Origin: Gammaproteobacteria bacterium
GTDB taxonomy: Bacteria > Pseudomonadota > Gammaproteobacteria > JAABTG01
Length of the DNA stretch: 64,000 bases
Direction: 5' to 3'
Assembly: GCA_034522055.1 (NCBI GenBank)
Contig: JAXHLS010000002.1
Span: 558,001-622,000, forward strand
Below are positions 1 through 64,000 of this stretch, one piece after another. Position 1 is the first letter of the stretch, and every line of letters starts with the position of its first letter. The translations under genes and the position numbers were made by a program. The notes below the pieces were generated by a model. It worked only from the letters and a program-made list of their open reading frames with translations, ran no database searches and was not told where the DNA came from.

Positions 1-905
1 CTGCCGGCCCGCCGCCGGCGGCCTATGTAGGCCGGTTCGCCCCCTCGCCCACCGGCCCGCTGCACTTCGGCTCCCTGGTGGCGGCGGTGGGCAGCTACCT
101 GGAAGCCCGGCGCCACGGCGGCACGTGGCTGGTGCGCATGGAGGATGTGGACGAGCCACGCACCGTGGCCGGGGCCGCCCACGGTATCCTCGCCACCCTC
201 GAGCGTTATGGGCTGCGATGGGACGGCCTGGTCCTCTACCAGAGCGACCGTTCCGCCATCTATCACGCCGCCCTCCAGCGCCTTCTGCAAGGCCACCAGG
301 CCTTCCCCTGCGGCTGTACCCGCAAAGAGGTGGGCGGTGGCGTGTATCCCGGCACCTGCCGCCTCGGCCTGCCCCGGGGCCGCGAGCCCCGCTCGGTGCG
401 GGTGCATACCGCGGGAGTCCGCATCACCGTACGGGACCAGGTCCAGGGCACCTTCATCCAGGACCTGGAGCGCGATGTCGGGGACTTCGTGGTGAAGCGA
501 GGAGACGGCTATATCGCTTACCAGCTGGCGGTGGTGGTGGACGATGCCGAGCAGGGCGTGACCCACGTGGTGCGCGGCGCCGATCTGCTGGATTCCACGC
601 CCCGCCAGGTCCATCTCCAGCGCCTCCTGGGTTATCCCGAACCCGCTTACCTGCACCTGCCCGTGGCCATCAACAGCTGGGGCAACAAGCTCTCGAAGCA
701 GACCGGCGCCGCGGCCGTCGACCACCACCCCCCGGTGAGCGTGCTGTGGAAGGTGATGGATTTCCTCAATCAAGGGCCGCCGCCGGAGCTGGCCCGGGCG
801 GACCTGCCGGGCTTCTGGTCGTGGGCCTACGCCGCATGGGATGCGGAACGCGTGCCGCACATGACCGCCATCCAGGTCTCCAACCACCTGCTGGACCCGG
901 CCTGA
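1..905 (+). CDS. gluQ: Glutamyl-Q tRNA(Asp) synthetase, 5' end outside window
   Basis: GluQ attaches glutamate to the queuosine base of tRNA(Asp); it is a GluRS catalytic core without the anticodon-binding domain. The reading frame is open from the window edge (codons in phase from base 3), so the true start lies upstream. Near the visible start is the class I HIGH-type motif PTGPLHFGSL. A CGC...YPGTC cysteine cluster follows about 100 residues in, as in the zinc site of the family, and KLSKQ stands in for KMSKS. The frame ends at a TGA at 903-905. The next 370 bases hold the urease promoter region and no gene. Confidence 0.93.
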   Translation, partial: AGPPPAAYVGRFAPSPTGPLHFGSLVAAVGSYLEARRHGGTWLVRMEDVDEPRTVAGAAHGILATLERYGLRWDGLVLYQSDRSAIYHAALQRLLQGHQAFPCGCTRKEVGGGVYPGTCRLGLPRGREPRSVRVHTAGVRITVRDQVQGTFIQDLERDVGDFVVKRGDGYIAYQLAVVVDDAEQGVTHVVRGADLLDSTPRQVHLQRLLGYPEPAYLHLPVAINSWGNKLSKQTGAAAVDHHPPVSVLWKVMDFLNQGPPPELARADLPGFWSWAYAAWDAERVPHMTAIQVSNHLLDPA

Positions 906-952
906 CCGGGAACGGGTGATCGGTGTTGGGGCGTGATGCCTGCCCTTATAGA

Positions 953-988
953 GTGCATTACACAGCGCAACGCACATTGTTGGTGCTT
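953..988 (+). promoter_or_regulatory. Probable NtrC (NRI) enhancer sites of the urease operon
   Basis: The sequence CGCACATTGTTGGTGCTT at 971-988 matches the NtrC dyad (consensus TGCAC-N7-GTGCA) and resembles known glnA-type sites. A weaker dyad, TGCATTACACAGCGCA, lies just upstream at 954-969. Both are 75-110 bases upstream of the sigma-54 promoter at 1062, the usual enhancer distance. The match is seen in the sequence; regulation by nitrogen limitation is inferred. Confidence 0.6.
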
Positions 989-1061
989 ACCGCGCCCAGT
1001 GCAGCTGCGCTGTATGCATGTCGAACCCCGTCATTACCTGTTTTGCCCGACTTGCATAAGC

Positions 1062-1077
1062 TGGCATGGAGATTGCT
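1062..1077 (+). promoter_or_regulatory. Sigma-54 promoter of ureDABCEFG
   Basis: TGGCATGGAGATTGCT matches the RpoN consensus TGGCAC-N5-TTGCW, with the invariant GG and GC exactly 10 bases apart. It is followed by about 200 bases of leader before ureD. No other convincing promoter is visible between gluQ and ureD. Confidence 0.7.
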
Positions 1078-1276
1078 CCCGCATACTCGAGAAATACAAC
1101 GGATTGTTGCGCTGAACCGCAGCAGCTGTGTCTCTGGGGCATGGGGAGCATGCAGGAAAAGGACAGATTTATTGCGATGTTGATCCGCGGCCTGGCGCGC
1201 TGGGACAGGCGGGCGGTAACGCTCCAGCGCAGTACAGTCCCGCCGGGCCCCCTTGCCTTGTGGGGGCAACTGCTGC

Positions 1277-2131
1277 ATGTCCTGCGCTGAACCGGCCCTG
1301 CAGGGCGAAACCGCTCCGGCCGGCTGGCAGGCCGAACTCGCACTGCGGCTGGCGCACCGGGACGGGCGCACCCGGGTGGTGCAGCGCCGACATCGGGGCC
1401 CGCTCAATCTGCAACGGGCCTTTTATCCCGAAGGCGAGGTGGCGCATCTATATCTGCTGCATCCACCCGGCGGGGTGGTCGGCGGCGATGATCTGCAGAT
1501 CGACATCCAAGTCGACGCCGGGGGACACGCCGTGGTGACAACACCGGCCGCGGGGAAGCTCTATCGCAGTGACGGACGCCGTGCGCGGCTGCGTCAAACC
1601 CTGAAACTGGAGCCGGCAGCCGTGCTGGAGTGGCTGCCGCAGGAAACCATCGTCTATGCGGGTGCCGAGGCCGACAGCCTGACGCGGGTCGAACTCCAGC
1701 CGGGGAGCCGCTTCATCGGTTGGGAGATGTTGTGTCTGGGGCGCCCTGCCGCAGGCGAGGCCTTCGAGCACGGCGACCTGCGCCAGCGTTTCGAGATCTG
1801 GCGCCAGGGGCAACCACTGTGGCTGGAGCGGGCACGATTCATTGGCGGCTCCGCCGCCCTGGCCGCGGCCTGGGGCCTGCACGGGCGGCCACTCGCCGCC
1901 ACCCTGGTTGCCGTCGGCAGCGCCCACGATCTGGCGCCAAGGATACGCAACGAGGTCGAGGTCGGGCCCGATGAGGCCTTTGCCGTTACCCAGCTCGACG
2001 ACGTGCTGGTATGCCGCTATCTCGGGGTGCAGGCGCAGCGGGCGCGCCAGTGCCTGACGCGGGCCTGGCAGCTTGTCCGTCCGGCCCTGCTCGGTTGCGA
2101 GGCCTGCGTGCCCCGGGTCTGGAACACATGA
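1277..2131 (+). CDS. ureD: Urease accessory protein UreD
   Basis: UreD (UreH) is the scaffold on which UreF and UreG assemble on apo-urease for nickel insertion. The 284-residue product shows the family pattern RRHRGPLNLQRAFYPEG near the start, then HLYLLHPPGGVVGGD and TTPAAGKLYRS. I chose the ATG at 1277; an in-frame TTG at 1253 would add eight residues, three of them cysteines, that are unlike the family. It is first in an operon where all spacings are short or overlapping, and ureA starts 27 bases after its stop. Confidence 0.93.
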   Translation: MSCAEPALQGETAPAGWQAELALRLAHRDGRTRVVQRRHRGPLNLQRAFYPEGEVAHLYLLHPPGGVVGGDDLQIDIQVDAGGHAVVTTPAAGKLYRSDGRRARLRQTLKLEPAAVLEWLPQETIVYAGAEADSLTRVELQPGSRFIGWEMLCLGRPAAGEAFEHGDLRQRFEIWRQGQPLWLERARFIGGSAALAAAWGLHGRPLAATLVAVGSAHDLAPRIRNEVEVGPDEAFAVTQLDDVLVCRYLGVQAQRARQCLTRAWQLVRPALLGCEACVPRVWNT

Positions 2132-2158
2132 ACTTCTCAAATACAGGGAACTGACCGT

Positions 2159-2461
2159 ATGGAACTCAATCCGCGTGAAAAAGACAAGCTGCTGGTATTT
2201 ACCGCCGCCCTGGTCGCCGAGCGGCGCCGGGCGCGTGGCCTGAAATTGAATTATCCCGAGGCCGTGGCCTTGATCAGCGCCGCCATCATGGAGGGCGCAC
2301 GCGACGGCCGGACGGTCGCCGAGCTGATGAGTGAAGGCGCGACGCTGCTCAGCCGCGACGATGTCATGGAGGGCGTGGTCGAGATGATCCCAGACGTGCA
2401 GGTCGAAGCGACCTTTCCCGACGGGACCAAGCTGGTCACCGTACATAACCCGATCGTCTGA
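2159..2461 (+). CDS. ureA: Urease gamma subunit
   Basis: This is the 100-residue small subunit of the urease heterotrimer (alpha-beta-gamma). It starts [20 protein letters not shown] and ends with the family's [10 protein letters not shown] tail. The length is exactly typical for a separate bacterial gamma subunit, with no gamma-beta fusion as seen in Helicobacter. The gene lies between ureD and ureB in the same operon. Confidence 0.97.
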
Positions 2462-2497
2462 TCCTGCAGACGTGCCAACCGCAGGGGAATCGAAGAC

Positions 2498-2811
2498 ATG
2501 ATACCCGGTGAACTCATCCCCGCCGAAGGGGATATAGAACTCAACGCAGGCCGTGCCACCGTGACGCTGACTGTCGCCAATACCGGCGACCGCCCGGTAC
2601 AGGTGGGCTCTCATTATCACTTTTACGAAACCAACGCCGCACTGGAGTTCGACCGCGCAAAGGCACTCGGCTACCGACTCAACATCCCGGCCGGCACGGC
2701 AGTGCGCTTCGAACCCGGGCAGGGCCGCGAAGTGGAACTGGTGGCCTATTCCGGCGCGCGCCAGGTGTATGGCTTCAACGGCAGGGTGATGGGACCACTG
2801 GAGACAGCGAC

Positions 2812-2815
<4 letters not shown>
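2498..2815 (+). CDS. ureB: Urease beta subunit
   Basis: The 105-residue product begins [18 protein letters not shown] and contains the diagnostic [11 protein letters not shown] and [17 protein letters not shown] segments of urease beta. Its stop overlaps the ureC start by four bases (ATGA at 2812-2815), implying translational coupling and matched subunit synthesis. Confidence 0.97.
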
Positions 2816-4515
<1,700 letters not shown>

Positions 4516-4526
4516 CTGGGTTGGCC

Positions 4527-5003
4527 ATGCTCAAAGTCAGTGAAATCCTCGCCCGGCCTCAACCGGCGCAATACAGCCTGACCCTGCCATTCTCGGAGCG
4601 CCAGCGCAGCCGGCTGCGTACCCGGCTGGATAGTGGTGAGGTGGTCGGGCTTTGGCTACCGCGCAGCCGGGTCCTGCGCGGCGGCGACTGTCTGCGCACG
4701 GATACCGGCGAAGTAATAGAGGTTCGTGCCGCCAGCGAGAACGTCAGTACCGCATCTACCCCCGATCCGGTACTGCTGGCCCGAGCCGCCTATCACCTGG
4801 GCAACCGCCATGTCCCCCTGCAGGTGGGCAGTGGATGGCTGCGCTATGAGCACGATCCCGTGCTGGACCACATGACGCACGAACTCGGCTTGAGCGTAAT
4901 CCCGGAGCAGGCCCCGTTCGAGCCCGAAGCGGGCGCCTATCATGGCGGACATCATCACCCAACCGACGCCGTTGTCCATCAACACACACATGCCCATGAC
5001 TGA
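4527..5003 (+). CDS. ureE: Urease nickel chaperone UreE
   Basis: UreE is the dimeric nickel metallochaperone that hands Ni(II) to UreG. The protein (158 residues from the ATG at 4527; an in-frame TTG lies two codons upstream) has the central HLGNRHVPLQ and LRYEHDPVLDHM metal-site segments. It has a short histidine-rich tail (GGHHH...HQHTHAHD), as in nickel-storing UreE proteins. The tail-coding sequence overlaps the beginning of ureF. Confidence 0.95.
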   Translation: MLKVSEILARPQPAQYSLTLPFSERQRSRLRTRLDSGEVVGLWLPRSRVLRGGDCLRTDTGEVIEVRAASENVSTASTPDPVLLARAAYHLGNRHVPLQVGSGWLRYEHDPVLDHMTHELGLSVIPEQAPFEPEAGAYHGGHHHPTDAVVHQHTHAHD

Positions 5004-5682
5004 GGCCGACGCGGCATGCAGTCCTCTGCTGCGATTGTTGCAGCTGGTGAGCCCGGCCTTGCCCGTGGGCGCCTATGCCTATTCCCAGGGCATGGAATAC
5101 GCCGTGCATGCGGGTTGGATACATGATGAAGATACCGCCCGAGACTGGATTGGAGAGCTGCTGGCGCACTCGGTCAGTTCTCTGGATGCGCCGGTACTGA
5201 TCAGGCTGTATGACGCATGGGAGCGGGATCACCGGGTGGAGTTGCATTACTGGAGTCGGTTGCTCTATGCCAGCCGGGAATCGGCGGAGCTGCAGGCGGA
5301 GGATCGGGCGCTGGCAAGCGCGATGATGAGACTGCTGGCCGACCTCGGAATCCCTGAGGCGAAAACGTCAATCGAGTATGCAGCTGTGACATACGCCGCA
5401 TTGTTTGCCCTTGCCGCCCGTCGCTGGCAAGTCCCGGTAGGGGAGGCGGTGCAGGGCTATCTCTGGGCTTGGGCGGAAAACCAGGTCGCCGTCGCCCTCA
5501 AGCTGGTGCCTCTCGGCCAGACGGCGGGCCAGCGCATTCTGCTGCAGATCGGATGCCAGATTCCGGCATTGGCACAACAGGCGATGATGATCACCGACGA
5601 GGAAATCGGACAGCTCAGCCATGGCCTGGCCATGGCCAGCGCCTGGCACGAGACCCAGTACACGCGGCTGTTCCGGTCGTGA
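4990..5682 (+). CDS. ureF: Urease accessory protein UreF
   Basis: UreF links UreD to UreG and gates nickel insertion. Typical segments are LLRLLQLVSPALPVGAYAYS near the start, GMEYAVHAG, and the final MASAWHETQYTRLFRS. The frame is open from an ATG at 4942, but that would overlap ureE by 62 bases. The ATGs at 4990 or 4996 leave a short overlap and put the family-conserved core at the usual distance, so 4990 is used here (230 residues). Confidence 0.93.
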   Translation: MPMTEADAACSPLLRLLQLVSPALPVGAYAYSQGMEYAVHAGWIHDEDTARDWIGELLAHSVSSLDAPVLIRLYDAWERDHRVELHYWSRLLYASRESAELQAEDRALASAMMRLLADLGIPEAKTSIEYAAVTYAALFALAARRWQVPVGEAVQGYLWAWAENQVAVALKLVPLGQTAGQRILLQIGCQIPALAQQAMMITDEEIGQLSHGLAMASAWHETQYTRLFRS

Positions 5683-5722
5683 CGGGCGTATCGATTCTTT
5701 GCAGTTCATTTAGAGAGGCGGT

Positions 5723-6361
5723 ATGAAAGACAAACAGGCATTACGGGTGGGCATAGGCGGACCGGTGGGCTCGGGTAAGACGGCGCTGGTTGAGGCCCTG
5801 TGTCGTGCCATGCGGGATCAATACAGCATCGCGGTGGTTACCAACGATATCTATACCCGCGAGGATGCCGAGTTCCTGACCCGGAGAGCAGCCCTGCCGA
5901 CTGAGCGCATCATCGGGGTCGAGACCGGTGGTTGTCCGCACACCGCCATCCGTGAAGATGCATCCATGAACCTCACCGCCGTGGAGGAACTCATACATCG
6001 CTTTCCCGATCTCGACCTGGTGCTGGTGGAGAGCGGGGGTGACAACCTGAGCGCCACCTTCAGTCCGGAATTGTCCGATCTGACCCTGTATGTCATCGAC
6101 GTTGCCGCCGGGGACAAGATTCCGCGCAAGGGAGGGCCGGGGATTACACGTTCGGATCTGTTGGTAATCAACAAGACCGACCTCGCGCCCATTGTTGGCG
6201 CATCCCTGGAAGTCATGGACCGCGATGCTCGAAAGATGCGAGGCGACCGCCCTTTTGTCTTCACCAATCTCAAATCCGGCGTTGGTGTTGATGAAATTCA
6301 CTCCTTCATTGTTCACCAAGGTATGCTGGCTCGGGCATCAGAACGTGTCGTTCCCTTGTGA
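5723..6361 (+). CDS. ureG: Urease accessory GTPase UreG
   Basis: UreG is the SIMIBI GTPase that delivers nickel to urease. The 212-residue product has the P-loop [11 protein letters not shown] near residue 10 and the nickel-binding CPH motif in [13 protein letters not shown]. The switch/base-recognition element is VINKTDLA. It is the last urease gene, 40 bases after ureF. No nickel permease gene accompanies the cluster in this window. Confidence 0.97.
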
Positions 6362-6380
6362 TGGAAACACCATAGCCACC

Positions 6381-6438
6381 GTGCATGGCCGCCCCAGAAT
6401 CGGGCATGATTCGACCCGCCATGCACCACTAACACGCA
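6381..6438 (+). promoter_or_regulatory. Inverted repeat with NtrC-like half sites upstream of the porin/urt promoter
   Basis: A perfect 9-base inverted repeat (GTGCATGGC at 6381-6389, GCCATGCAC at 6418-6426) carries GTGCA and TGCAC half sites. TGCACCACTAACACGCA at 6422-6438 is a weaker full NtrC-like dyad. It lies 73-130 bases upstream of the sigma-54 promoter at 6511, the right distance for an enhancer. It could alternatively serve as a weak ureG terminator, but no T-tract follows. Confidence 0.45.
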
Positions 6439-6510
6439 ATTACTCCCCTATAGAAACCGCTGTAACCAAGACGACATCTTAACTGATTGTATTTTTACCA
6501 ATTTGTTAAA

Positions 6511-6526
6511 TGGCATGTCTTTTGCC
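6511..6526 (+). promoter_or_regulatory. Sigma-54 promoter of the porin-urtABCDE operon
   Basis: TGGCATGTCTTTTGCC fits the RpoN consensus, with GG and GC 10 bases apart, and begins with the same TGGCATG as the promoter in front of ureD. It lies 100 bases upstream of the porin start codon in otherwise AT-rich DNA. Confidence 0.7.
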
Positions 6527-6626
6527 TCTCCGAATGCGCATGTGTTCCTGGGTTCTCTTGAACGGAACTCGGCGACACATCCGGGACGTAAGCTTAAACG
6601 TGAAATTAAAAATCGGGGAGTCAATC

Positions 6627-7829
6627 ATGAAAAAGAAATGGAAAATAAAAACCTTATCGCTACTTGTAGGTTCGGCATCGTGCCTTGTTTCACCCGTTCA
6701 CGCAGCCGGAAAGATTGAATGGGGCGATACGAAATGGATCAGTGTGGGAGCCGGCGTTCGAAGTTCATTCGCGAGCATCGAGGATGCAGCTCCCAATGGC
6801 GATGATCACTCGCGGGATTTCAATCTGGACAATGCACGGATCTACATCAATGGCCAGATCCACGAGAACGTCAAAATAGAATTCAATACGGAATGCGTGT
6901 TCTGCAGCAACGACGATCTGCGGGATTATGACGTTCTCGACGCCATCGGTAAGTTCGAATTCAACAAGTACTTTAATATCTGGGCGGGACGGTTGCTGGT
7001 ACCCGCCGATCGTGCCGAGATGAGCGGGCCGTTCTATGCCAACACGTATGACTTCAACAAGACCCCCTTCTATCCCGCCGACTTCAGCGTGGAGTTCGGC
7101 AACGGCGGCGCCGGAGTGTTCGGTCGCGACCACGGATTGACCGTGTGGGGCGCGGCGGGCCCGGAAGACAAATTTCAGTATGCAGTGGGTGTATTCGACG
7201 GGCTGCGATCCGACGGCGGATCCGGGCCGAACCGGGATGACAGTTTCCTGTATGGCGCTCGCATCGCCTACAACTTCATGGCCAGGGAACAGAATCCCGG
7301 CTACTACACCAGCAGCACCTACTACGGTAATGCGAGCGACATCCTGACCCTGGGCTATGCCGTGCAATACCAGGAAGACGGGGCCGGGTCATTTGCAAAC
7401 CCCGGGGACTTTCTCGGTATGAGCGTGGACCTGCTGTGGGAGACGGTGCTCGATCGAGGTGTTGTTACCGTCGAAGGCGAATACAAAACTTTCGATTCGG
7501 ACTTCAGCACCGCGGCGTTTGCAGATACTGACTGCTTCTGCATGTTTGATGGGGACGCCTGGACCGTGACGGGCCTGTATCTGATGAGCGATAAGGTGGG
7601 TATCGGGCAATTTCAGCCCTACATCCGTTTTACCGCGGTAAGCCCCGACGAAAGTTCCGACAGGGACGAAGTAGAGCTGGGTCTCAATTACATCATCAAT
7701 GGACACAATGCACGCATTTCCGCTTTCTATCAGCATGGTGATATTGCCACGAAGGGGTTGGATTACTCCCCAACCGCGACCGGCGATGAAGTAGGCGCAT
7801 TCAAGATTGCGCTGCAGTTGCAAATCTGA
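6627..7829 (+). CDS. Outer-membrane porin, probably for urea or small amides
   Basis: The 400-residue product has a Sec signal peptide ending VSPVHA-AG, an alternating beta-strand pattern and a C-terminal strand ending in ALQLQI. These are marks of a 16-strand porin of the phosphate-selective (OprO/P-like) group. The ATG at 6627 is preceded by GGGGAG; the frame is open further upstream but that part is not protein-like. The gene lies between ureG and urtA behind its own sigma-54 promoter and is 44 bases from urtA. Substrate is inferred only from this context; such porins often accompany urt loci. Confidence 0.82.
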   Translation: MKKKWKIKTLSLLVGSASCLVSPVHAAGKIEWGDTKWISVGAGVRSSFASIEDAAPNGDDHSRDFNLDNARIYINGQIHENVKIEFNTECVFCSNDDLRDYDVLDAIGKFEFNKYFNIWAGRLLVPADRAEMSGPFYANTYDFNKTPFYPADFSVEFGNGGAGVFGRDHGLTVWGAAGPEDKFQYAVGVFDGLRSDGGSGPNRDDSFLYGARIAYNFMAREQNPGYYTSSTYYGNASDILTLGYAVQYQEDGAGSFANPGDFLGMSVDLLWETVLDRGVVTVEGEYKTFDSDFSTAAFADTDCFCMFDGDAWTVTGLYLMSDKVGIGQFQPYIRFTAVSPDESSDRDEVELGLNYIINGHNARISAFYQHGDIATKGLDYSPTATGDEVGAFKIALQLQI

Positions 7830-7873
7830 CTGCCGTCTAATTTGCAAATCTAAGAAAATCTCAGGAGAAAATC

Positions 7874-9163
7874 ATGAAGTCGAAAAACATCAAGCTGTGG
7901 CTGCTAGGCGCTCTGTCCACGTTGTTCATGAGTTCGGGACCCTTACAAGCGCAGGAACCGATCAAGGTCGGGATTCTGCACTCACTGTCCGGCACCATGG
8001 CCATCAGTGAAACCACGCTCAAGGATACCGTATTGATGCTTATCCAGGAGCAGAATGAGAAAGGGGGAGTCCTGGGACGCCAACTTGAGCCCGTCGTGGT
8101 CGATCCGGCATCCAATTGGCCGCTGTTCGCGGAAAAGACGCGAGAGCTGGTCGCCAAGGAGAAGGTTGACGTCATCTTCGGCTGTTGGACATCGGTATCG
8201 AGAAAATCCGTGCTGCCGGTCATCGAAGAACTGAACGGGCTGCTGTTCTATCCCGTGCAGTACGAGGGCGAGGAATCATCCAAAAACGTGTTCTACACCG
8301 GGGCGGCACCCAACCAGCAGGCCATTCCAGCGGTGGATTACCTGATGAATGATTTGGGTGTGAAACGCTGGGTGCTGGCAGGTACCGACTATGTCTATCC
8401 CCGCACCACCAACAAGATCCTGGAGGCTTATCTCAAATCCAACGGCGTCAAGGATGCCGACATCATGATCAACTACACGCCTTTCGGCCACTCGGACTGG
8501 CAGAGCATTGTCTCCGACATCAAGAAATTCGGCGCGACAGGTAAAAAGACCGCCGTAGTTTCGACCGTCAACGGCGATGCCAACGTACCCTTCTACAAGG
8601 AACTGGGCAACCAGGGTATTTCTGCCGAGGACATACCAGTGGTGGCATTTTCCGTAGGCGAGGAGGAGCTCTCTGGCATTGATACCGGCCCGCTGGTCGG
8701 TCACCTGGCAGCCTGGAACTACTTCATGAGCGTGGATACGGCCGCCAACGACGAGTTCATCAGCAATTGGCTTGAGTACATTGGTGATGATGCTCGTGTC
8801 TCCAATGATCCCATGGAGGCGCATTACATCGGTTTCAACATGTGGGTGAAGGCGGTCGAGAAGGCCGGCACGACCGACACCGACGCCGTGGTCGATGCGA
8901 TGGTCGGGATTACCGTGCCGAACCTGAGTGGAGACTATGCCACCATGATGCCCAACCATCACCTGACCAAGCCGGTGCTGATCGGGGAGATCCAGGACGA
9001 TGGTCAGTTCCAGGTGGTGTGGAAGACGCCGGCTACGGTAGTTGGTGATGCCTGGTCCGACTATCTCCCGGGTTCCAGGGATCTCATTTCCGACTGGCGC
9101 AAGCCCCTGTCGTGCGGCAACTACAACGTCAAGACCGGTACGTGCTCCGGCCAAAACTTCTAG
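7874..9163 (+). CDS. urtA: Urea ABC transporter, periplasmic substrate-binding protein
   Basis: UrtA captures urea in the periplasm for the UrtBCDE importer. The 429-residue protein has a signal peptide ending GPLQAQE, then the Leu/Ile/Val-binding-protein fold in its urea-specific version: VGILHSLSGTMAISE, GCWTSVSRKSVLPV, LLFYPVQYEGEE and AAPNQQAIPAV. A good AGGAGAAA site precedes the ATG. It is the first transporter gene after the porin, and 94 bases separate it from urtB. Confidence 0.96.
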   Translation: MKSKNIKLWLLGALSTLFMSSGPLQAQEPIKVGILHSLSGTMAISETTLKDTVLMLIQEQNEKGGVLGRQLEPVVVDPASNWPLFAEKTRELVAKEKVDVIFGCWTSVSRKSVLPVIEELNGLLFYPVQYEGEESSKNVFYTGAAPNQQAIPAVDYLMNDLGVKRWVLAGTDYVYPRTTNKILEAYLKSNGVKDADIMINYTPFGHSDWQSIVSDIKKFGATGKKTAVVSTVNGDANVPFYKELGNQGISAEDIPVVAFSVGEEELSGIDTGPLVGHLAAWNYFMSVDTAANDEFISNWLEYIGDDARVSNDPMEAHYIGFNMWVKAVEKAGTTDTDAVVDAMVGITVPNLSGDYATMMPNHHLTKPVLIGEIQDDGQFQVVWKTPATVVGDAWSDYLPGSRDLISDWRKPLSCGNYNVKTGTCSGQNF

Positions 9164-9257
9164 TGACTGGCGGGCACCGGGATGCCTATGGCCCGGTGGC
9201 CCGTTTTATCGATTTCCGCCGTTCAGCCGTTGTCGCTCTGACAGACAGGCGAGTGAA

Positions 9258-10901
9258 ATGAAGAGTGCGAACAAAATCCACAAGTGGTTGCTGGCCGTGC
9301 TTTGGACGCTGCTGGCAAATGGCGCCATGGCGGTACCCGCAAGTCCCGCTTCGGCATTGGAGGAGAACGTCCAGGCACTCAATGCCGATTCCTTCGCCGG
9401 CAGGGAAAAAGCCATCATGAAGCTGAGTGCACAGAAGCATGAGGGGGTTACCAGGCTATTGCGATCCCTGCTGGAAGGCGACCTCTACTACAGAAAGGCC
9501 GACGGGCGGGTGGTGCTTGCTCGGCGTGAAGGACGGGGCTATGCCATCTCCGACGCCGTGTCCGGTAAAGAACTCGGCGAGGTCGGGCGCCGCGACGTGA
9601 AAAGGATCGCCATCAACAACCGGCTGCGTTCTCTGCTGCGCGATGAAATCGCAAGACTCAGCCTCGGCAGTCCCGATCCCCGAATCCGTTTGAATTCCGT
9701 GCAACAGATGTACGGTGAGCTGGAACCCGCCGGAATCGCGCTGCTGGAGAAGCTCAAGCGAACGGAACGCGATGATGGCGTACTTGCCGCCATCGAGGCC
9801 GCCCTGGCTCTGGCGGAACTGAAATCCGACGACTTGGACCGGCAGCTCGATGCCGTCGAACGCCTCTCCGGCAGCCTGGAGCCGGCGGTGCGCAACGAGC
9901 TGCAGGCACTGGTCGCCAGAAACAGTGACGGTGATTACGTGGTAACCGATCGACAGCTGCGCGAGGCGGCTGATCGGGCGCTCCAGTCCATCGAAACGAT
10001 GCGCCACATGAGCCGTCTGGTCGAGACCACCTTCTTTGGTCTGAGCCTGGGTTCCGTCCTGCTGCTGTCGGCTATCGGCCTGGCCATCACCTTCGGCGTC
10101 ATGGGTGTGATCAACATGGCCCATGGCGAGCTGATGATGCTCGGCGCCTACACCACCTACCTCGTACAGGCCGCAATGCCCAATCACATCGATCAGTCCC
10201 TGTTCGTCGCCATACCGGCGGCCTTCCTGGTGGCGGGGGCCTTCGGCGTGGCGATCGAGCGCGGCATTATTCGCTTTCTCTATGGCCGGCCGCTGGAAAC
10301 CCTGCTGGCCACCTTTGGCGTGAGTCTGATCCTGCAGCAGCTTGTGCGCACCACCATTTCGGCGCAGAACGTCACCGTCTCCAATCCCTCCTGGATGAGT
10401 GGATCATTGGATCTGAACCCGGCGTTGTCGCTCACCTTCAATCGCCTGTATATCCTGGCGTTCGCCATCCTGGTGTTTATCGGGTTAATGCTGATCCTGA
10501 AACAGACCGCCCTGGGACTGCAGGTGCGCGCAGTAGCGCAGAACCGCGCCATGGCCCGGGCGATGGGTATCCGCAGCGACTGGGTCGATGCCATGACCTT
10601 CGGGTTGGGCTCGGGTATTGCGGGTATCGCCGGCGTCGCCCTGAGTCAGTTGACCAACGTCGGACCCAACATGGGCCAGGGTTATATCATCGATTCCTTC
10701 ATGGTGGTGGTGTTCGGCGGCGTGGGCAACCTGTGGGGAACCCTGGTCGGCGCCTTCTCTCTGGGCGTGGCCAACAAGTTCTTGGAACCCTGGGCTGGCG
10801 CCGTGCTAGCCAAGATCCTGGTGCTGGTTCTCATCATCCTGTTCATTCAGAAACGTCCGCGCGGCCTTTTTCCGCACAAGGGCAGGACGGCGGAGGGTTG
10901 A
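9258..10901 (+). CDS. urtB: Urea ABC transporter permease UrtB
   Basis: This inner-membrane permease (547 residues) has the two-part layout typical of UrtB. After a signal-like segment, residues ~35-250 form a helical extracytoplasmic region with charged repeats (REKAIMKLSAQKH, IARLSLGSPDPRIRLNSV). The rest is a LivH-type permease with eight or so membrane segments (ITFGVMGVINMAHGELMMLGAY, FMVVVFGGVGNLWGTLVGA). The ATG at 9258 follows GGCGAGTGAA; the frame is open further upstream but lacks family character. Confidence 0.94.
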   Translation: MKSANKIHKWLLAVLWTLLANGAMAVPASPASALEENVQALNADSFAGREKAIMKLSAQKHEGVTRLLRSLLEGDLYYRKADGRVVLARREGRGYAISDAVSGKELGEVGRRDVKRIAINNRLRSLLRDEIARLSLGSPDPRIRLNSVQQMYGELEPAGIALLEKLKRTERDDGVLAAIEAALALAELKSDDLDRQLDAVERLSGSLEPAVRNELQALVARNSDGDYVVTDRQLREAADRALQSIETMRHMSRLVETTFFGLSLGSVLLLSAIGLAITFGVMGVINMAHGELMMLGAYTTYLVQAAMPNHIDQSLFVAIPAAFLVAGAFGVAIERGIIRFLYGRPLETLLATFGVSLILQQLVRTTISAQNVTVSNPSWMSGSLDLNPALSLTFNRLYILAFAILVFIGLMLILKQTALGLQVRAVAQNRAMARAMGIRSDWVDAMTFGLGSGIAGIAGVALSQLTNVGPNMGQGYIIDSFMVVVFGGVGNLWGTLVGAFSLGVANKFLEPWAGAVLAKILVLVLIILFIQKRPRGLFPHKGRTAEG

Positions 10902-10903
10902 GC

Positions 10904-12007
10904 ATGGGTATCATATTCGAAGGCTACAGGCGCGATTTCGCGGGCAACAACATGCTCATTGTACTGTTGGTGGTGACGGTCACGGTCTCCGTGCTCAATC
11001 TGGCGGTGCCGGAGAGTTCGCCGTTGCATGTATCCACCTATACCGTAACCCTGCTCGGCAAGTACCTCACTTATGCGCTGCTGGCACTGGCCGTGGATCT
11101 GATCTGGGGCTATTGCGGCATCCTCTCGCTTGGCCACGGTGCCTTCTTCGCACTGGGTGGCTATGCCATGGGCATGTACCTGATGCGCCAGGTCGGTGAC
11201 CGAGGGGTGTACGGCAACCCGGAGTTGCCGGATTTCATGGTATTTCTCGATTGGGATAGCCTGCCCTGGTACTGGCTCGGCTTCGATATGTTCTGGTTTG
11301 CCGCGCTGATGGTACTGCTGGTGCCGGGGGTGCTGGCCTTCGTGTTCGGCTGGTTCGCCTTCCGCTCGCGGGTCACGGGCGTATATCTTGCGATCATCAC
11401 CCAGGCGTTGACCTATGCCCTGATGCTGGCCTTTTTCCGCAACGAGATGGGGTTCGGCGGCAACAACGGCCTGACGGACTTCAAGGACATCCTCGGTTTC
11501 GATTTGCAGACCGACGCAACCCGTGTGGCGCTGTTCATCGCCTCGGCGGCGGCAGTCGGCGGGGCCTATCTACTGGGACGCTATATCGTCAATTCCAAGC
11601 TCGGTAAAGTGATCATCGCGGTACGTGATGCCGAAGATCGCACGCGTTTTATCGGCTACCGGGTGGAGGTATACAAACTATGGCTGTTCGTGGTTTCCGC
11701 CATGCTGGCAGGCGTGGCGGGGGCGCTCTATGTGCCTCAGGTCGGCATCATCAATCCGAGCGAGTTCTCACCACTGCAGTCCATCGAGGTGGTGATCTGG
11801 GTTGCCATCGGCGGGCGCGGCACACTCTACGGGGCGGTCGTCGGCGCCCTGCTGGTCAACTACGCCAAGACCTGGTTCACCGGCGTCATACCCGAGTTCT
11901 GGCTGTTCGCCCTGGGGGCGTTGTTCGTGGTGGTGACATTGTTGCTACCGCGCGGACTGGTCGGTCTGGCCGGTTCGCTCAAAAGCCGCCGGGAGGCAGC
12001 GACATGA
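10904..12007 (+). CDS. urtC: Urea ABC transporter permease UrtC
   Basis: UrtC is the second permease, of the LivM type: 367 residues and about ten hydrophobic segments. Recognisable stretches are YALLALAVDLIWGYCGILSL near residue 55 and NNGLTDFKDILGFDL in mid-protein. The start is two bases after the urtB stop and the stop overlaps urtD (ATGA), so the three are translationally linked. Confidence 0.95.
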   Translation: MGIIFEGYRRDFAGNNMLIVLLVVTVTVSVLNLAVPESSPLHVSTYTVTLLGKYLTYALLALAVDLIWGYCGILSLGHGAFFALGGYAMGMYLMRQVGDRGVYGNPELPDFMVFLDWDSLPWYWLGFDMFWFAALMVLLVPGVLAFVFGWFAFRSRVTGVYLAIITQALTYALMLAFFRNEMGFGGNNGLTDFKDILGFDLQTDATRVALFIASAAAVGGAYLLGRYIVNSKLGKVIIAVRDAEDRTRFIGYRVEVYKLWLFVVSAMLAGVAGALYVPQVGIINPSEFSPLQSIEVVIWVAIGGRGTLYGAVVGALLVNYAKTWFTGVIPEFWLFALGALFVVVTLLLPRGLVGLAGSLKSRREAAT

Positions 12008-12840
12008 AGACACTGGATCAGACGCGGGAACTCATGCGCCAAGATCGGGTATGGGATTTCATGCTACCCAAGGTCAGTCGCAACCGACTGCTGGACACAC
12101 ATAAGGGCCCCATCCTCTACCTGGAGGATGTCACCGTCAGCTTCGACGGTTTCCGTGCGCTGGATGCACTCGATATCTATATCGACGACGGCGAGCTGCG
12201 CTGCATCATCGGCGCCAACGGCGCGGGAAAAACCACCATGATGGATGTCATCACCGGCAAGACGCGGCCGGACACGGGTTCTGTCTATTTCGGACAGAGT
12301 ATCGACCTGTTGCGCATGTCGGAGCCTGAGATCGCGGAGATCGGCATCGGCCGCAAGTTCCAGAAGCCGACCGTGTTCGAACACCATACAGTGTTCGACA
12401 ATCTCTTCCTTGCCATGCGTGCTGAGAAGGGCGTCTGGACGACTCTCACAGCCAAGCTCAGCGGCGAACAGAAGGATCGCATCGATGAGGTCCTGGCAAT
12501 CATCGGCCTCACTGAACAACGCCCAGATCGTGCCGGCCTGCTGTCGCACGGCCAGAAGCAGTGGCTGGAGATCGGTATGCTGCTAATGCAGGACCCGCGC
12601 CTGCTGCTGGTCGACGAACCCGTTGCCGGCATGACCGCACAGGAGACCGAGGGCACCGCTGAACTGCTCACCTCGCTGGCCGGCAAGCACTCGGTCGTTG
12701 TGGTGGAGCATGACATGGAATTCGTCCGATCCATTGCCCGCACCGTCACCGTGCTGCACCAGGGCAGCGTACTGGCCCAAGGCAGCATGGACGCGGTCCA
12801 GAACGACCCGCGGGTGATCGAAGTCTACCTGGGGGAATAG
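12004..12840 (+). CDS. urtD: Urea ABC transporter ATPase UrtD
   Basis: This is one of the two cytosolic ATPases of the importer (278 residues, LivG type). It shows Walker A GANGAGKTT, an ABC signature region LLSHGQKQWLEIGMLL in which the usual SGGQ reads SHGQ (common in UrtD), and Walker B LLLVDEPVAGM followed by the switch histidine in VVVEHDMEFV. An N-terminal extension of about 35 residues precedes the ATPase fold. Confidence 0.95.
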   Translation: MKTLDQTRELMRQDRVWDFMLPKVSRNRLLDTHKGPILYLEDVTVSFDGFRALDALDIYIDDGELRCIIGANGAGKTTMMDVITGKTRPDTGSVYFGQSIDLLRMSEPEIAEIGIGRKFQKPTVFEHHTVFDNLFLAMRAEKGVWTTLTAKLSGEQKDRIDEVLAIIGLTEQRPDRAGLLSHGQKQWLEIGMLLMQDPRLLLVDEPVAGMTAQETEGTAELLTSLAGKHSVVVVEHDMEFVRSIARTVTVLHQGSVLAQGSMDAVQNDPRVIEVYLGE

Positions 12841-12842
12841 CC

Positions 12843-13538
12843 GTGCTGTCCATCGAGAAACTTAACCAGTATTACGGCGAGAGCCATATCCTGTGGGATC
12901 TGGACCTGGATATCACAGCCGGTTCCTGCACCTGTCTGATGGGGCGCAACGGTGTGGGTAAGACCACTTTGCTCAAGTGCATCATGGGCCTGCTGCCTAT
13001 TCGTTCCGGCGCCATTCGCTTCGACGGTCAGGACCTGGCGAAACAGGCGGCCGAGCAACGCGCCCGTCTCGGCATCGGGTACGTCCCCCAGGGTCGCGAG
13101 ATCTTCTCCCAGCTTACGGTGGAGGAAAATCTACGCACCGGCCTGGCGGCGCGCCGGGACGGTTTGAAGGAGATCCCGGAACGCATATTCGAACTCTTCC
13201 CGGTACTGAAGCAGATGCTCAAACGCCGGGGCGGCGACCTCTCCGGCGGCCAGCAGCAGCAACTCGCCATCGGCCGAGCGCTGGCGATCGATCCCAATAT
13301 GCTCATATTGGATGAGCCCAATGAAGGTATCCAACCCAACATCGTGCGCGAGATCGGTGACATTATTTTGCGTCTGAACCGGGAGGAGGGACTGACCGTG
13401 CTGCTGGTAGAACAGAAACTCAAGTTCGCTCGGCGGGTAGGACAGAGTTTCTGCTTGATGGAGAAAGGCCGGTTCGTCGCACGCGGGGAGATGCGCGAGC
13501 TGTCCGACGAACTGATCGGCCGTCACCTGGCGGTGTAG
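12843..13538 (+). CDS. urtE: Urea ABC transporter ATPase UrtE
   Basis: This is the second ATPase (231 residues, LivF type), starting at GTG two bases after urtD. Walker A is GRNGVGKTT, the signature LSGGQQQQLAIGRAL, and Walker B LILDEPNEGIQP. It ends the urea locus. The repeat array beginning at 13563 immediately follows, and no simple stem-plus-T terminator is obvious. Confidence 0.95.
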   Translation: MLSIEKLNQYYGESHILWDLDLDITAGSCTCLMGRNGVGKTTLLKCIMGLLPIRSGAIRFDGQDLAKQAAEQRARLGIGYVPQGREIFSQLTVEENLRTGLAARRDGLKEIPERIFELFPVLKQMLKRRGGDLSGGQQQQLAIGRALAIDPNMLILDEPNEGIQPNIVREIGDIILRLNREEGLTVLLVEQKLKFARRVGQSFCLMEKGRFVARGEMRELSDELIGRHLAV

Positions 13539-13562
13539 TGGGGCCTGAGGATATCCACCCAC

Positions 13563-13965
13563 AAAAAATTGGCTCGTCAGCAATTTGAATGTCGGGATGA
13601 AGCCCGACCCACATCCGTGCCCAAGAAATGAGCGGTGGGGGTGATATGTAGGTCGGGCTTCAGCCCGACACCCAACGCTGGCGGGTGGTACCGACCCGGC
13701 GCGAGGTATGCCCCGGGGGTTTGAATGTCGGGATGAATCCCGACCTACATCCGTGCCATAGGAATGGGCAGGGGGTGTTGTGTAGGTCGGGCTGTAGGTC
13801 GGGCTTCAGCCCGACAGCCCGCGGGTGATTCCGGCCCGGCCTATGGTGTGCCCGGCGGGGTTTAATGTCGGGATGAATCCCGACCTACATTCGTGCCAAA
13901 GGAATGGGCGGTGGTGGGTATCTGTAGGTCGGGCTGTAGGTCGGGCTTCAGCCCGACACCCAACC
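13563..13965 (-). repeat. Intergenic repeat array A: three ~138-bp units
   Basis: Three tandem units start near 13591, 13727 and 13867 (period 136-140). Each holds stem-forming segments of the type GTAGGTCGGG...CCCGAC and a linker with GGAATGGGCGG. The same unit occurs in the other orientation at 15481-16116, so this array is recorded as minus. The left edge AAAAAATTGGCTCGTCAG (13563-13580) is mirrored at the far edge of the second array. No protein-coding signal is present between urtE and 14017. Confidence 0.88.
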
Positions 13966-14016
13966 TTTTCCTTTTCGCGTTTTTTCGCGTCTTTCGTGGT
14001 TCCCCATTTAATGACG

Positions 14017-14727
14017 CTACGGGGATACTGCCTCCAGCCAGCGGCCGTAGAGGGCATCCGCCACGCCGTGGAGGGCGTCGATGCGGGCGTCGAGGTCGGC
14101 GGCCATGGCCTCCGGGGTCTGCACCGCGGGCGACCCGGCGGCCGTGGTGAGTTCCTGCCGGTAGCGTTCGATCCACTCCCGCACCAGCTCCGCCGTCATC
14201 TCCACATGGAACTGCAGGGCCAGCACCGTGTTGCCCAGGGCGAAGCCCTGGTGGGGGCAGCGATGGCTGGCGAACAGATGCTGCGCATTTGCCGGCAGCC
14301 CGAAGGTCTCGCCGTGCCAGTGGAAGGCGGGAAAGCGCTCGGGCAGCCCCTCGAGCCAGGGGTTGTCACCGGCGGAGGCCGCGGCATAGACCTCATGCCA
14401 GCCGATCTCCTTCACCGCATTGGCCGTGACCTCCGCCCCCAGGGCCCGGGCGATGAGCTGCCCCCCCAGGCAATGGCCCAGCAGGGGCACACCGGCGGCC
14501 GCGGCGGCCTCGATGAGGGCCAGTTCGTCCCGCACCCAGGGCAGGTCGTCGTTGACGCTCATCGGCCCGCCCATGAACACCAGTCCGGACGCCCGCGGCT
14601 GCCGCGGCACCGGCTCGCCCGCATCGACCCGCACCATGTGGCTGGGCAGGCCGCGGTCTTCCAGCACCCGGCCCAGGTAGCCGGGGCCCTCGCAATCGAT
14701 GTGACGAAAGATGATGATGGGGTCCAT
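14017..14727 (-). CDS. Class I glutamine amidotransferase-like protein
   Basis: The 236-residue protein has the GATase class I fold with a complete Cys-His-Glu triad: nucleophile Cys86 in LLGHCLGGQ and His174/Glu176 in LQFHVEM. An oxyanion strand (LVFMGGPMSVNDD) precedes it. It resembles the stand-alone GMP-synthase-glutaminase-like proteins, for which gamma-glutamyl hydrolase or glutaminase roles are known in some relatives. The substrate cannot be told from sequence. The gene is isolated, divergent from the protease gene, and flanked by the repeat arrays. Confidence 0.88.
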   Translation of the reverse strand: MDPIIIFRHIDCEGPGYLGRVLEDRGLPSHMVRVDAGEPVPRQPRASGLVFMGGPMSVNDDLPWVRDELALIEAAAAAGVPLLGHCLGGQLIARALGAEVTANAVKEIGWHEVYAAASAGDNPWLEGLPERFPAFHWHGETFGLPANAQHLFASHRCPHQGFALGNTVLALQFHVEMTAELVREWIERYRQELTTAAGSPAVQTPEAMAADLDARIDALHGVADALYGRWLEAVSP

Positions 14728-14788
14728 GGGTCAACTCGGTTTAAGAATGGCCGATAATTCTACCTTACTCACGGTGACCGCCCCTGCC

Positions 14789-15457
14789 ATGATCCGAAGG
14801 CTGCTCCCTCATATCCCCGCCGCTGCCCTGGTACTGGCCCTCCTCGCCCCCGCTCCGGGGGCGGCGGTGGAGCGCATCGAGGTCATGGCGCTGTTCAAGG
14901 ACCGCGCCGTGATGCGCCTGGACGGACGGCAGCGCATGCTGGTGGCGGGCGAGCGCTCGCCGGAGGGCGTGCTGCTGGTGGAGGCGGACGCCAACGGGGC
15001 GGTGGTGGAGGTGGACGGCGAGCGGCGCAGCCTCAGCCTCGGCAACCGCATCAGCGGCCGCTATGCGCCGCCGGAGGGCACCGAGGATATCGTCCATGTG
15101 GCCCCCGATGGCCGCGGCATGTATGTCATCAACGGCAGCATCAACGGCTTCCAGGTGCGCTTCCTGGTGGATACGGGGGCGTCTCATATCGCCATCAACT
15201 CGCACTTGGCACGCCGTGTGGGCATCCGATACATGGAGGAAGGCCAGCAGGGGATCACGTCCACCGCATCCGGAGTGACCACCAGCTACCAGGTCACCCT
15301 CGACCGCGTGCGCGTGGGGGACATCGAACTCCGCGACGTCGCCGCCACGGTGCTCGACGGCGATTTCCCCAGCGAGGCCCTGCTGGGCATGAGCTTCCTC
15401 GGCAAGGTGGACATGAACCGCAACGGCGGCATCCTTCAGCTCAAGCGCAGGCGCTGA
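14789..15457 (+). CDS. Retropepsin-like aspartic protease, membrane-anchored or secreted
   Basis: The 222-residue product has an N-terminal hydrophobic segment (residues ~8-24). A retroviral-type single aspartic active site follows, FLVDTGASH (Asp128), with the later hydrophobic-glycine element ALLGMSFLG. This is the TIGR02281/clan AA family of bacterial single-domain aspartyl proteases that work as dimers in the periplasm. The region between (residues ~28-95) is a small SH3-like module. The ATG at 14789 is chosen because the signal-like segment follows directly. The 61-base gap to the divergent amidotransferase gene must hold both promoters. Confidence 0.85.
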   Translation: MIRRLLPHIPAAALVLALLAPAPGAAVERIEVMALFKDRAVMRLDGRQRMLVAGERSPEGVLLVEADANGAVVEVDGERRSLSLGNRISGRYAPPEGTEDIVHVAPDGRGMYVINGSINGFQVRFLVDTGASHIAINSHLARRVGIRYMEEGQQGITSTASGVTTSYQVTLDRVRVGDIELRDVAATVLDGDFPSEALLGMSFLGKVDMNRNGGILQLKRRR

Positions 15458-15480
15458 AGGCCCGGGTACGGTCTCCAGCA

Positions 15481-16199
15481 GGCTGTCGGGCTGAAGCCCG
15501 ACCTACAGCCCGGCCTACCCCCCCCACCGCCCATTCCTTTGGCACGAATGTAGGTCGGGATTTATCCCGACATTCAAACCCGCCGGGCACACCACAGACC
15601 GGGCCGGAATCACCCGCGGGCTGTCGGGCTGAAGCCCGACCTACAGCCCGACCTACCCCCCCCACCGCCCATTCCTTTGGCACGAATGTAGGTCGGGATT
15701 TATCCCGACATTAAACCCCGCCGGGCACACCACAGGCCGGACCGGAATCACCCGCAGGCTGTCGGGCTGAAGCCCGACCTACAGCCCGACCTACCCCCCC
15801 CCACCGCCCATTCCTTTGGCACGAATGCAGGTCGGGATTTATCCCGACATTAAACCCCGCCGGGCACACCACAGGCCGGACCGGAATCACCCGCAGGCTG
15901 TCGGGCTGAAGCCCGACCTACAGCCCGACCTACCCCCCCCACCGCCCAGTCCTTTGGCACGAATGTAGGTCGGGATTTATCCCGACATTCAAACCCGCCG
16001 GGCACACCACAGGCCGGGCCGGAATCACCCGCGGGCTGTCGGGCTGAAGCCCGACCTACCCCCCCCCCCACCGCCCATTCCTTTGGCACGAATGTAGGTC
16101 GGGATTTATCCCGACAATCAAACAGGTTCCTTGGCGTTCTTGGCGAGAGAAAATTTTCCTCTTCTACACCCACGAATTCTACTGACGAGCCATTTTTTT
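15481..16199 (+). repeat. Intergenic repeat array B: five ~138-bp units
   Basis: Units begin near 15483, 15621, 15759, 15898 and 16036 (period 138-139), the last shortened and ending about 16116. Copies differ at only a few positions. Each carries CTGTCGGGCTGAAGCCCGAC (a hairpin) and, about 90 bases later, GTAGGTCGGGATTTATCCCG (another hairpin). A run of C of variable length (7-9) sits between them. After the array, CTGACGAGCCATTTTTTT at 16182-16199 is the mirror image of the left edge of array A. Bases 16200-16294 hold nothing recognisable. Confidence 0.9.
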
Positions 16200-16294
16200 A
16201 AACTACAAAATACGCAAAAGGCGCGAAAAGGGAATGGTCCGGGGGGTCTTACGGCGTGTCTCTAAAACCTTCGCGCAGTTCGCGTTTTTCGTAG

Positions 16295-16834
16295 TTAAGG
16301 CAGCCACTGGACCTCGGGTTGGCCGTCGCGCTGGGCGGTGTGGCGGGCGGTGACGAAGAGCAGGTCGGAGAGGCGGTTGAGGTAACGCAGCACCGGTTCG
16401 CTGACTCCCTCGGCGTCCGCCAGGGCCACCAGGGCCCGCTCGGCCCGCCGGCACACCGCGCGGGCATGATGGCACAGGGCCGATGCCCGGCTGCCCCCCG
16501 GCAGGATGAAGGCCTTGAGGGGTGGCAGTTCGGCGTCCAGATCGTCGATCCATTGCTCCAGGGCGGCGAAGCCCGCGGCGGGAAACCCGCCCTGCCCCGC
16601 CCCCGCCAGTTCGGCACCGAGCACGAACAGGTCCTTCTGGATGGCGGTGAGGCGCTCCCGCACCCGCGCATCCAGGTCCTCGGCGAGCACCAGCCCCAGG
16701 GCGCTGTTCAGCTCGTCCAGGTCGCCGAGGACCTGGATTCTGGGGGCGTCCTTGCGGGTGCGGCGCCCGCCCAGCAGGCCGGTGGTGCCGTCGTCGCCGG
16801 TGCGGGTGTAAAGCCTGGAAGATCCACTACTCAT
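16295..16834 (-). CDS. ATP:cob(I)alamin adenosyltransferase, PduO type
   Basis: The enzyme adenosylates cob(I)alamin to coenzyme B12. The 179-residue product has the PduO-family N-terminal ATP loop YTRTGDDGTTGLLGG, the conserved VLGDLDELNSALG helix, and the RYLNRLSDLLFVTAR helix near the end. It lies 34 bases downstream of btuB and is probably co-transcribed from the cobalamin riboswitch. This pairs uptake with conversion to AdoCbl, which could also feed the CarH-like sensor at 45155-46261. Confidence 0.93.
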   Translation of the reverse strand: MSSGSSRLYTRTGDDGTTGLLGGRRTRKDAPRIQVLGDLDELNSALGLVLAEDLDARVRERLTAIQKDLFVLGAELAGAGQGGFPAAGFAALEQWIDDLDAELPPLKAFILPGGSRASALCHHARAVCRRAERALVALADAEGVSEPVLRYLNRLSDLLFVTARHTAQRDGQPEVQWLP

Positions 16835-16868
16835 GCATTGCTCCGGAAAGGGTCTGGCGCCGCCGTAC

Positions 16869-18695
16869 TCAGCGCGCCGTGTATTCCAATGTGACCATCA
16901 ATCTGCGGTCCTGGGTATTGAAGCCCGAGGCCATTTCGTAGTCCTTGTCCAGGAGGTTGTCGATTCTTGCCCGCAGGTGCAACTCATGAGAAAGGCGATA
17001 GTCGCCGGAGACGTTGACCAGGCCGTAACCGGGCAACCGGGTATTGAAATCCTCCCGATCGCCCACCAGCAGCACCTCGGCCTGCAGGTGGCCTTGCCCC
17101 AGAATGTCACGGCCCACGGTCAGTTGCATTTTCTCATCGGGACGGCGCAGCAGGCGGCTGTCATCATCATCGTTACGCGGACGCTGCAGGGTCAGATTGG
17201 CGTCCAGATGCCAGGGGCCGAGGCGGTCCCGGTACTCCAGCTCCAGGCCCTCGATGGAGGCCTCATCGATATTGATGGCCCGGGAGTTGACCCCCTCGAA
17301 GGCGATGAGATCATCGATACGGGTATGGAAGAGGTTGAGGGCCACCCGCCGTTGCGGTCTGTCTGCGGGTTCATAACGCAGCCCCACCTCGGCGCTGCGG
17401 GAGCGTTCGGGCTCGAGATCGGGGTTGCCGGCGAAGAACCCGAAGAAACCGGGATCGAACAACTGATTCAGGGTGGGTGCCTTGAAGGCGGTGCCGTAGG
17501 AGGCAAAGACCCGCAGGTCGCGGCCCAAGGGGTGTCCCCAGGCCACCTGGCCGGTGGTCTCGCCACCGGCGCGACTGTGGTCGTCATGGCGCACCGAGAA
17601 CTGGATGTCATGTAACCCCAGCCCGGATTGCAGACCGGCGAAGGCGGCGCGGTTGGTGATGACCTCGTCGAAACGGGCGACGCCGGCGATCCGGTCCACG
17701 TTCTCGCCTTCTTCCCGATAGTAGTCCAGGCCGGCACTCAACAGGTGGCGTTCCCCCAGGACGATGTCGTGCTGCCAGCTTGCCGTGAGCCGCTCGCCCT
17801 CGATGTCCGAGGCAAAGGCCGAGTCGGTCTCCAGCTCATCGCGGGCATTTCCCACTTCAAGGGAGTGGCCCCAGCGTTCGTTGACCCGCGTATCCAGCGA
17901 CGCGGTGAGACTCTGGTTGATGCTGTCCTGGGTGCCGATATCGAACTCGATATCCCCCTCGCTGCGCCAGAAGGCCACTGTCAGGGCCAGATCATCGCTG
18001 AGGTCCGCATTCCAGCGCGCGCTCAGGCTGCGATTGCGGTAACCATCGTCGTCGGGATCGAAGCCGAAGCCGATGCCCTCGTTGGTGGCCGAGAAGCCGT
18101 CCGTGTTGATGGCGGCGACGTTGAGGCTCACGCCATGCCGGCCCGTGGTGGCCCCATAGCCCACGGTACCCTGGAAGGTCCGATCACCGCCGGCACCGAT
18201 GCTGGCATGGGCCCCGTCGTTGTCGCGGGTGAAGATCTGAATCACCCCGCCGATGGCATCCGAGCCATACAGGCTGGCGCGCGGACCCCGCACGATCTCG
18301 ATGCGCTCGATCTGTTGCGGGCTGAGATGCTGCCAGGCGAAACCGCCGGTGGTGATGGAGGAGACCCGCACGCCGTCGATGAGCACCAGGACGTGGTCCG
18401 AGTTCGTGCCCCGCATGAACAGGCTCACGTTCTGACCGGGGCCGCCGCTGCGGGTCATGTCGATACCGGCCTCGCCCCGCAGCAGTTCGAGCATGCCCTG
18501 GGGCTGGCTGCGCTCGATGTCCTCGCGGGTGATCACGGTGACCGGCGCCAGACTCTCACGGGCGGTCACGGCGGTGCGGGTGGCGGTGACCACTACCGGC
18601 TCCATGGTATAGGCCTCGGCCAGGACGGCGGCGGGCATGAGCGCCGCGACCAGGGGCACGGCAGCGATGACGAGAAACGCAGGGTATTGTTGCAT
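16869..18695 (-). CDS. btuB: TonB-dependent vitamin B12 receptor BtuB
   Basis: This 608-residue outer-membrane receptor has a signal peptide ending AAVLAEA, then a TonB-box-like segment (EPVVVTATRT). The plug domain has RGPRASLYGSDAIGGVIQIFT, followed by a 22-strand barrel ending MVTLEYTAR, with the terminal aromatic close to the end. The ATG at 18695 gives a normal signal peptide; the frame runs further upstream without one. Assignment to BtuB rests on the receptor type plus the cobalamin riboswitch upstream and the adenosyltransferase downstream. Confidence 0.92.
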   Translation of the reverse strand: MQQYPAFLVIAAVPLVAALMPAAVLAEAYTMEPVVVTATRTAVTARESLAPVTVITREDIERSQPQGMLELLRGEAGIDMTRSGGPGQNVSLFMRGTNSDHVLVLIDGVRVSSITTGGFAWQHLSPQQIERIEIVRGPRASLYGSDAIGGVIQIFTRDNDGAHASIGAGGDRTFQGTVGYGATTGRHGVSLNVAAINTDGFSATNEGIGFGFDPDDDGYRNRSLSARWNADLSDDLALTVAFWRSEGDIEFDIGTQDSINQSLTASLDTRVNERWGHSLEVGNARDELETDSAFASDIEGERLTASWQHDIVLGERHLLSAGLDYYREEGENVDRIAGVARFDEVITNRAAFAGLQSGLGLHDIQFSVRHDDHSRAGGETTGQVAWGHPLGRDLRVFASYGTAFKAPTLNQLFDPGFFGFFAGNPDLEPERSRSAEVGLRYEPADRPQRRVALNLFHTRIDDLIAFEGVNSRAINIDEASIEGLELEYRDRLGPWHLDANLTLQRPRNDDDDSRLLRRPDEKMQLTVGRDILGQGHLQAEVLLVGDREDFNTRLPGYGLVNVSGDYRLSHELHLRARIDNLLDKDYEMASGFNTQDRRLMVTLEYTAR

Positions 18696-18819
18696 GGAGG
18701 ACTCCGAACTGGCGCGGTGGTCCCCTGGAGGCAACAGGCATAGCCATCGTTGACCACTCGCTAGCGGTGGCCGCAGTCGCCATGCGCCGTCCACCGCCCA
18801 CCGCGGCTACCAACGAAAC

Positions 18820-19020
18820 ACTCCAGGCCGGTCTCCGGACTCACGAGCACCGGGTGACTACCCGGAGGGGACGAACGGCCTTCCCGCGGCGTGCCGCAGT
18901 GGCTAGGGGTTCGACCCTTGACTCGCCTACCGTTGCGGGGGCAGTGCCGGCCTTGTCGGCGATGGATATCGCGACGCACCGGCTTCCCGTTTCACCCGCA
19001 CCCTCGATTAGGGCGCGGAC
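18820..19020 (-). promoter_or_regulatory. Cobalamin riboswitch upstream of btuB
   Basis: Read on the minus strand, the 3' part holds the B12 box GAGTCCGGAGACCGGCCT (18825-18842), an almost perfect match to the consensus. The 5' part holds GAAACGGGAAGCCGGTG, the P3/J region of the class. GCCACTGCGGC and GGGAAGGCC elements lie between. The element ends about 125 bases before the btuB start codon, leaving room for an expression platform. It should lower BtuB and adenosyltransferase synthesis when AdoCbl is plentiful. Confidence 0.9.
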
Positions 19021-19109
19021 ACCTGAAGCACGATTGAATCAGATTACTGCAATGACTCCGGACGGGCAGCGGCGCGTCACCGCACCGCCGCCGGCACCCG
19101 GTTTTGACC

Positions 19110-19346
19110 TCAGTGGATGTGGCCGGAACCCTTGATCTCGTGGGCCAGCTTGTTGACCCGGCGGGCCATCTCTTCGTATTCCCGGCGGTACTCCTCGATG
19201 AAGGTGCCGCTCTCGGGGACGTAGTAGGTCTTGGGGGCGATGCCGTCCTGGTGCTCGAGTTCGGCAAACTTCGTCTGCATCTCGACCATCTTCCGGATCA
19301 GCTCGCTCTTTTCCTTTATCAGGGCCGCTTTATCGGTATCACTCAT
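19110..19346 (-). CDS. Small coiled-coil protein of unknown function
   Basis: This is a 78-residue, highly charged, helix-rich protein: two helices (residues ~5-30 and ~48-72) joined by a GIAPKTYYVPESG linker. It has no cysteines, signal peptide or membrane segment. Codon use and GC content match neighbouring real genes and the ATG is preceded by a purine-rich GGAGGCG. I do not recognise the family. It is transcribed toward the riboswitch region and away from the cyclic-nucleotide-binding gene. Confidence 0.65.
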   Translation of the reverse strand: MSDTDKAALIKEKSELIRKMVEMQTKFAELEHQDGIAPKTYYVPESGTFIEEYRREYEEMARRVNKLAHEIKGSGHIH

Positions 19347-19618
19347 GGTGCAACGCCTCCATATCGGGGTTCTGAAGATATGCCACGTAATGGTTTAGGG
19401 TACACTAATATTGCCAGCACAAACAACCACAGGAGTGACCCCGAGCACGGTTGGACAGCGTCACGGCCGGCCTCCCGTCATGGCCCCTCCCCGCAGCGGG
19501 CGACATGGCTGGGCCCCGCGCCCGGGGCCGACGGCCGTCGGCCTTGCATTCACGGGTAGCCCTACTAGATTTAACCGCATGTTTGAACAGGTTTTTCGGA
19601 AACGGCGACCATAAAACA

Positions 19619-20086
19619 ATGACAAAGATCTTCAACCACCTGTCCACGGAGGAGGAGCGGCACCTCATCGAGCATGGCGGGCTCCGCCATTACAAACCCG
19701 ACGCCGTCGTCATCCACGAGGGTGACGCCCACAATGCCATCTACATCATCGATTCCGGCGCGGTGCGCGTGGAAAAGGAAAGCTCCGGCTTCCAACTCGA
19801 ACTCTCCCGTCTCGGGCCCGGCGAGATCTTCGGAGAGATGTCCTTCGTGGAAGGCCTCGAGGCCAGCGCCTCGGTGGTGGCGGACGGCGACCTAGCGGCC
19901 TACCGTATCGATGGCGAGTACATCAACTCGCTGCTCAAGACCAACCCCGGCCTGTTCGGGCGCTTCTACAAATCCCTGGTGGAGATCGTGAGCCGGCGCC
20001 TGCGGGAGACCTCCCTGATGGCGGTCACGCCCCACTGGGAGCCCCGGGACGCCCCGAAATTAAAGTCCACCAGCGAGGCCATATAG
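19619..20086 (+). CDS. Cyclic-nucleotide-binding domain protein without DNA-binding domain
   Basis: The 155-residue protein is essentially one CNB (Crp-type sensor) domain: HYKPDAVVIHEGDAHNAIYI, the turn GPGEIFGEMSFVEG of the phosphate-binding cassette, and a C-terminal helix. There is no helix-turn-helix, so it is not a Crp regulator by itself. Single CNB proteins of this kind are presumed partner or effector modules. The Arg that contacts the cyclic phosphate in Crp is not evident after FGEMSFVEGLEAS, so cAMP binding is uncertain. The ATG at 19619 gives the first family-like residues. Confidence 0.8.
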   Translation: MTKIFNHLSTEEERHLIEHGGLRHYKPDAVVIHEGDAHNAIYIIDSGAVRVEKESSGFQLELSRLGPGEIFGEMSFVEGLEASASVVADGDLAAYRIDGEYINSLLKTNPGLFGRFYKSLVEIVSRRLRETSLMAVTPHWEPRDAPKLKSTSEAI

Positions 20087-20228
20087 GGGGCGCCGGGGAG
20101 GAATCGGCACAGGCCGGGGGATGGCGCCCGGCAGGCGCGTCCGGGGGCACGAACGGCCCATGGCGCCGCGTTCAGCCCCCCGCGTTCCGCCGCAGGCATA
20201 TTCCCACCGGAGCCGCGGGACGACCTCT

Positions 20229-22352
20229 TCAGCAATCCCCGAAGATGCAACTCTGCGCCGGCAGATCGCGTTTCACCAACTTGAGGCCGGTATCGGTGCG
20301 CAGGTCGATATAGTCCGCCAGCACCCGCGCGGCCTCGTTCAGCCACACGTCCGCCCGCTTGTCCTCCGCCGCATCCACGGCCCCGTCCTCATCCTCCTCC
20401 ACCTCGGGCAGGCCCAGCAGGGCGCGCAGCTCGCCGGTACGTTTCTCGCGGTCTTCCTCGCGCCGTTCCCGCTCCCGCTTGCGCTTCTCCTCGTTGAGGC
20501 TCACCACCTTCTCTTCACGCAGGCGCTTGCTTTCCCTGGCCTCCAGCATCGTCAGGCCGAATACGGGGTCGCCGGCCAGGCGCTGCTCGTGGAGACGCCT
20601 GAGGTCGGAGATCAGCTTGGACTCGAAGCGATAGGGCCGATAGCTTGCCTCGCGGATGTTGTCCCAGGGCAGCGCGTTCTTAAGCGCCCGCTCACCGTGG
20701 TCCTCGATGTCGAAGGCGGTGGGGAATACCACATGGGGCTGGACACCGCGATGTTGGGTACTGTCACCATTGACGCGGAAGAACTGGGCGATGGTGGTCT
20801 TGAGCTGGCCCAGGGCCACGCCCTCCTCGTCCACGTAGCGGTCCAGATCTACCAGGCTCTGCACCGTCCCTTTGCCGTAGGTGGGCTCACCGATGATGAT
20901 GCCGCGGCCGTAATCCTTGATAGCCCCGGCGAAGATCTCCGACGCCGAGGCGCTGTAGCGATCCACCAGCACCGCCAGGGGTCCATCGTAGAGGATGGAC
21001 GGGTCGGAGTCGTTCTCCACCTTGGTGCGCCCCCGGGAGTCGCGCACCTGCACCACCGGCCCCTTGTCGATGAACGCCCCGGACAGTCTCACGGACTCCG
21101 TCAGGGCGCCGCCGCCGTTGCCCCGGAGGTCGATGACGATGCCGTCCACGCCCTCGCCCTCCAGTTCCGCGAGCAGCCGGCTGACGTCACGGGTAGTGCT
21201 GCGGAAATCCTTGTCGCCCCGGCTCTCCGCCGCCGAATCCAGGTAGAAAGATGGGATCTCCACCACACCGATGCGCCGCGCTCCGGCCGCCGTATCCACA
21301 TCCAGGATCCACTTCTTGGCCGCCTGTTCCTCGAGCTTGATGGTATTGCGTGTGAGGCGAAGGATCTTGCGCGGCAGGGCCGGATCGGCCCCCTCGGGCA
21401 ACACCTCCAGGCGGACCTCGGAACCCTTGGGGCCACGAATCAGATCCACCACGTCCTCCAGGCGCCAGGCCACCACATCCACCATCTCGCCGTCCTGCTG
21501 GGCGACGCCGGTGATGCGATCGTCGGTCTGGAGTTCCCCCTGCTTGTCCGCAGGCCCGCCGGCGATGACGCGCTGCACCACGGTGTATTCGTCCTCGGTG
21601 CGCAGGGCCGCGCCGATCCCTTCCAGGGACAGGCTCAGGTGGATCTTGAAGTTCTCCGAAGTCCGCGGCGAGAAATAAGAGGTGTGGGGCTCCACTGCGG
21701 CCGTGTAGGCGTTCATGAAGGTCTGATAGACGTCCCCGTGACTGAGTTGCCCCACGCGCCGGGCGAGACGATGGTAACGCTTGGTCAGGGTCTCCCGGAC
21801 CTCATCGTCGTCCTTGCCCGTCAGCCGCAACGTGAGGACATCGTTCTTGACCCGTTTGCGCCAGATCTCGTCCCGCTCCCGCCGGTGAGTCGGCCATTCG
21901 GCCTCGGACCGGTCATACACGTAGCCCTCGTCGCGGGAGAAATCGAACTCCTGCTGCACCATGTCCTGGGCGCGGTCCACCGTCTCCTCCACCCGGCTCC
22001 TAAACAGCCGAAAGGTCTCGAACACGGCTTCCAGTTCGGCGCGACGCAGCAGATCGTCCAACTCGTGTTCCAGTCGGCCAATACGGGCGATGTCCTCCGC
22101 CAGCAGGTAGTGGTGGCTGGGATCGAGGGCCTCCAGGTAGCGCTCCAGGATCTGCTCCGACAGGTCGTCGTCCAGCGGCGTGCGCCGGTAATGATAAGTG
22201 GAGATGAAGCGCGTGATGAGATGGGTGGCCTTGCGCTGGGATTCCGTCGGCACAAGGCTCGCCGGGTCCACCAACACCTCCACCGCGGCGGCGGAGAAGA
22301 TACTGAGGGCAAAGAACAGGGCGGTGATAAGACTGGTGAGGGTCTTGGGCAT
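20229..22352 (-). CDS. prc: Carboxy-terminal (tail-specific) protease Prc
   Basis: Prc trims lipoproteins and controls murein endopeptidases in the periplasm. The 707-residue product has a signal peptide (to ~residue 24), a long N-terminal helical region and a PDZ domain at roughly 240-330 (SLEGIGAALRTED). The S41 protease core has catalytic Ser471 in YSASASEIFAGA and Lys494 in TYGKGTVQ. A charged C-terminal tail (EKRKRERERREEDREK) and a helical domain follow. It is divergent from the PBP7-like gene; Prc in E. coli acts on cell-wall endopeptidase turnover, so the pairing makes sense. Confidence 0.95.
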   Translation of the reverse strand: MPKTLTSLITALFFALSIFSAAAVEVLVDPASLVPTESQRKATHLITRFISTYHYRRTPLDDDLSEQILERYLEALDPSHHYLLAEDIARIGRLEHELDDLLRRAELEAVFETFRLFRSRVEETVDRAQDMVQQEFDFSRDEGYVYDRSEAEWPTHRRERDEIWRKRVKNDVLTLRLTGKDDDEVRETLTKRYHRLARRVGQLSHGDVYQTFMNAYTAAVEPHTSYFSPRTSENFKIHLSLSLEGIGAALRTEDEYTVVQRVIAGGPADKQGELQTDDRITGVAQQDGEMVDVVAWRLEDVVDLIRGPKGSEVRLEVLPEGADPALPRKILRLTRNTIKLEEQAAKKWILDVDTAAGARRIGVVEIPSFYLDSAAESRGDKDFRSTTRDVSRLLAELEGEGVDGIVIDLRGNGGGALTESVRLSGAFIDKGPVVQVRDSRGRTKVENDSDPSILYDGPLAVLVDRYSASASEIFAGAIKDYGRGIIIGEPTYGKGTVQSLVDLDRYVDEEGVALGQLKTTIAQFFRVNGDSTQHRGVQPHVVFPTAFDIEDHGERALKNALPWDNIREASYRPYRFESKLISDLRRLHEQRLAGDPVFGLTMLEARESKRLREEKVVSLNEEKRKRERERREEDREKRTGELRALLGLPEVEEDEDGAVDAAEDKRADVWLNEAARVLADYIDLRTDTGLKLVKRDLPAQSCIFGDC

Positions 22353-22505
22353 GACGATTACCTCGGGGATACTTGAAATACGACGGACGGGGGAGGGAAA
22401 AGGTTCCTACCGGCCTCGAACCCGGTATATGAAGATGGTATGGTCCCACAGCCATCCACCGACAAAGGCCGCACCGGCCGCCAGCCCCGATACCCGAGAC
22501 TCGCC

Positions 22506-23393
22506 ATGCCACGACGACTTTCAGACGCATCATTCAGGCCGGTTTTCATCATGTTACTCCTGCTGTGCGTCGCTTCCATGGGCGTCTCGGCAGACCGCGG
22601 ACCGGGTCTCAAATCGGAGGTGGCCCTGGTCATAGACCAGACCACCGGTGCCGACGTCTATGCCAAGAATACCGAAAAGATAAGGCCTATCGCCTCCATA
22701 ACCAAGCTCATGACCGCCATGGTCGTACTCGACACCCACCTTTCCCCCGACGAATATATTCAAATCACGGACGATGACAAGGACCGGCTCAAGTACTCCC
22801 GCTCCCGGCTCCCCGTGGGTTCCCGCCTGACCCGGGATGAACTCCTGCACAGCGCCCTGGTGGGCTCCGAGAACCGCGCCGCCGCCGCCCTCGCCCGCAC
22901 CTATCCCGACGGCCCGGAGGCTTTCGTGGCGGCCATGAACCGCAAGGCCGCGGAACTCGGCATGACCGAGACCACCTTCGTCGACCCCACGGGCCTCGAC
23001 CCCGGCAATCTGTCCACCGCCCGGGACGTGGCGCGCCTGGCCATGGCCGCCTACGCCTATCCAGAGATCAAGCGCATCACCACCCGGGCCCGATTCGAGG
23101 TGGCCAGTCAGGGCGCGGCCAAGACCCGGACCTTCCGCAATACCAACCTGCTGGTGCGCAAGCCCCGTCCCGCCTGGCCCATCGGCATGAGCAAGACGGG
23201 GTTCATCAAGGAGGCGGGCCGCTGCCTGGTGATGCAGGCCACGTTGCGCGACCGCCCCATGGTGCTGGTGTTCCTCAACTCCTGGGGCAGCCTCACCCCC
23301 ATCGGCGATGCCAACCGGCTGCGCCGCTGGCTGGAGCGCCAGCCCGCCCTCCAGGCCACCACCCAGGCTGTGACGTCCGACTCATCATCCTGA
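22506..23393 (+). CDS. pbpG: D-alanyl-D-alanine endopeptidase, PBP7 type
   Basis: The 295-residue serine DD-peptidase has a signal segment (residues ~12-29), SxxK nucleophile motif Ser64-Ile-Thr-Lys67 (PIASITKLMTAM), SxN motif Ser121-Glu-Asn, and KTG in GMSKTGFIKEAG. PBP7 cleaves peptide cross-links in murein. The length and absence of a C-terminal membrane anchor distinguish it from PBP5/6 carboxypeptidases. The ATG at 22506 puts the signal peptide at the N-terminus. Confidence 0.92.
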   Translation: MPRRLSDASFRPVFIMLLLLCVASMGVSADRGPGLKSEVALVIDQTTGADVYAKNTEKIRPIASITKLMTAMVVLDTHLSPDEYIQITDDDKDRLKYSRSRLPVGSRLTRDELLHSALVGSENRAAAALARTYPDGPEAFVAAMNRKAAELGMTETTFVDPTGLDPGNLSTARDVARLAMAAYAYPEIKRITTRARFEVASQGAAKTRTFRNTNLLVRKPRPAWPIGMSKTGFIKEAGRCLVMQATLRDRPMVLVFLNSWGSLTPIGDANRLRRWLERQPALQATTQAVTSDSSS

Positions 23394-23416
23394 CCCGTCG
23401 TCAACCCGACCCATCG

Positions 23417-24382
23417 TCAACCTGACCCAGGCCCGGCGCCGTCGGCCCGGCGCCATGAGGTCTCGTCCCGTTCCACTTCATAGGCGGCCCAAGCCGCGAA
23501 CTGTGCGGCCCCGACCTCGCCATCCCGGCGCCGGCCGTGGCCGGCCACCACACGGAAACTGACCGCGCGCTCGGCCGGATCCTCACCCCCTCCCACGGCC
23601 GTGACCTCCCGCACCGACCACGCCTCGCCATAGCGGCCATTGCTGTAGAACGCCCCCGCGCGGATATCCGTGGGGTCGATACCGTCACGGCGGCTGTGCT
23701 CCGTGGCCAGTTCGTAGACCCGCAGCAGGTCGTTCTCGGACACGTCCAGGAAGGTGTCCATCTCGCTCAGAGCATACACCAGATCGGCATGACTGATGTC
23801 CCCCGCCGGGTGCCGCGGGCGGGTACTGGCGGGCAGAACGCTACGGCGGGCGAGGCCCCGTGGGTAGCGCCGCCAGGGAAAGGGGGCGTTGAAGGCCAGT
23901 GCGATGGCGAGGATGGCGAGGCTGTTCAACAGCGTAGGCGTGAACACGAACTGCCAGCCCAGGTCATGGATGCCATCGCCGCCGATGACGGCGATCATGG
24001 CCGTGGCCCCGCCCGGCGGGTGGATGCAGCGCAGGTAGTACATGACGGTAATTGAGACCCCGACCGCCAGCCCCGCCGCCAGCATCAGATCGGGTATCCA
24101 GCGGGCGGCGGCCACGCCCACGGTGGCCGACACCATGTGCCCCCCCACCAGGGGCCAGGGCTGGGACAGGGGGCCGTGGGGCACCGCGAACAGCAGCACC
24201 GCCGAGGAGCCCATGGATCCCATGATGAGCATGGCGGCGGCGCCGTCCAGCCACCACGCCGAGATGACCATCACGCCGACGATGCCGCAGAGACCACCGA
24301 GCCCGGATATCAACCGCTCGCCATGGCCCACCGAGCTGTCGGTGAGACCCAGATAGCTGTTGAACCACCGGGTGACACTCAT
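23417..24382 (-). CDS. HPP-family membrane protein with a C-terminal soluble extension
   Basis: The 321-residue protein begins MSVTRWFNSYLG. Residues ~20-185 hold the HPP domain with four to five membrane helices and the signature RCIHPPGGATAM; HPP proteins have been linked to nitrite transport in plastids and cyanobacteria. Residues ~195-321 are a hydrophilic extension (AGDISHADLVYALSEMDTFL, SVREVTAVGGG) that I do not recognise and that replaces the CBS pair found in some relatives. It is 23 bases downstream of the 43-codon ORF and probably translated with it. Confidence 0.85.
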   Translation of the reverse strand: MSVTRWFNSYLGLTDSSVGHGERLISGLGGLCGIVGVMVISAWWLDGAAAMLIMGSMGSSAVLLFAVPHGPLSQPWPLVGGHMVSATVGVAAARWIPDLMLAAGLAVGVSITVMYYLRCIHPPGGATAMIAVIGGDGIHDLGWQFVFTPTLLNSLAILAIALAFNAPFPWRRYPRGLARRSVLPASTRPRHPAGDISHADLVYALSEMDTFLDVSENDLLRVYELATEHSRRDGIDPTDIRAGAFYSNGRYGEAWSVREVTAVGGGEDPAERAVSFRVVAGHGRRRDGEVGAAQFAAWAAYEVERDETSWRRADGAGPGSG

Positions 24383-24405
24383 GCGACGACCGCCACAGGC
24401 GACCT

Positions 24406-24537
24406 TTATGTCCGATGGGGCGGATGCGGGATGCGGCGTACCGGGATGCAGCCCTCGTCCAGCCATTCGTCCCACAACGCCTGCCGGCGCTGGTTGAGCC
24501 AGTATTCGTGAATGTATCGAAGGATGGCGTTCAGCAT
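24406..24537 (-). CDS. Unannotated 43-residue ORF upstream of the HPP gene
   Basis: The ATG at 24537 is preceded eight bases upstream by a full AGGAGG Shine-Dalgarno. The peptide starts MLNAILRYIHEYWLNQRRQ and ends IPHPPHRT before a TAA. It is rich in Trp, Tyr, Arg and acidic residues (LWDEWLDEG) and has no membrane segment. The strong ribosome site and the 23-base spacing to the HPP start suggest a real small protein or a coupled leader. No family is recognised. Confidence 0.6.
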   Translation of the reverse strand: MLNAILRYIHEYWLNQRRQALWDEWLDEGCIPVRRIPHPPHRT

Positions 24538-24558
24538 GTCAGATGCCTCCTGTCAGGA

Positions 24559-24950
24559 TCATCGGCAGTCTGCCGATGTCCCTTTAACCGGCGGCCCGCC
24601 GACTTCGTGCGCCGCCGCAAAGCGCGGCAAGATAAACGACTGCCGCACCTTGATCAATGCAAGGGGCGCGCCAGACCGCCGCAGCCGTTGTGCCATAAGG
24701 TCCCGCCCACCGATGATGGCCACCCCTGTCAGTAATTCCGACACTCCGCAGCCCGCCCGTATAAGGCCGTCGGAGGCCCGTGAAACCAAGTACGGGAGAA
24801 AAGGTGACCACAAGTCCGCAAGACGGCCGCGGCCCCCGTCACAGCGCGCGCATCGGGTGCGGGAACCCAGGCCCCGGGGAGGCGCCGGCCCGCTCCCGGC
24901 AGGCGACGACGCGGTGTAAACAAAACCGACAGCCCCCCGCGGGCCATCCC
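24559..24950. other. Gene-free stretch between metH and the small ORF
   Basis: About 390 bases contain no convincing gene on either strand. The part nearest 24538 must hold the promoter for the minus-strand small ORF and HPP gene. A palindromic TTGATCAA at 24651-24658 is the only motif that stands out there, and it is not a full FNR box. Nothing resembling a strong metH terminator was seen. Confidence 0.5.
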
Positions 24951-24952
24951 CA

Positions 24953-28642
<3,690 letters not shown>

Positions 28643-28741
28643 TGTTCCACTCTCTATTTTTTGGGATGATTCGGTTCGGTCGCCGGTGTGATGCGGCTAA
28701 GCGGGCGACCCGAAAACGGTGCGCGATACGGCTGGGCGGCG

Positions 28742-29212
28742 TCAGGCGCGGATGAAGCGACGCCACCAGCGCCGGCGGCCCGCCGGCGGCGTGATGGCCT
28801 GGAGGTCTACCGGTGGCAGCTTGGACAGGATCCAGCCCGGCAGCGTGCGGACTCCACTGGACCCACAGACCGAACCGAGGTTGTTGGGGTCGTATATCTT
28901 AACAAAACTCGGCGACTGAAGATGGTCAGCATACACGATGCCGCAGTAATCTTCCTGATGCTCGCGGCGCAGCAACCCTTCAAGCTCGCCGAGCAGGGCT
29001 TCCAGATCGGCGGCCGCCAGGGGTGCCGCCGGGGGAGGCTCGCCCACCGCGTAGGCGTACCAGCCGCCGGCGGCATCGTCGCGCAGTCGGGCCCACAGGG
29101 CATCGAACTGCGGCCACCGCAGCGTGGCCGTGAACTGACCGTCGAAGGCCTGCAGAAAGGGGCCGGCATCCTGACCGGGATCATCTCCTGCGCGGATAGT
29201 GCTAGTGGACAT
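28742..29212 (-). CDS. Conserved-looking hypothetical protein, 156 residues
   Basis: This is a soluble protein without signal or membrane segment. The C-terminal half has an ordered-looking stretch (QEDYCGIVYADHLQSPSFV, IYDPNNLGSVCGSSG, LPGWILSKLPPVDL) with two cysteines, and the end is arginine- and tryptophan-rich. Base composition matches neighbouring genes. I cannot name the family. It lies upstream of metH on the same strand and divergent from the Crp/Fnr regulator, which may control it. Confidence 0.7.
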   Translation of the reverse strand: MSTSTIRAGDDPGQDAGPFLQAFDGQFTATLRWPQFDALWARLRDDAAGGWYAYAVGEPPPAAPLAAADLEALLGELEGLLRREHQEDYCGIVYADHLQSPSFVKIYDPNNLGSVCGSSGVRTLPGWILSKLPPVDLQAITPPAGRRRWWRRFIRA

Positions 29213-29375
29213 AGATTGAATATTGTACTTTTTTTTAATGAGATTAGTGAAATCCCGGTGGCGGTCCGGCGCGTCGGAGCCGACGACCGGCCTTAACCCC
29301 GGTTAACTAGCGGTTGATTAAGTTCTGCAGCTGTGTTCAAAGTCATACGCTCGGAACAACGCCAGGTAGGTCGCC

Positions 29376-30134
29376 ATGCCCCACACTTTTCGTGAAGATC
29401 CCGTGGATTGCGAGGTGTGTCCCGTACGCCGGCTCGCGCTGTTCCGGGAACTGTCCCGGGAGCAGCTCCTCACCGTCAGGGAGATCCGCAAGGGCCAGGA
29501 GCATATGTATCCCGGCACCATCATCTTCCGGGAAGGGGCCAGGGTGGAAGCCGCCTACACCCTCTTCGAGGGCTGGGTGATGCGCTACAAAACCCTGGAG
29601 GACGGGCGCCGCCAGATCATCGGTTTCGTGCTGCCTGGCGATTTCCTGGGCTTCCACCCCTACGACAGCGGCGTCATCTCCTACTCGGCCGAGGCCCTGT
29701 CACCCGTGACCCTGTGCACCTTCCCCCTCGACAGTCTGGGCAACATGCTCGCGGCCTATCCCGAGCTGTCACGCCAGTTCAGCTGGCTATGCCGGCGGCA
29801 GGAAAACCTGGCCATCGAGCACATGACCAGCATCGGCCGGCGGCCGGCCCGGGAACGCATCGCGCACCTGCTGCTGGAGCTGGACGTGCGAGTGCGGGCG
29901 CGGCACGAGACCCCCGCCGACGCTCCCGTCCTGGTGCCCCTGACCCAAGAGCATATCGCGGACACCCTGGGACTGACCTCCATCCATGTCAGCCGCACCC
30001 TGCGCACCCTGCGCGAGGACGGGTTGCTGGAGTTCCGCTCCGGACGCCTCAATATCAAGGACCGCGATGCCCTGGTCGCCATGACCGGCTTCGACGAGAC
30101 CGTGTTCGCGGCTCAGCCGCAGCCCCTGCTGTAA
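29376..30134 (+). CDS. Crp/Fnr-family transcriptional regulator
   Basis: The 252-residue protein has an N-terminal CNB sensor domain (~20-140), a dimer helix, and a winged helix with LTQEHIADTLGLTSIHVSRT (recognition helix) at ~190-225. It has Cys12, Cys15 (CEVCPVR) and Cys114, but lacks the third N-terminal cysteine of FNR. A canonical [4Fe-4S] cluster is therefore not assured; it may be a FixK- or Dnr-like member. The recognition helix lacks the Glu of the E-xx-SR motif used by FNR. It is divergent from the 156-residue unknown and followed by the fcc terminator. Confidence 0.9.
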   Translation: MPHTFREDPVDCEVCPVRRLALFRELSREQLLTVREIRKGQEHMYPGTIIFREGARVEAAYTLFEGWVMRYKTLEDGRRQIIGFVLPGDFLGFHPYDSGVISYSAEALSPVTLCTFPLDSLGNMLAAYPELSRQFSWLCRRQENLAIEHMTSIGRRPARERIAHLLLELDVRVRARHETPADAPVLVPLTQEHIADTLGLTSIHVSRTLRTLREDGLLEFRSGRLNIKDRDALVAMTGFDETVFAAQPQPLL

Positions 30135-30151
30135 GCCCGTCCCAGATAAAC

Positions 30152-30175
30152 AAAAACCCGGGGCGGTGCCCCGGG
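30152..30175 (-). terminator. Intrinsic terminator after fccB
   Basis: On the minus strand CCCGGGGC-ACC-GCCCCGGG forms an 8-bp stem with a 3-base loop (30157-30175), followed by TTTTT at 30156-30152. A second GC-rich stem, GGGGCCC...GGGCCCC, lies at 30189-30207. Reading on the plus strand they may also help stop the convergent regulator gene, but there is no T-run on that side. Confidence 0.85.
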
Positions 30176-30226
30176 CCTCATAAGGTTTGGGGCCCCGCAG
30201 GGCCCCGGGTACTTCGTTTCTTATTA

Positions 30227-31516
30227 TCAGCCAAACATGTCGTCAACGATGTTGAGGTACCAGCTCTCGGCGTACACGGCCTCGAGGCCATAGGCGCCGC
30301 CCACGGGCGTCAGGCCGCCGGAGCCCTTGACCTTGGAGACCTTGCCGTCCTTGGCGTCATACACCATGGCCACCGAGACGCCGTGGTCCGGCGTCACCAG
30401 GCTGTAACACGTGTTGACCCAGGAGGGGGTGGGTACATCGTTGCCCTTGAGCATGGCCACCACCGCGGCGGCGCATACCTTGCCCTCGGAGTTGGCGGCA
30501 TAGCCGGACTTGGGCAGGGGTGATGCGATGGCCGCATCGCCGATGACGTGCACGTTCTTGTGCATCTTCGATTCCCACGTCATGTGGTTCACCGGGCACC
30601 AGCCGGAGGCGTCGGTAAGGCCGGCCTTGTAGGCGATATGGCCCGCGGTCTGGGCCGGGATCACGTTCAGCACGTCGGCCTTGATCTCGTCGAACGTGGT
30701 CATGGCGGTGCGGTTGTCGGCATTCACCGCCTGCACCGTGCCGTCGTTGGCCTTGGAGCGCCACTCGATCATGCTGTCATCGGTACCGAAGCCGTAGTGC
30801 TGTTTCCAGCCCGCGGTGAACAGCCCCTGCTTGGAGAACGCGTCCTTGGAATCGAGGATGAGGACCTTGGACCTGGGCTTGTGCTGCTTGAAGTAATGGG
30901 CCACCAGGCTCGCGCGCTCGTAGGGCCCGGGCGGGCAGCGGAAGGGATTGGGCGGCGCCGCCATGACGAACAGGCCGCCATCGGGCATGGCCTCCAACTG
31001 CTTCCGCAACACCGTGGTCTGAGGACCGGCATGCCAGGCATGGGGCACCAGGTGACTGGCGGCCTCGCTGTAACCATCGATGGTGTCGTACTTCATGTCC
31101 ACACCCGGGGACACCACGCAGCGATCGTAATTGACGACTTGGCCGCTCTTGCAGATGACCGTCTGCTTGGCGGCGTCGATGTCCACCACCAGGTCATGGA
31201 TGACCTTAATGCCGTGCTTCCTGGACCAGTCACCGTAGCCATGGGTGATCCAGTTCTGCTCCTTGAAACCAGCGATGACCCAGTTGCTCATGAAACAGGT
31301 GGCAAACTCGGTCTTGGGCTCGATGACCGTAACCTCGACGCTGGGATCGAAGTGGCGGATGTACTTGGCGCAGGTGGCACCACCCGCGCCGCCGCCCACC
31401 ACCACCACGTGCTTGCCGCTGCCGGCATTGGCGAACCGCAGGCCGGACAGGGAGAGGCCGGTGGCGGCACCGACGGCGCCCGCTGCCTTGATGAACTGTC
31501 TTCTCTTGATAGTCAT
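30227..31516 (-). CDS. fccB: Flavocytochrome c sulfide dehydrogenase, flavoprotein subunit
   Basis: FccB oxidises sulfide to sulfur or polysulfide in the periplasm and passes electrons to the cytochrome subunit. The 429-residue protein has a twin-arginine signal (KRRQFIKAAGAVG), the FAD fold HVVVVGGGAGGATCAKYI, the covalent-FAD cysteine in EFATCFMSN, and the two active-site disulfide cysteines (PFRCPPGPY and GWCPVNHMT). The end NIVDDMFG matches the family. It lies 15 bases after the cytochrome gene and is closed by the terminator at 30152-30175. Confidence 0.95.
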   Translation of the reverse strand: MTIKRRQFIKAAGAVGAATGLSLSGLRFANAGSGKHVVVVGGGAGGATCAKYIRHFDPSVEVTVIEPKTEFATCFMSNWVIAGFKEQNWITHGYGDWSRKHGIKVIHDLVVDIDAAKQTVICKSGQVVNYDRCVVSPGVDMKYDTIDGYSEAASHLVPHAWHAGPQTTVLRKQLEAMPDGGLFVMAAPPNPFRCPPGPYERASLVAHYFKQHKPRSKVLILDSKDAFSKQGLFTAGWKQHYGFGTDDSMIEWRSKANDGTVQAVNADNRTAMTTFDEIKADVLNVIPAQTAGHIAYKAGLTDASGWCPVNHMTWESKMHKNVHVIGDAAIASPLPKSGYAANSEGKVCAAAVVAMLKGNDVPTPSWVNTCYSLVTPDHGVSVAMVYDAKDGKVSKVKGSGGLTPVGGAYGLEAVYAESWYLNIVDDMFG

Positions 31517-31531
31517 ATGTCCCTCTCCTCC

Positions 31532-31834
31532 TTACTTCAGGCTCGCGTAGTAGTCGGCGAGATTCTTGATTTCAGCGTCGGAATAACCCTTGGCGATGCG
31601 ATTCATGATGGTGGCCTGGCGGGTATCGGATTTGAAATCCATCATGGCCTTGGACATGAGCGCCGCCGAGCGGCCGTGGAGGGACGAGACATCGCCCACG
31701 CTCTTACCTTCGAACCCGTGGCAGCCATTGCACTGGGCGGCAATCATCTGGCCACTGGCATCCGCCGCAGCGGCATTCGTGCCGACGGCTAATCCCGCGA
31801 CAAACAGCGCGGACAAGAGACTTGTTCTTGTCAT
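31532..31834 (-). CDS. fccA: Flavocytochrome c, monohaem cytochrome subunit
   Basis: The 100-residue product has a Sec signal (to about residue 24, AAAADA) and a single haem site, CNGCH. A likely distal methionine lies in the later helices (MMDFKSDTRQATIMNRIA). It is the electron acceptor for FccB. Only one haem is present, like the small green-sulfur-bacterial type and unlike the di-haem subunit of Allochromatium. The gene is first in fccAB. Confidence 0.92.
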   Translation of the reverse strand: MTRTSLLSALFVAGLAVGTNAAAADASGQMIAAQCNGCHGFEGKSVGDVSSLHGRSAALMSKAMMDFKSDTRQATIMNRIAKGYSDAEIKNLADYYASLK

Positions 31835-32506
31835 AGATACGACTCCTCAAAAATTTTCTTGATTTCCCGTGAGCCCCATGGCTTGGAACTCTTTCGGGGA
31901 TGGCATGGATCGGCACCATCGGGTATCGCCGAACCGCGTTGGTTTAGTAGGCCTGTTTCGACCGGCTCCATCGAAGCCCGACGATCCCTGGCATCCGTGA
32001 TGCTCAGTGCCAAGTGTAATGGCATATAGCGGCATGTCCACATTATAAAACAATGAGTTATATTCTTAATTGCTAATTTCTTGCGATTCCCTGCCTCGTC
32101 ATTCCGGTGCAAGCCGGACAAAAGCGGAGCGTTGAACGCCCGCAGGGCGGTCCGAAGGGGGAAGGGCATCAATTAATCCAGGGTGGCTGCCACCCGCGGC
32201 GGCGAGGGGAACCGGAACCGCCCCGGCCATCGGCATCTATCCACAACCCTGGCACCTGCCGGCAACGGCCACGCAAGCCCCTGACACCAAACGGGTTCCG
32301 CGGGTTGTGCACAGATCCATCCCCAGGAAGATCACCCCCTGCGCACCGGTTCCATGGTTCCAAACACAATATCTTGTGGTCCACAATCCTCTTGACTACC
32401 GTCACTTGTGTCCTAGACTATGCGAAAACGCCGTCGCGCCAGACGATGGCCACCCCGCCCCGCCCACAGGGGCAGACCGTTCAAAGAAGGGAGGACCCCC
32501 GCTACC
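31835..32506. other. Intergenic region between divergent fccAB and nrdAB
   Basis: This 672-base stretch has no supportable gene. The fcc side (31840-32100) is comparatively AT-rich and likely holds the fccA promoter. The nrd side has the NrdR sites listed separately. One near-match to a DnaA box (CTATCCACA at 32237-32245) and a TTGTGCACA at 32302-32310 are present. The middle is GC-rich and featureless. Confidence 0.55.
32364..32411 (+). promoter_or_regulatory. Pair of NrdR boxes upstream of nrdA
   Basis: ACACAATATCTTGTGG at 32364-32379 matches the 16-base NrdR consensus at 14 positions. A weaker half-conserved copy (CTACCGTCACTTGTGT) lies at 32396-32411. The start-to-start distance is 32 bases, about three helical turns, the known arrangement for cooperative NrdR binding. 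NrdR represses ribonucleotide reductase genes when dATP is high. Confidence 0.7.
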
Positions 32507-35359
32507 ATGCACGTAGACACCGCCGCCGTTGCCGCTCAGCACACCGCCGCACCCGAAGCCGCCGCCAGCCCCAACACCGGTTCCATGGAAGTGGCCGCCA
32601 CCGCCCCCGGCGCCCACAAGGTGATCCGTCGCAACGGCAAGATCACGGGCTTCGACCCCTCCAAGATCGCCGTGGCCATGACCAAGGCCTTCCTGGCCGT
32701 GGAGGGCGCCAGCGCCGCGGCCTCATCGCGCATCCACGAGAAGGTGCAGGCCCTCACGACCGACGTGGAGGAAGCCGTCACCCGGCGCCTGCCCGGCGGC
32801 GGCACCGTGCATATCGAGGACATCCAGGACCAGGTGGAGCTGGCCCTCATGCGCAGCGGCGAGCACAAGGTGGCCCGCGCCTACGTCATCTACCGCGCCG
32901 AGCGGGCCCGCGAGCGCGCCGCGGCCACGGCGACCGAGGAGACGGTGATCAACGTCACCCTGGAGGACGGCACCACCCGTCCCCTCAACCCGTCGGTGCT
33001 GGAGGGGCTGGTGGCCGAAGCCTGCGAGGGGGTGGACAACGTCACGTCCACGGACATCGTCACCGACACCGTCAAGAACCTGTTCGACGGCGTCACCGAG
33101 AAGGACCTCGCCACCGCCCTGGTGATGAGCGCCCGCACCCTGGTGGAGAAGGAACCCAACTACAGCTACGTGGCCGCCCGCCTGCTCCTGAACCAGCTGC
33201 GCAGCGAGGCCCTGCGCTTCGTCTACGGCGGTGTCATCGGCGCCAATGCCGCCCAGATGGCCGAGCGCTACCCCGAGTACTTCGCCGACTACATCCATAA
33301 GGGCATCGAGCTGGAGCTCATCCATCCCGAGCTCGCCAGGTTCGACCTCGAAGTGCTGGGGCGGGCCATCGACGCCGGGCGCGACCTCAAGTTCACCTAC
33401 CTCGGCTTCCAGACCCTCTACGACCGCTACTTCATCCACAAGGACCAGGTGCGCTTCGAGCTGCCCCAGGCCTTCTTCATGCGCGTGGCCATGGGGCTGG
33501 CCAGTGCCGAGATCGACCGCGAGGCGCGGGCCATCGAGTTCTACAACCTGCTGTCGTCCTTCGACTTCATGAGCTCCACGCCCACCCTGTTCAACGCCGG
33601 CACCCTGCGGCCGCAGCTGTCGTCCTGCTACCTCACCACCGTGCCCGACCACCTGGACGGCATCTTCGGCGCCGTCAAGGACAACGCCCTGCTGTCCAAA
33701 TTCGCCGGCGGGCTGGGCAACGACTGGACCCGGGTGCGCGCCATGGGCTCCTACATCAAGGGCACCAACGGCAAGAGCCAGGGCGTGGTGCCCTTCCTCA
33801 AGGTGGCCAACGACACCGCGGTGGCGGTGAACCAGGGCGGCAAGCGCAAGGGCGCGGTGTGCGCCTACCTGGAGACCTGGCACCTGGACATCGAAGAGTT
33901 CCTGGAGCTGCGCAAGAACACCGGCGACGAGCGCCGCCGCACCCACGACATGAACACCGCCAACTGGATCCCCGACCTGTTCATGAAGCGGGTGATGGCC
34001 GAGGGCCAGTGGACCCTGTTCTCCCCCGACGAGTGCCCGGATCTGCACGACCTCACCGGTCGCGCCTTCGAGGAGCGCTACTCCGCCTACGAGGCCGCCG
34101 CCGAACGCGGCGAGATCGCCAACTTCAAGCAGCTTCCGGCCCTCACCCTGTGGCGCAAGATGCTGGGGCTGCTCTACGAAACGGGCCACCCCTGGATCAC
34201 CTTCAAGGACCCCTGCAATCTGCGCAGCCCCCAGCAGCACACGGGCGTGGTGCACAGCTCCAACCTGTGCACGGAGATCACGCTGAACACCTCCGACAAG
34301 GAGATCGCCGTATGCAACCTGGGCTCCGTCAACCTGGCGGCCCACGTGGACGAGAACGGGCTGGACATGGCCAAGCTCCAGCGCACCGTATCCACCGCCA
34401 TGCGCATGCTGGACAACGTCATCGACATCAACTGGTACTCGGTGCCCCAGGCGCGCCAGTCCAACCTGCGCCACCGCCCCGTAGGCCTCGGCATCATGGG
34501 CTTCCAGGATGCCCTCTATAAGCAGCGCATCGCCTACGCCAGCGAGGCCGCGGTGGAGTTCGCCGACCATTCCATGGAGGCGGTGGCCTACTACGCCATC
34601 GGCGCCTCCACCGAGCTGGCCGAGGAGCGCGGCACCTACTCCACCTTCGAGGGCAGCCTGTGGAGCCAGGGGATCCTGCCCCTGGACTCCCTCAAGATCC
34701 TCGCCGCCGAGCGCGGCGAGCACCTGGAGGTGGACGACGCCGCCAACCTGGACTGGGACGCCCTGCGGGCCCGGGTCACCACCGTGGGCATGCGCAACTC
34801 CAACTGCATGGCCATCGCCCCCACCGCCACCATCTCCAACATCTGCGGCGTCAGCCAGTCCATCGAGCCCACCTACCAGAACCTGTTCGTCAAATCGAAC
34901 CTGTCGGGGGAGTTCACGGTGGTCAACCCCGACATGGTGCGCGACCTCAAGGCCCGCGGCCTGTGGGACGACGTGATGGTCAACGACCTCAAGTACTACG
35001 ACGGCTCCGTGGCCGCCATCGACCGCGTGCCGGCGGAACTCAAGGCCCTCTATGCCACCGCCTTCGAGGTGGATCCCGCGTGGCTGGTGGAGGCCGCCTC
35101 GCGGCGCCAGAAATGGCTGGACCAGGCCCAGAGCCTCAACCTCTACATGGCCGAGCCCTCCGGCAAGCGCCTCCACGACCTCTACACCCTGGCGTGGCGG
35201 CGCGGCCTCAAGACCACCTACTACCTGCGCAGCCTGGGGGCCACCAGCGCCGAGAAGTCCACGGTGAACACCGGCACCCTGAACGCCGTCAAGAACCCCG
35301 GCACCGAGGCCCCCAAGGCCTGCGCCATCGACGACCCCGATTGCGAGGCCTGCCAGTAG
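32507..35359 (+). CDS. nrdA: Class Ia ribonucleoside-diphosphate reductase, alpha subunit
   Basis: NrdA reduces NDPs to dNDPs aerobically. The 950-residue protein has a ~45-residue Ala-rich leader, then an ATP-cone allosteric domain (VIRRNGKITGFDPSKIAVAM) at ~45-140. The catalytic barrel has the cysteine in LRPQLSSCYL, the thiyl-radical region SSNLCTEI and the partner CNLGSVNL. The redox-active CEAC pair lies at the C-terminus (DDPDCEACQ). The ATG at 32507 has GAAGGGAGG upstream; the frame is open to 32420 but those residues are arginine-rich and unlike the family. It is followed by nrdB. Confidence 0.96.
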   Translation: MHVDTAAVAAQHTAAPEAAASPNTGSMEVAATAPGAHKVIRRNGKITGFDPSKIAVAMTKAFLAVEGASAAASSRIHEKVQALTTDVEEAVTRRLPGGGTVHIEDIQDQVELALMRSGEHKVARAYVIYRAERARERAAATATEETVINVTLEDGTTRPLNPSVLEGLVAEACEGVDNVTSTDIVTDTVKNLFDGVTEKDLATALVMSARTLVEKEPNYSYVAARLLLNQLRSEALRFVYGGVIGANAAQMAERYPEYFADYIHKGIELELIHPELARFDLEVLGRAIDAGRDLKFTYLGFQTLYDRYFIHKDQVRFELPQAFFMRVAMGLASAEIDREARAIEFYNLLSSFDFMSSTPTLFNAGTLRPQLSSCYLTTVPDHLDGIFGAVKDNALLSKFAGGLGNDWTRVRAMGSYIKGTNGKSQGVVPFLKVANDTAVAVNQGGKRKGAVCAYLETWHLDIEEFLELRKNTGDERRRTHDMNTANWIPDLFMKRVMAEGQWTLFSPDECPDLHDLTGRAFEERYSAYEAAAERGEIANFKQLPALTLWRKMLGLLYETGHPWITFKDPCNLRSPQQHTGVVHSSNLCTEITLNTSDKEIAVCNLGSVNLAAHVDENGLDMAKLQRTVSTAMRMLDNVIDINWYSVPQARQSNLRHRPVGLGIMGFQDALYKQRIAYASEAAVEFADHSMEAVAYYAIGASTELAEERGTYSTFEGSLWSQGILPLDSLKILAAERGEHLEVDDAANLDWDALRARVTTVGMRNSNCMAIAPTATISNICGVSQSIEPTYQNLFVKSNLSGEFTVVNPDMVRDLKARGLWDDVMVNDLKYYDGSVAAIDRVPAELKALYATAFEVDPAWLVEAASRRQKWLDQAQSLNLYMAEPSGKRLHDLYTLAWRRGLKTTYYLRSLGATSAEKSTVNTGTLNAVKNPGTEAPKACAIDDPDCEACQ

Positions 35360-35445
35360 CAGCGCGCCTGCGCGCGAACGGCCCAAGCCCCACCCGAATG
35401 AGCCACCCCATAAGCCACCAGGATTAGAGAGGGAGACAACGAGAC

Positions 35446-36687
35446 ATGCTGAACTGGGAAGACAACACCGCCACCACGACCAGAAAGCCGGGCCCGCCGC
35501 CCGCCGCCGCACCGGCCCCGGCCACCCACGCGCCGCCGGCACCCGCCTACGACGGCCCCGCCACGGTGACCCCCATCGCCCCCCGCGCCGCGGTGGCCGA
35601 GCCGCCACCCCCCGACTACGAGGATCTGGAGGGCGGCGCCACCGGCCTCGAGCAGGTGGCCATGGGCGCCGGGCGCATCACCGTCGACGACAAGCAGATG
35701 ATCAACTGCAAGGCGGACCTCAACCAGCTCGTGCCCTTCAAGTACAAGTGGGCATGGCAGAAGTACCTGGACGGCTGCGCCAACCACTGGATGCCCAACG
35801 AGATTAACATGTCCGCGGACATCGCCCTGTGGAAGAGCAAGGACGGCCTCACCGAGGACGAGCGCCTTGTCATCAAGCGCAACCTCGGCTTCTTCTCCTC
35901 CGCCGACTCCCTGGTGGCCAACAACCTGGTGCTGGCGGTGTACCGCCACATCACCAACCCCGAGTGCCGCCAGTACCTGCTGCGCCAGGCCTTCGAGGAG
36001 GCCCTGCACACCCACGCCTACCAGTACGTGGTGGAGTCGCTGGGCATGGACGAGGCCGAGGTGTTCAACATGTACCGCGAAGTGCCCGCCGTCCACGACA
36101 AGGCCGCCTGGTCCCTCAAGTACACCCAGAGCCTCGGCGACCCCAACTTCCACACCGGCACCCCCGAGAACGACCGCCGCCTGCTGCGGGACCTGCTGGC
36201 CTTCTACCTCATCTTCGAGGGCATCTTCTTCTACGTCGGCTTCACCCAGATCCTCTCCATGGGGCGGCGCAACAAGATGACCGGCACCGCCGAGCAGTTC
36301 CAGTACATCCTGCGCGACGAATCCATGCACATGAACTTCGGCATCGACGTCATCAATCAGATCAAGGTGGAGAACCCCCACCTGTGGACCCCGGAGTTCC
36401 AGCAGGAGGCCCTCGACATGGTCCACGAGGCCGTGGAGCTGGAATACCGCTACGCCGTGGACACCATGCCCCGCGGCATCCTCGGCCTCAACGCCGCCAT
36501 GTTCAGCGACTACCTGCGCTACATCGCCAACCGGCGCTGCGCCCAGGTGGGACTGCCCGAACAATTCGCCGGCGTCTCCAACCCCTTCCCGTGGATGAGC
36601 GAGATGATGGACCTGAAAAAAGAGAAGAACTTCTTCGAGACCCGGGTCACCGAGTACCAGACTGGCGGCACCCTGTCCTGGGACTGA
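35446..36687 (+). CDS. nrdB: Class Ia ribonucleoside-diphosphate reductase, beta subunit
   Basis: NrdB carries the di-iron tyrosyl-radical cofactor. After a Pro/Ala-rich leader of ~55 residues the fold starts at [20 protein letters not shown]. Iron ligands and the radical tyrosine are visible as the Asp in [11 protein letters not shown], Glu and His in EEALHTHAY (the final Tyr being the radical site) and the later DESMHMNFG. The protein (413 residues) lies 86 bases after nrdA; the gap contains a short GCGCGC hairpin. Confidence 0.96.
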
Positions 36688-36740
36688 GCACCTGAAGATT
36701 GAGCACCTGGACACCCACGACGGACGAGGCGAACGCCCCC

Positions 36741-36935
36741 ATGCACTGCAAACGCTGCCAGACCACCATGGTGAGCACCCACGTCAAGGAGTTCGAGCAC
36801 AGCCGCCAGGAGTGGTTCGACTGCCCGGTCTGCGGCCTCGTCCAGTTCATCACCGAGCCCCTGAGCCCCACCCTCAAGGCCTGGCTGGACTCCCTGGATG
36901 AACGTCACAACGGCGTCAAGGTGCACCACGGTTGA
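36741..36935 (+). CDS. Small zinc-ribbon protein
   Basis: A 64-residue product starts MHCKRCQTTMVS and has two CxxC pairs (CKRC and CPVC) 27 residues apart, the layout of a rubredoxin-like zinc ribbon. An in-frame TTG at 36699 would extend it by 14 residues, but the ATG sits directly at the first CxxC. It lies 53 bases after nrdB and could be co-transcribed. Its role is unknown. Confidence 0.7.
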   Translation: MHCKRCQTTMVSTHVKEFEHSRQEWFDCPVCGLVQFITEPLSPTLKAWLDSLDERHNGVKVHHG

Positions 36936-37074
36936 ATGAGTTACAGGAGCCACACCATAAACGGGGGAGCGGGAGCCCCAGGGGCGAAGCGAGCATGGAC
37001 AAGCGAGCGCATACCAAACACGGAAGCGACGTAACGATCGAGAAGGTTTTTTCGGCGGCTGGCACCACCGACTC

Positions 37075-37104
37075 CCCCCGGCCGAGAGGTCGGGGGTTTT
37101 TTTT
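37075..37104 (+). terminator. Intrinsic terminator downstream of the nrdAB transcript
   Basis: CCCCCGGCC-GAGA-GGTCGGGGG forms a 9-bp stem with one G-U pair, followed by eight T residues. It closes the plus-strand genes before the HicAB module. Confidence 0.92.
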
Positions 37105-37147
37105 GCTTGCGCGCTGAGTACACTCAGCGCGAACCAATGGTGGCCGG

Positions 37148-37399
37148 ATGGGAAAGCACGACAAGACATTGACCGCCGTCCTCCGTGGGGCATCTGACGC
37201 CAATATCGGGTTTGACGATTTGAGAGGACTGCTACTCCACCTCGGGTTCGACGAGAGAATTCGCGGCAGCCATCACGTCTATCGCCGCGAAGGCATCGAA
37301 GACAAAGTGAATATTCAGCGGGCAGGCAACAAAGCTAAGCCCTATCAAGTAAAGCAGGTACGCGAGGTCATCTTTAAACATCGATTGGCGAGAGATTAA
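37148..37399 (+). CDS. hicA: HicA-type mRNA interferase toxin
   Basis: The 83-residue protein has the double-stranded-RNA-binding-like HicA fold, with the catalytic histidine in IRGSHHVYRREG and the C-terminal PYQVKQVREVIFKH helix. HicA cleaves mRNA when free of HicB. The gene lies two bases upstream of hicB, the usual order. GC content falls here compared with nrdAB. Confidence 0.88.
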   Translation: MGKHDKTLTAVLRGASDANIGFDDLRGLLLHLGFDERIRGSHHVYRREGIEDKVNIQRAGNKAKPYQVKQVREVIFKHRLARD

Positions 37400-37401
37400 C
37401 C

Positions 37402-37614
37402 ATGTACAAGTACGAGACCATCATCTACTGGAGCGAAGAGGATCAGGCCTTCATCGCGGATGTTCCGGAGTTAGCAGGCTGTATGGCGCATGGCGAGTCA
37501 CCTGATGAAGCGTTGGCCAATGCGCAGGAGGCGATGCAGCTTTGGATTGATACTGCGCGGGAGTTCGGGGATCCAATTCCTAAGCCGAAGGGGAGACGGT
37601 TGATGTATGCGTAA
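37402..37614 (+). CDS. hicB: HicB-type antitoxin
   Basis: This 70-residue partner begins MYKYETIIYWSEEDQAFIAD and has the partly degraded RNase-H-like HicB core, VPELAGCMAHGESPDEALAN. No C-terminal DNA-binding extension is present, so it is the short form. It is translationally adjacent to hicA. Confidence 0.88.
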   Translation: MYKYETIIYWSEEDQAFIADVPELAGCMAHGESPDEALANAQEAMQLWIDTAREFGDPIPKPKGRRLMYA

Positions 37615-37689
37615 ACCGTCGTTGAATGCTCAAGTTCAATCTCGCGAAGCAAAATTATCGACGCCCCTATGTAAGAGTAGCGAACTGTG

Positions 37690-38244
37690 ATGTCCGAGGC
37701 GCAAACCCAGCGGAATTTCGAGAAGGCGTGCCAAAAACTCGCTTCTCATATCGTTCCAAAAAAAGAGATACAAGCACTGAAGGTAAATTCCGAACTGAAA
37801 CACCTTACCTCTCGCTTCTCTACATTCCATATTATGCTCCATGAAGCGATTGAAGATTTCGAAACTCGCCCATCGCCAAGCCGAGCAGTCGCCATAATTC
37901 TTGCTGTTGATCTTGTCTGGCAGGTGATGCGCGCGTTGGGAGGTCGTCAAGGTCGTGATACAAACTGGCTCGTAGAACGCTTTCCCGATGATTATGAATC
38001 AGTTGATGCTGATATTAGAGATAACTACTTTGGGCTGCAGAAGCAGATTGTGGACGATCTGACGTGGGTCTATGACCTCCATACTGCTCTACGTCACCCC
38101 AGAAAAAAGCATGATGACCTGCTCAAGTGTTTACGCCAACCGATTTTCGCAGAAGTATTCCAAAGGTTGCTACATACTGCCGCGAGCTTGCGACAAGTGT
38201 TGGTCTGCGTACAGGTTAATCTAGATCCGACCGTAACTTTCTAA
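37690..38244 (+). CDS. Orphan protein of unknown function, AT-rich
   Basis: The 184-residue soluble protein (an adjacent GTG would add one residue) is predicted to be mostly helical, with no signal or membrane segment. Distinct stretches are HIMLHEAIEDFETRPSPS, LVERFPDDYESVDADIRDN and WVYDLHTALRHPRKKHDD. The codon use is markedly more AT-rich than the core genes, suggesting recent acquisition. The position between a toxin-antitoxin pair and a group II intron would fit a defence or mobile cargo gene, but I recognise no domain. Confidence 0.65.
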   Translation: MSEAQTQRNFEKACQKLASHIVPKKEIQALKVNSELKHLTSRFSTFHIMLHEAIEDFETRPSPSRAVAIILAVDLVWQVMRALGGRQGRDTNWLVERFPDDYESVDADIRDNYFGLQKQIVDDLTWVYDLHTALRHPRKKHDDLLKCLRQPIFAEVFQRLLHTAASLRQVLVCVQVNLDPTVTF

Positions 38245-38350
38245 TCTGAATATTTCTAGTGGTACGTCTATTGTTGTCGGTAGGATGACTTACTATTCTT
38301 TATTGCTTGAACCACTATCGGGTCACGGCGTGCTTTGAGAGGAATTCCGG

Positions 38351-40341
38351 GTAGAGTAGAGAGCAGGCCCTAACGCCCGTAGGTCCGGCTTAGCGGTTCC
38401 CGCCCCTTTCGTTTGGCGGTGCCTAAATAGCCGGGCCGTAGCCACCAGGGCCAGCCCTCCCTCATCAAACCGTGCATACGGTTCTCCCGTACACGGCTTT
38501 CCGATGTGCTTCACGCCAAGGCATGCGCTGAGCGCCAGCCTGCTTTATGGGATAGCTTGAGTAATCCAAGGGCGTCGTGGAGGTGGGCGTAGGGAAAGCG
38601 TTCGTAACCGCGCGTGCGAGTGCGCACTTTGTGACGCCGCCGCAGTTGGGTACGCACGCGTTCCTCAGTGAACCACCGGACGCGTCCGAAAGCCTTGGTG
38701 CAGTTGCCGTAGTGGAAGTAGCCCGACCAGCCGCGTAGCACTTGGTTCACTTCCGTGATCATACGCGGCATCGGCACCGGAGTGCGGCGCCGCGCGGTGA
38801 GTTCCTTGATGCGCGCCTTGATCCTTCGTTCGGCGCGGCGGCTCGGCTCAACGTGAGGGTAGCCGTTGCCGGTTCGTCGGCTGCGTGCCCATTGATGCTG
38901 AAGCCAAGAAAGTCGAACGCCTGTCGGCGGGCATCGACCACGTGGGTTTTCTCCCGGTTGAGCGTCAACTCCAGGCGTGTCAGCACCGTCTCAAGCACCG
39001 CCATGGCCGGCGCGGTGTCCCCACGACACAGAATCACGGCATCGTCAGCGTAACGCACGAGGCGCGCCCCTAACCGCCGTTCCAAGTCGTGCCGTTCCCA
39101 AATCCGGTCCAGCAGATGTAGATAAAGATTGGCCAGCAGCGGGGAAACAACCCCGCCTTGCGGCGTCCCTTTCCGATTCCCTTTACCGCCACTCGGGCGT
39201 TGCTTGCCTCGCCCATCCTCTTCGATGACCGGGGCCTTGAGCCATTGCTGAATGAGGGCGAGGACGCCCCCATCGGCAAGGCGCTCGGCAACCACGGCCA
39301 TGAGCTTGGCGTGCGGGATCGTATCGAAATACTTCGATAGATCCGCATCGATGATTTGGGTCTTTCCCTGAAACAGACCGTCGGTGACGGCCTTCACCGC
39401 ATCATGGGCCGAGCGCTGCGGGCGAAATCCATAGGAGTGCTCGCAGAAATCAGCCTCGAAGATCGGCTCCACCAGCAGCTTGAGCGCCATCTGTACGATC
39501 CGATCCCGGATTGTGGGGATCCCCAATGGGCGCTCACTGCCATCCGGCTTGGGTATCCAGACCCGACGCACGCCGTCCGCGCCGTACGTCTTCTGCTCCA
39601 GTTCCCGTTGCAATTCCGCCAAGTAGGCGTCTCTTCCGACCCCCGCCTCGATGGCCTCACAGGTCACACCATCGATTCCTGGCGCGCCCCGATTGGACCT
39701 GACACGATCATAGGCGTGACCGAGAGTGTCTGCCCGATAGACCTTGTCATACAAGGCGTAGAAGCGAAACGCCGGCTCTTGCTTGGCCTTGACGTAGAGC
39801 TTCCTCTGCAGCGTCCTGATCTTTTCCGGAGTTGTTAGCGACATCGCCGCAATCTCCTGACCCTCTGCGTTTCGGTTGCGTGCACAAAGTAGGGTCCCTT
39901 CCCTCAGGTCGGGTTATGTTGTCCCAGACCCTCAATCGGTACTATGAACCCCTCCGACTCCCACGACGGTCGATGACGACTTCGGACTGGCCTTATACGC
40001 CACCGTCGGCAGTTCTCACCTGCCACCGCCGCGGGCCTCCCGCACTGGGACCAATCAACTTCCACCACATGCCACCCGTACTACCCCGGAAGACTCAGTG
40101 GGACGCTCTCGTCGTCTCCTCCCACCAACAGCGGCCTTCCCCGACTGTCCACCGGGTCGGCATCTTCACTTTGTTCACGAGGCTACATCTCGGTTCGCTT
40201 GCGCTGCGGCCTGCGGTTTTGCATCTACGTAACTTACGACCCCCGGTTACCCGGACGCCGCTCCGCGACACTACAAAGGTGTACGAGCAACTCCTTTGGC
40301 GGGACTCTAACCCGCTAGTTAATCAGCCTGTTACGGCATAC
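38351..40341 (-). mobile_element. Group II intron 1, inserted in a palindromic repeat
   Basis: On the minus strand the element starts GTATGCCG (40341) and ends CTCTCTACTCTAC (38351), about 1991 bases. Domain V is visible as AGCCGTGTAC-GGGAGAACC-GTATGCACGGTT near 38470-38500. It is followed by a domain VI region interrupted by about 90 extra bases. The RT gene inside is frameshifted. Joining the flanks gives GGAATTCCGG/GGACAGTATAC, which matches the intergenic motif at 44649-44668 and so supports both boundaries. The 5' GTATG deviates from the usual GTGYG. Confidence 0.8.
38511..39844 (-). pseudogene. Group II intron reverse transcriptase/maturase, frameshifted
   Basis: The N-terminal part (39844 to about 38891) carries RT motifs, including RPLGIPTIRDRIVQ, GTPQGGVVSPLLANLYLH and the catalytic RYADD. 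Around 38890 one base is missing. The expected continuation (WARSRRTGNGYPHVEPSRRA and then the maturase X domain MPMPRMITEVNQVLRGWSGY) is in another frame, open to 38511. Without the shift the protein would be about 445 residues. No HNH endonuclease domain is present. A sequencing error cannot be excluded. Confidence 0.85.
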
Positions 40342-40392
40342 GGACAGTATACTTATCTCCGCGTCCGGGTATGGGAGTTAAGTAAACTGTCC
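40342..40392. repeat. Palindromic intergenic repeat split by intron 1
   Basis: Arms GGACAGTATACTTATCTCC (40342-40360) and GGAGTTAAGTAAACTGTCC (40374-40392) are inverted copies with two mismatches around a 13-base loop. The left arm would extend further into 38341-38350 once intron 1 is removed. Related fragments occur at 43176-43200, 44651-44680 and 45143-45166. Confidence 0.8.
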
Positions 40393-40449
40393 CTGGAACA
40401 GTATCTCGCGCGGGAACGATAGATGCTGATTCGAGGGCGTTTGCCCCAA

Positions 40450-40830
40450 TCACGTGGCGTAGTAGGACTCGACGCTGGAGTTCCAGGAGGCGTCAGCCAT
40501 ATTGGGCCAGTTATCCTTGTCGAAGCCCGGTGCGTTTTTCAGACGATCGGCATCTACGTCGAGCATGAAACGCTTGTTTCTCTTGTCCTGTTTCAAGGCC
40601 TTCCACGGGATGGCGAACAGGCGATCCCCAACGCCCAGAAAACCGCCCGACGCCAGGACTGCGTACCGTACACTGCCGTCCCTTGTATCGAGCATAATGT
40701 CCTGAATCTTGCCCAGCGTTTCATCCTGCATGTTGCAGACTTCATCGCCGGTAATCGAGGAGGCGCTCAGCATCGTGGGGCCGCCCTGCGCGTCATCGGT
40801 TGCTTCATAACTGCTCCGAGCATAGTTCAT
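40450..40830 (-). CDS. PRC-barrel domain protein
   Basis: The 126-residue soluble protein has a single PRC-barrel: ASSITGDEVCNMQDETLGKI, IMLDTRDGSVRYAVLASGGF and LFAIPWKALK. The C-terminal part (NAPGFDKDNWPNMADASWNS) is the extension common to stress-associated PRC-barrel proteins. Its start codon overlaps the stop of the csbD-like gene (ATGA), so the two are translationally coupled. Confidence 0.9.
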   Translation of the reverse strand: MNYARSSYEATDDAQGGPTMLSASSITGDEVCNMQDETLGKIQDIMLDTRDGSVRYAVLASGGFLGVGDRLFAIPWKALKQDKRNKRFMLDVDADRLKNAPGFDKDNWPNMADASWNSSVESYYAT

Positions 40831-41006
40831 TTCTTCCCCTCCTTGGCATCGCGCTTGACGTCTCCGTACTTGGCTTCAGCCTTACCGCCAAGGTTCTCGG
40901 CCGTACCCTTGTACTCCGTACTTTTGTCGCCAGTCACCTTGCCCGCTACTTCCTTGCCCTTCCCCTTCGCCTCGTTCGCGCGTCCTTTGACTTGATTCTT
41001 GTTCAT
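40827..41006 (-). CDS. CsbD-family stress protein
   Basis: A 59-residue Lys/Gly-rich protein starts MNKNQVKGRANEAKGKGKEV and continues GKVTGDKSTEYKGTAENLGG, the CsbD signature. These small proteins are induced by envelope or general stress and are intrinsically flexible. It is followed with a 4-base overlap by the PRC-barrel gene. Confidence 0.92.
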   Translation of the reverse strand: MNKNQVKGRANEAKGKGKEVAGKVTGDKSTEYKGTAENLGGKAEAKYGDVKRDAKEGKK

Positions 41007-41244
41007 GAGCGGATCTCCAGATGCTGTTCGTTAGGGTTCTGCCTCATACCATGAACCGGGATAGGTGCAGATGAGACGCCAATATAGGTAAAGACCCGCG
41101 GGTCCTCTGTGCGTTATCTAACCTATGCTGATTTAATTCAGGCCCTCCACATGCCCGCGAGTAAATGGCAGTAAATGGGCAGACACCATTACTTCCGACT
41201 TTATCTCCACACCATAGGGTTGTTCGCGCCCAAGGGCGCTCCTA

Positions 41245-43163
41245 GTGCGTCCGTGGAGGCGCATTTTCTGCACGGTGAGAGTCCGTGTCGGGGTAAGCCA
41301 AGGCCCCGTAGTCGAAGGTAACTGCGTCGTCGCGAGGCGGGGTGGAGAGCAACCGGAGGCGAACTGGCGGTCCGTAGGATGACGAACTCGATTCGGCGGT
41401 ACGGGACGGCGAGCCCGCTAGGAGAAGGTGAAGCCTGAAAATCATCGGATGCGCTGGGATTGGCGTGGAAAGCGACATTCGGGTCCCCTCCGTGGTTGGA
41501 GACGGAACGCTGGGAAGGAAATGCGAGAGAAGCGGGGAGACCTGACCGCCGTGGTGACGGTGGGCAGGAGTCAGAGCCTTCGTAGTACTGAACGGTTCTG
41601 CTGCGGTCATGGCGAGGTGCTGCGGAAACGCGGACCCAAGAGCTGGAGGGCGTCCTCCGCCTAAAACCGTGGGTGGTGCCGGGAAAGCGCGAAGAACAGA
41701 AATCGCGCCGAGGGAAGGGAGGCAGGAAGGTGGATGGGTGAAGTCTGGAGGAGGTGAGCGCGTATGCAAAGGGTCGAGAGTGTCTCGCAAGAGGCTAAGC
41801 CAGACTCGTCCAACCCGGTGGAATGGCCGTGGGTGGACCGCACGATCTGGACGGAGCGCATGTTGGCGGCGCTGGGTAACGGCGTCCAAGGGACGAAGTG
41901 GTTCAGTCTGATCGACAAGGTGCATCGCCCCCAGACCCTGGAACGGGCGTGGCAGGATGTGCGGGCCAACCGGGGTTCAGCGGGGGTGGATGGCCAGAGT
42001 GTGCAGCGTTTTGAGGCCCATGCCGAGTGGTATCTGGCGGAGTTGGGAGAGGCGCTGGGAATTGGACGGTACCGACCGGATGCGGTGCGTCGGGTGGAGA
42101 TTCCGAAGGGGACAGGGACGCGTCCCCTGGGCATTCCGACGGTGAAGGACCGGATTGTGCAGGCGGCGATGAAGCGGGTGCTCGAGCCGATTTTCGAGCA
42201 CCAGTTTTTGCCGATGAGTTACGGGTTTCGCCCGGGTCGCGGGTGCAAGGATGCGCTGCGGGAAGTGGATGGGCTGGTTCGGGAGGGCTACACCCATGTG
42301 GTGGATGCCGACCTGGCCCAGTACTTCGACACCATCCCGCACGAAGCGTTGATGGCCCGGGTCGAGGACCGGATCAGCGATGGTCGGATCCTCGACCTGC
42401 TGCGCGCCTGGTTGCGCCAGGACGTGGTGGCGGAGATAGCGCGCTGGACGCCGACCCGGGGCTCGCCCCAAGGGGCGGTGATCAGTCCGTTACTCGCGAA
42501 TCTGTACCTGCACGGGCTGGATGTACACATGACCCAGCGCGGCTATCGGATGGTTCGGTATGCTGACGACCTCGTGATCCTGTGTGCCAGTCCGGACGAA
42601 GCCCAGGAGGCGCTGCAGGAGTTGCGGCACTGGGTGGAGGCCAATGGTCTGCAACTGCACCCGGAGAAGACCCGTGTGGGGGATTGCCGGCAGCCCGGGG
42701 AAGGCTTTGAGTTTCTCGGGTACCGGTTTGAAGCGGGACGGCGGTGGGTACGCAAGAAGAGCCGCAAGGCCCTTTACGACCGGGTCCGGGCCAAAACCCG
42801 GCGCAGTCGTGGGGATTCGCTGGCGCGGATTGTGGCCGACCTGAACCCGATGCTGCGTGGCTGGTTCGTGTATTTCCAGCACGCGCACCCGTGGACCTTT
42901 CCTCGCGTGGACGGTTTTGTCCGACGTCGATTACGGGCGCTGTTGCGCAAGCAGCAGAAGCGCCCGGGAGCGGGTCATTGTCAGTCCGACCATCTCCGCT
43001 GGCCGAACGCGTTCTTCGCTGCGGCTGGGCTTTTCACCATGACCGAAGCCCGGACGTTGGCGAGCCAATCCCGATGAGGTAACCACCGACTGGAGAGCCG
43101 TGTGCGGGAGAACCGCATGCACGGTTCGGAGGGCGGGGAGGGTCACTCCTTCCCGACCCCTAT
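41245..43163 (+). mobile_element. Group II intron 2, inserted in a REP palindrome
   Basis: The 5' end is GTGCG (41245-41249). The 3' part has domain V (GAGCCGTGTGC-GGGAGAACC-GCATGCACGGTTC, 43094-43127), a short domain VI and the terminal AT at 43163, for a total of 1919 bases. The 5' flank TCGCGCCCAAGGGCGCTCCT (41224-41243) is identical to 55976-55995. The 3' flank CGGGG (43164) continues that repeat as at 55997-56001, so the element interrupts a known palindromic repeat at a defined base. Insertion just after a hairpin suggests a class C-like intron. Confidence 0.9.
41764..43077 (+). CDS. Group II intron reverse transcriptase/maturase, intact
   Basis: The 437-residue intron-encoded protein has RT motifs throughout: ANRGSAGVDGQSVQRFEAHA, RPLGIPTVKDRIVQAAMKRV, GSPQGAVISPLLANLYLHGL and the catalytic RYADDLVILC. 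A maturase X domain (MLRGWFVYFQHAHPW) follows and no endonuclease domain. Splicing and retrohoming assistance are the expected roles. It is clearly a different lineage from the RT of intron 1. The start codon lies about 520 bases into the intron, in the domain IV position. Confidence 0.93.
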   Translation: MQRVESVSQEAKPDSSNPVEWPWVDRTIWTERMLAALGNGVQGTKWFSLIDKVHRPQTLERAWQDVRANRGSAGVDGQSVQRFEAHAEWYLAELGEALGIGRYRPDAVRRVEIPKGTGTRPLGIPTVKDRIVQAAMKRVLEPIFEHQFLPMSYGFRPGRGCKDALREVDGLVREGYTHVVDADLAQYFDTIPHEALMARVEDRISDGRILDLLRAWLRQDVVAEIARWTPTRGSPQGAVISPLLANLYLHGLDVHMTQRGYRMVRYADDLVILCASPDEAQEALQELRHWVEANGLQLHPEKTRVGDCRQPGEGFEFLGYRFEAGRRWVRKKSRKALYDRVRAKTRRSRGDSLARIVADLNPMLRGWFVYFQHAHPWTFPRVDGFVRRRLRALLRKQQKRPGAGHCQSDHLRWPNAFFAAAGLFTMTEARTLASQSR

Positions 43164-43234
43164 CGGGGCGTTCCGGGGGACAGTCTTAGGAAACAGTTCT
43201 TGCTTTGTCGCATGCGGCACGGATTTGGGAGTGA

Positions 43235-43666
43235 CTACAGGCCAAAAGGCACGCCCATCCCGAGCAGGCCCGCGGCCTTGTTGAGGCGCCGGTCGAAGCA
43301 GGCGAAGGTCAAGTCCTGGCCCGAGAGCTCCATGACCCCGGCGGCCGCCGCAAGCTGGACCGCGTCGTAGCCGCGCAGGGCGAAGGCATCGGCATACTCC
43401 CCCGCCCGCTCCACCACCGCCTGGCTGACGTCGGCCACCACGTAGTTCCCCCAGTCCACCGCCAGACTCTGCCGCGCACGCTCCATCCCATCCTGGTCCG
43501 CCGCGACCTCCCGGGCCCGGCGTGCGGTGGCGGCGTGATACTCGGCCCAGGCGATGCGACAGACGGCGACGGCCTCCGCCTCTTCCACCAGCGCCTTGAC
43601 CTCCCGGGCGTGGGACTCGCTGATATAGAGCTTCACCAGCGCCGAGGTATCACAGTAGAGGATCAA
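43235..43666 (-). CDS. vapC: PIN-domain toxin, VapC type
   Basis: The 143-residue PIN-domain RNase has the conserved acidic residues in LYCDTSALVKLY (first Asp), RIAWAEYHAAT (Glu) and LRGYDAVQLAAA (Asp), plus FACFDRRLNKAA. VapC toxins cleave tRNA or rRNA. It starts at TTG within a TTGA overlap with the antitoxin stop. Confidence 0.88.
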   Translation of the reverse strand: MILYCDTSALVKLYISESHAREVKALVEEAEAVAVCRIAWAEYHAATARRAREVAADQDGMERARQSLAVDWGNYVVADVSQAVVERAGEYADAFALRGYDAVQLAAAAGVMELSGQDLTFACFDRRLNKAAGLLGMGVPFGL

Positions 43667-43926
43667 CCGCGCTGCTCCAGCACCAGCGCCGACACCTCAC
43701 TTCCTGAGTCGTTGAGGTCGATATGGTCGCCGCGTGGCTTCCCGCCCTCCCACGTGGCCGCACCGCAAGCGATGAGGCGGGCAAGGCCCGAACTGGCGCC
43801 CTCGGGTACGCCGGTCACCCGCGCCACCACCTTGCGGTGGGAGGTGATCTCCACCGGCCGTCCGGCCCGCGCCTCCGCCAGGTAGCGGGACAGGTGCGCC
43901 TTGAATTCACGTATGGAAACCGTCAT
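43663..43926 (-). CDS. Phd/YefM-type antitoxin
   Basis: The 87-residue protein starts MTVSIREFKAHLSRYLAEAR, the Phd/YefM antitoxin N-terminus, and contains VEITSHRKVVARVTG. The C-terminal part would wrap the PIN toxin encoded immediately downstream. An in-frame start further upstream exists, but the ATG at 43926 fits the family. The weakly AT-rich DNA just upstream (43930-43990) should hold the promoter. Confidence 0.86.
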   Translation of the reverse strand: MTVSIREFKAHLSRYLAEARAGRPVEITSHRKVVARVTGVPEGASSGLARLIACGAATWEGGKPRGDHIDLNDSGSEVSALVLEQRG

Positions 43927-44240
43927 CGGTGGCCCTTTTTTAGATAAATTGAACTGAATTATGACCCTTATTATGCCGGCAATCAATGGGTTTTTAGTCA
44001 CATAACCCGGGTGGGCCCAAGCCGGTGACGGTAAAGGAATCAGTACTCTTTAGACTGGGGTACGCGGTCGGGAAACCGGTAGAGGGGGTCCGCGCCTTTC
44101 AAACTGGGCGGTAGGCTGCTTTGGTAAAGCAATTAATGGGTACTGACCTCTTGAGCGCCGGAGGGAGCTGCCGTAGCGCCCGCTCGCGCCTGCTGGTAAA
44201 CTGAACTCCTCAGTCAAACGGACTTGCGTGAGGTTTCAGG
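43927..44240. other. Gene-free stretch upstream of a small membrane-protein gene
   Basis: About 310 bases without a supportable ORF. The left end is AT-rich and likely carries the minus-strand antitoxin promoter. The rest contains no repeat or terminator that I can define. Confidence 0.4.
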
Positions 44241-44624
44241 ATGAAACGTCTCTTTCCTTTGGTCTTTGGTTTCGTGTGTTGCGGTCTCGCAATCGCCGGC
44301 TATCTGGACGGGCGCATCGTGCTGCCGGGCAGGCCATTCCAGCCGATCGAGTATGCGGAGGGCCCCGCCCTGCTCTGGGCGGTCCTCGGTTGGCTCTGCA
44401 TCGGCCTCATCGGTTTCTCCTGGCTCCTACCCGCCCAGCGGAGGACGCTCGACACGAAGGACCTCGCTCGCCGCCTGCTGAAGGATGAGCGGCCCGTACC
44501 GGACGCGTTGAAGGACCACCTCGAACTGGTCAGAGGGAATGTCTTCCTGTCTCCCCGCGCCCTCGGAACCTTCGGATCTCTGGCACTCGCCTTCGTGTTT
44601 TTTATGGTCTCAATCTTCGCATGA
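44241..44624 (+). CDS. Small membrane protein of unknown function
   Basis: The 127-residue product has three hydrophobic segments (residues ~5-22, ~43-64, ~107-126), with a charged central loop containing LARRLLKDERPVPDALKDHL. No family is recognised. The ATG at 44241 follows a GAGGTTTCAGG ribosome-site-like stretch. It has normal core codon use. Confidence 0.65.
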   Translation: MKRLFPLVFGFVCCGLAIAGYLDGRIVLPGRPFQPIEYAEGPALLWAVLGWLCIGLIGFSWLLPAQRRTLDTKDLARRLLKDERPVPDALKDHLELVRGNVFLSPRALGTFGSLALAFVFFMVSIFA

Positions 44625-44962
44625 GGGGATTCCGGGAGGGATTCCGGGATTCCGCGGGATTCCGGGGACAGCATATTTAATGCCCCGCTGGGACTTTTAA
44701 CGCCTATTAATTGACCCTGACACCTTTTCACTTTTCACCTTAAATGAGCCTTCCCCCTTTTCAGCCTTCAGGCCACCGCCCGCCCGCAACGGCTACGGGC
44801 ATCCGGGGGACTTGTTACTTCCCCAAGGATGGGCGACAGTGGCGGTCAGGTCTTTCGCCCGGCCCAGCTGGCATGTTTCACTTCGCCCATGGTGCCTGTT
44901 GACCTGAAATTTGCTCAAAGCGAATAAACTATTGCCCCATCCACAACCCTAAGGAGGCCGAC
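44625..44962. repeat. Degenerate GGGATTCCG repeats and palindrome fragment, then a promoter block
   Basis: Directly after the stop codon are several copies of GGGATTCCG (44627-44656), running into GGGGACAGCATATTTAATG (44654-44672), a fragment of the same intergenic element that intron 1 interrupts. The right part (44880-44962) is a leader/promoter block, duplicated at 49809-49898, in front of the next gene. Confidence 0.6.
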
Positions 44963-45103
44963 ATGGCCACCCTCACCTTCGAAATTTCCGCCATCCTGGC
45001 GCTGGCTGCTGGCATCGCGATCCTGGTCGTACCGCGCCTGCTCAACTACATCGTCGCCTTCTATCTCATCGTCGTGGGTATCATGGGGCTGTTTAATCTC
45101 TAA
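44963..45103 (+). CDS. DUF3096-type 46-residue membrane peptide
   Basis: MATLTFEISAILALAAGIAI followed by LVVPRLLNYIVAFYLIVVGI encodes two hydrophobic helices separated by a VPR turn, the pattern of DUF3096 small membrane proteins. AAGGAGG lies at normal distance upstream. A second copy of the beginning of this gene, with its leader, occurs at 49809-49970. The function is unknown; relatives sit near stress genes. Confidence 0.8.
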   Translation: MATLTFEISAILALAAGIAILVVPRLLNYIVAFYLIVVGIMGLFNL

Positions 45104-45154
45104 CCAGCCTCTTCCTGCGCGGTTGTTCGCGGCCAAGGGGGTTCCGGGGACCGT

Positions 45155-46261
45155 TTACTTGTCTCCGTATCCCGGCTGGTGTCTTTGGTTTGGGGCACCG
45201 TCTCCCGCAACCGTTGCCAGGCCGCGGGCAGTCTCCACCGCCCCGGCAAGGTCGCTGGCCATGCCGTGGGCACCGAACTCACGCCACATCCCGGGGTTGG
45301 TACGAAACGCCGCGCCCCCCACCAGGATGCGCGGTCCGGGGTCGAGGGCGCGCAGGGCCTCGATGAGTTCCCGCGCCGCGGCGAGGTTCGTGGCCATGGT
45401 CACGGAGATCCCCACCAGGTCCAGCCCTTCCCGCGCCACCAGGGAGACGATCCCCTCGTGGGGGATCTGGGTGCCGAGGAATCGCACCGACCAGCCATCG
45501 GATTCGAGGAAGTCCGCCACCATGTGGGCTCCCACCTGGTGGAGTTCGTTGCGAACGCCCGTGACCACCGCCCGCCCGCGCTGCACATCAGGGCGGGGAA
45601 GGCGCGGGTAGAGCTGGGTCAGCATCGCCTGGGTCACCACCGTGGCCATGTGCTCCTCGGCCACGGTGATCCGGTTCTCGAACCACCTGCGCCCCACCTC
45701 GTACTGGGCGGCCTGAAGCACGTCCACATAGAGGTCGCGCAGGTCGACGCCCTGGGCCAAGGCCTCTTCCAGCAAGTTGCGGGCGGCCTGCCGATCCCCG
45801 CGCAGGGCGGCTTCGGTATAAAGCGAGGCGGTCACCGCGAGCGCGCCGGCGGGCTGCCCCCAGTCCAGGGGCCCGGCCTCCCGGGCCTGGCGGAGGGCGT
45901 CGCCCGCGAGGGACTCCGCCTGCGCCTGCTCCGCCGCCGGCAGCCACTTGCCTGCCGCCGCCGCCACATCCCCCAGGTGCTCATACAGGTCCGCCGCGGC
46001 CATGCCCCGCTGCTCCAGCAGATGCGCGGTCCACGTCAGGTAGTCGCGGAAGGGGTCGGGACGTGACAACTCCAACGCGGCGGCGAGGAAGTCGACGTGG
46101 AAGCGAGCATCCGCCTCCCCATGGATCCGGGCCCGCTCGCCGAAGCGCTCCAGCCACTCGGGATGGCGCTCCAGAAAGGCCTCGTTGGCGGCCCGGGCGA
46201 GGTCATCGCGGTGGTCGCGGAGGCGGCGGGCCGCGCGCGCGCTCGTGTCGATGGTACTCAT
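45155..46261 (-). CDS. CarH-like cobalamin-binding sensor protein without DNA-binding domain
   Basis: The 368-residue protein has a helical N-terminal region (~1-110), a B12-binding cap domain (~135-225) and a Rossmann B12-binding domain (~228-352). The cap carries Trp193-x9-Glu203-His204, the W-x9-EH signature of the AdoCbl photoreceptors CarH/LitR. The Rossmann part has Glu239-x-His241-xx-Gly244, whose His is the lower cobalt ligand, plus SVTMATN and VGGAAF. The MerR-type DNA-binding domain of CarH is absent. The start overlaps the stop of the upstream ABM-PAS gene (ATGA), so output is probably through that partner. Confidence 0.85.
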   Translation of the reverse strand: MSTIDTSARAARRLRDHRDDLARAANEAFLERHPEWLERFGERARIHGEADARFHVDFLAAALELSRPDPFRDYLTWTAHLLEQRGMAAADLYEHLGDVAAAAGKWLPAAEQAQAESLAGDALRQAREAGPLDWGQPAGALAVTASLYTEAALRGDRQAARNLLEEALAQGVDLRDLYVDVLQAAQYEVGRRWFENRITVAEEHMATVVTQAMLTQLYPRLPRPDVQRGRAVVTGVRNELHQVGAHMVADFLESDGWSVRFLGTQIPHEGIVSLVAREGLDLVGISVTMATNLAAARELIEALRALDPGPRILVGGAAFRTNPGMWREFGAHGMASDLAGAVETARGLATVAGDGAPNQRHQPGYGDK

Positions 46262-47238
46262 GCCGGGTCACCCCGCGACTTGTTCTTACGATAGTCCTCG
46301 AGAATGCGCTCCTTGCAGTCGGGGCAGTAGCCGTGGCTTAAGAAGAGCGAGTTCGCCTTCAGGTAATCCACCACGCTCTCCCAGCTGGCCTCGCCGGTCT
46401 TCACCTTCGAGCACCCCATGCAGATGGGGAGCACCTCCTGAATTTTCTTTAGATGCCAGTAGGAGTCCTCGAGTTCCGTGTGCGCCGCCTCCAGCTGCGC
46501 TCTAAGCCTCTCCACCTCCCTGCGCCGGCGCTCGTTCTCCCGCGCCAATTCGGCGAGCTCGTTGTTGGCCGCCTGCATCTGCTCCTGAAGTTCGTGCAGG
46601 GAGCGGGTGTCCGGCGTCCCCACGAGGACGATGCCCTCCCCGTCCCGCCGGAAGGAGCCCCTGAGCGAATAGGGCCGGTCCCGGCTGTCCACCATGGAGA
46701 GGCGGACCTCGCCCGTCTCCGGTGCTTCGGGATCGAGAAGCCCATCGAGGGTCGCCTCGTCCTGGGAGGCGCAGAAACTTGCGAGGGCCTGGCCCCGGAG
46801 AGCGTCCTCATCTCGGCCGAGCCAGTGCGCCGCTCCCCGGTTCACCGCGGCGATACGGCCTTGCGCGTCGACGGTGATGAGGTGGAGATCGGCGGTCACG
46901 GCGGCGAAAGACTCCAGGACCTCCGCAGTCGACACCGGCCCGGGGTGAAAGCGCTCCATGACCCGGATCTCGGTGACCTCCGGGTCGAGCTTCAGGCCCT
47001 TGGGAATGCCCCTTTGGGACTCCTGGAACTGGTGGCTGGCATGCCAGGCATGGAAGGCCGCCGCGGAGGTCCAGCGGGTCACGAGATAGAACAGCGCATC
47101 ATCCGCGGCATCCGTGAAAACCTCGATGCCGAGGAACCCGGCCGCCTCCTCGACCAGCCGCGGCCGCTGGTCAAAGGCGACCCTGACGGCATCCTCCATG
47201 CCGTTGCGAACACGGAAGCGGGAGATGACCAGTACCAT
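46258..47238 (-). CDS. ABM-PAS-coiled-coil-zinc protein, candidate signalling partner
   Basis: The 326-residue protein reads as a chain of four modules. Residues ~1-96 are an antibiotic-biosynthesis-monooxygenase/IsdG-like ferredoxin fold (MVLVISRFRVRNGME, FYLVTRWTSAAAFHAWHAS). Residues ~105-205 are a PAS domain. Residues ~212-268 are a coiled coil. Residues ~270-315 are a Cys4 element, with Cys273/Cys276 and Cys305/Cys308 (LPICMGCSKVK and SHGYCPDC), of the kind found after PAS or receiver domains. No kinase, cyclase or DNA-binding output is present. It is encoded first, overlapping the cobalamin protein. Confidence 0.82.
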   Translation of the reverse strand: MVLVISRFRVRNGMEDAVRVAFDQRPRLVEEAAGFLGIEVFTDAADDALFYLVTRWTSAAAFHAWHASHQFQESQRGIPKGLKLDPEVTEIRVMERFHPGPVSTAEVLESFAAVTADLHLITVDAQGRIAAVNRGAAHWLGRDEDALRGQALASFCASQDEATLDGLLDPEAPETGEVRLSMVDSRDRPYSLRGSFRRDGEGIVLVGTPDTRSLHELQEQMQAANNELAELARENERRRREVERLRAQLEAAHTELEDSYWHLKKIQEVLPICMGCSKVKTGEASWESVVDYLKANSLFLSHGYCPDCKERILEDYRKNKSRGDPA

Positions 47239-47615
47239 GGATTTCCAGCCTCCACGCGGGTGCGTTTCCTCGAAATCCTACGCCCCGCAAGGTTTCAGGT
47301 AAAACGTTTCGAGGTAAAAGGCATCGTCTCTCACAGAGCCAATGCCGCCATTCCGGCCCCGCCATCTGTCTTTCTCCGTGCCTCCGTGAGAGACCGTATT
47401 GCCGGCCTGATCAATATCCGGTCGCCCAGGGGGCGAGGAGTCCGGCATCTATCCTGACCGAGGGGGGGCCAAGGATGCTCCCTGACCCGGCGCTCTTGCC
47501 GCCCTAGCGAGAGGGAATCCTCCTCTTTAATATTCCCGAATTCTGCTGACGAGCCTTTTCGTATAACGTGAAAGTACAACGAGTCGTCATCCACCCGACG
47601 GGAGGAACCTGACCC

Positions 47616-47834
47616 ATGCGTTTCGTCTATATCGCCCTGGTGATTCTGTTCACCATCCTGGTCGTATCCCTCATGGTTCTCAATCTGCAGACCGTGACCC
47701 TGTCCTTGTACGCCACCAGCGTCACCACGCCCCTATCCTTCCTGGTGCTCGCCGTCTATGTACTGGGGATGCTTACAGGGGGTTTCGTCGTGTCCCTCGT
47801 GCGCACCTGGGTGCGGCGCGCGACCCACCGCTGA
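47616..47834 (+). CDS. LapA-domain (DUF1049) inner-membrane protein
   Basis: The 72-residue protein has two membrane helices (residues ~3-22 and ~40-62) around NLQTVTLSLYATSVTTPLS, the LapA/DUF1049 pattern. LapA proteins help lipopolysaccharide assembly or quality control, but stand-alone copies are of unknown role. GGGAGGAACCTG lies just upstream of the ATG. Confidence 0.82.
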   Translation: MRFVYIALVILFTILVVSLMVLNLQTVTLSLYATSVTTPLSFLVLAVYVLGMLTGGFVVSLVRTWVRRATHR

Positions 47835-47845
47835 ATCGCTTTGAT

Positions 47846-47935
47846 AGTAGAGAATGGCGCAGGGAAAACCCACGATAATCAGGTAGAAGACGGCAAAGGA
47901 GCTGTTGGCGCCAGGTGCGTGGGTGCGACGGGACC
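47846..47935 (-). pseudogene. Fragment duplicated from the 49038-49676 membrane-protein gene
   Basis: The segment is a near copy of 49158-49247. On the minus strand it encodes FAVFYLIIVGFPCAILY, the same stretch as the second membrane segment of the intact gene, but there is no start, stop or flanking homology to make a protein. It is a remnant of a local duplication. Confidence 0.75.
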
Positions 47936-47957
47936 TCGGCGGTTTGCGGGCGCGGAT

Positions 47958-48037
47958 GTCGGTTGCCGGGAGCAACCGACCTACGGGCCGACCCCCGGCG
48001 CCGGAAAAGCGTAGGTCGGCTGCTCCTGGCAGCCGAC
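47958..48037. repeat. REP-family palindrome pair
   Basis: Two hairpins: GTCGGTTGC/GCAACCGAC (47958-47966, 47972-47980) and GTCGGCTGC/GCAGCCGAC (48015-48023, 48029-48037). The same pair, in the same order and at similar spacing, is found at 58348-58419. Confidence 0.85.
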
Positions 48038-48079
48038 GGGGCGCTCCTTCCGGGAAATCGCGGGTGCTATGCTCTACCC

Positions 48080-49012
48080 ATGTCCTCGCTCAGACGGCTG
48101 CCTTCAGGCATGGCATTCCTGCTGGCCTCTTTGATGGCGCTCGCCTCGTCGGGAATGACGGCGGAGGCCCACGGGCCGTGGTCGAAGGACGTCGGCCCCA
48201 TAAAGCCCGCGACGGGAGACTTCGCGCAGGCCCCGGAAGAGGGACGGCAGACGGCGGGCGCCCCGGATGAGGGACGGCAGACGGCGGGCGCCCCGGATGA
48301 GGGGGACGCATCGGCTCACGTGGCCGAAACCCCCGACTGGGATGGACTCACATCAGACAGTGCCCACCTGCTGGGCCAGCAGTTCGCGTTCGTCGGCTTC
48401 CTGCATCTGTTGCCCGAATCGGTCACCGGCTGGGGAGAGGAGGAAACCGGCGGCAGTGCAACCTCGCGATGGCGGCGCAACGTGGGGCGCGTGGTGTGGG
48501 ACGAAGACCACTGGTTCATCAACTACGTGGGCCATCCCTACTTTGGGGCCGCGTACTATGTGATGGCCCGGGAACGCCAGTTTGATCAGACCGCAGCCTT
48601 CTGGTACTCGGCGCTGGCCTCCGCGATGTTCGAGTTCGGCCCCGAAGCCATCAACGAAGAACCCTCCATCCAGGACCTCATCGTCACGCCGGTTGCCGGG
48701 GCCCTGCTGGGCCGATATTTCCACGAGGTCCGCACGCGCATACGGACCGCGGCCGCCGGCACCCGGCCGCGTGGCAGGGACCGCCTGGTGATGTTTCTCA
48801 CCAATCCCATAGGCGCCTTGATCGAAGGCATGACGCCAGGACCAACCCGCGGCCTGCAGACATCCTGGGGGATAGTGCCTTCCCCGCCCTCAGCCTCCCG
48901 TCAAATGCGCTGGCGGGCGGACACAGCCTCCCCAAGGGATCCCTTGGATGGACATACCCCGGGCCCACCGCCCACACGGATGATCGGGATACGAATACGC
49001 GTCGATTGGTAA
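48080..49012 (+). CDS. DUF3943-type periplasmic or outer-membrane protein
   Basis: The 310-residue product has a Sec-type signal (residues ~8-29, ending TAEAHG). The DUF3943 core includes WDEDHWFINYVGHPYFGAAY and FEFGPEAINEEPSIQDLIV, and a hydrophobic GALLGRYFHEV. Between them lies a low-complexity acidic stretch with a 10-residue repeat (EGRQTAGAPD, two and a fraction copies) produced by a 30-bp tandem repeat at about 48238-48305. Function unknown. Confidence 0.8.
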   Translation: MSSLRRLPSGMAFLLASLMALASSGMTAEAHGPWSKDVGPIKPATGDFAQAPEEGRQTAGAPDEGRQTAGAPDEGDASAHVAETPDWDGLTSDSAHLLGQQFAFVGFLHLLPESVTGWGEEETGGSATSRWRRNVGRVVWDEDHWFINYVGHPYFGAAYYVMARERQFDQTAAFWYSALASAMFEFGPEAINEEPSIQDLIVTPVAGALLGRYFHEVRTRIRTAAAGTRPRGRDRLVMFLTNPIGALIEGMTPGPTRGLQTSWGIVPSPPSASRQMRWRADTASPRDPLDGHTPGPPPTRMIGIRIRVDW

Positions 49013-49037
49013 ACAGGGTGTGATGTACAGGCCCGGG

Positions 49038-49676
49038 TCACGCCTCGTCCGCCTCAAGGGAGGTGAGGACCCTTGCCGCGACCAGGGCGTGGGCCGTCAG
49101 CAGGACCACCGCCAGCCCCAGGTAGGCCCAGAGCCACGGGATGTAGTCCTGCAGGTATAGAATGGCGCAGGGAAAACCCACGATAATCAGATAGAAGACG
49201 GCAAAGAAGCCGTTGGCGATGGGGGCGTGGGTACGCCGGAACCAGCGTGGCCAGGCACCCGCGAAATCGAACAGGCGCCGTCCGTTTACTGCCTCGTTCA
49301 GCACATCCTCCAGTACACGCATGCGATCCAGGTGGTAGAAGAATATGGACTGCTTGAATAGGTCATAGAACATCACCATGACTATAACGAGCAAGAGCAC
49401 GAGAAAGCCCACGGGAACCACGGGTTGCTGCAGCTTCTCGTCCAGTTCCATCAGCCTGGCGAGGGGGTCCCAGCTCAGGAGGATGCCGACGGAACCGAAA
49501 AGGCGGATGTCCGACAGGGCGCTCTTGACGTAGTTGTCGCACGCGCCGCCCAGCCGGACGTATTCCTCGTAGATCCTATCGAGGGGGAGATCCCGCTGCT
49601 CGTTCTCGTTCCCGGGCACCTGACGGCCACCTTCGAATCCGCATCCGTGGGAGTAAGTATGGTCGTAATTCGGCAT
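49038..49676 (-). CDS. Membrane protein with three predicted helices, function unknown
   Basis: The 212-residue protein starts MPNYDHTYSHGCGFEGGRQV. It has a soluble first half (PLDRIYEEYVRLGGACDNYV) and membrane segments near residues ~88-107, ~150-170 and ~175-200. The ATG at 49676 is chosen; the frame is open upstream but overlaps a duplicated non-coding block. A fragment of its gene is repeated at 47846-47935. Confidence 0.7.
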   Translation of the reverse strand: MPNYDHTYSHGCGFEGGRQVPGNENEQRDLPLDRIYEEYVRLGGACDNYVKSALSDIRLFGSVGILLSWDPLARLMELDEKLQQPVVPVGFLVLLLVIVMVMFYDLFKQSIFFYHLDRMRVLEDVLNEAVNGRRLFDFAGAWPRWFRRTHAPIANGFFAVFYLIIVGFPCAILYLQDYIPWLWAYLGLAVVLLTAHALVAARVLTSLEADEA

Positions 49677-49898
49677 CGTGCCATGGGGGGGCTGGGGAGA
49701 CCTTTGCCGGGTGTCCATCGCAACCGCTGCGGCCCTGCCGTGGGATGTCACTGCCGTCGGATGAGTGGCAACGGCGTCCCCGTCCCTCGCACGGCCGGCC
49801 GGCGGGCATGCTTCGCCATGTCCTTGGCGCCTGTTGGCCTCAAATTTGCTTAAAGCGAATAAACCAACGGACTCATCCATGACCCCAAGGAGACCCAT

Positions 49899-50102
49899 AT
49901 GGCCACCATCACCGTCGACATTTCCGCCATCCTGGCGCTGGCTGCCGGCATCGCGATCCTTACCAACGGGATACACCTCATCATCGCCTCCGCCTTCATC
50001 CTATCCGTGATGGGCTGCGCCACCATCGAGGGTGCGGGAGAGAACCTGGAGGCCGCCGGCGAGGCCATCGAGGAAGAGGCCGAGGAAGAGCGCTCCTATT
50101 GA
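49899..50102 (+). CDS. Chimeric small gene: DUF3096 N-terminus fused to an entericidin-like lipoprotein
   Basis: The first 22 codons (MATITVDISAILALAAGIAI) are nearly identical to the gene at 44963, including its upstream leader. From residue 24 on it becomes an entericidin-like sequence: IIASAFILSVMGC with a possible lipobox cysteine at 40, then ATIEGAGENLEAAGEAIEEE. The 67-residue product has two hydrophobic stretches before the cysteine. The simplest reading is an in-frame deletion joining two adjacent genes. Whether it is processed as a lipoprotein is uncertain. Confidence 0.72.
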   Translation: MATITVDISAILALAAGIAILTNGIHLIIASAFILSVMGCATIEGAGENLEAAGEAIEEEAEEERSY

Positions 50103-50149
50103 GCACCCATGAGCGCCCTCGTGCGCTCCCCTGGAAGAGGAGATGAACC

Positions 50150-50311
50150 ATGCTTTCGTGGGCACTGGTATTCCTGATCGTCGCCATAATCGCCGGGGCG
50201 TTGGGCCTCAGCGGGGTGGCCGGCGTCGCCACCGACATCGCCTGGATCCTGTTCGTGGTGGGCCTGGTGGTGGCCGTGGTACTGTTCATAACCGGGCGCC
50301 GGCCGCTGTAG
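50150..50311 (+). CDS. DUF1328-family membrane peptide
   Basis: The 53-residue product [20 protein letters not shown] continues with [20 protein letters not shown] and ends TGRRPL, the YtjA/DUF1328 pattern of two helices. GAAGAGGAGATG precedes the start. It follows the chimeric gene by 47 bases and probably belongs to the same stress-related transcript. Confidence 0.88.
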
Positions 50312-50447
50312 GCCCGGGCGTGGTCCACCGTCCGGCGTGGCTCGTGCGGCCTTCCCGGAAGGCCGGCACAAAGCGGCGTCGTGACGGCAGCGGTCCACGC
50401 CCACCGATTCACTGTCAAACCCGGGCCTAAGCCCACAGGAGTTCTCC

Positions 50448-50654
50448 ATGCTGATCAAACATTACGTCATCGCCGCTGCCGGCGCCCTTCTCCTCAACCT
50501 GGCCGGTTGCGAGGAGCAAGGCCCCGCCGAGGAGGCGGGGGAGGAGATCGACCAGATGGTCGAGGAGGGCCGCGAGGGGGCCGGCGAGGCCGCCGAGGAG
50601 GCCGCGGAGAAGCTGGAAGAGGCCACCGACAAGCTACGCGAGAAGGCCGAGTAG
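50448..50654 (+). CDS. Small acidic lipoprotein
   Basis: The 68-residue precursor starts MLIKHYVIAAAGALLLNLAG-C, giving a clear signal and lipobox (LAGC) with acylated Cys21. The mature part is a strongly acidic amphipathic helix (EEAGEEIDQMVEEGREGAGE). It resembles the acidic tail of the chimeric gene at 49899 and of entericidin-type proteins. It is likely anchored in the outer membrane. Confidence 0.78.
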   Translation: MLIKHYVIAAAGALLLNLAGCEEQGPAEEAGEEIDQMVEEGREGAGEAAEEAAEKLEEATDKLREKAE

Positions 50655-50697
50655 GCGGAGCGGGTTGCGGTCGCTCCTGCTGAGGGACTGAGAAAGG

Positions 50698-50726
50698 TAG
50701 CCCGCCGGCGATGGCGGCGGGCTACG
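50698..50726 (-). terminator. Hairpin after the peroxiredoxin gene
   Basis: The sequence GTAGCCCGCCG and its complement CGGCGGGCTAC form an 11-bp stem around a short loop, followed on the minus strand by CTTTCTC. On the plus side it could also close the lipoprotein transcript. Confidence 0.65.
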
Positions 50727-50738
50727 GTCACTGCCGGG

Positions 50739-51386
50739 TTACAGGTCCTTCTTACAGAAATACCAATCGGTGCACTCGTAACCCTCGTTCATGCGCGCCT
50801 CAACGGCATCCACGTCCTGCGGTGGCGGGACAATCACCTTGTCGCCCGGCTGCCAGCCTTCCGGAGTGGCGATCTTGTGCTCGTCGGATGCCTGCAGGGC
50901 CTTGATCAAGCGCAGGAATTCCGGGATCGAGCGGCCATTGGTCATAGGATAGTAGACCATCGCACGCAGGATGCCGTCCGGGTCGATGATGAAGGTCGCG
51001 CGCACCGCCGAGGTGTCGGCCGCACCGGGGTGGATCATGCCGTAGGCCTTCGCGACCTTCATCGACAGGTCCTCGATGATGGGAAACTGGATGTCGACGC
51101 CGAAATGTTCCTTGATGTTGCGCACCCAGGCGACGTGGCTGTAATAGCTGTCGATGGACAGCCCGAGCAGTTCGGTATTGACCGCCTGGAAGTCGTCATA
51201 GTGACGGGCGAAGGCGGTGAATTCCGTGGTACAGACCGGGGTGAAGTCGGCCGGATGCGAGAACAGCACCAGCCATTTGCCGCGATAGTCCTCGAGTTTC
51301 TTCATGCCTTGGGTGGTGCGCGCCTCAAAGTCGGGGGCGGCTTCATTGATGCGGGGCATCGAAAACGCTTGCTGATTGCTTTCCAT
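50739..51386 (-). CDS. Peroxiredoxin, Prx6 group
   Basis: The thiol peroxidase (215 residues) has peroxidatic Cys52 in HPADFTPVCTTEF and the C-terminal Prx6-type dimer arm. Two further cysteines, Cys205 and Cys211 (YECTDWYFC), resemble the resolving pair of archaeal-type enzymes, so it may act as a 2-Cys enzyme. It is transcribed alone from a somewhat AT-rich upstream region (51420-51490). Confidence 0.95.
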   Translation of the reverse strand: MESNQQAFSMPRINEAAPDFEARTTQGMKKLEDYRGKWLVLFSHPADFTPVCTTEFTAFARHYDDFQAVNTELLGLSIDSYYSHVAWVRNIKEHFGVDIQFPIIEDLSMKVAKAYGMIHPGAADTSAVRATFIIDPDGILRAMVYYPMTNGRSIPEFLRLIKALQASDEHKIATPEGWQPGDKVIVPPPQDVDAVEARMNEGYECTDWYFCKKDL

Positions 51387-51657
51387 GGGGTACTCCTGTT
51401 GTGGGTTTCGTAAAGGCCGTCATGGCGGCCGATGGAAAGACATTAGAGTATTCTAGTTTATTAATCTAATGAATTATAAGCATCGTTTCGATAGTGAACC
51501 CCTATGCGCCTCTCACGCGTCAGGAATCACCCCGCCGAGGGTGCCGCCCTCCACATCCGCCGTGGAGGCCTCCACCACGCGCGCAAGATTGGGCGTGAGG
51601 CTGAGACGACCCATCGGCGTCTCCCCGGGGAGCGGGTGCCCGAAGCCTGGCCCCGGC
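51387..51657. other. Peroxiredoxin upstream region
   Basis: The first 100 bases are AT-rich and carry the likely promoter. The remainder (51490-51657) has a minus-strand open frame reading PMGRLSLTPNLARVVEAS that ends at a stop near 51518, with no start or family. It is treated as debris or chance. Confidence 0.4.
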
Positions 51658-51935
51658 TCAACCCAGTTCGTGGAGGATATGGTCGATGAACAGTCGCAGC
51701 TTGGCGGGCAGGTGGTGGCGGGAGGGGTAGACGGCGTAGAGGGTCAGGGGCGGGCGTTCATGGCCCGCCAGCACTTGCACCAGGCGGCCATCGGCCAGGG
51801 CTCATGGATGATGAACTCCGGCAGCAGGGCGATACCGAGGCCGGCCACGGCCGCCGCCATCAGCGCCTCGCCGTTGTTGCTGCAGAAGCGGCCGTCCACG
51901 GCGATGGCCCCGCCCCCTTCTTCGTGCCTCGCCAT
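51658..51935 (-). pseudogene. LysR-family regulator remnant (C-terminal end, frameshifted)
   Basis: One frame gives GRFCSNNGEALMAAAVAGLG and IALLPEFIIHE. After a missing base near 51800 the next frame gives LADGRLVQVLAGHERPPLTL and ends RLFIDHILHELG with a TGA. Together they are the end of a LysR effector domain. The DNA-binding and most of the sensor domain are gone. It is divergent from pirin, as intact LysR genes often are. Confidence 0.85.
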
Positions 51936-52034
51936 CGTTACGCCCGGCGTAACGGTGCATCTCACCCACGCCCGTTAATCCCGCCCCCGGCTTCTGCTAG
52001 CTTATCCGTCATTGCACATCGACGGGAGACAACC

Positions 52035-52733
52035 ATGCTCGAGATCAGACCCGCCGAGGCGCGCGGCCACGTCAGCCTGGACTGGCTGGACAGCCACCAC
52101 ACCTTCTCCTTCGGGGAGTACCACGACCCGCGCTTCATGGGCACCTCCATCCTGCGGGTGATCAACGACGACGTCATCGCGCCGGGCGGCGGCTTCGCCA
52201 CCCACGGCCATCGGGACATGGAGATCGTCACCTACGTGCTGGACGGGGAACTGGCCCACCGGGACAGCATGGGCAACGGCTCGGTCATCCGCCCCGGCGA
52301 GGTGCAGCACATGAGCGCCGGCAGCGGGGTGCGCCACAGCGAGATGAACCCTTCCGCGGATACGCCCGTGCACCTGTTGCAGATCTGGCTGCTGCCCAAC
52401 GCCCAGGGCGTGACGCCGGCCTACCACCAGCAGCTTTTCCCGCCCCAGGAGCGCCGCGGCCGGCTGGCCCTGCTGGTATCCCCCGACGGCCGCGCGGGCT
52501 CCATCGCCACCCATCAGGACGGGTTCCTGTACGGCACGCTGCTGCGCCCTGGAGAGACCGTTACCCACCCCCTGGCGCCCGGCCGCCGCGCCTATGTCCA
52601 CGTGGCCCGGGGCAGCGTGCGGGTGGAGGGCGAGACCCTGAAGGGCGGCGACGGCGCCTTCGCCGCCGACCTGCCGGGACTCCGCCTGGAGGGCGTGGAC
52701 GACGCCGAGGCGTTGCTGTTCGACCTGCCCTGA
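52035..52733 (+). CDS. Pirin-family protein
   Basis: The 232-residue bicupin carries the pirin metal-site histidines in GGGFATHGHRDMEIVTYV and the GVRHSEMNP segment (His and Glu), matching the quercetinase-like YhaK/Pirin family. Relatives are iron-binding dioxygenases or redox sensors. The ATG at 52035 has GGGAGA upstream. It lies next to the dead LysR gene and upstream of the flavodoxin-like gene by 81 bases, a common pairing. Confidence 0.93.
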   Translation: MLEIRPAEARGHVSLDWLDSHHTFSFGEYHDPRFMGTSILRVINDDVIAPGGGFATHGHRDMEIVTYVLDGELAHRDSMGNGSVIRPGEVQHMSAGSGVRHSEMNPSADTPVHLLQIWLLPNAQGVTPAYHQQLFPPQERRGRLALLVSPDGRAGSIATHQDGFLYGTLLRPGETVTHPLAPGRRAYVHVARGSVRVEGETLKGGDGAFAADLPGLRLEGVDDAEALLFDLP

Positions 52734-52814
52734 GGGCCGATCCCATGAGATCCCGCTCCGGCCACGGGGCACCCATCGGCCATTACCCATGACCACTACC
52801 CAGGGAGAAAACCC

Positions 52815-53387
52815 ATGACCATCATCGCCATCGTTTACCACAGCGGTTACGGCCACACCCGCAGGCAGGCCGAGGCCGTGCTGGAGGGCCTCGAGGCCGC
52901 CGGTGCCACGGCCGCCCTCATCGCCATCAGCGACGAGGGCACCATAGAGGAGCATGAATGGGAGGCCCTGGACGGCGCCGGCGCCATCATATTCGGCTCC
53001 CCCACCTACATGGGAATGGCGTCGTGGCAGTTCAAAAGGTTCGCCGACGCCACCAGCAAGCGCTGGTTCATCCAGGCCTGGAGGGACAAGCTGGCCGCCG
53101 GCTTCACCAACTCGGCGTCCATGAACGGCGACAAGCACTCCACCCTGCATTACTTCATCACCCTGGCCATGCAGCATGCCATGGTGTGGGTGAGCACCGG
53201 CATGATGCCGGCCAATACCAAGGCCTCCACCCGGGACGACATCAACTACCTGGGCGCCTATGCCGGCCTCATGGCCCAGTCGCCGGCGGACGCCGGCACC
53301 GAAGAAGCCCCGCCGGCCGGAGACATTGCCACCGCCCGGGAGTTCGGGCGGCGCATCGCCGAGGCCACTCGCGCCCTCAAGGGCTGA
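52815..53387 (+). CDS. Flavodoxin-fold FMN reductase, WrbA-like
   Basis: The 190-residue protein begins with the flavodoxin phosphate-loop IVYHSGYGHTRRQAEAVLEG, followed by IFGSPTYMGMASWQFKRF and a strand/loop with FTNSASMNGDK. This is typical of NAD(P)H:quinone oxidoreductases and WrbA relatives. It probably performs two-electron quinone reduction in the cytosol and is likely co-transcribed with the pirin gene. Confidence 0.88.
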   Translation: MTIIAIVYHSGYGHTRRQAEAVLEGLEAAGATAALIAISDEGTIEEHEWEALDGAGAIIFGSPTYMGMASWQFKRFADATSKRWFIQAWRDKLAAGFTNSASMNGDKHSTLHYFITLAMQHAMVWVSTGMMPANTKASTRDDINYLGAYAGLMAQSPADAGTEEAPPAGDIATAREFGRRIAEATRALKG

Positions 53388-53445
53388 TCCCGGACCTCCC
53401 CACCGGTGGCCTGCCACCACCGGTGGGGCGCCGGCAACCCCGGAC

Positions 53446-54789
53446 TCAGGCGGCGGCCACCAGGCCAGCGCCATTACCGCCCGTCCGCCGCAGCAGGCCG
53501 AGATTGACGGGGCTGTGGGGCTTCAGGGCCAGCCGTTCGTGGGCCAGTGCGCGGGCCAGATCATCCAGGCCGGCACCCAACGCCGCCTCCGTCAGGGTCC
53601 AGTCGATGATGTCCCGCTGGGCGTGGCTGCCACCGAAGGCATTGGCGATGAAGCGGGCCGGATGGAGCGCTTCCACGGCACCGCGGTAGTCACCTCGCCA
53701 GAAGGCCGAGAAGCCCTCGATCAGAGGCAGGCCGATGCGCCGGCCCCACACGGCTGTCTCCGGCGTGTCCCCCGTCGTGGCACGCAGCCCCGCCAGCAGG
53801 CGCTCCACCTCCACCTCCCGCCCGGCCCCCAGCCAGGCCATGGCCGCATGCCAGTCGTTGAAGGGATAGCCACGACCATCGGCATGGGGCACCCAGGCGG
53901 CGGCCACCTCGCCCCAACGATCACCCACGTCCATACCCGAGAGATGCATGCGCCACAGCAGCGCCGAGGCGTCCACCAGCTCCACGGCCAGGGCGCCCCG
54001 TTTCGGGCGAATGACGCCGTCGTAGAGGGCCAGCACCTCGTCGTGCTGGCCGAGGTCCAGGTGGAACAGGGCCCGGTGCCACCAGTTGTGCATCTGGAAG
54101 TAGTTGTCCTCGCCCGACCACAAGGGCTCCCTCGAGGCCATCCACTGGACGCCCTCCCCGGCCCGGCCCTGCATCTCCAGCACATGGGCCACGGCGTGAT
54201 GGGCCCAACAGCCCCGGGGCTCCAGATCGACGGCCCGGCGGCCAAACTCCTCGGCGCGCTCAAGGTCCCCGGTCTCCTCCAGGCCGAAGGCGTACATGCC
54301 GAGGACGATGGCATGGCCCGGGATAGGGGCCGACCACCGGGGCAGCACCCGGGCGATGCGATCCCGCAGGTTGCGGGCATTGGCGCGGAAGAAGTCCACG
54401 AGGTGGCCCGACTGCAACGCCAGGAGGTCCAGTGGATAACACGTGTTGTGGTGGTCCAGCTGGACCGCGGCGCGGGTCCATTCGCCGCCCACCAGCAGGT
54501 CGAGGGCGGTCACGTGGGAACGTTCGCGCGCGTCCAGCGTCATGCCCCTCAACCCCTCGACGATGGCCGCGGCCTCGGCGGTGGCGGCGGGTTCGGTGGC
54601 CAGGGCGAGCAGATGGGCCTTGAGCACCCGGGCCATGACGAACCCCGGCGCCGCGTCCAGGGCGGCGTCCGCCAGGGCGAGGGGATCGCCACGGTAGATA
54701 TTGAAGCCCTCCAGGGCCTCGTCGTAAAGGCGGCCCGCCTGAGGCGTGGCGCCGTTCAGTTCATTGCCTTGGCTGTCGCTTGTCTTCAT
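53446..54789 (-). CDS. TPR-repeat protein, TTC38-like
   Basis: The 447-residue soluble helical protein resembles tetratricopeptide repeat protein 38. It has ALEGFNIYRGDPLALADAAL, NTCYPLDLLALQSGHLVDFF, GCWAHHAVAHVLEMQGRAGE and NYFQMHNWWHRALFHLDLGQ, where the conserved His/Trp motifs stand out from ordinary TPRs. No signal peptide is present. The function is unknown; bacterial members are often in stress or redox settings. It is convergent with the flavodoxin-like gene. Confidence 0.85.
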   Translation of the reverse strand: MKTSDSQGNELNGATPQAGRLYDEALEGFNIYRGDPLALADAALDAAPGFVMARVLKAHLLALATEPAATAEAAAIVEGLRGMTLDARERSHVTALDLLVGGEWTRAAVQLDHHNTCYPLDLLALQSGHLVDFFRANARNLRDRIARVLPRWSAPIPGHAIVLGMYAFGLEETGDLERAEEFGRRAVDLEPRGCWAHHAVAHVLEMQGRAGEGVQWMASREPLWSGEDNYFQMHNWWHRALFHLDLGQHDEVLALYDGVIRPKRGALAVELVDASALLWRMHLSGMDVGDRWGEVAAAWVPHADGRGYPFNDWHAAMAWLGAGREVEVERLLAGLRATTGDTPETAVWGRRIGLPLIEGFSAFWRGDYRGAVEALHPARFIANAFGGSHAQRDIIDWTLTEAALGAGLDDLARALAHERLALKPHSPVNLGLLRRTGGNGAGLVAAA

Positions 54790-54971
54790 GGTGTGTCTCC
54801 CGTTGTACTATGCATCGTATCGGTCATTGCCCGCGGATCTCCGGCGGTGCTCGCAGACCGCCATGGTGGTGGGTCTACGGGGACCATCCTAGGGAGAAGG
54901 GGTCGCGGTCGGAATGCCCATGACGCCGGATCTCTTGACCCGTCCGCCGGAATCGCCGGGGAGCGAAGCCC

Positions 54972-55925
54972 ATGGATATGCTGGTGGAGTTGCTGCAAGG
55001 CACGCGCCTGTCTGGCGGCATCTTCCTGGACGTCGAGTTCACCGCGCCCTGGTGCGTGAGCGCCAAGGTCGAACCGGAGGATTGCAGCCCCCATGCTCCG
55101 GTGCCGCGCCACATCATCGCCTACCACTACGTCACCGAGGGGCAGGCCCTCGTCGGAGTGGAGGGGCTGCCGGCGATGGCGGTGAGGGCCGGTGACATCA
55201 TCGTGCTGCCACGCAACGACTTCCATACCGTGGCGAGTGAGACGGGGCTGGTGCCCATCAGGGCCGATCCCCTGATCCAGCCGGGCCCGGAGGGCGGCCT
55301 GGACCGCATCGTGCACGGTGGCGGGGGCGCACCGACGCGCCTGCTGTGCGGCTGGCTGGGCTGCGACGATCCCCACAATCCGGTGCTCGGCCTGCTGCCC
55401 ACGCTGATGAAGCTGGAGGTGGCCGACGCCGCCTCGGCGGGCTGGATCGAGAGTTCCCTGCGCTTTGCCGGCGAGGCCCTGGCCGGCGGTCGCCTCGATT
55501 CCCCGGCCATCCTGGGCCGCCTGGCCGAATCCCTGTTCATGGAGGCCGTGCGCCGCTACGCCACCGGCACCACGCCGAAACGGGCCGCGCCCGGGCAACC
55601 ACCCCACGATCCCGTGGTGCTGCGCGCCCTGGTGCTGCTTCATCGCCGGCTCGAGCATCCCTGGACCACCGGGGATCTGGCCAGTCTGGTGGGGCTATCC
55701 CGCTCGGCCCTCCATGAGCGCTTCACGCGGGTGACCGGCGAGGCCCCCATGGCCTACCTGGCCCGCCAGCGCCTGGAACATGCGGCCCAGCGGCTGCGCG
55801 GCTCGGGCGAGCCCATCGCCCGCATCGCCCTGGAATGCGGCTACGGATCCGAAGCCGCCTTCAGCCGCGCCTTCAAGCGCACCTTCGGCGCCCCGCCGGC
55901 CCGCTGGCGGCGGGAGCCACCGTAG
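54972..55925 (+). CDS. AraC-family regulator with cupin sensor
   Basis: The 317-residue protein has an N-terminal cupin (AraC_binding; GVEGLPAMAVRAGDIIVLPR, HTVASETG). A C-terminal pair of helix-turn-helices follows (LASLVGLSRSALHERFTRVT and ARIALECGYGSEAAFSRAFK). The ligand is unknown. It is divergent from the TPR protein gene, whose promoter lies in the shared 180-base gap. The ATG at 54972 is preceded by GGGGAGCGAAGCC. Confidence 0.92.
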   Translation: MDMLVELLQGTRLSGGIFLDVEFTAPWCVSAKVEPEDCSPHAPVPRHIIAYHYVTEGQALVGVEGLPAMAVRAGDIIVLPRNDFHTVASETGLVPIRADPLIQPGPEGGLDRIVHGGGGAPTRLLCGWLGCDDPHNPVLGLLPTLMKLEVADAASAGWIESSLRFAGEALAGGRLDSPAILGRLAESLFMEAVRRYATGTTPKRAAPGQPPHDPVVLRALVLLHRRLEHPWTTGDLASLVGLSRSALHERFTRVTGEAPMAYLARQRLEHAAQRLRGSGEPIARIALECGYGSEAAFSRAFKRTFGAPPARWRREPP

Positions 55926-55975
55926 CCGCGATGACGGCGCCTGACGTGGCCAGACCCGGATTTCCCCGGCATCTG

Positions 55976-56065
55976 TCGCGCCCAAGGGCGCTCCTGCGGG
56001 GAAGGTATTCCCCGGCCGGCGGCCACTCGCACCCCGCCCCTGCAGGAGCGCGCTTGCGCGCGAAC
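55976..56065. repeat. Inverted pair of REP elements (intact homologue of the intron 2 target)
   Basis: The left element TCGCGCCCAAGGGCGCTCCT runs on into GCGGGG (to 56001). The right element CCCCTGCAGGAGCGCGCTTG runs on into CGCGCGAAC (56036-56065) in opposite orientation. A degenerate hairpin of the same family occurs at 35360-35380. Confidence 0.85.
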
Positions 56066-56088
56066 GGCGGGGCTTGAACGGACCGCCC

Positions 56089-56520
56089 TCAGGAGCCGGT
56101 ATCCGCGGTCCCGGTCTTGCCCAGGGACCACAGCCGGTCCTCATCCCGCAGCACGAACAACGCGAAGCAGGCCGCCAACATGGGCCAGGCGGCAAAGAAC
56201 AGCAGGTGGCTGCCCTCGAAAGGCGCGAGGTATTGCTTGAAAGACGACAGGGTGGAGATGCCGTGCAGCACCAGGACCACACCATAGGTGTAGGTCTTCA
56301 GGACACCGCTGACGAACAGCAACAGCAGCACCATCTCTGCGGCGGCGATGCCATACAACACGACCGCCTCGAGGCCCGGGATACGGTAGAAACTCTCGAA
56401 CACGGCCGCGGCATGGCCGGGGTTGACGAATTTGTCCACGGTCCACATGAACATGACCAGAAACACGGTCAGGCGGAGAAAAAGCAGGGAGAGTTCAAGC
56501 CTCCGGCTGTGGTCGTTCAT
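56089..56520 (-). CDS. DoxX-like membrane protein
   Basis: The 143-residue protein has four membrane helices: LFLRLTVFLVMFMWTVDKFV, GLEAVVLYGIAAAEMVLLLL, TYGVVLVLHGIST and FFAAWPMLAACFALFVLRDE. The DoxX-family KFVNPGHAAAVFESFYRIPG loop lies between the first two. A GTG two codons upstream is possible; the ATG at 56520 is closer to GGAGGT. The function is unknown; family members support respiratory or redox enzymes. Confidence 0.82.
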   Translation of the reverse strand: MNDHSRRLELSLLFLRLTVFLVMFMWTVDKFVNPGHAAAVFESFYRIPGLEAVVLYGIAAAEMVLLLLFVSGVLKTYTYGVVLVLHGISTLSSFKQYLAPFEGSHLLFFAAWPMLAACFALFVLRDEDRLWSLGKTGTADTGS

Positions 56521-56671
56521 AGGCACCTCCGTCAGGACATCATGGGTATACCCCCTACCGACCGTATCCCCCGACCCGCTCTTTCAGGCCTCTGAGCCAC
56601 CCCCGGGGGCAGGCTTGAGTCGTTGCATTTCTGCACGGCCGCCGTGGCATCACGGCTGGGTGGGGCCGTTG

Positions 56672-57079
56672 CTAGAGACCTTCAACTTCCGCCAGCTTGC
56701 CATCCAGGCGCCGGCGCAGGTCCTCCTCGTCCGCCGGGATGGTGGTGACCCGCAGGGGCCTGCCGTCCTGCCTCAGGAAGACGGCCACGCCGTTGTCGAT
56801 GTCGTGGCGCTCGGCGAATGCCCGGCCCTGGGGAGTACCCAGATCGGCCACCAGGAAATCGACGCGCATTTCGTAATCCCCCTTGACGTGGCGCAGGCGT
56901 TCGAGGGCGGCCGCCCCGGCCGGCGAATAATTCTCGTAGGCGAGCACCAGCGCCGGCCTGCCCTGACCCACCATGGAGAGGTCTGTGGAGAGGGGCTTCA
57001 CGGCCACCAGAGTGAAGATGAAGGCGACGCCCAGCAGTGCCGCCAGGACCCCGATGGAAATCGCTATTTTTCTTATCAT
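56672..57079 (-). CDS. Thioredoxin-fold-like exported protein
   Basis: The 135-residue product has an N-terminal membrane anchor or signal (residues ~5-27). A soluble part has the alternating pattern of a thioredoxin fold: RPALVLAYENYSPAGAAALE, DYEMRVDFLVADLGTPQG, GVAVFLRQDGRPLRVTTIPA. The CxxC active site is missing (YSPAG at that place), so a redox role is unlikely. The family is not recognised. It lies 91 bases upstream of the DoxX-like gene only after a gap of 150 bases on the same strand. Confidence 0.7.
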   Translation of the reverse strand: MIRKIAISIGVLAALLGVAFIFTLVAVKPLSTDLSMVGQGRPALVLAYENYSPAGAAALERLRHVKGDYEMRVDFLVADLGTPQGRAFAERHDIDNGVAVFLRQDGRPLRVTTIPADEEDLRRRLDGKLAEVEGL

Positions 57080-57170
57080 GACTTTCGAATCTCCTGTCCA
57101 AGGCGGGGCGTTAACCGACCCACCCCCTGTCCAAAGCCCTTACGACCGTCGTTTCGGCGGGGGCGTTCCA

Positions 57171-58301
57171 TCAGGGCCCCGAGGTCAGCTCCCGGGCCCC
57201 AATCGATGAGGCGCCACGGGCGGCCATGATATCGGCCACGGCCACCTCCGCGGCCAGCAAGGCACCCTCGAGGAGTCCACCTTCCATGGGCGCCGCCTCG
57301 GTGGCCGCGAACCCCAACCGCAGCGTCGCCAGGGTCTCCCGGTAGGGGCCGAGATCCAGTTGCGGGTGCATGGACGGCTCCATACCGTCCCGGGGGGTGG
57401 CCACCCAGGGATCCCGCGCCCAGTCCTTGAGGTAGGTGTTCTCCGTCTTCAGGGCCTCGGCGCCGAACAGCCCCGCCAGTTGGTGGAGACAGAGGGCCTT
57501 GAGGGCCTCCTCGCCATGGCCCGCCCGTGCCGCCGCCGGCAGCCCCACGAAACCGAACAGGGCGGGGCCGGCCTCTCGGTCCGCCGAGGCATCGTGGATC
57601 TCCACCAGGGGTCCCACCCGGCTGAAGGCATCGCCGGCGAGGCCCGCGGCACGCCAGAAGGGGCGGCGGTAGGTGGCCACGAACTTCGCCTGGCCGGCCA
57701 TCCACGTGGGCGTGGCCGCCAGTCGCTCGCGGACCCCGGCGGGCAGCCATGGGGCCAGGGGCAGGCGCTCCAACAGCAGCCGCGGGGGCGCTGCCAGGAC
57801 AAGGTGGGCGGCCTCGAAGCTGGCCTGACCCGCGCCGTCCCCGACCCCGACCCGCCAGAGCCCTCCCCTTTGCTCCAGGGTGGTCACGGGGTGACCGAGG
57901 CGCACACAGGCGGGGTCCAGGCTGGCGGAGAGGCCGTCCACCAGGCGTTGGAACCCTCCCCGGACGCGATAGGCGATCATCGCGCCGGCACCCTGGAAAC
58001 GCTGGGGCGCCATGCCGGGCTCCATCTGGTAGAGGGCGTCGCCCTCGACGTACTGCTCGAACCAGGGGATCCCGAGTTCCGCCAACAGTCCGTGCATCCG
58101 TCGCTGGTGGGGCCAGAACCAGGTAGGGCCCAGGTCCACGCCCAGGGGGGCCGTGTCCCCGACGGGCAGCGAAAGAATACGGCCACCGAGGCGCTCCGTG
58201 GCCTCCAGCACCACGTAGGACAGCCCCACCGCGGCAAGGCGATAGGCGCTGTAGAGGCCACCGAGGCCACCCCCCACCACCACCACGTCCACCTTCGTCA
58301 T
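57171..58301 (-). CDS. FAD-dependent amine-oxidase-like protein
   Basis: The 376-residue protein has the dinucleotide-binding VDVVVVGGGLGGLYSAYRLA at the N-terminus and LEATERLGGRILS, both marks of the monoamine oxidase/phytoene desaturase group. A conserved C-terminal FAD stretch reads FAATEAAPMEGGLLEGALLA. The length is shorter than typical MAOs. The substrate is unknown. GTG at 58307 is an alternative start. Confidence 0.88.
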   Translation of the reverse strand: MTKVDVVVVGGGLGGLYSAYRLAAVGLSYVVLEATERLGGRILSLPVGDTAPLGVDLGPTWFWPHQRRMHGLLAELGIPWFEQYVEGDALYQMEPGMAPQRFQGAGAMIAYRVRGGFQRLVDGLSASLDPACVRLGHPVTTLEQRGGLWRVGVGDGAGQASFEAAHLVLAAPPRLLLERLPLAPWLPAGVRERLAATPTWMAGQAKFVATYRRPFWRAAGLAGDAFSRVGPLVEIHDASADREAGPALFGFVGLPAAARAGHGEEALKALCLHQLAGLFGAEALKTENTYLKDWARDPWVATPRDGMEPSMHPQLDLGPYRETLATLRLGFAATEAAPMEGGLLEGALLAAEVAVADIMAARGASSIGARELTSGP

Positions 58302-58347
58302 CGCCACCAGCCAGCCGGGAGAACCGGCGGGCAGGCCGGGTGAGACC

Positions 58348-58419
58348 GTCGGTTGCCGAGAGCAACCGACCTACAAACTCTGGTGGGCGATAGTAGGTCG
58401 GCTGCTCCGGGCAGCCGAC
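58348..58419. repeat. REP-family palindrome pair, second copy
   Basis: Hairpins GTCGGTTGC/GCAACCGAC (58348-58356, 58362-58370) and GTCGGCTGC/GCAGCCGAC (58397-58405, 58411-58419) repeat the pair at 47958-48037, with a different spacer. Confidence 0.85.
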
Positions 58420-58512
58420 GAAACCGGGGACTCTGGACTCCGGCTTGCGCCGGCATGATCCTGTCGCGCCCGCCATGCCGGGCCCGACTCGTCATCCGGC
58501 GTGATAACACCA

Positions 58513-59127
58513 CTACGGTCCGGCCCGCCAGGGCCGCTCGGCCAACTGCCGGTCATGCAGCCGGCCGAGGAGCGGCAGGGCGATGATGGCCCCCACCAGG
58601 GCCAGGGCCATGTCCGACTGGGTATCCCACACATAACCCTGGGTGCCGAGGAAGGCGTCGGCGGCTTCATCCGAGGCCAGTGCCACCCACCACTCGATGA
58701 GCTCGTAGAAGGCGCTGAAGGCGAGGCAGAAGCAGACGATGAAGAAATTGCGCCAGGCGGGAGCAGGAATGACGGCGTTGCGCACGAGGATCTCCCGGGC
58801 GATGAGGGCCGGCACGAAACCCTGGGCGAAGTGACCCACTTTGTCATAGTTGTTGCGCCCCGAGCCCGTCAACTCCGCCAGGGTATCGAAGAGGGGGACC
58901 TCGGCGTAGGTGTAGTGGCCGCCCACCATGAGGATCACGCAGTGGGCGAGGATGAGGCCGTAGACCAGGGGTGTCAGGGGGTAGCGCCGGTAGCTGAAGG
59001 CCAGCACCCCCGCGCCCACGAGGGCGGGGGCGACCTCCAGGAACCAGGTGAGCCGGTCCTTGGGCCCGATGGCGGACCAGACGAGGACGGCGAGGAAGAC
59101 CCCGGCCCACAGGACACGCCCCGTCAC
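58513..59127 (-). CDS. YjdF/DUF2238 inner-membrane protein
   Basis: The 204-residue protein has five to six membrane helices and the DUF2238 signatures ILMVGGHYTYAEVPLF, RNNYDKVGHFAQGF and SAFYELIEWWVAL. It starts at GTG (59127). The function is unknown. The next 380 bases upstream contain no gene. Confidence 0.9.
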   Translation of the reverse strand: MTGRVLWAGVFLAVLVWSAIGPKDRLTWFLEVAPALVGAGVLAFSYRRYPLTPLVYGLILAHCVILMVGGHYTYAEVPLFDTLAELTGSGRNNYDKVGHFAQGFVPALIAREILVRNAVIPAPAWRNFFIVCFCLAFSAFYELIEWWVALASDEAADAFLGTQGYVWDTQSDMALALVGAIIALPLLGRLHDRQLAERPWRAGP

Positions 59128-59515
59128 GCGGGCACCTGGGGCGGACGGCGCTGCCGCCCGGGAAGTTTCCGGAGCATATCCACGGTGCTTAGGTTACTCC
59201 ACCCCACCGAGGGCGTGGGCAATAGCAGCAGCCACGCCGGGACGATAGGGAACGTGACGCCTCCCCTCCGTGGCTGAAGCCATCGGGGGATGGACCAGGA
59301 TTATTGACCAATAGCGGTCACTTCAGATGCCATTACAACACGCGCGCGCCCGCGCCGCTCTAGCGCCGGATGCGCGCGCCGGACCTGGCAGCCGGCCCAT
59401 ATCGTGATCCCAGCGTGCGCTATCGTACCGACCAGGCCTCTTGGCACGGATATGGTGTAGGAACTCGGTTGACCCATGGCATCCAGTCGTACGGACAACC
59501 GCGGAGGAGGATCTT
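59128..59515. other. Gene-free stretch between yjdF and a small peptide gene
   Basis: No ORF can be supported over ~390 bases. GC-rich alternating GCGCGC tracts (59340-59390) are present. The bases immediately before 59516 carry the strong ribosome-binding site GGAGGAGG. Confidence 0.45.
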
Positions 59516-59590
59516 ATGAACAACATCATCTACATCGTCGGGCTCATCGTCATCGTCCTGTTCATCCTGAGTTTTTTCGGACTTCGATAA
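59516..59590 (+). CDS. 24-residue hydrophobic peptide
   Basis: The ORF encodes MNNIIYIVGLIVIVLFILSF and ends FGLR. It is a single membrane helix with a positive C-terminus. The GGAGGAGG Shine-Dalgarno is five bases from the ATG and near-perfect. Peptides of this shape recur in proteobacterial stress loci. It is the first gene of the envelope-protein cluster up to 62.0 kb. Confidence 0.68.
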   Translation: MNNIIYIVGLIVIVLFILSFFGLR

Positions 59591-59789
59591 GTTTCTGCTG
59601 GTTCCCAGGATCGAGGAAGAGATGCCTCGGATGTGACTGTCAGCGCACATCCGGCGCGGGCGCATGAAAAGCGGGGGCAAAGGCTCATGGCGTTCCAAGT
59701 GCGCTAGCCAGCAGAAATCAACCCTCCAAAGGCCTAACTTGAAAAACCCGATTGGCGATTTCGCTGGTCGATCCCAAAGGAGAGATCCC

Positions 59790-60059
59790 ATGGAAAAACT
59801 GCACTCACTCGCAGGCTACCCAACAATGGCCCATGCCATAACACTCGGCATCGGTCCCTCATCTGCGGCAGCGCCGTCCACGGCCGGCGACCCGCGCCCA
59901 AGAACAGCAACAACCCTCATTGCGGGAACAGGGTCTCCCGACATTGAATCCATCGGCAACCAGAAAACGACCTGGCCGAACTCCGGGCCCGATGGTTGGG
60001 AGGATGACGGTGGCAGCGTGGCCAAAGTAGGTGCGGCGCGGCCCACATTTAACCTGTAA
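59790..60059 (+). CDS. Possible 89-residue protein, uncertain
   Basis: An AAAGGAGAG site precedes the ATG. The product starts MEKLHSLAGYPTMAHAITLG and is rich in Pro, Thr and Gly, without a clear signal peptide or recognisable domain. It ends 10 bases before the next lipoprotein gene. The ribosome site and position favour a gene; the composition does not. Confidence 0.35.
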   Translation: MEKLHSLAGYPTMAHAITLGIGPSSAAAPSTAGDPRPRTATTLIAGTGSPDIESIGNQKTTWPNSGPDGWEDDGGSVAKVGAARPTFNL

Positions 60060-60069
60060 GGATGACAAG

Positions 60070-60450
60070 ATGATGAAACCCATTTCAAAATTCAGATGGT
60101 CTCGGCGCATGAGCGGGATTGGCCTTGCTGCCGTATTGATTGGCGGCTGCGCCAGTATTCCCGCGCCGACAGAACAGGTCGCCGCTTCAAAGACGGCCGT
60201 TTCCAATGCCGCCAGCGCGGGTGGGAACGAGTATGCATCCGCGAATATGCGCGAGGCCCAAGACAAGCTCGAGCGCGCCGTTCAGGCGATGGCAGAACAG
60301 GATTATCAGGATGCCCGCCTACTGGCCGAGCAGGCGGAGGTGGATGCCCAGCTGGCGGCCTCCAAGGCCCGTGCGGCCAAGGCGCAGGAGGCGGCGGTCA
60401 CTGTACTGGAAGACAGCCGCGTGCTGCGCGAGGAAATCGACCGTAAATAA
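60070..60450 (+). CDS. DUF4398 lipoprotein
   Basis: The 126-residue precursor has an N-terminal signal ending LIGG-CAS (lipobox cysteine at 27). A DUF4398 helical hairpin follows, with NEYASANMREAQDKLERAVQ and DYQDARLLAEQAEVDAQLAA. DUF4398 proteins are periplasmic and often paired with OmpA-like lipoproteins, exactly as here (29 bases upstream of the next gene). Confidence 0.88.
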   Translation: MMKPISKFRWSRRMSGIGLAAVLIGGCASIPAPTEQVAASKTAVSNAASAGGNEYASANMREAQDKLERAVQAMAEQDYQDARLLAEQAEVDAQLAASKARAAKAQEAAVTVLEDSRVLREEIDRK

Positions 60451-60479
60451 ATCAGCATTCATTCTCCCGGGAGTTCGTC

Positions 60480-61304
60480 ATGAATATAAACAGGCTTTTT
60501 TTTGCGACCCTCGTCGCGACAGCAACGCTAGCCGGCTGCGCGTCCATGCCGCAGAATTCGCAGTTGGATGAGGCGCGTAGTGATTACCAAGCGGCACAAG
60601 CCAATCCCCAAGTCGTCGACCTTGCCTCGTATGAACTGAAACTGGCCGGCGAGGCCTTGTCTAAAGCAACGGATGCAGAGAGCAGGCAGGACGATACGGC
60701 CATGGTCACTCATCTGGCCTATCTGGCGAAGCAACGGACCGCGATTGCGCAGGAGATCGCCAAGCAGAAGGCGGCTGAGAAAACGGTCACGAATGCCTCC
60801 AGGGAGCGCGGCGATGTTCGCCTCGCGGCCAGGACGGCCGAGGTGGACAAGGCCGTGCAGCAGGCACGTGATGCGGAAGCGCGGTCCAGCCAGCTCGAAG
60901 CAGAGCTAAAGGAGTTAAATGCGAAACAGACCGAGCGCGGCCTGGTGATCACCCTCGGCGACGTTTTGTTCGACACCAACAAGGCGCAACTCAAGCCAGC
61001 CGGGATCGGCAGCTTGGAAAAGCTCGCCAGCTTTCTCAAGCAGTACCCGGAGCGCAATGTGCAGATCGAGGGATACACTGACAGTAGCGGCAGTACCGAC
61101 TATAACCTCGAGCTTTCCGAGCGTCGTGCCAATGCCGTACGCACGTCCTTGCTGGGTATGGGTATCCACCGCGATCGCATCACTACCCGCGGTTACGGCG
61201 AGGAGTCACCGGTCGCCGGCAACGACACCGCCATGGGCCGTCAGTTGAACCGGCGCGTGGAAATGATCCTGTCCAAGGAGGTCGGCGACGTCTCTTCACG
61301 CTAG
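60480..61304 (+). CDS. OmpA-family lipoprotein with DUF4398 region
   Basis: The 274-residue precursor starts MNINRLFFATLVATATLAGC (lipobox). Residues ~25-150 form a long helical DUF4398-like stretch. Residues ~155-265 are an OmpA/MotB peptidoglycan-binding domain: GDVLFDTNKAQLKPAGIGSL, IEGYTDSSGSTDYNLELSER and TRGYGEESPVAGNDT, with the Asp and Arg that contact diaminopimelate. It should tether the outer membrane to murein. Co-transcribed with the upstream lipoprotein. Confidence 0.93.
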   Translation: MNINRLFFATLVATATLAGCASMPQNSQLDEARSDYQAAQANPQVVDLASYELKLAGEALSKATDAESRQDDTAMVTHLAYLAKQRTAIAQEIAKQKAAEKTVTNASRERGDVRLAARTAEVDKAVQQARDAEARSSQLEAELKELNAKQTERGLVITLGDVLFDTNKAQLKPAGIGSLEKLASFLKQYPERNVQIEGYTDSSGSTDYNLELSERRANAVRTSLLGMGIHRDRITTRGYGEESPVAGNDTAMGRQLNRRVEMILSKEVGDVSSR

Positions 61305-61650
61305 CAAAATACGAAAACCTGGCTTTGGCTTCTACGACCTGGACGGTGCGGTGGTCTGCCGGCCAGGGGTCATCGCCCAAATGGTCCACCGCCGGGCAGT
61401 ATGAGTCTCGTGGCGGGAAGGATGGGCTCCGTGGATCGGTGAGCATACCAACGACGGCCCGCCCCTGTAGGCCGGGAGTTGCTCTGCTAACACCGTTCCC
61501 TACGGTCGCGAGGGACCATCCCGCCATGGATACCCTGCCCCACACCCCGGGCGTCCCTGCCTTGGGCGAGGGGACGGCCCACGCCCACACCCCCGCCGGG
61601 ACCACCCGGTGGGGAGCACCGCGGACGAGTCGATGCACCGGGAACGGTCC
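61305..61650. other. Gene-free stretch downstream of the OmpA lipoprotein
   Basis: About 345 bases without a gene. No strong terminator is seen right after 61304. The rest is GC-rich with short C-rich tracts, and no repeat family was recognised. Confidence 0.4.
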
Positions 61651-62052
61651 ATGACGCGCGATGCCCCCGGCCACCCTGACGATGCCGCACGGATCCGTGC
61701 CCGGCTGAGCCGCCTCGCGTGGCTGCTGGACAGTTCCGTTCGGCTACCCGGGGGATTCAGAATCGGGATCGACGGCCTCATCGGTCTGATCCCCGGGATC
61801 GGGGACCTGGTTGCTGCAAGTGTGTCCGCCTATATCGTGGCGGAGGCGGCGCGCCTCGAGGTACCCGGCCATGTCATCCTGCGCATGATCTCGAATGTCC
61901 TTGTGGATCTCCTCGTCGGCACCATTCCAGTCCTGGGGGATGCCTTCGACTTCGCCTTCAAGGCCAACCGGCGCAACATCGACCTTCTCGACTCCCATCT
62001 GGATGGGGCGGCCGCAACCGCCGGCCGAGGGGACGACCCATCGTCACACTGA
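61651..62052 (+). CDS. DUF4112-family small membrane protein
   Basis: The product from the ATG at 61651 (133 residues; ATG at 61633 or GTG at 61609 are alternatives) contains LSRLAWLLDSSVRLPGGFRI, GIDGLIGLIPGIGDLVAASV and LVGTIPVLGDAFDFAFKANR. These are the diagnostic paired GxIPxxGD motifs of DUF4112. Two or three helices are hydrophobic. Function unknown. Confidence 0.88.
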   Translation: MTRDAPGHPDDAARIRARLSRLAWLLDSSVRLPGGFRIGIDGLIGLIPGIGDLVAASVSAYIVAEAARLEVPGHVILRMISNVLVDLLVGTIPVLGDAFDFAFKANRRNIDLLDSHLDGAAATAGRGDDPSSH

Positions 62053-62182
62053 ATACCTCGTCCCGGGTTGGACACGGCGCGGAGTCCAGTCCTCGAAGCA
62101 AGTGCCCACCCGCTCGGGCTCCGGCAGGCAACATGACGGCATCGGTCTTCACGATGACGGTTGTCCCGGGTATGGATCGTGG

Positions 62183-62353
62183 CTATCGACCCTGGATGCG
62201 GATGGGCGCTGGCGTGACGACGGCCCCGTAACCATCATGTCGGGCCTGCAGGGCCCGGCCCAACAAGTGGCGGGCGGTCTCGATCAGGTCGGCGGTGCGC
62301 ACGGTGATGACGTTGGGCGCCACCGCGGCCACGGCACCGTGCCTTTGCATCAT
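62183..62353 (-). CDS. Possible 56-residue ORF
   Basis: The minus-strand frame starts MMQRHGAVAAVAPNVITVRT and continues ADLIETARHLLGRALQARHD, ending PIRIQGR. The amino-acid composition and codon phase are protein-like. No good Shine-Dalgarno is seen, and it may be a remnant of a larger gene. The 400-base gap between DUF4112 and tauE has no other candidate. Confidence 0.3.
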   Translation of the reverse strand: MMQRHGAVAAVAPNVITVRTADLIETARHLLGRALQARHDGYGAVVTPAPIRIQGR

Positions 62354-62455
62354 GCCGGGGCCGGCGGCATCATCGGTCCGTACCGGGCCTGCGGGCGATG
62401 GCGCCCGCCGGACGCCGGCACCATGGTCCCCTCACGAGCGGCTAACCTCTTCGCC

Positions 62456-63226
62456 ATGCCTGGTCTGCCGGATATCACCCTCGCCCTCTACCTGGCCCTG
62501 CTGGGCATCGTGCTGTTCGCCGGGCTGGTACACGGCACCCTGGGCCTCGGTTTTCCCATGGTGGCCACGCCCCTGCTGGCGTTGCTGACGGACGTGCGCA
62601 GCGCCATCCTCATCACCCTGTTGCCCACCGTGGTGGTGAACGTGGTGAGCATCGCCCGGGGCGGGCGCTGGCGGGACAGCGTGGGACGCTACTGGCCCCT
62701 GGCGGTCTTCGTGGCCGTGGGCAGCCTGGCGGGCGCCTCCCTGCTCGTGACCGGTGACCCCGACCCCTTCCGCCTGGTGCTCGCCGGCCTGGTGCTCCTC
62801 TATCTCAACGTCGAGCGCTTCGCCGCCATCGACCTGGGTTGGATGGTGCGGCGACGCTGGGTGGCGATGGTGGTGTTCGGCACCGTGGCGGGCTTCATGG
62901 GGGGCGCGGCGAACGTGATGGTGCCGGTGCTCATCATCATGTTCCTGCAACTCCAGGCCGACACCCGGGCCACGGTCCAGGTGTTCAACATGTGCTTCCT
63001 CACGGCCAAACTGGTGCAGATCGGAGTGTTCGGCCAGGCCGGGCTCCTCACGCCCGGGGCCATGGCCACCACCGGGCCCCTGGCCCTGGCGGCCCTGGCG
63101 GCGCTGCTGGGGGGCATGGCCCTGCGGGACCGCATCAGCGCCATGACCTACCGGCGCTGGCTGCGCCGGCTGCTGGCGGTAATGGCGACCGTATTGATCC
63201 TCCAGTACGTGGCCTCCGTATATTAA
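62456..63226 (+). CDS. TauE/SafE-family permease
   Basis: The 256-residue protein has about eight membrane helices and the family's repeated glycine-rich elements HGTLGLGFPMVATPLLALLT and VAGFMGGAANVMVPVLIIM. TauE/SafE proteins export sulfite or organosulfur acids, though many are uncharacterised. In a sulfur oxidiser a sulfite or related anion is plausible, but this is inference. Confidence 0.9.
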   Translation: MPGLPDITLALYLALLGIVLFAGLVHGTLGLGFPMVATPLLALLTDVRSAILITLLPTVVVNVVSIARGGRWRDSVGRYWPLAVFVAVGSLAGASLLVTGDPDPFRLVLAGLVLLYLNVERFAAIDLGWMVRRRWVAMVVFGTVAGFMGGAANVMVPVLIIMFLQLQADTRATVQVFNMCFLTAKLVQIGVFGQAGLLTPGAMATTGPLALAALAALLGGMALRDRISAMTYRRWLRRLLAVMATVLILQYVASVY

Positions 63227-63269
63227 CGTGAAAGTCGCGAAGCACGATCTCCCCCTCTCCCTCTGGGAC

Positions 63270-63415
63270 AAATCCGTCGGGAACGGATTTGAACGCGCCT
63301 TGGCGCGGCCCGCAGGGCGAAGGGCAGGATGCCCGGAGTACAGGGATGGGGTGAGGGAACGAACATGGCGATACGCGCTCCTCTTTCATCATCTTGGGCG
63401 GCGCGTATCGCCATG
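63270..63415. repeat. Two inverted repeats between convergent tauE-like and yceH genes
   Basis: A short stem, AAATCCGT/ACGGATTT (63270-63277, 63283-63290), is followed by a perfect 15-base pair of arms CATGGCGATACGCGC (63364-63378) and GCGCGTATCGCCATG (63401-63415) around a 22-base loop. The position between convergent genes would suit a bidirectional terminator, but no T-runs adjoin the arms. Confidence 0.7.
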
Positions 63416-63423
63416 AGAGGTAA

Positions 63424-64000
63424 CTATGAACCCGCGGGCCCCTCCAGCCGTGCCCGCAGGGCCTCCACCTCGGCCTCCAGGCGCTCCACCCGTTCGACCA
63501 GCTCCGCCAGGTCCGTCCGCCGGGACCCGCCGGCGGAGGGGGCCGCCGCGACTTCCCGGGCGCGGGCCTCCACATCCACGGGGCCGCCGAAGAGATGCAT
63601 GTACTCCGAGTCCTTGCGGCCCGCCGTACGGGGCAGGCGCACCACCACGGCGGGGCCCTCGTCCTCCGCCATGAGTCCGTTGAGGGCGTCCACCACCGCC
63701 TCGTTATGGGCGAAGGCGTGGAGGCGCCCGCTGCGGGCCCGCAGCTCCCCCGGGGTCTGGGGCCCGCGCAGCAGCAGCAGGCAGACGATGGCGAACTGGG
63801 CGGCGTCGAAGTGGAAATCGTTGTAGGTGGTGTTGCACAGGCGCTGCTTGTATTTCTCCTGCCCGGTCTTGAAGTTCTCCTCGATGTGCACGAGGTTCTT
63901 GTCCCGCAGGCCGCGGGCGGTATGCTGGACCACCCCGGGGTCCAGGGACATCACCGGGTCGCGCGCGGACTTCTGGTTGCAGGCGTTGGTGAGGGCATTG
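63424..64000 (-). CDS. yceH: YceH (DUF480/UPF0502) protein, 5' end outside window
   Basis: The frame runs off the window edge with the family's early LTNACNQKSARDPVM, then LVHIEENFKTGQEKYKQRL and LLLLRGPQTPGELRARSGRL, the paired winged-helix pattern of YceH. The C-terminus has a coiled coil (LAELVERVERLEAEVEALRA). Function unknown; it is a common gammaproteobacterial cytosolic protein. Confidence 0.92.
   Translation of the reverse strand, partial: NALTNACNQKSARDPVMSLDPGVVQHTARGLRDKNLVHIEENFKTGQEKYKQRLCNTTYNDFHFDAAQFAIVCLLLLRGPQTPGELRARSGRLHAFAHNEAVVDALNGLMAEDEGPAVVVRLPRTAGRKDSEYMHLFGGPVDVEARAREVAAAPSAGGSRRTDLAELVERVERLEAEVEALRARLEGPAGS

Follow-up and report, generated by a model that had tools for sequence, protein, structure and literature searches.

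Organization of the gene pair

Two overlapping genes on the minus strand of the window, by which we mean the whole stretch of 64,000 nucleotides analysed here, raise the question of which signal their products perceive and how it is passed on. A sequence-only reading had proposed a split light- or B12-responsive sensor in which a CarH-like protein is coupled to an ABM-PAS-zinc protein. The minus-strand arrangement and the ATGA overlap between the two ORFs were recovered as claimed:

46258..47238 (-): protein 1, ABM-PAS-coiled coil-Cys4 protein, 326 aa
45155..46261 (-): protein 2, photocobilin-type receptor with a C-terminal B12 domain, 368 aa

Ahead of the first ATG lies a ribosome site resembling GGAGG. 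No kinase or response regulator was noticed among the ORFs around the pair.

The surrounding DNA holds several other features. A small hydrophobic ORF of ~46 aa (~44963-45101 (+), MATLTFEISAILALAAGIAILVVPRLLNYIVAFYLIVVGIMGLFNL) is convergent with the photocobilin gene. A PIN-domain protein and a Phd/YefM antitoxin (43235-44001 (-)) likely constitute a type II toxin-antitoxin system, and a pair of group II introns carrying reverse transcriptase ORFs lie less than 5 kb apart (38351-40308 (-) and 41764-43163 (+)). The 5' ureB small RNA (RF02514) was located antisense in the urease operon at 2964-3247 (-).

Assignment of protein 2

Protein 2 comprises three domains:

45872..46261 (-): photoglobin (bilin-binding globin), aa ~1-130; alignment, profile A3 and site table
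45611..45820 (-): B12-binding cap (four-helix bundle), aa 148-217, with G190, W193 and E203-H204; Pfam B12-binding_2, E=2e-17
45266..45574 (-): B12-binding Rossmann domain, aa 230-332, with E239-x-H241 (lower Co ligand) and G263-x3-P267; Pfam B12-binding, E=3.9e-22

The residues Trp193, Glu203, His204 and His241, singled out in the sequence-only reading, are present at these numbers and conserved among homologues. G190, W193, E203, H204, E239 and H241 were kept in 10/10 aligned sequences, with D at position 239 in two of them. Protein 2 thus has the cap and Rossmann domain of photocobilins with their W-x-EH and E/DxH motifs. The claimed absence of a MerR-type domain also held, as Pfam and NCBIfam gave no MerR or helix-turn-helix match. 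The description as a CarH-like protein without its DNA-binding domain did not survive, for it had overlooked a second sensory domain: at the N-terminus, where CarH carries its MerR-type DNA-binding domain, residues 1-130 of protein 2 form a photoglobin, so that the protein is more than a bare cobalamin domain.

The best PDB matches of protein 2 were the photocobilins 8j2w, 8j2x and 8j2y (2.7e-24 to 1.2e-23), and residues 15-95 aligned a second time, to the globin domain of the same structures, which sits at the opposite end from its counterpart in protein 2. A profile of 13 N-terminal photoglobin domains (A3) matched allophycocyanin (5e-7), SasPcob (1.4e-4) and AbPcob (0.017). In the AF2 model of protein 2 (pLDDT 88.6) the N-terminal domain is helical, and the B12 part retrieved 8jbs, 8j2w and CarH with Foldseek. 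D51 and W77 align with Asp270 and Trp296 of SasPcob, the biliverdin contacts named in the photocobilin paper (PMC10979010); chain index plus 6 gives the paper numbering, as verified on Trp61, Glu71 and His72. The Trp296 position was W in 13/13 sequences and the Asp270 position D or E in 11/13. Because the PDB matches, the globin profile, the biliverdin contacts and the model all agree, protein 2 is assigned, on sequence and model, as a photocobilin-type receptor and not as CarH minus one domain. Biliverdin is expected to be its second chromophore; PMC10979010 reports poor biliverdin binding by some photocobilins, e.g. AbDPcob.

Protein 2 might instead serve a B12-dependent methyltransferase system as its MtaC/MtgC/MtbC-like corrinoid protein, given that the NCBIfam models MtgC (1.9e-18) and pyl_corrinoid (4.1e-15) ranked above CarH (4.1e-14). 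These scores fell far under the curated cut-offs (66.7 vs 370 bits), however, and no methyltransferase gene was seen beside the protein 2 gene in the window. The W-x9-EH signature is that of light-dependent CarH-like B12 domains, the best PDB matches are photocobilins and the genomic partners are signalling proteins. This identity is highly improbable and was rejected on the low scores and the wrong partners.

Domains of protein 1

The order ABM-PAS-coiled coil-Cys4 described earlier for protein 1 was reproduced by Pfam matches to ABM and PAS_4, followed by the coiled coil and the Cys4 tail:

47014..47238 (-): ABM domain, aa 1-75; Pfam ABM, 5.8e-16; profile A4 versus HmoB, MhuD and IsdI; triad table
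46609..46926 (-): PAS domain, aa ~105-210; Pfam PAS_4, 1e-5; AF2 model; Foldseek matches to PAS structures
46435..46605 (-): long helix/coiled coil, aa ~212-268, with an NNEL-x3/4-RE motif; proposed docking site; motif scan; model helix 112-174 (A8 numbering)
46315..46422 (-): Cys4 element C273-x2-C276...H302...C305-x2-C308; candidate output module, also C-terminal in other sensor proteins

Haem, flavin or zinc had been suggested as a ligand of protein 1; for haem or flavin in the PAS domain no support was found. Judged as a LOV or haem PAS, the window domain does not qualify: its sole PAS-core His (AAHWLG) and Cys (SFCASQ) were not conserved in the two orthologues, L003 and L004. Foldseek matches of the PAS-helix model include PpsR N-Q-PAS1 (4l9g) and the AppA-PpsR complex (4hh3), with many PAS structures scoring equally. 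The helix motif NNEL-x3/4-RE was found by motif scan in both kinase and Cys4 partners of photocobilins.

In L003 and L004, orthologues of the PAS-coiled coil-Cys4 segment (36% and 34% identity) immediately precede the photocobilin gene. The conservation of the gene pair in other genomes, a check named in the sequence-only reading, was thereby confirmed as a PAS-coiled coil-Cys4 gene next to a B12 gene. The pair is real and conserved in kind; photocobilin plus PAS-relay partner is the more fitting name for it. From the proposed split sensor, the B12-type photoreceptor fold without DNA-binding domain and the PAS-coiled-coil partner stand, while the CarH identity falls.

The Cys4 tail of protein 1 had no Pfam or NCBIfam match, and its model confidence of ~50 allowed no fold to be read. 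Since the element also terminates other sensors (membrane sensors as well as one GAF and one PAS protein) and is not named in Pfam or NCBIfam, it resembles a module for output or docking that is used repeatedly. At the loci L105-L108, a Cys4 tail of the form PICS-x-C-x-K-[IV]R...SHG-[IL]-CPDC ends membrane-sensor, GAF and PAS proteins; it is not in Pfam and could deserve its own family.

The ABM domains linked to photocobilins, the window domain included, belong to the IsdG/HmuQ haem-monooxygenase superfamily, with matches to HmuQ (up to 7.9e-14), HmoB, MhuD and IsdI. Characterised IsdG enzymes require an N-W-H catalytic triad (PMC5557675). The window domain has the ABM fold and bears S6, W65 and Q75 at the triad positions, two of the three residues being lost, so that haem oxygenase catalysis appears unlikely. 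Lacking the haem-ligand His, it most probably serves for dimerisation or for binding a tetrapyrrole. The triad positions are followed by the KGLKLDP tail, common to photocobilin-linked ABMs.

Gene neighbourhoods of photocobilins

To our knowledge, photocobilins are new and their natural partners largely unknown. Relatives were searched mainly by the photocobilin and their neighbours read afterwards; a second phylum search, centred on G354, returned the same genomes again. An ABM domain adjoined the photocobilin or was fused to its partner in 10/17 loci inspected. Stand-alone ABM genes (99-116 aa) were its neighbours in G032, G177, G665, G684, G679, G384, G354, G498 and G357, with the triad S-W-H in eight and N-W-H in G357; most linked ABMs share a KGLKL-x-P tail. 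Fusion to a PAS-coiled coil-Cys4 protein was seen once only, in the window. No adjacent ABM was present at the remaining 7/17 loci (G184, G286, L002, L003, L004, L095 and L096). As these genomes encode 1-3 ABM genes each, the chance of an immediate neighbour was estimated at ~0.1% per genome.

A PAS-coiled-coil or coiled-coil histidine kinase adjoined the photocobilin in L002, G032, G177, G665, G684, G679, G384, G357 and G184. The PAS-coiled-coil partner is thus a histidine kinase in most relatives and ends in a Cys4 tail in the window and two other genomes (L003 and L004). This conserved neighbourhood of ABM, photocobilin and PAS-coiled-coil relay supplies concrete candidate partners and points to one defined contact, namely the helix that follows PAS.

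At two loci, L080 (G498) and L081 (G357), the photoglobin and B12 domains occupy two genes that adjoin one another, in opposite order, next to an ABM gene. The split genes possibly represent the pre-fusion state of photocobilins.

C-terminal-B12 photocobilins were known already, as were B12-fold proteins without DNA-binding domain that act on PAS-helix partners. Full-text literature searches for ABM or IsdG with B12 or bilin photoreceptors found no report of an ABM-photocobilin link, the founding paper on photoglobins (PMC8717448) lying outside their coverage. The new element appears to be the recurrent association of ABM domains with photocobilins, together with the ABM fusion in the window.

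Supply of B12 and bilin

The B12 uptake and adenosyltransferase functions attributed to the window were both present, together with MetH:

16295-16834: PduO-type adenosyltransferase
16869-18794: BtuB-like receptor under the cobalamin riboswitch
18809-19041 (-): cobalamin riboswitch (Rfam RF00174, 102 bits), upstream of the BtuB-like receptor and the PduO adenosyltransferase

Such a setting would suit a pair that monitors the pool of adenosylcobalamin or the redox state of the corrin and controls functions related to B12, with no light sensing. GxxH is a light-response signature (PMC11796333), and its incompleteness in protein 2, where position 238 is N instead of G and the remaining signature elements are retained, points the same way. 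Yet the B12 genes lie 17-30 kb off in separate transcription units, and two hallmarks of a photoreceptor are present: an adenosyl pocket with Trp and Glu-His, and a photoglobin whose bilin contacts are conserved. We regard this AdoCbl- or redox-level reading as unlikely.

The ABM link poses two further questions: from where the bilin comes in these bacteria, most of them without a canonical haem oxygenase to be seen, and whether photoreceptor chromophores can come from IsdG-type enzymes. The linked ABM could be an enzyme dedicated to cleaving haem into the bilin of the photoglobin, the operon being self-supplying; the ABM domain of the window may retain haem or bilin binding and pass the ligand on. 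Membership of the haem-monooxygenase superfamily, the position beside a bilin-type globin in 10 genomes, the full N-W-H triad in G357 with W and H in eight others, and reported neighbourhoods of haem oxygenase, bilin globin and B12 protein (PMC10151467) are consistent with this supply role. Against it, the Asn required in characterised IsdG enzymes is Ser in 9/10 linked ABMs, the window domain also lacks the His, the products of characterised IsdG enzymes are staphylobilin or others and not biliverdin IX-alpha (PMC9393634), and seven photocobilin loci have no adjacent ABM.

The distribution of canonical haem oxygenase (PF01126) was also considered. It was found in 1/13 photocobilin genomes, namely that of the window, and was missing from most genomes with a linked ABM, G684 and G679 also lacking it, as chromophore supply by the ABM would predict. 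In the control set, however, only 8/43 genomes of the order of G032 contained PF01126, and one of the eight was G665, which has a linked ABM. The candidate inverse relation between ABM and canonical haem oxygenase was rejected on this control; the missing enzyme is not evidence alone because its absence is ordinary for the group of these genomes. On balance, chromophore supply by the linked ABM is possible but somewhat improbable.

A wider version, in which the photocobilin of a self-contained operon obtains a non-canonical bilin from an IsdG-type ABM, as its maker or carrier, and in turn switches the PAS-coiled-coil kinase, and in which the window ABM, fused to the partner, now serves as a tetrapyrrole sensor, seems doubtful. 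If it were true, protein 1 would report haem or bilin and protein 2 light or B12.

Ancestry

The window photocobilin grouped with homologues from Acidobacteriota and UBP9 (support 93/94), outside its own phylum, so that it may have been acquired. One same-genus, three same-family and 51 other genomes yielded no counterpart of the full ABM-PAS protein, which suggests an outside source. The photocobilin could be decaying after acquisition.

The linked ABMs were clustered in their tree, with three label changes compared to 8.2 in shuffles (0/500 as low). A single origin was considered and set aside as not proven in spite of this clustering, the ABM of G357 grouping with classical N-W-H ABMs. The presence of an ABM did not follow the photocobilin tree (five changes vs 5.7 shuffled), a pattern compatible with ancestral presence followed by losses as well as with gain on several occasions.

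Proposed mechanism

We consider it moderately probable that the pair is a light-gated two-protein relay, in which a photocobilin acts in trans on the PAS-coiled-coil protein 1. On the observed fold, residues and gene pairing, we infer each dynamic step as follows. Protein 2 would bind AdoCbl base-off in its C-terminal cap and Rossmann domain, with H241 below the corrin and W193 and E203-H204 around the adenosyl group, and its photoglobin probably binds a bilin, as in the family. Light would then cleave the Co-C bond of AdoCbl, and the loss of the adenosyl group, by extrapolation from SasPcob and CarH, would alter the dimer and the exposed cap surface. The altered surface may act in trans on protein 1, at the long helix that follows its PAS domain, in the way of SCHIC and AerR on the Q-linker of PpsR/CrtJ. 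Protein 1 would relay the signal to some target via its Cys4 tail, the element that stands where most relatives have a histidine kinase. The biliverdin of the window receptor would derive from the canonical haem oxygenase of its own genome, and the fused ABM has its relatives in the stand-alone proteins of IsdG/HmuQ type that are encoded together with photocobilins.

This order, from light over AdoCbl photolysis, cap surface and PAS-linked helix to a kinase in relatives or the Cys4 tail in the window, is proposed because of the photocobilin, AerR and SCHIC precedents and the PpsR-like model. Standalone photocobilins alter the activity of a partner enzyme in trans (PMC10979010). AerR and the SCHIC domain of AppA act on PAS proteins (PMC6199135, PMC9144470), the latter touching the Q-linker of PpsR, a long helix beside a PAS domain (PMC9144470).

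Comparison with known systems

The earlier statement that no system of this composition had been described was too strong, since AerR-CrtJ, AppA-PpsR and standalone photocobilins precede its core. CarH and LitR share with protein 2 the AdoCbl-binding domain with its Trp, Glu-His and ExH ligand motif; their MerR DNA-binding domain is missing in protein 2, which has a globin instead. The window ABM resembles IsdG, HmuQ and MhuD (PMC5557675) in its fold, the conserved Trp (W65), the Gly-Phe and a second Trp, and differs from them by S6 in place of the catalytic Asn, Q75 in place of the haem-ligand His, and the fusion to PAS.

We know of no photoglobin in AerR. The AerR-CrtJ and AppA-PpsR systems of purple bacteria (PMC6199135, PMC9144470) resemble the window pair in that a B12-fold protein without DNA-binding domain meets a PAS-helix partner, the contact being modelled or seen at the long helix beside the PAS domain. 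CrtJ and PpsR are helix-turn-helix repressors of photosystem genes, whereas protein 1 lacks a helix-turn-helix, contains a single PAS domain, ends in a Cys4 tail and carries an ABM domain.

The closest likeness is to the photocobilins SasPcob and AbDPcob (Zhang et al. 2024, PMC10979010). Like protein 2, they combine B12 cap, Rossmann domain and photoglobin, with the same W, EH and ExH motifs and the same bilin-contact Asp and Trp. The B12 domain is C-terminal in protein 2, unlike in these two solved photocobilins, and both positions, N- and C-terminal, are reported there for the family. The PAS-coiled-coil partner and the linked or fused ABM, which are not mentioned in the available part of that paper, set the window system apart.
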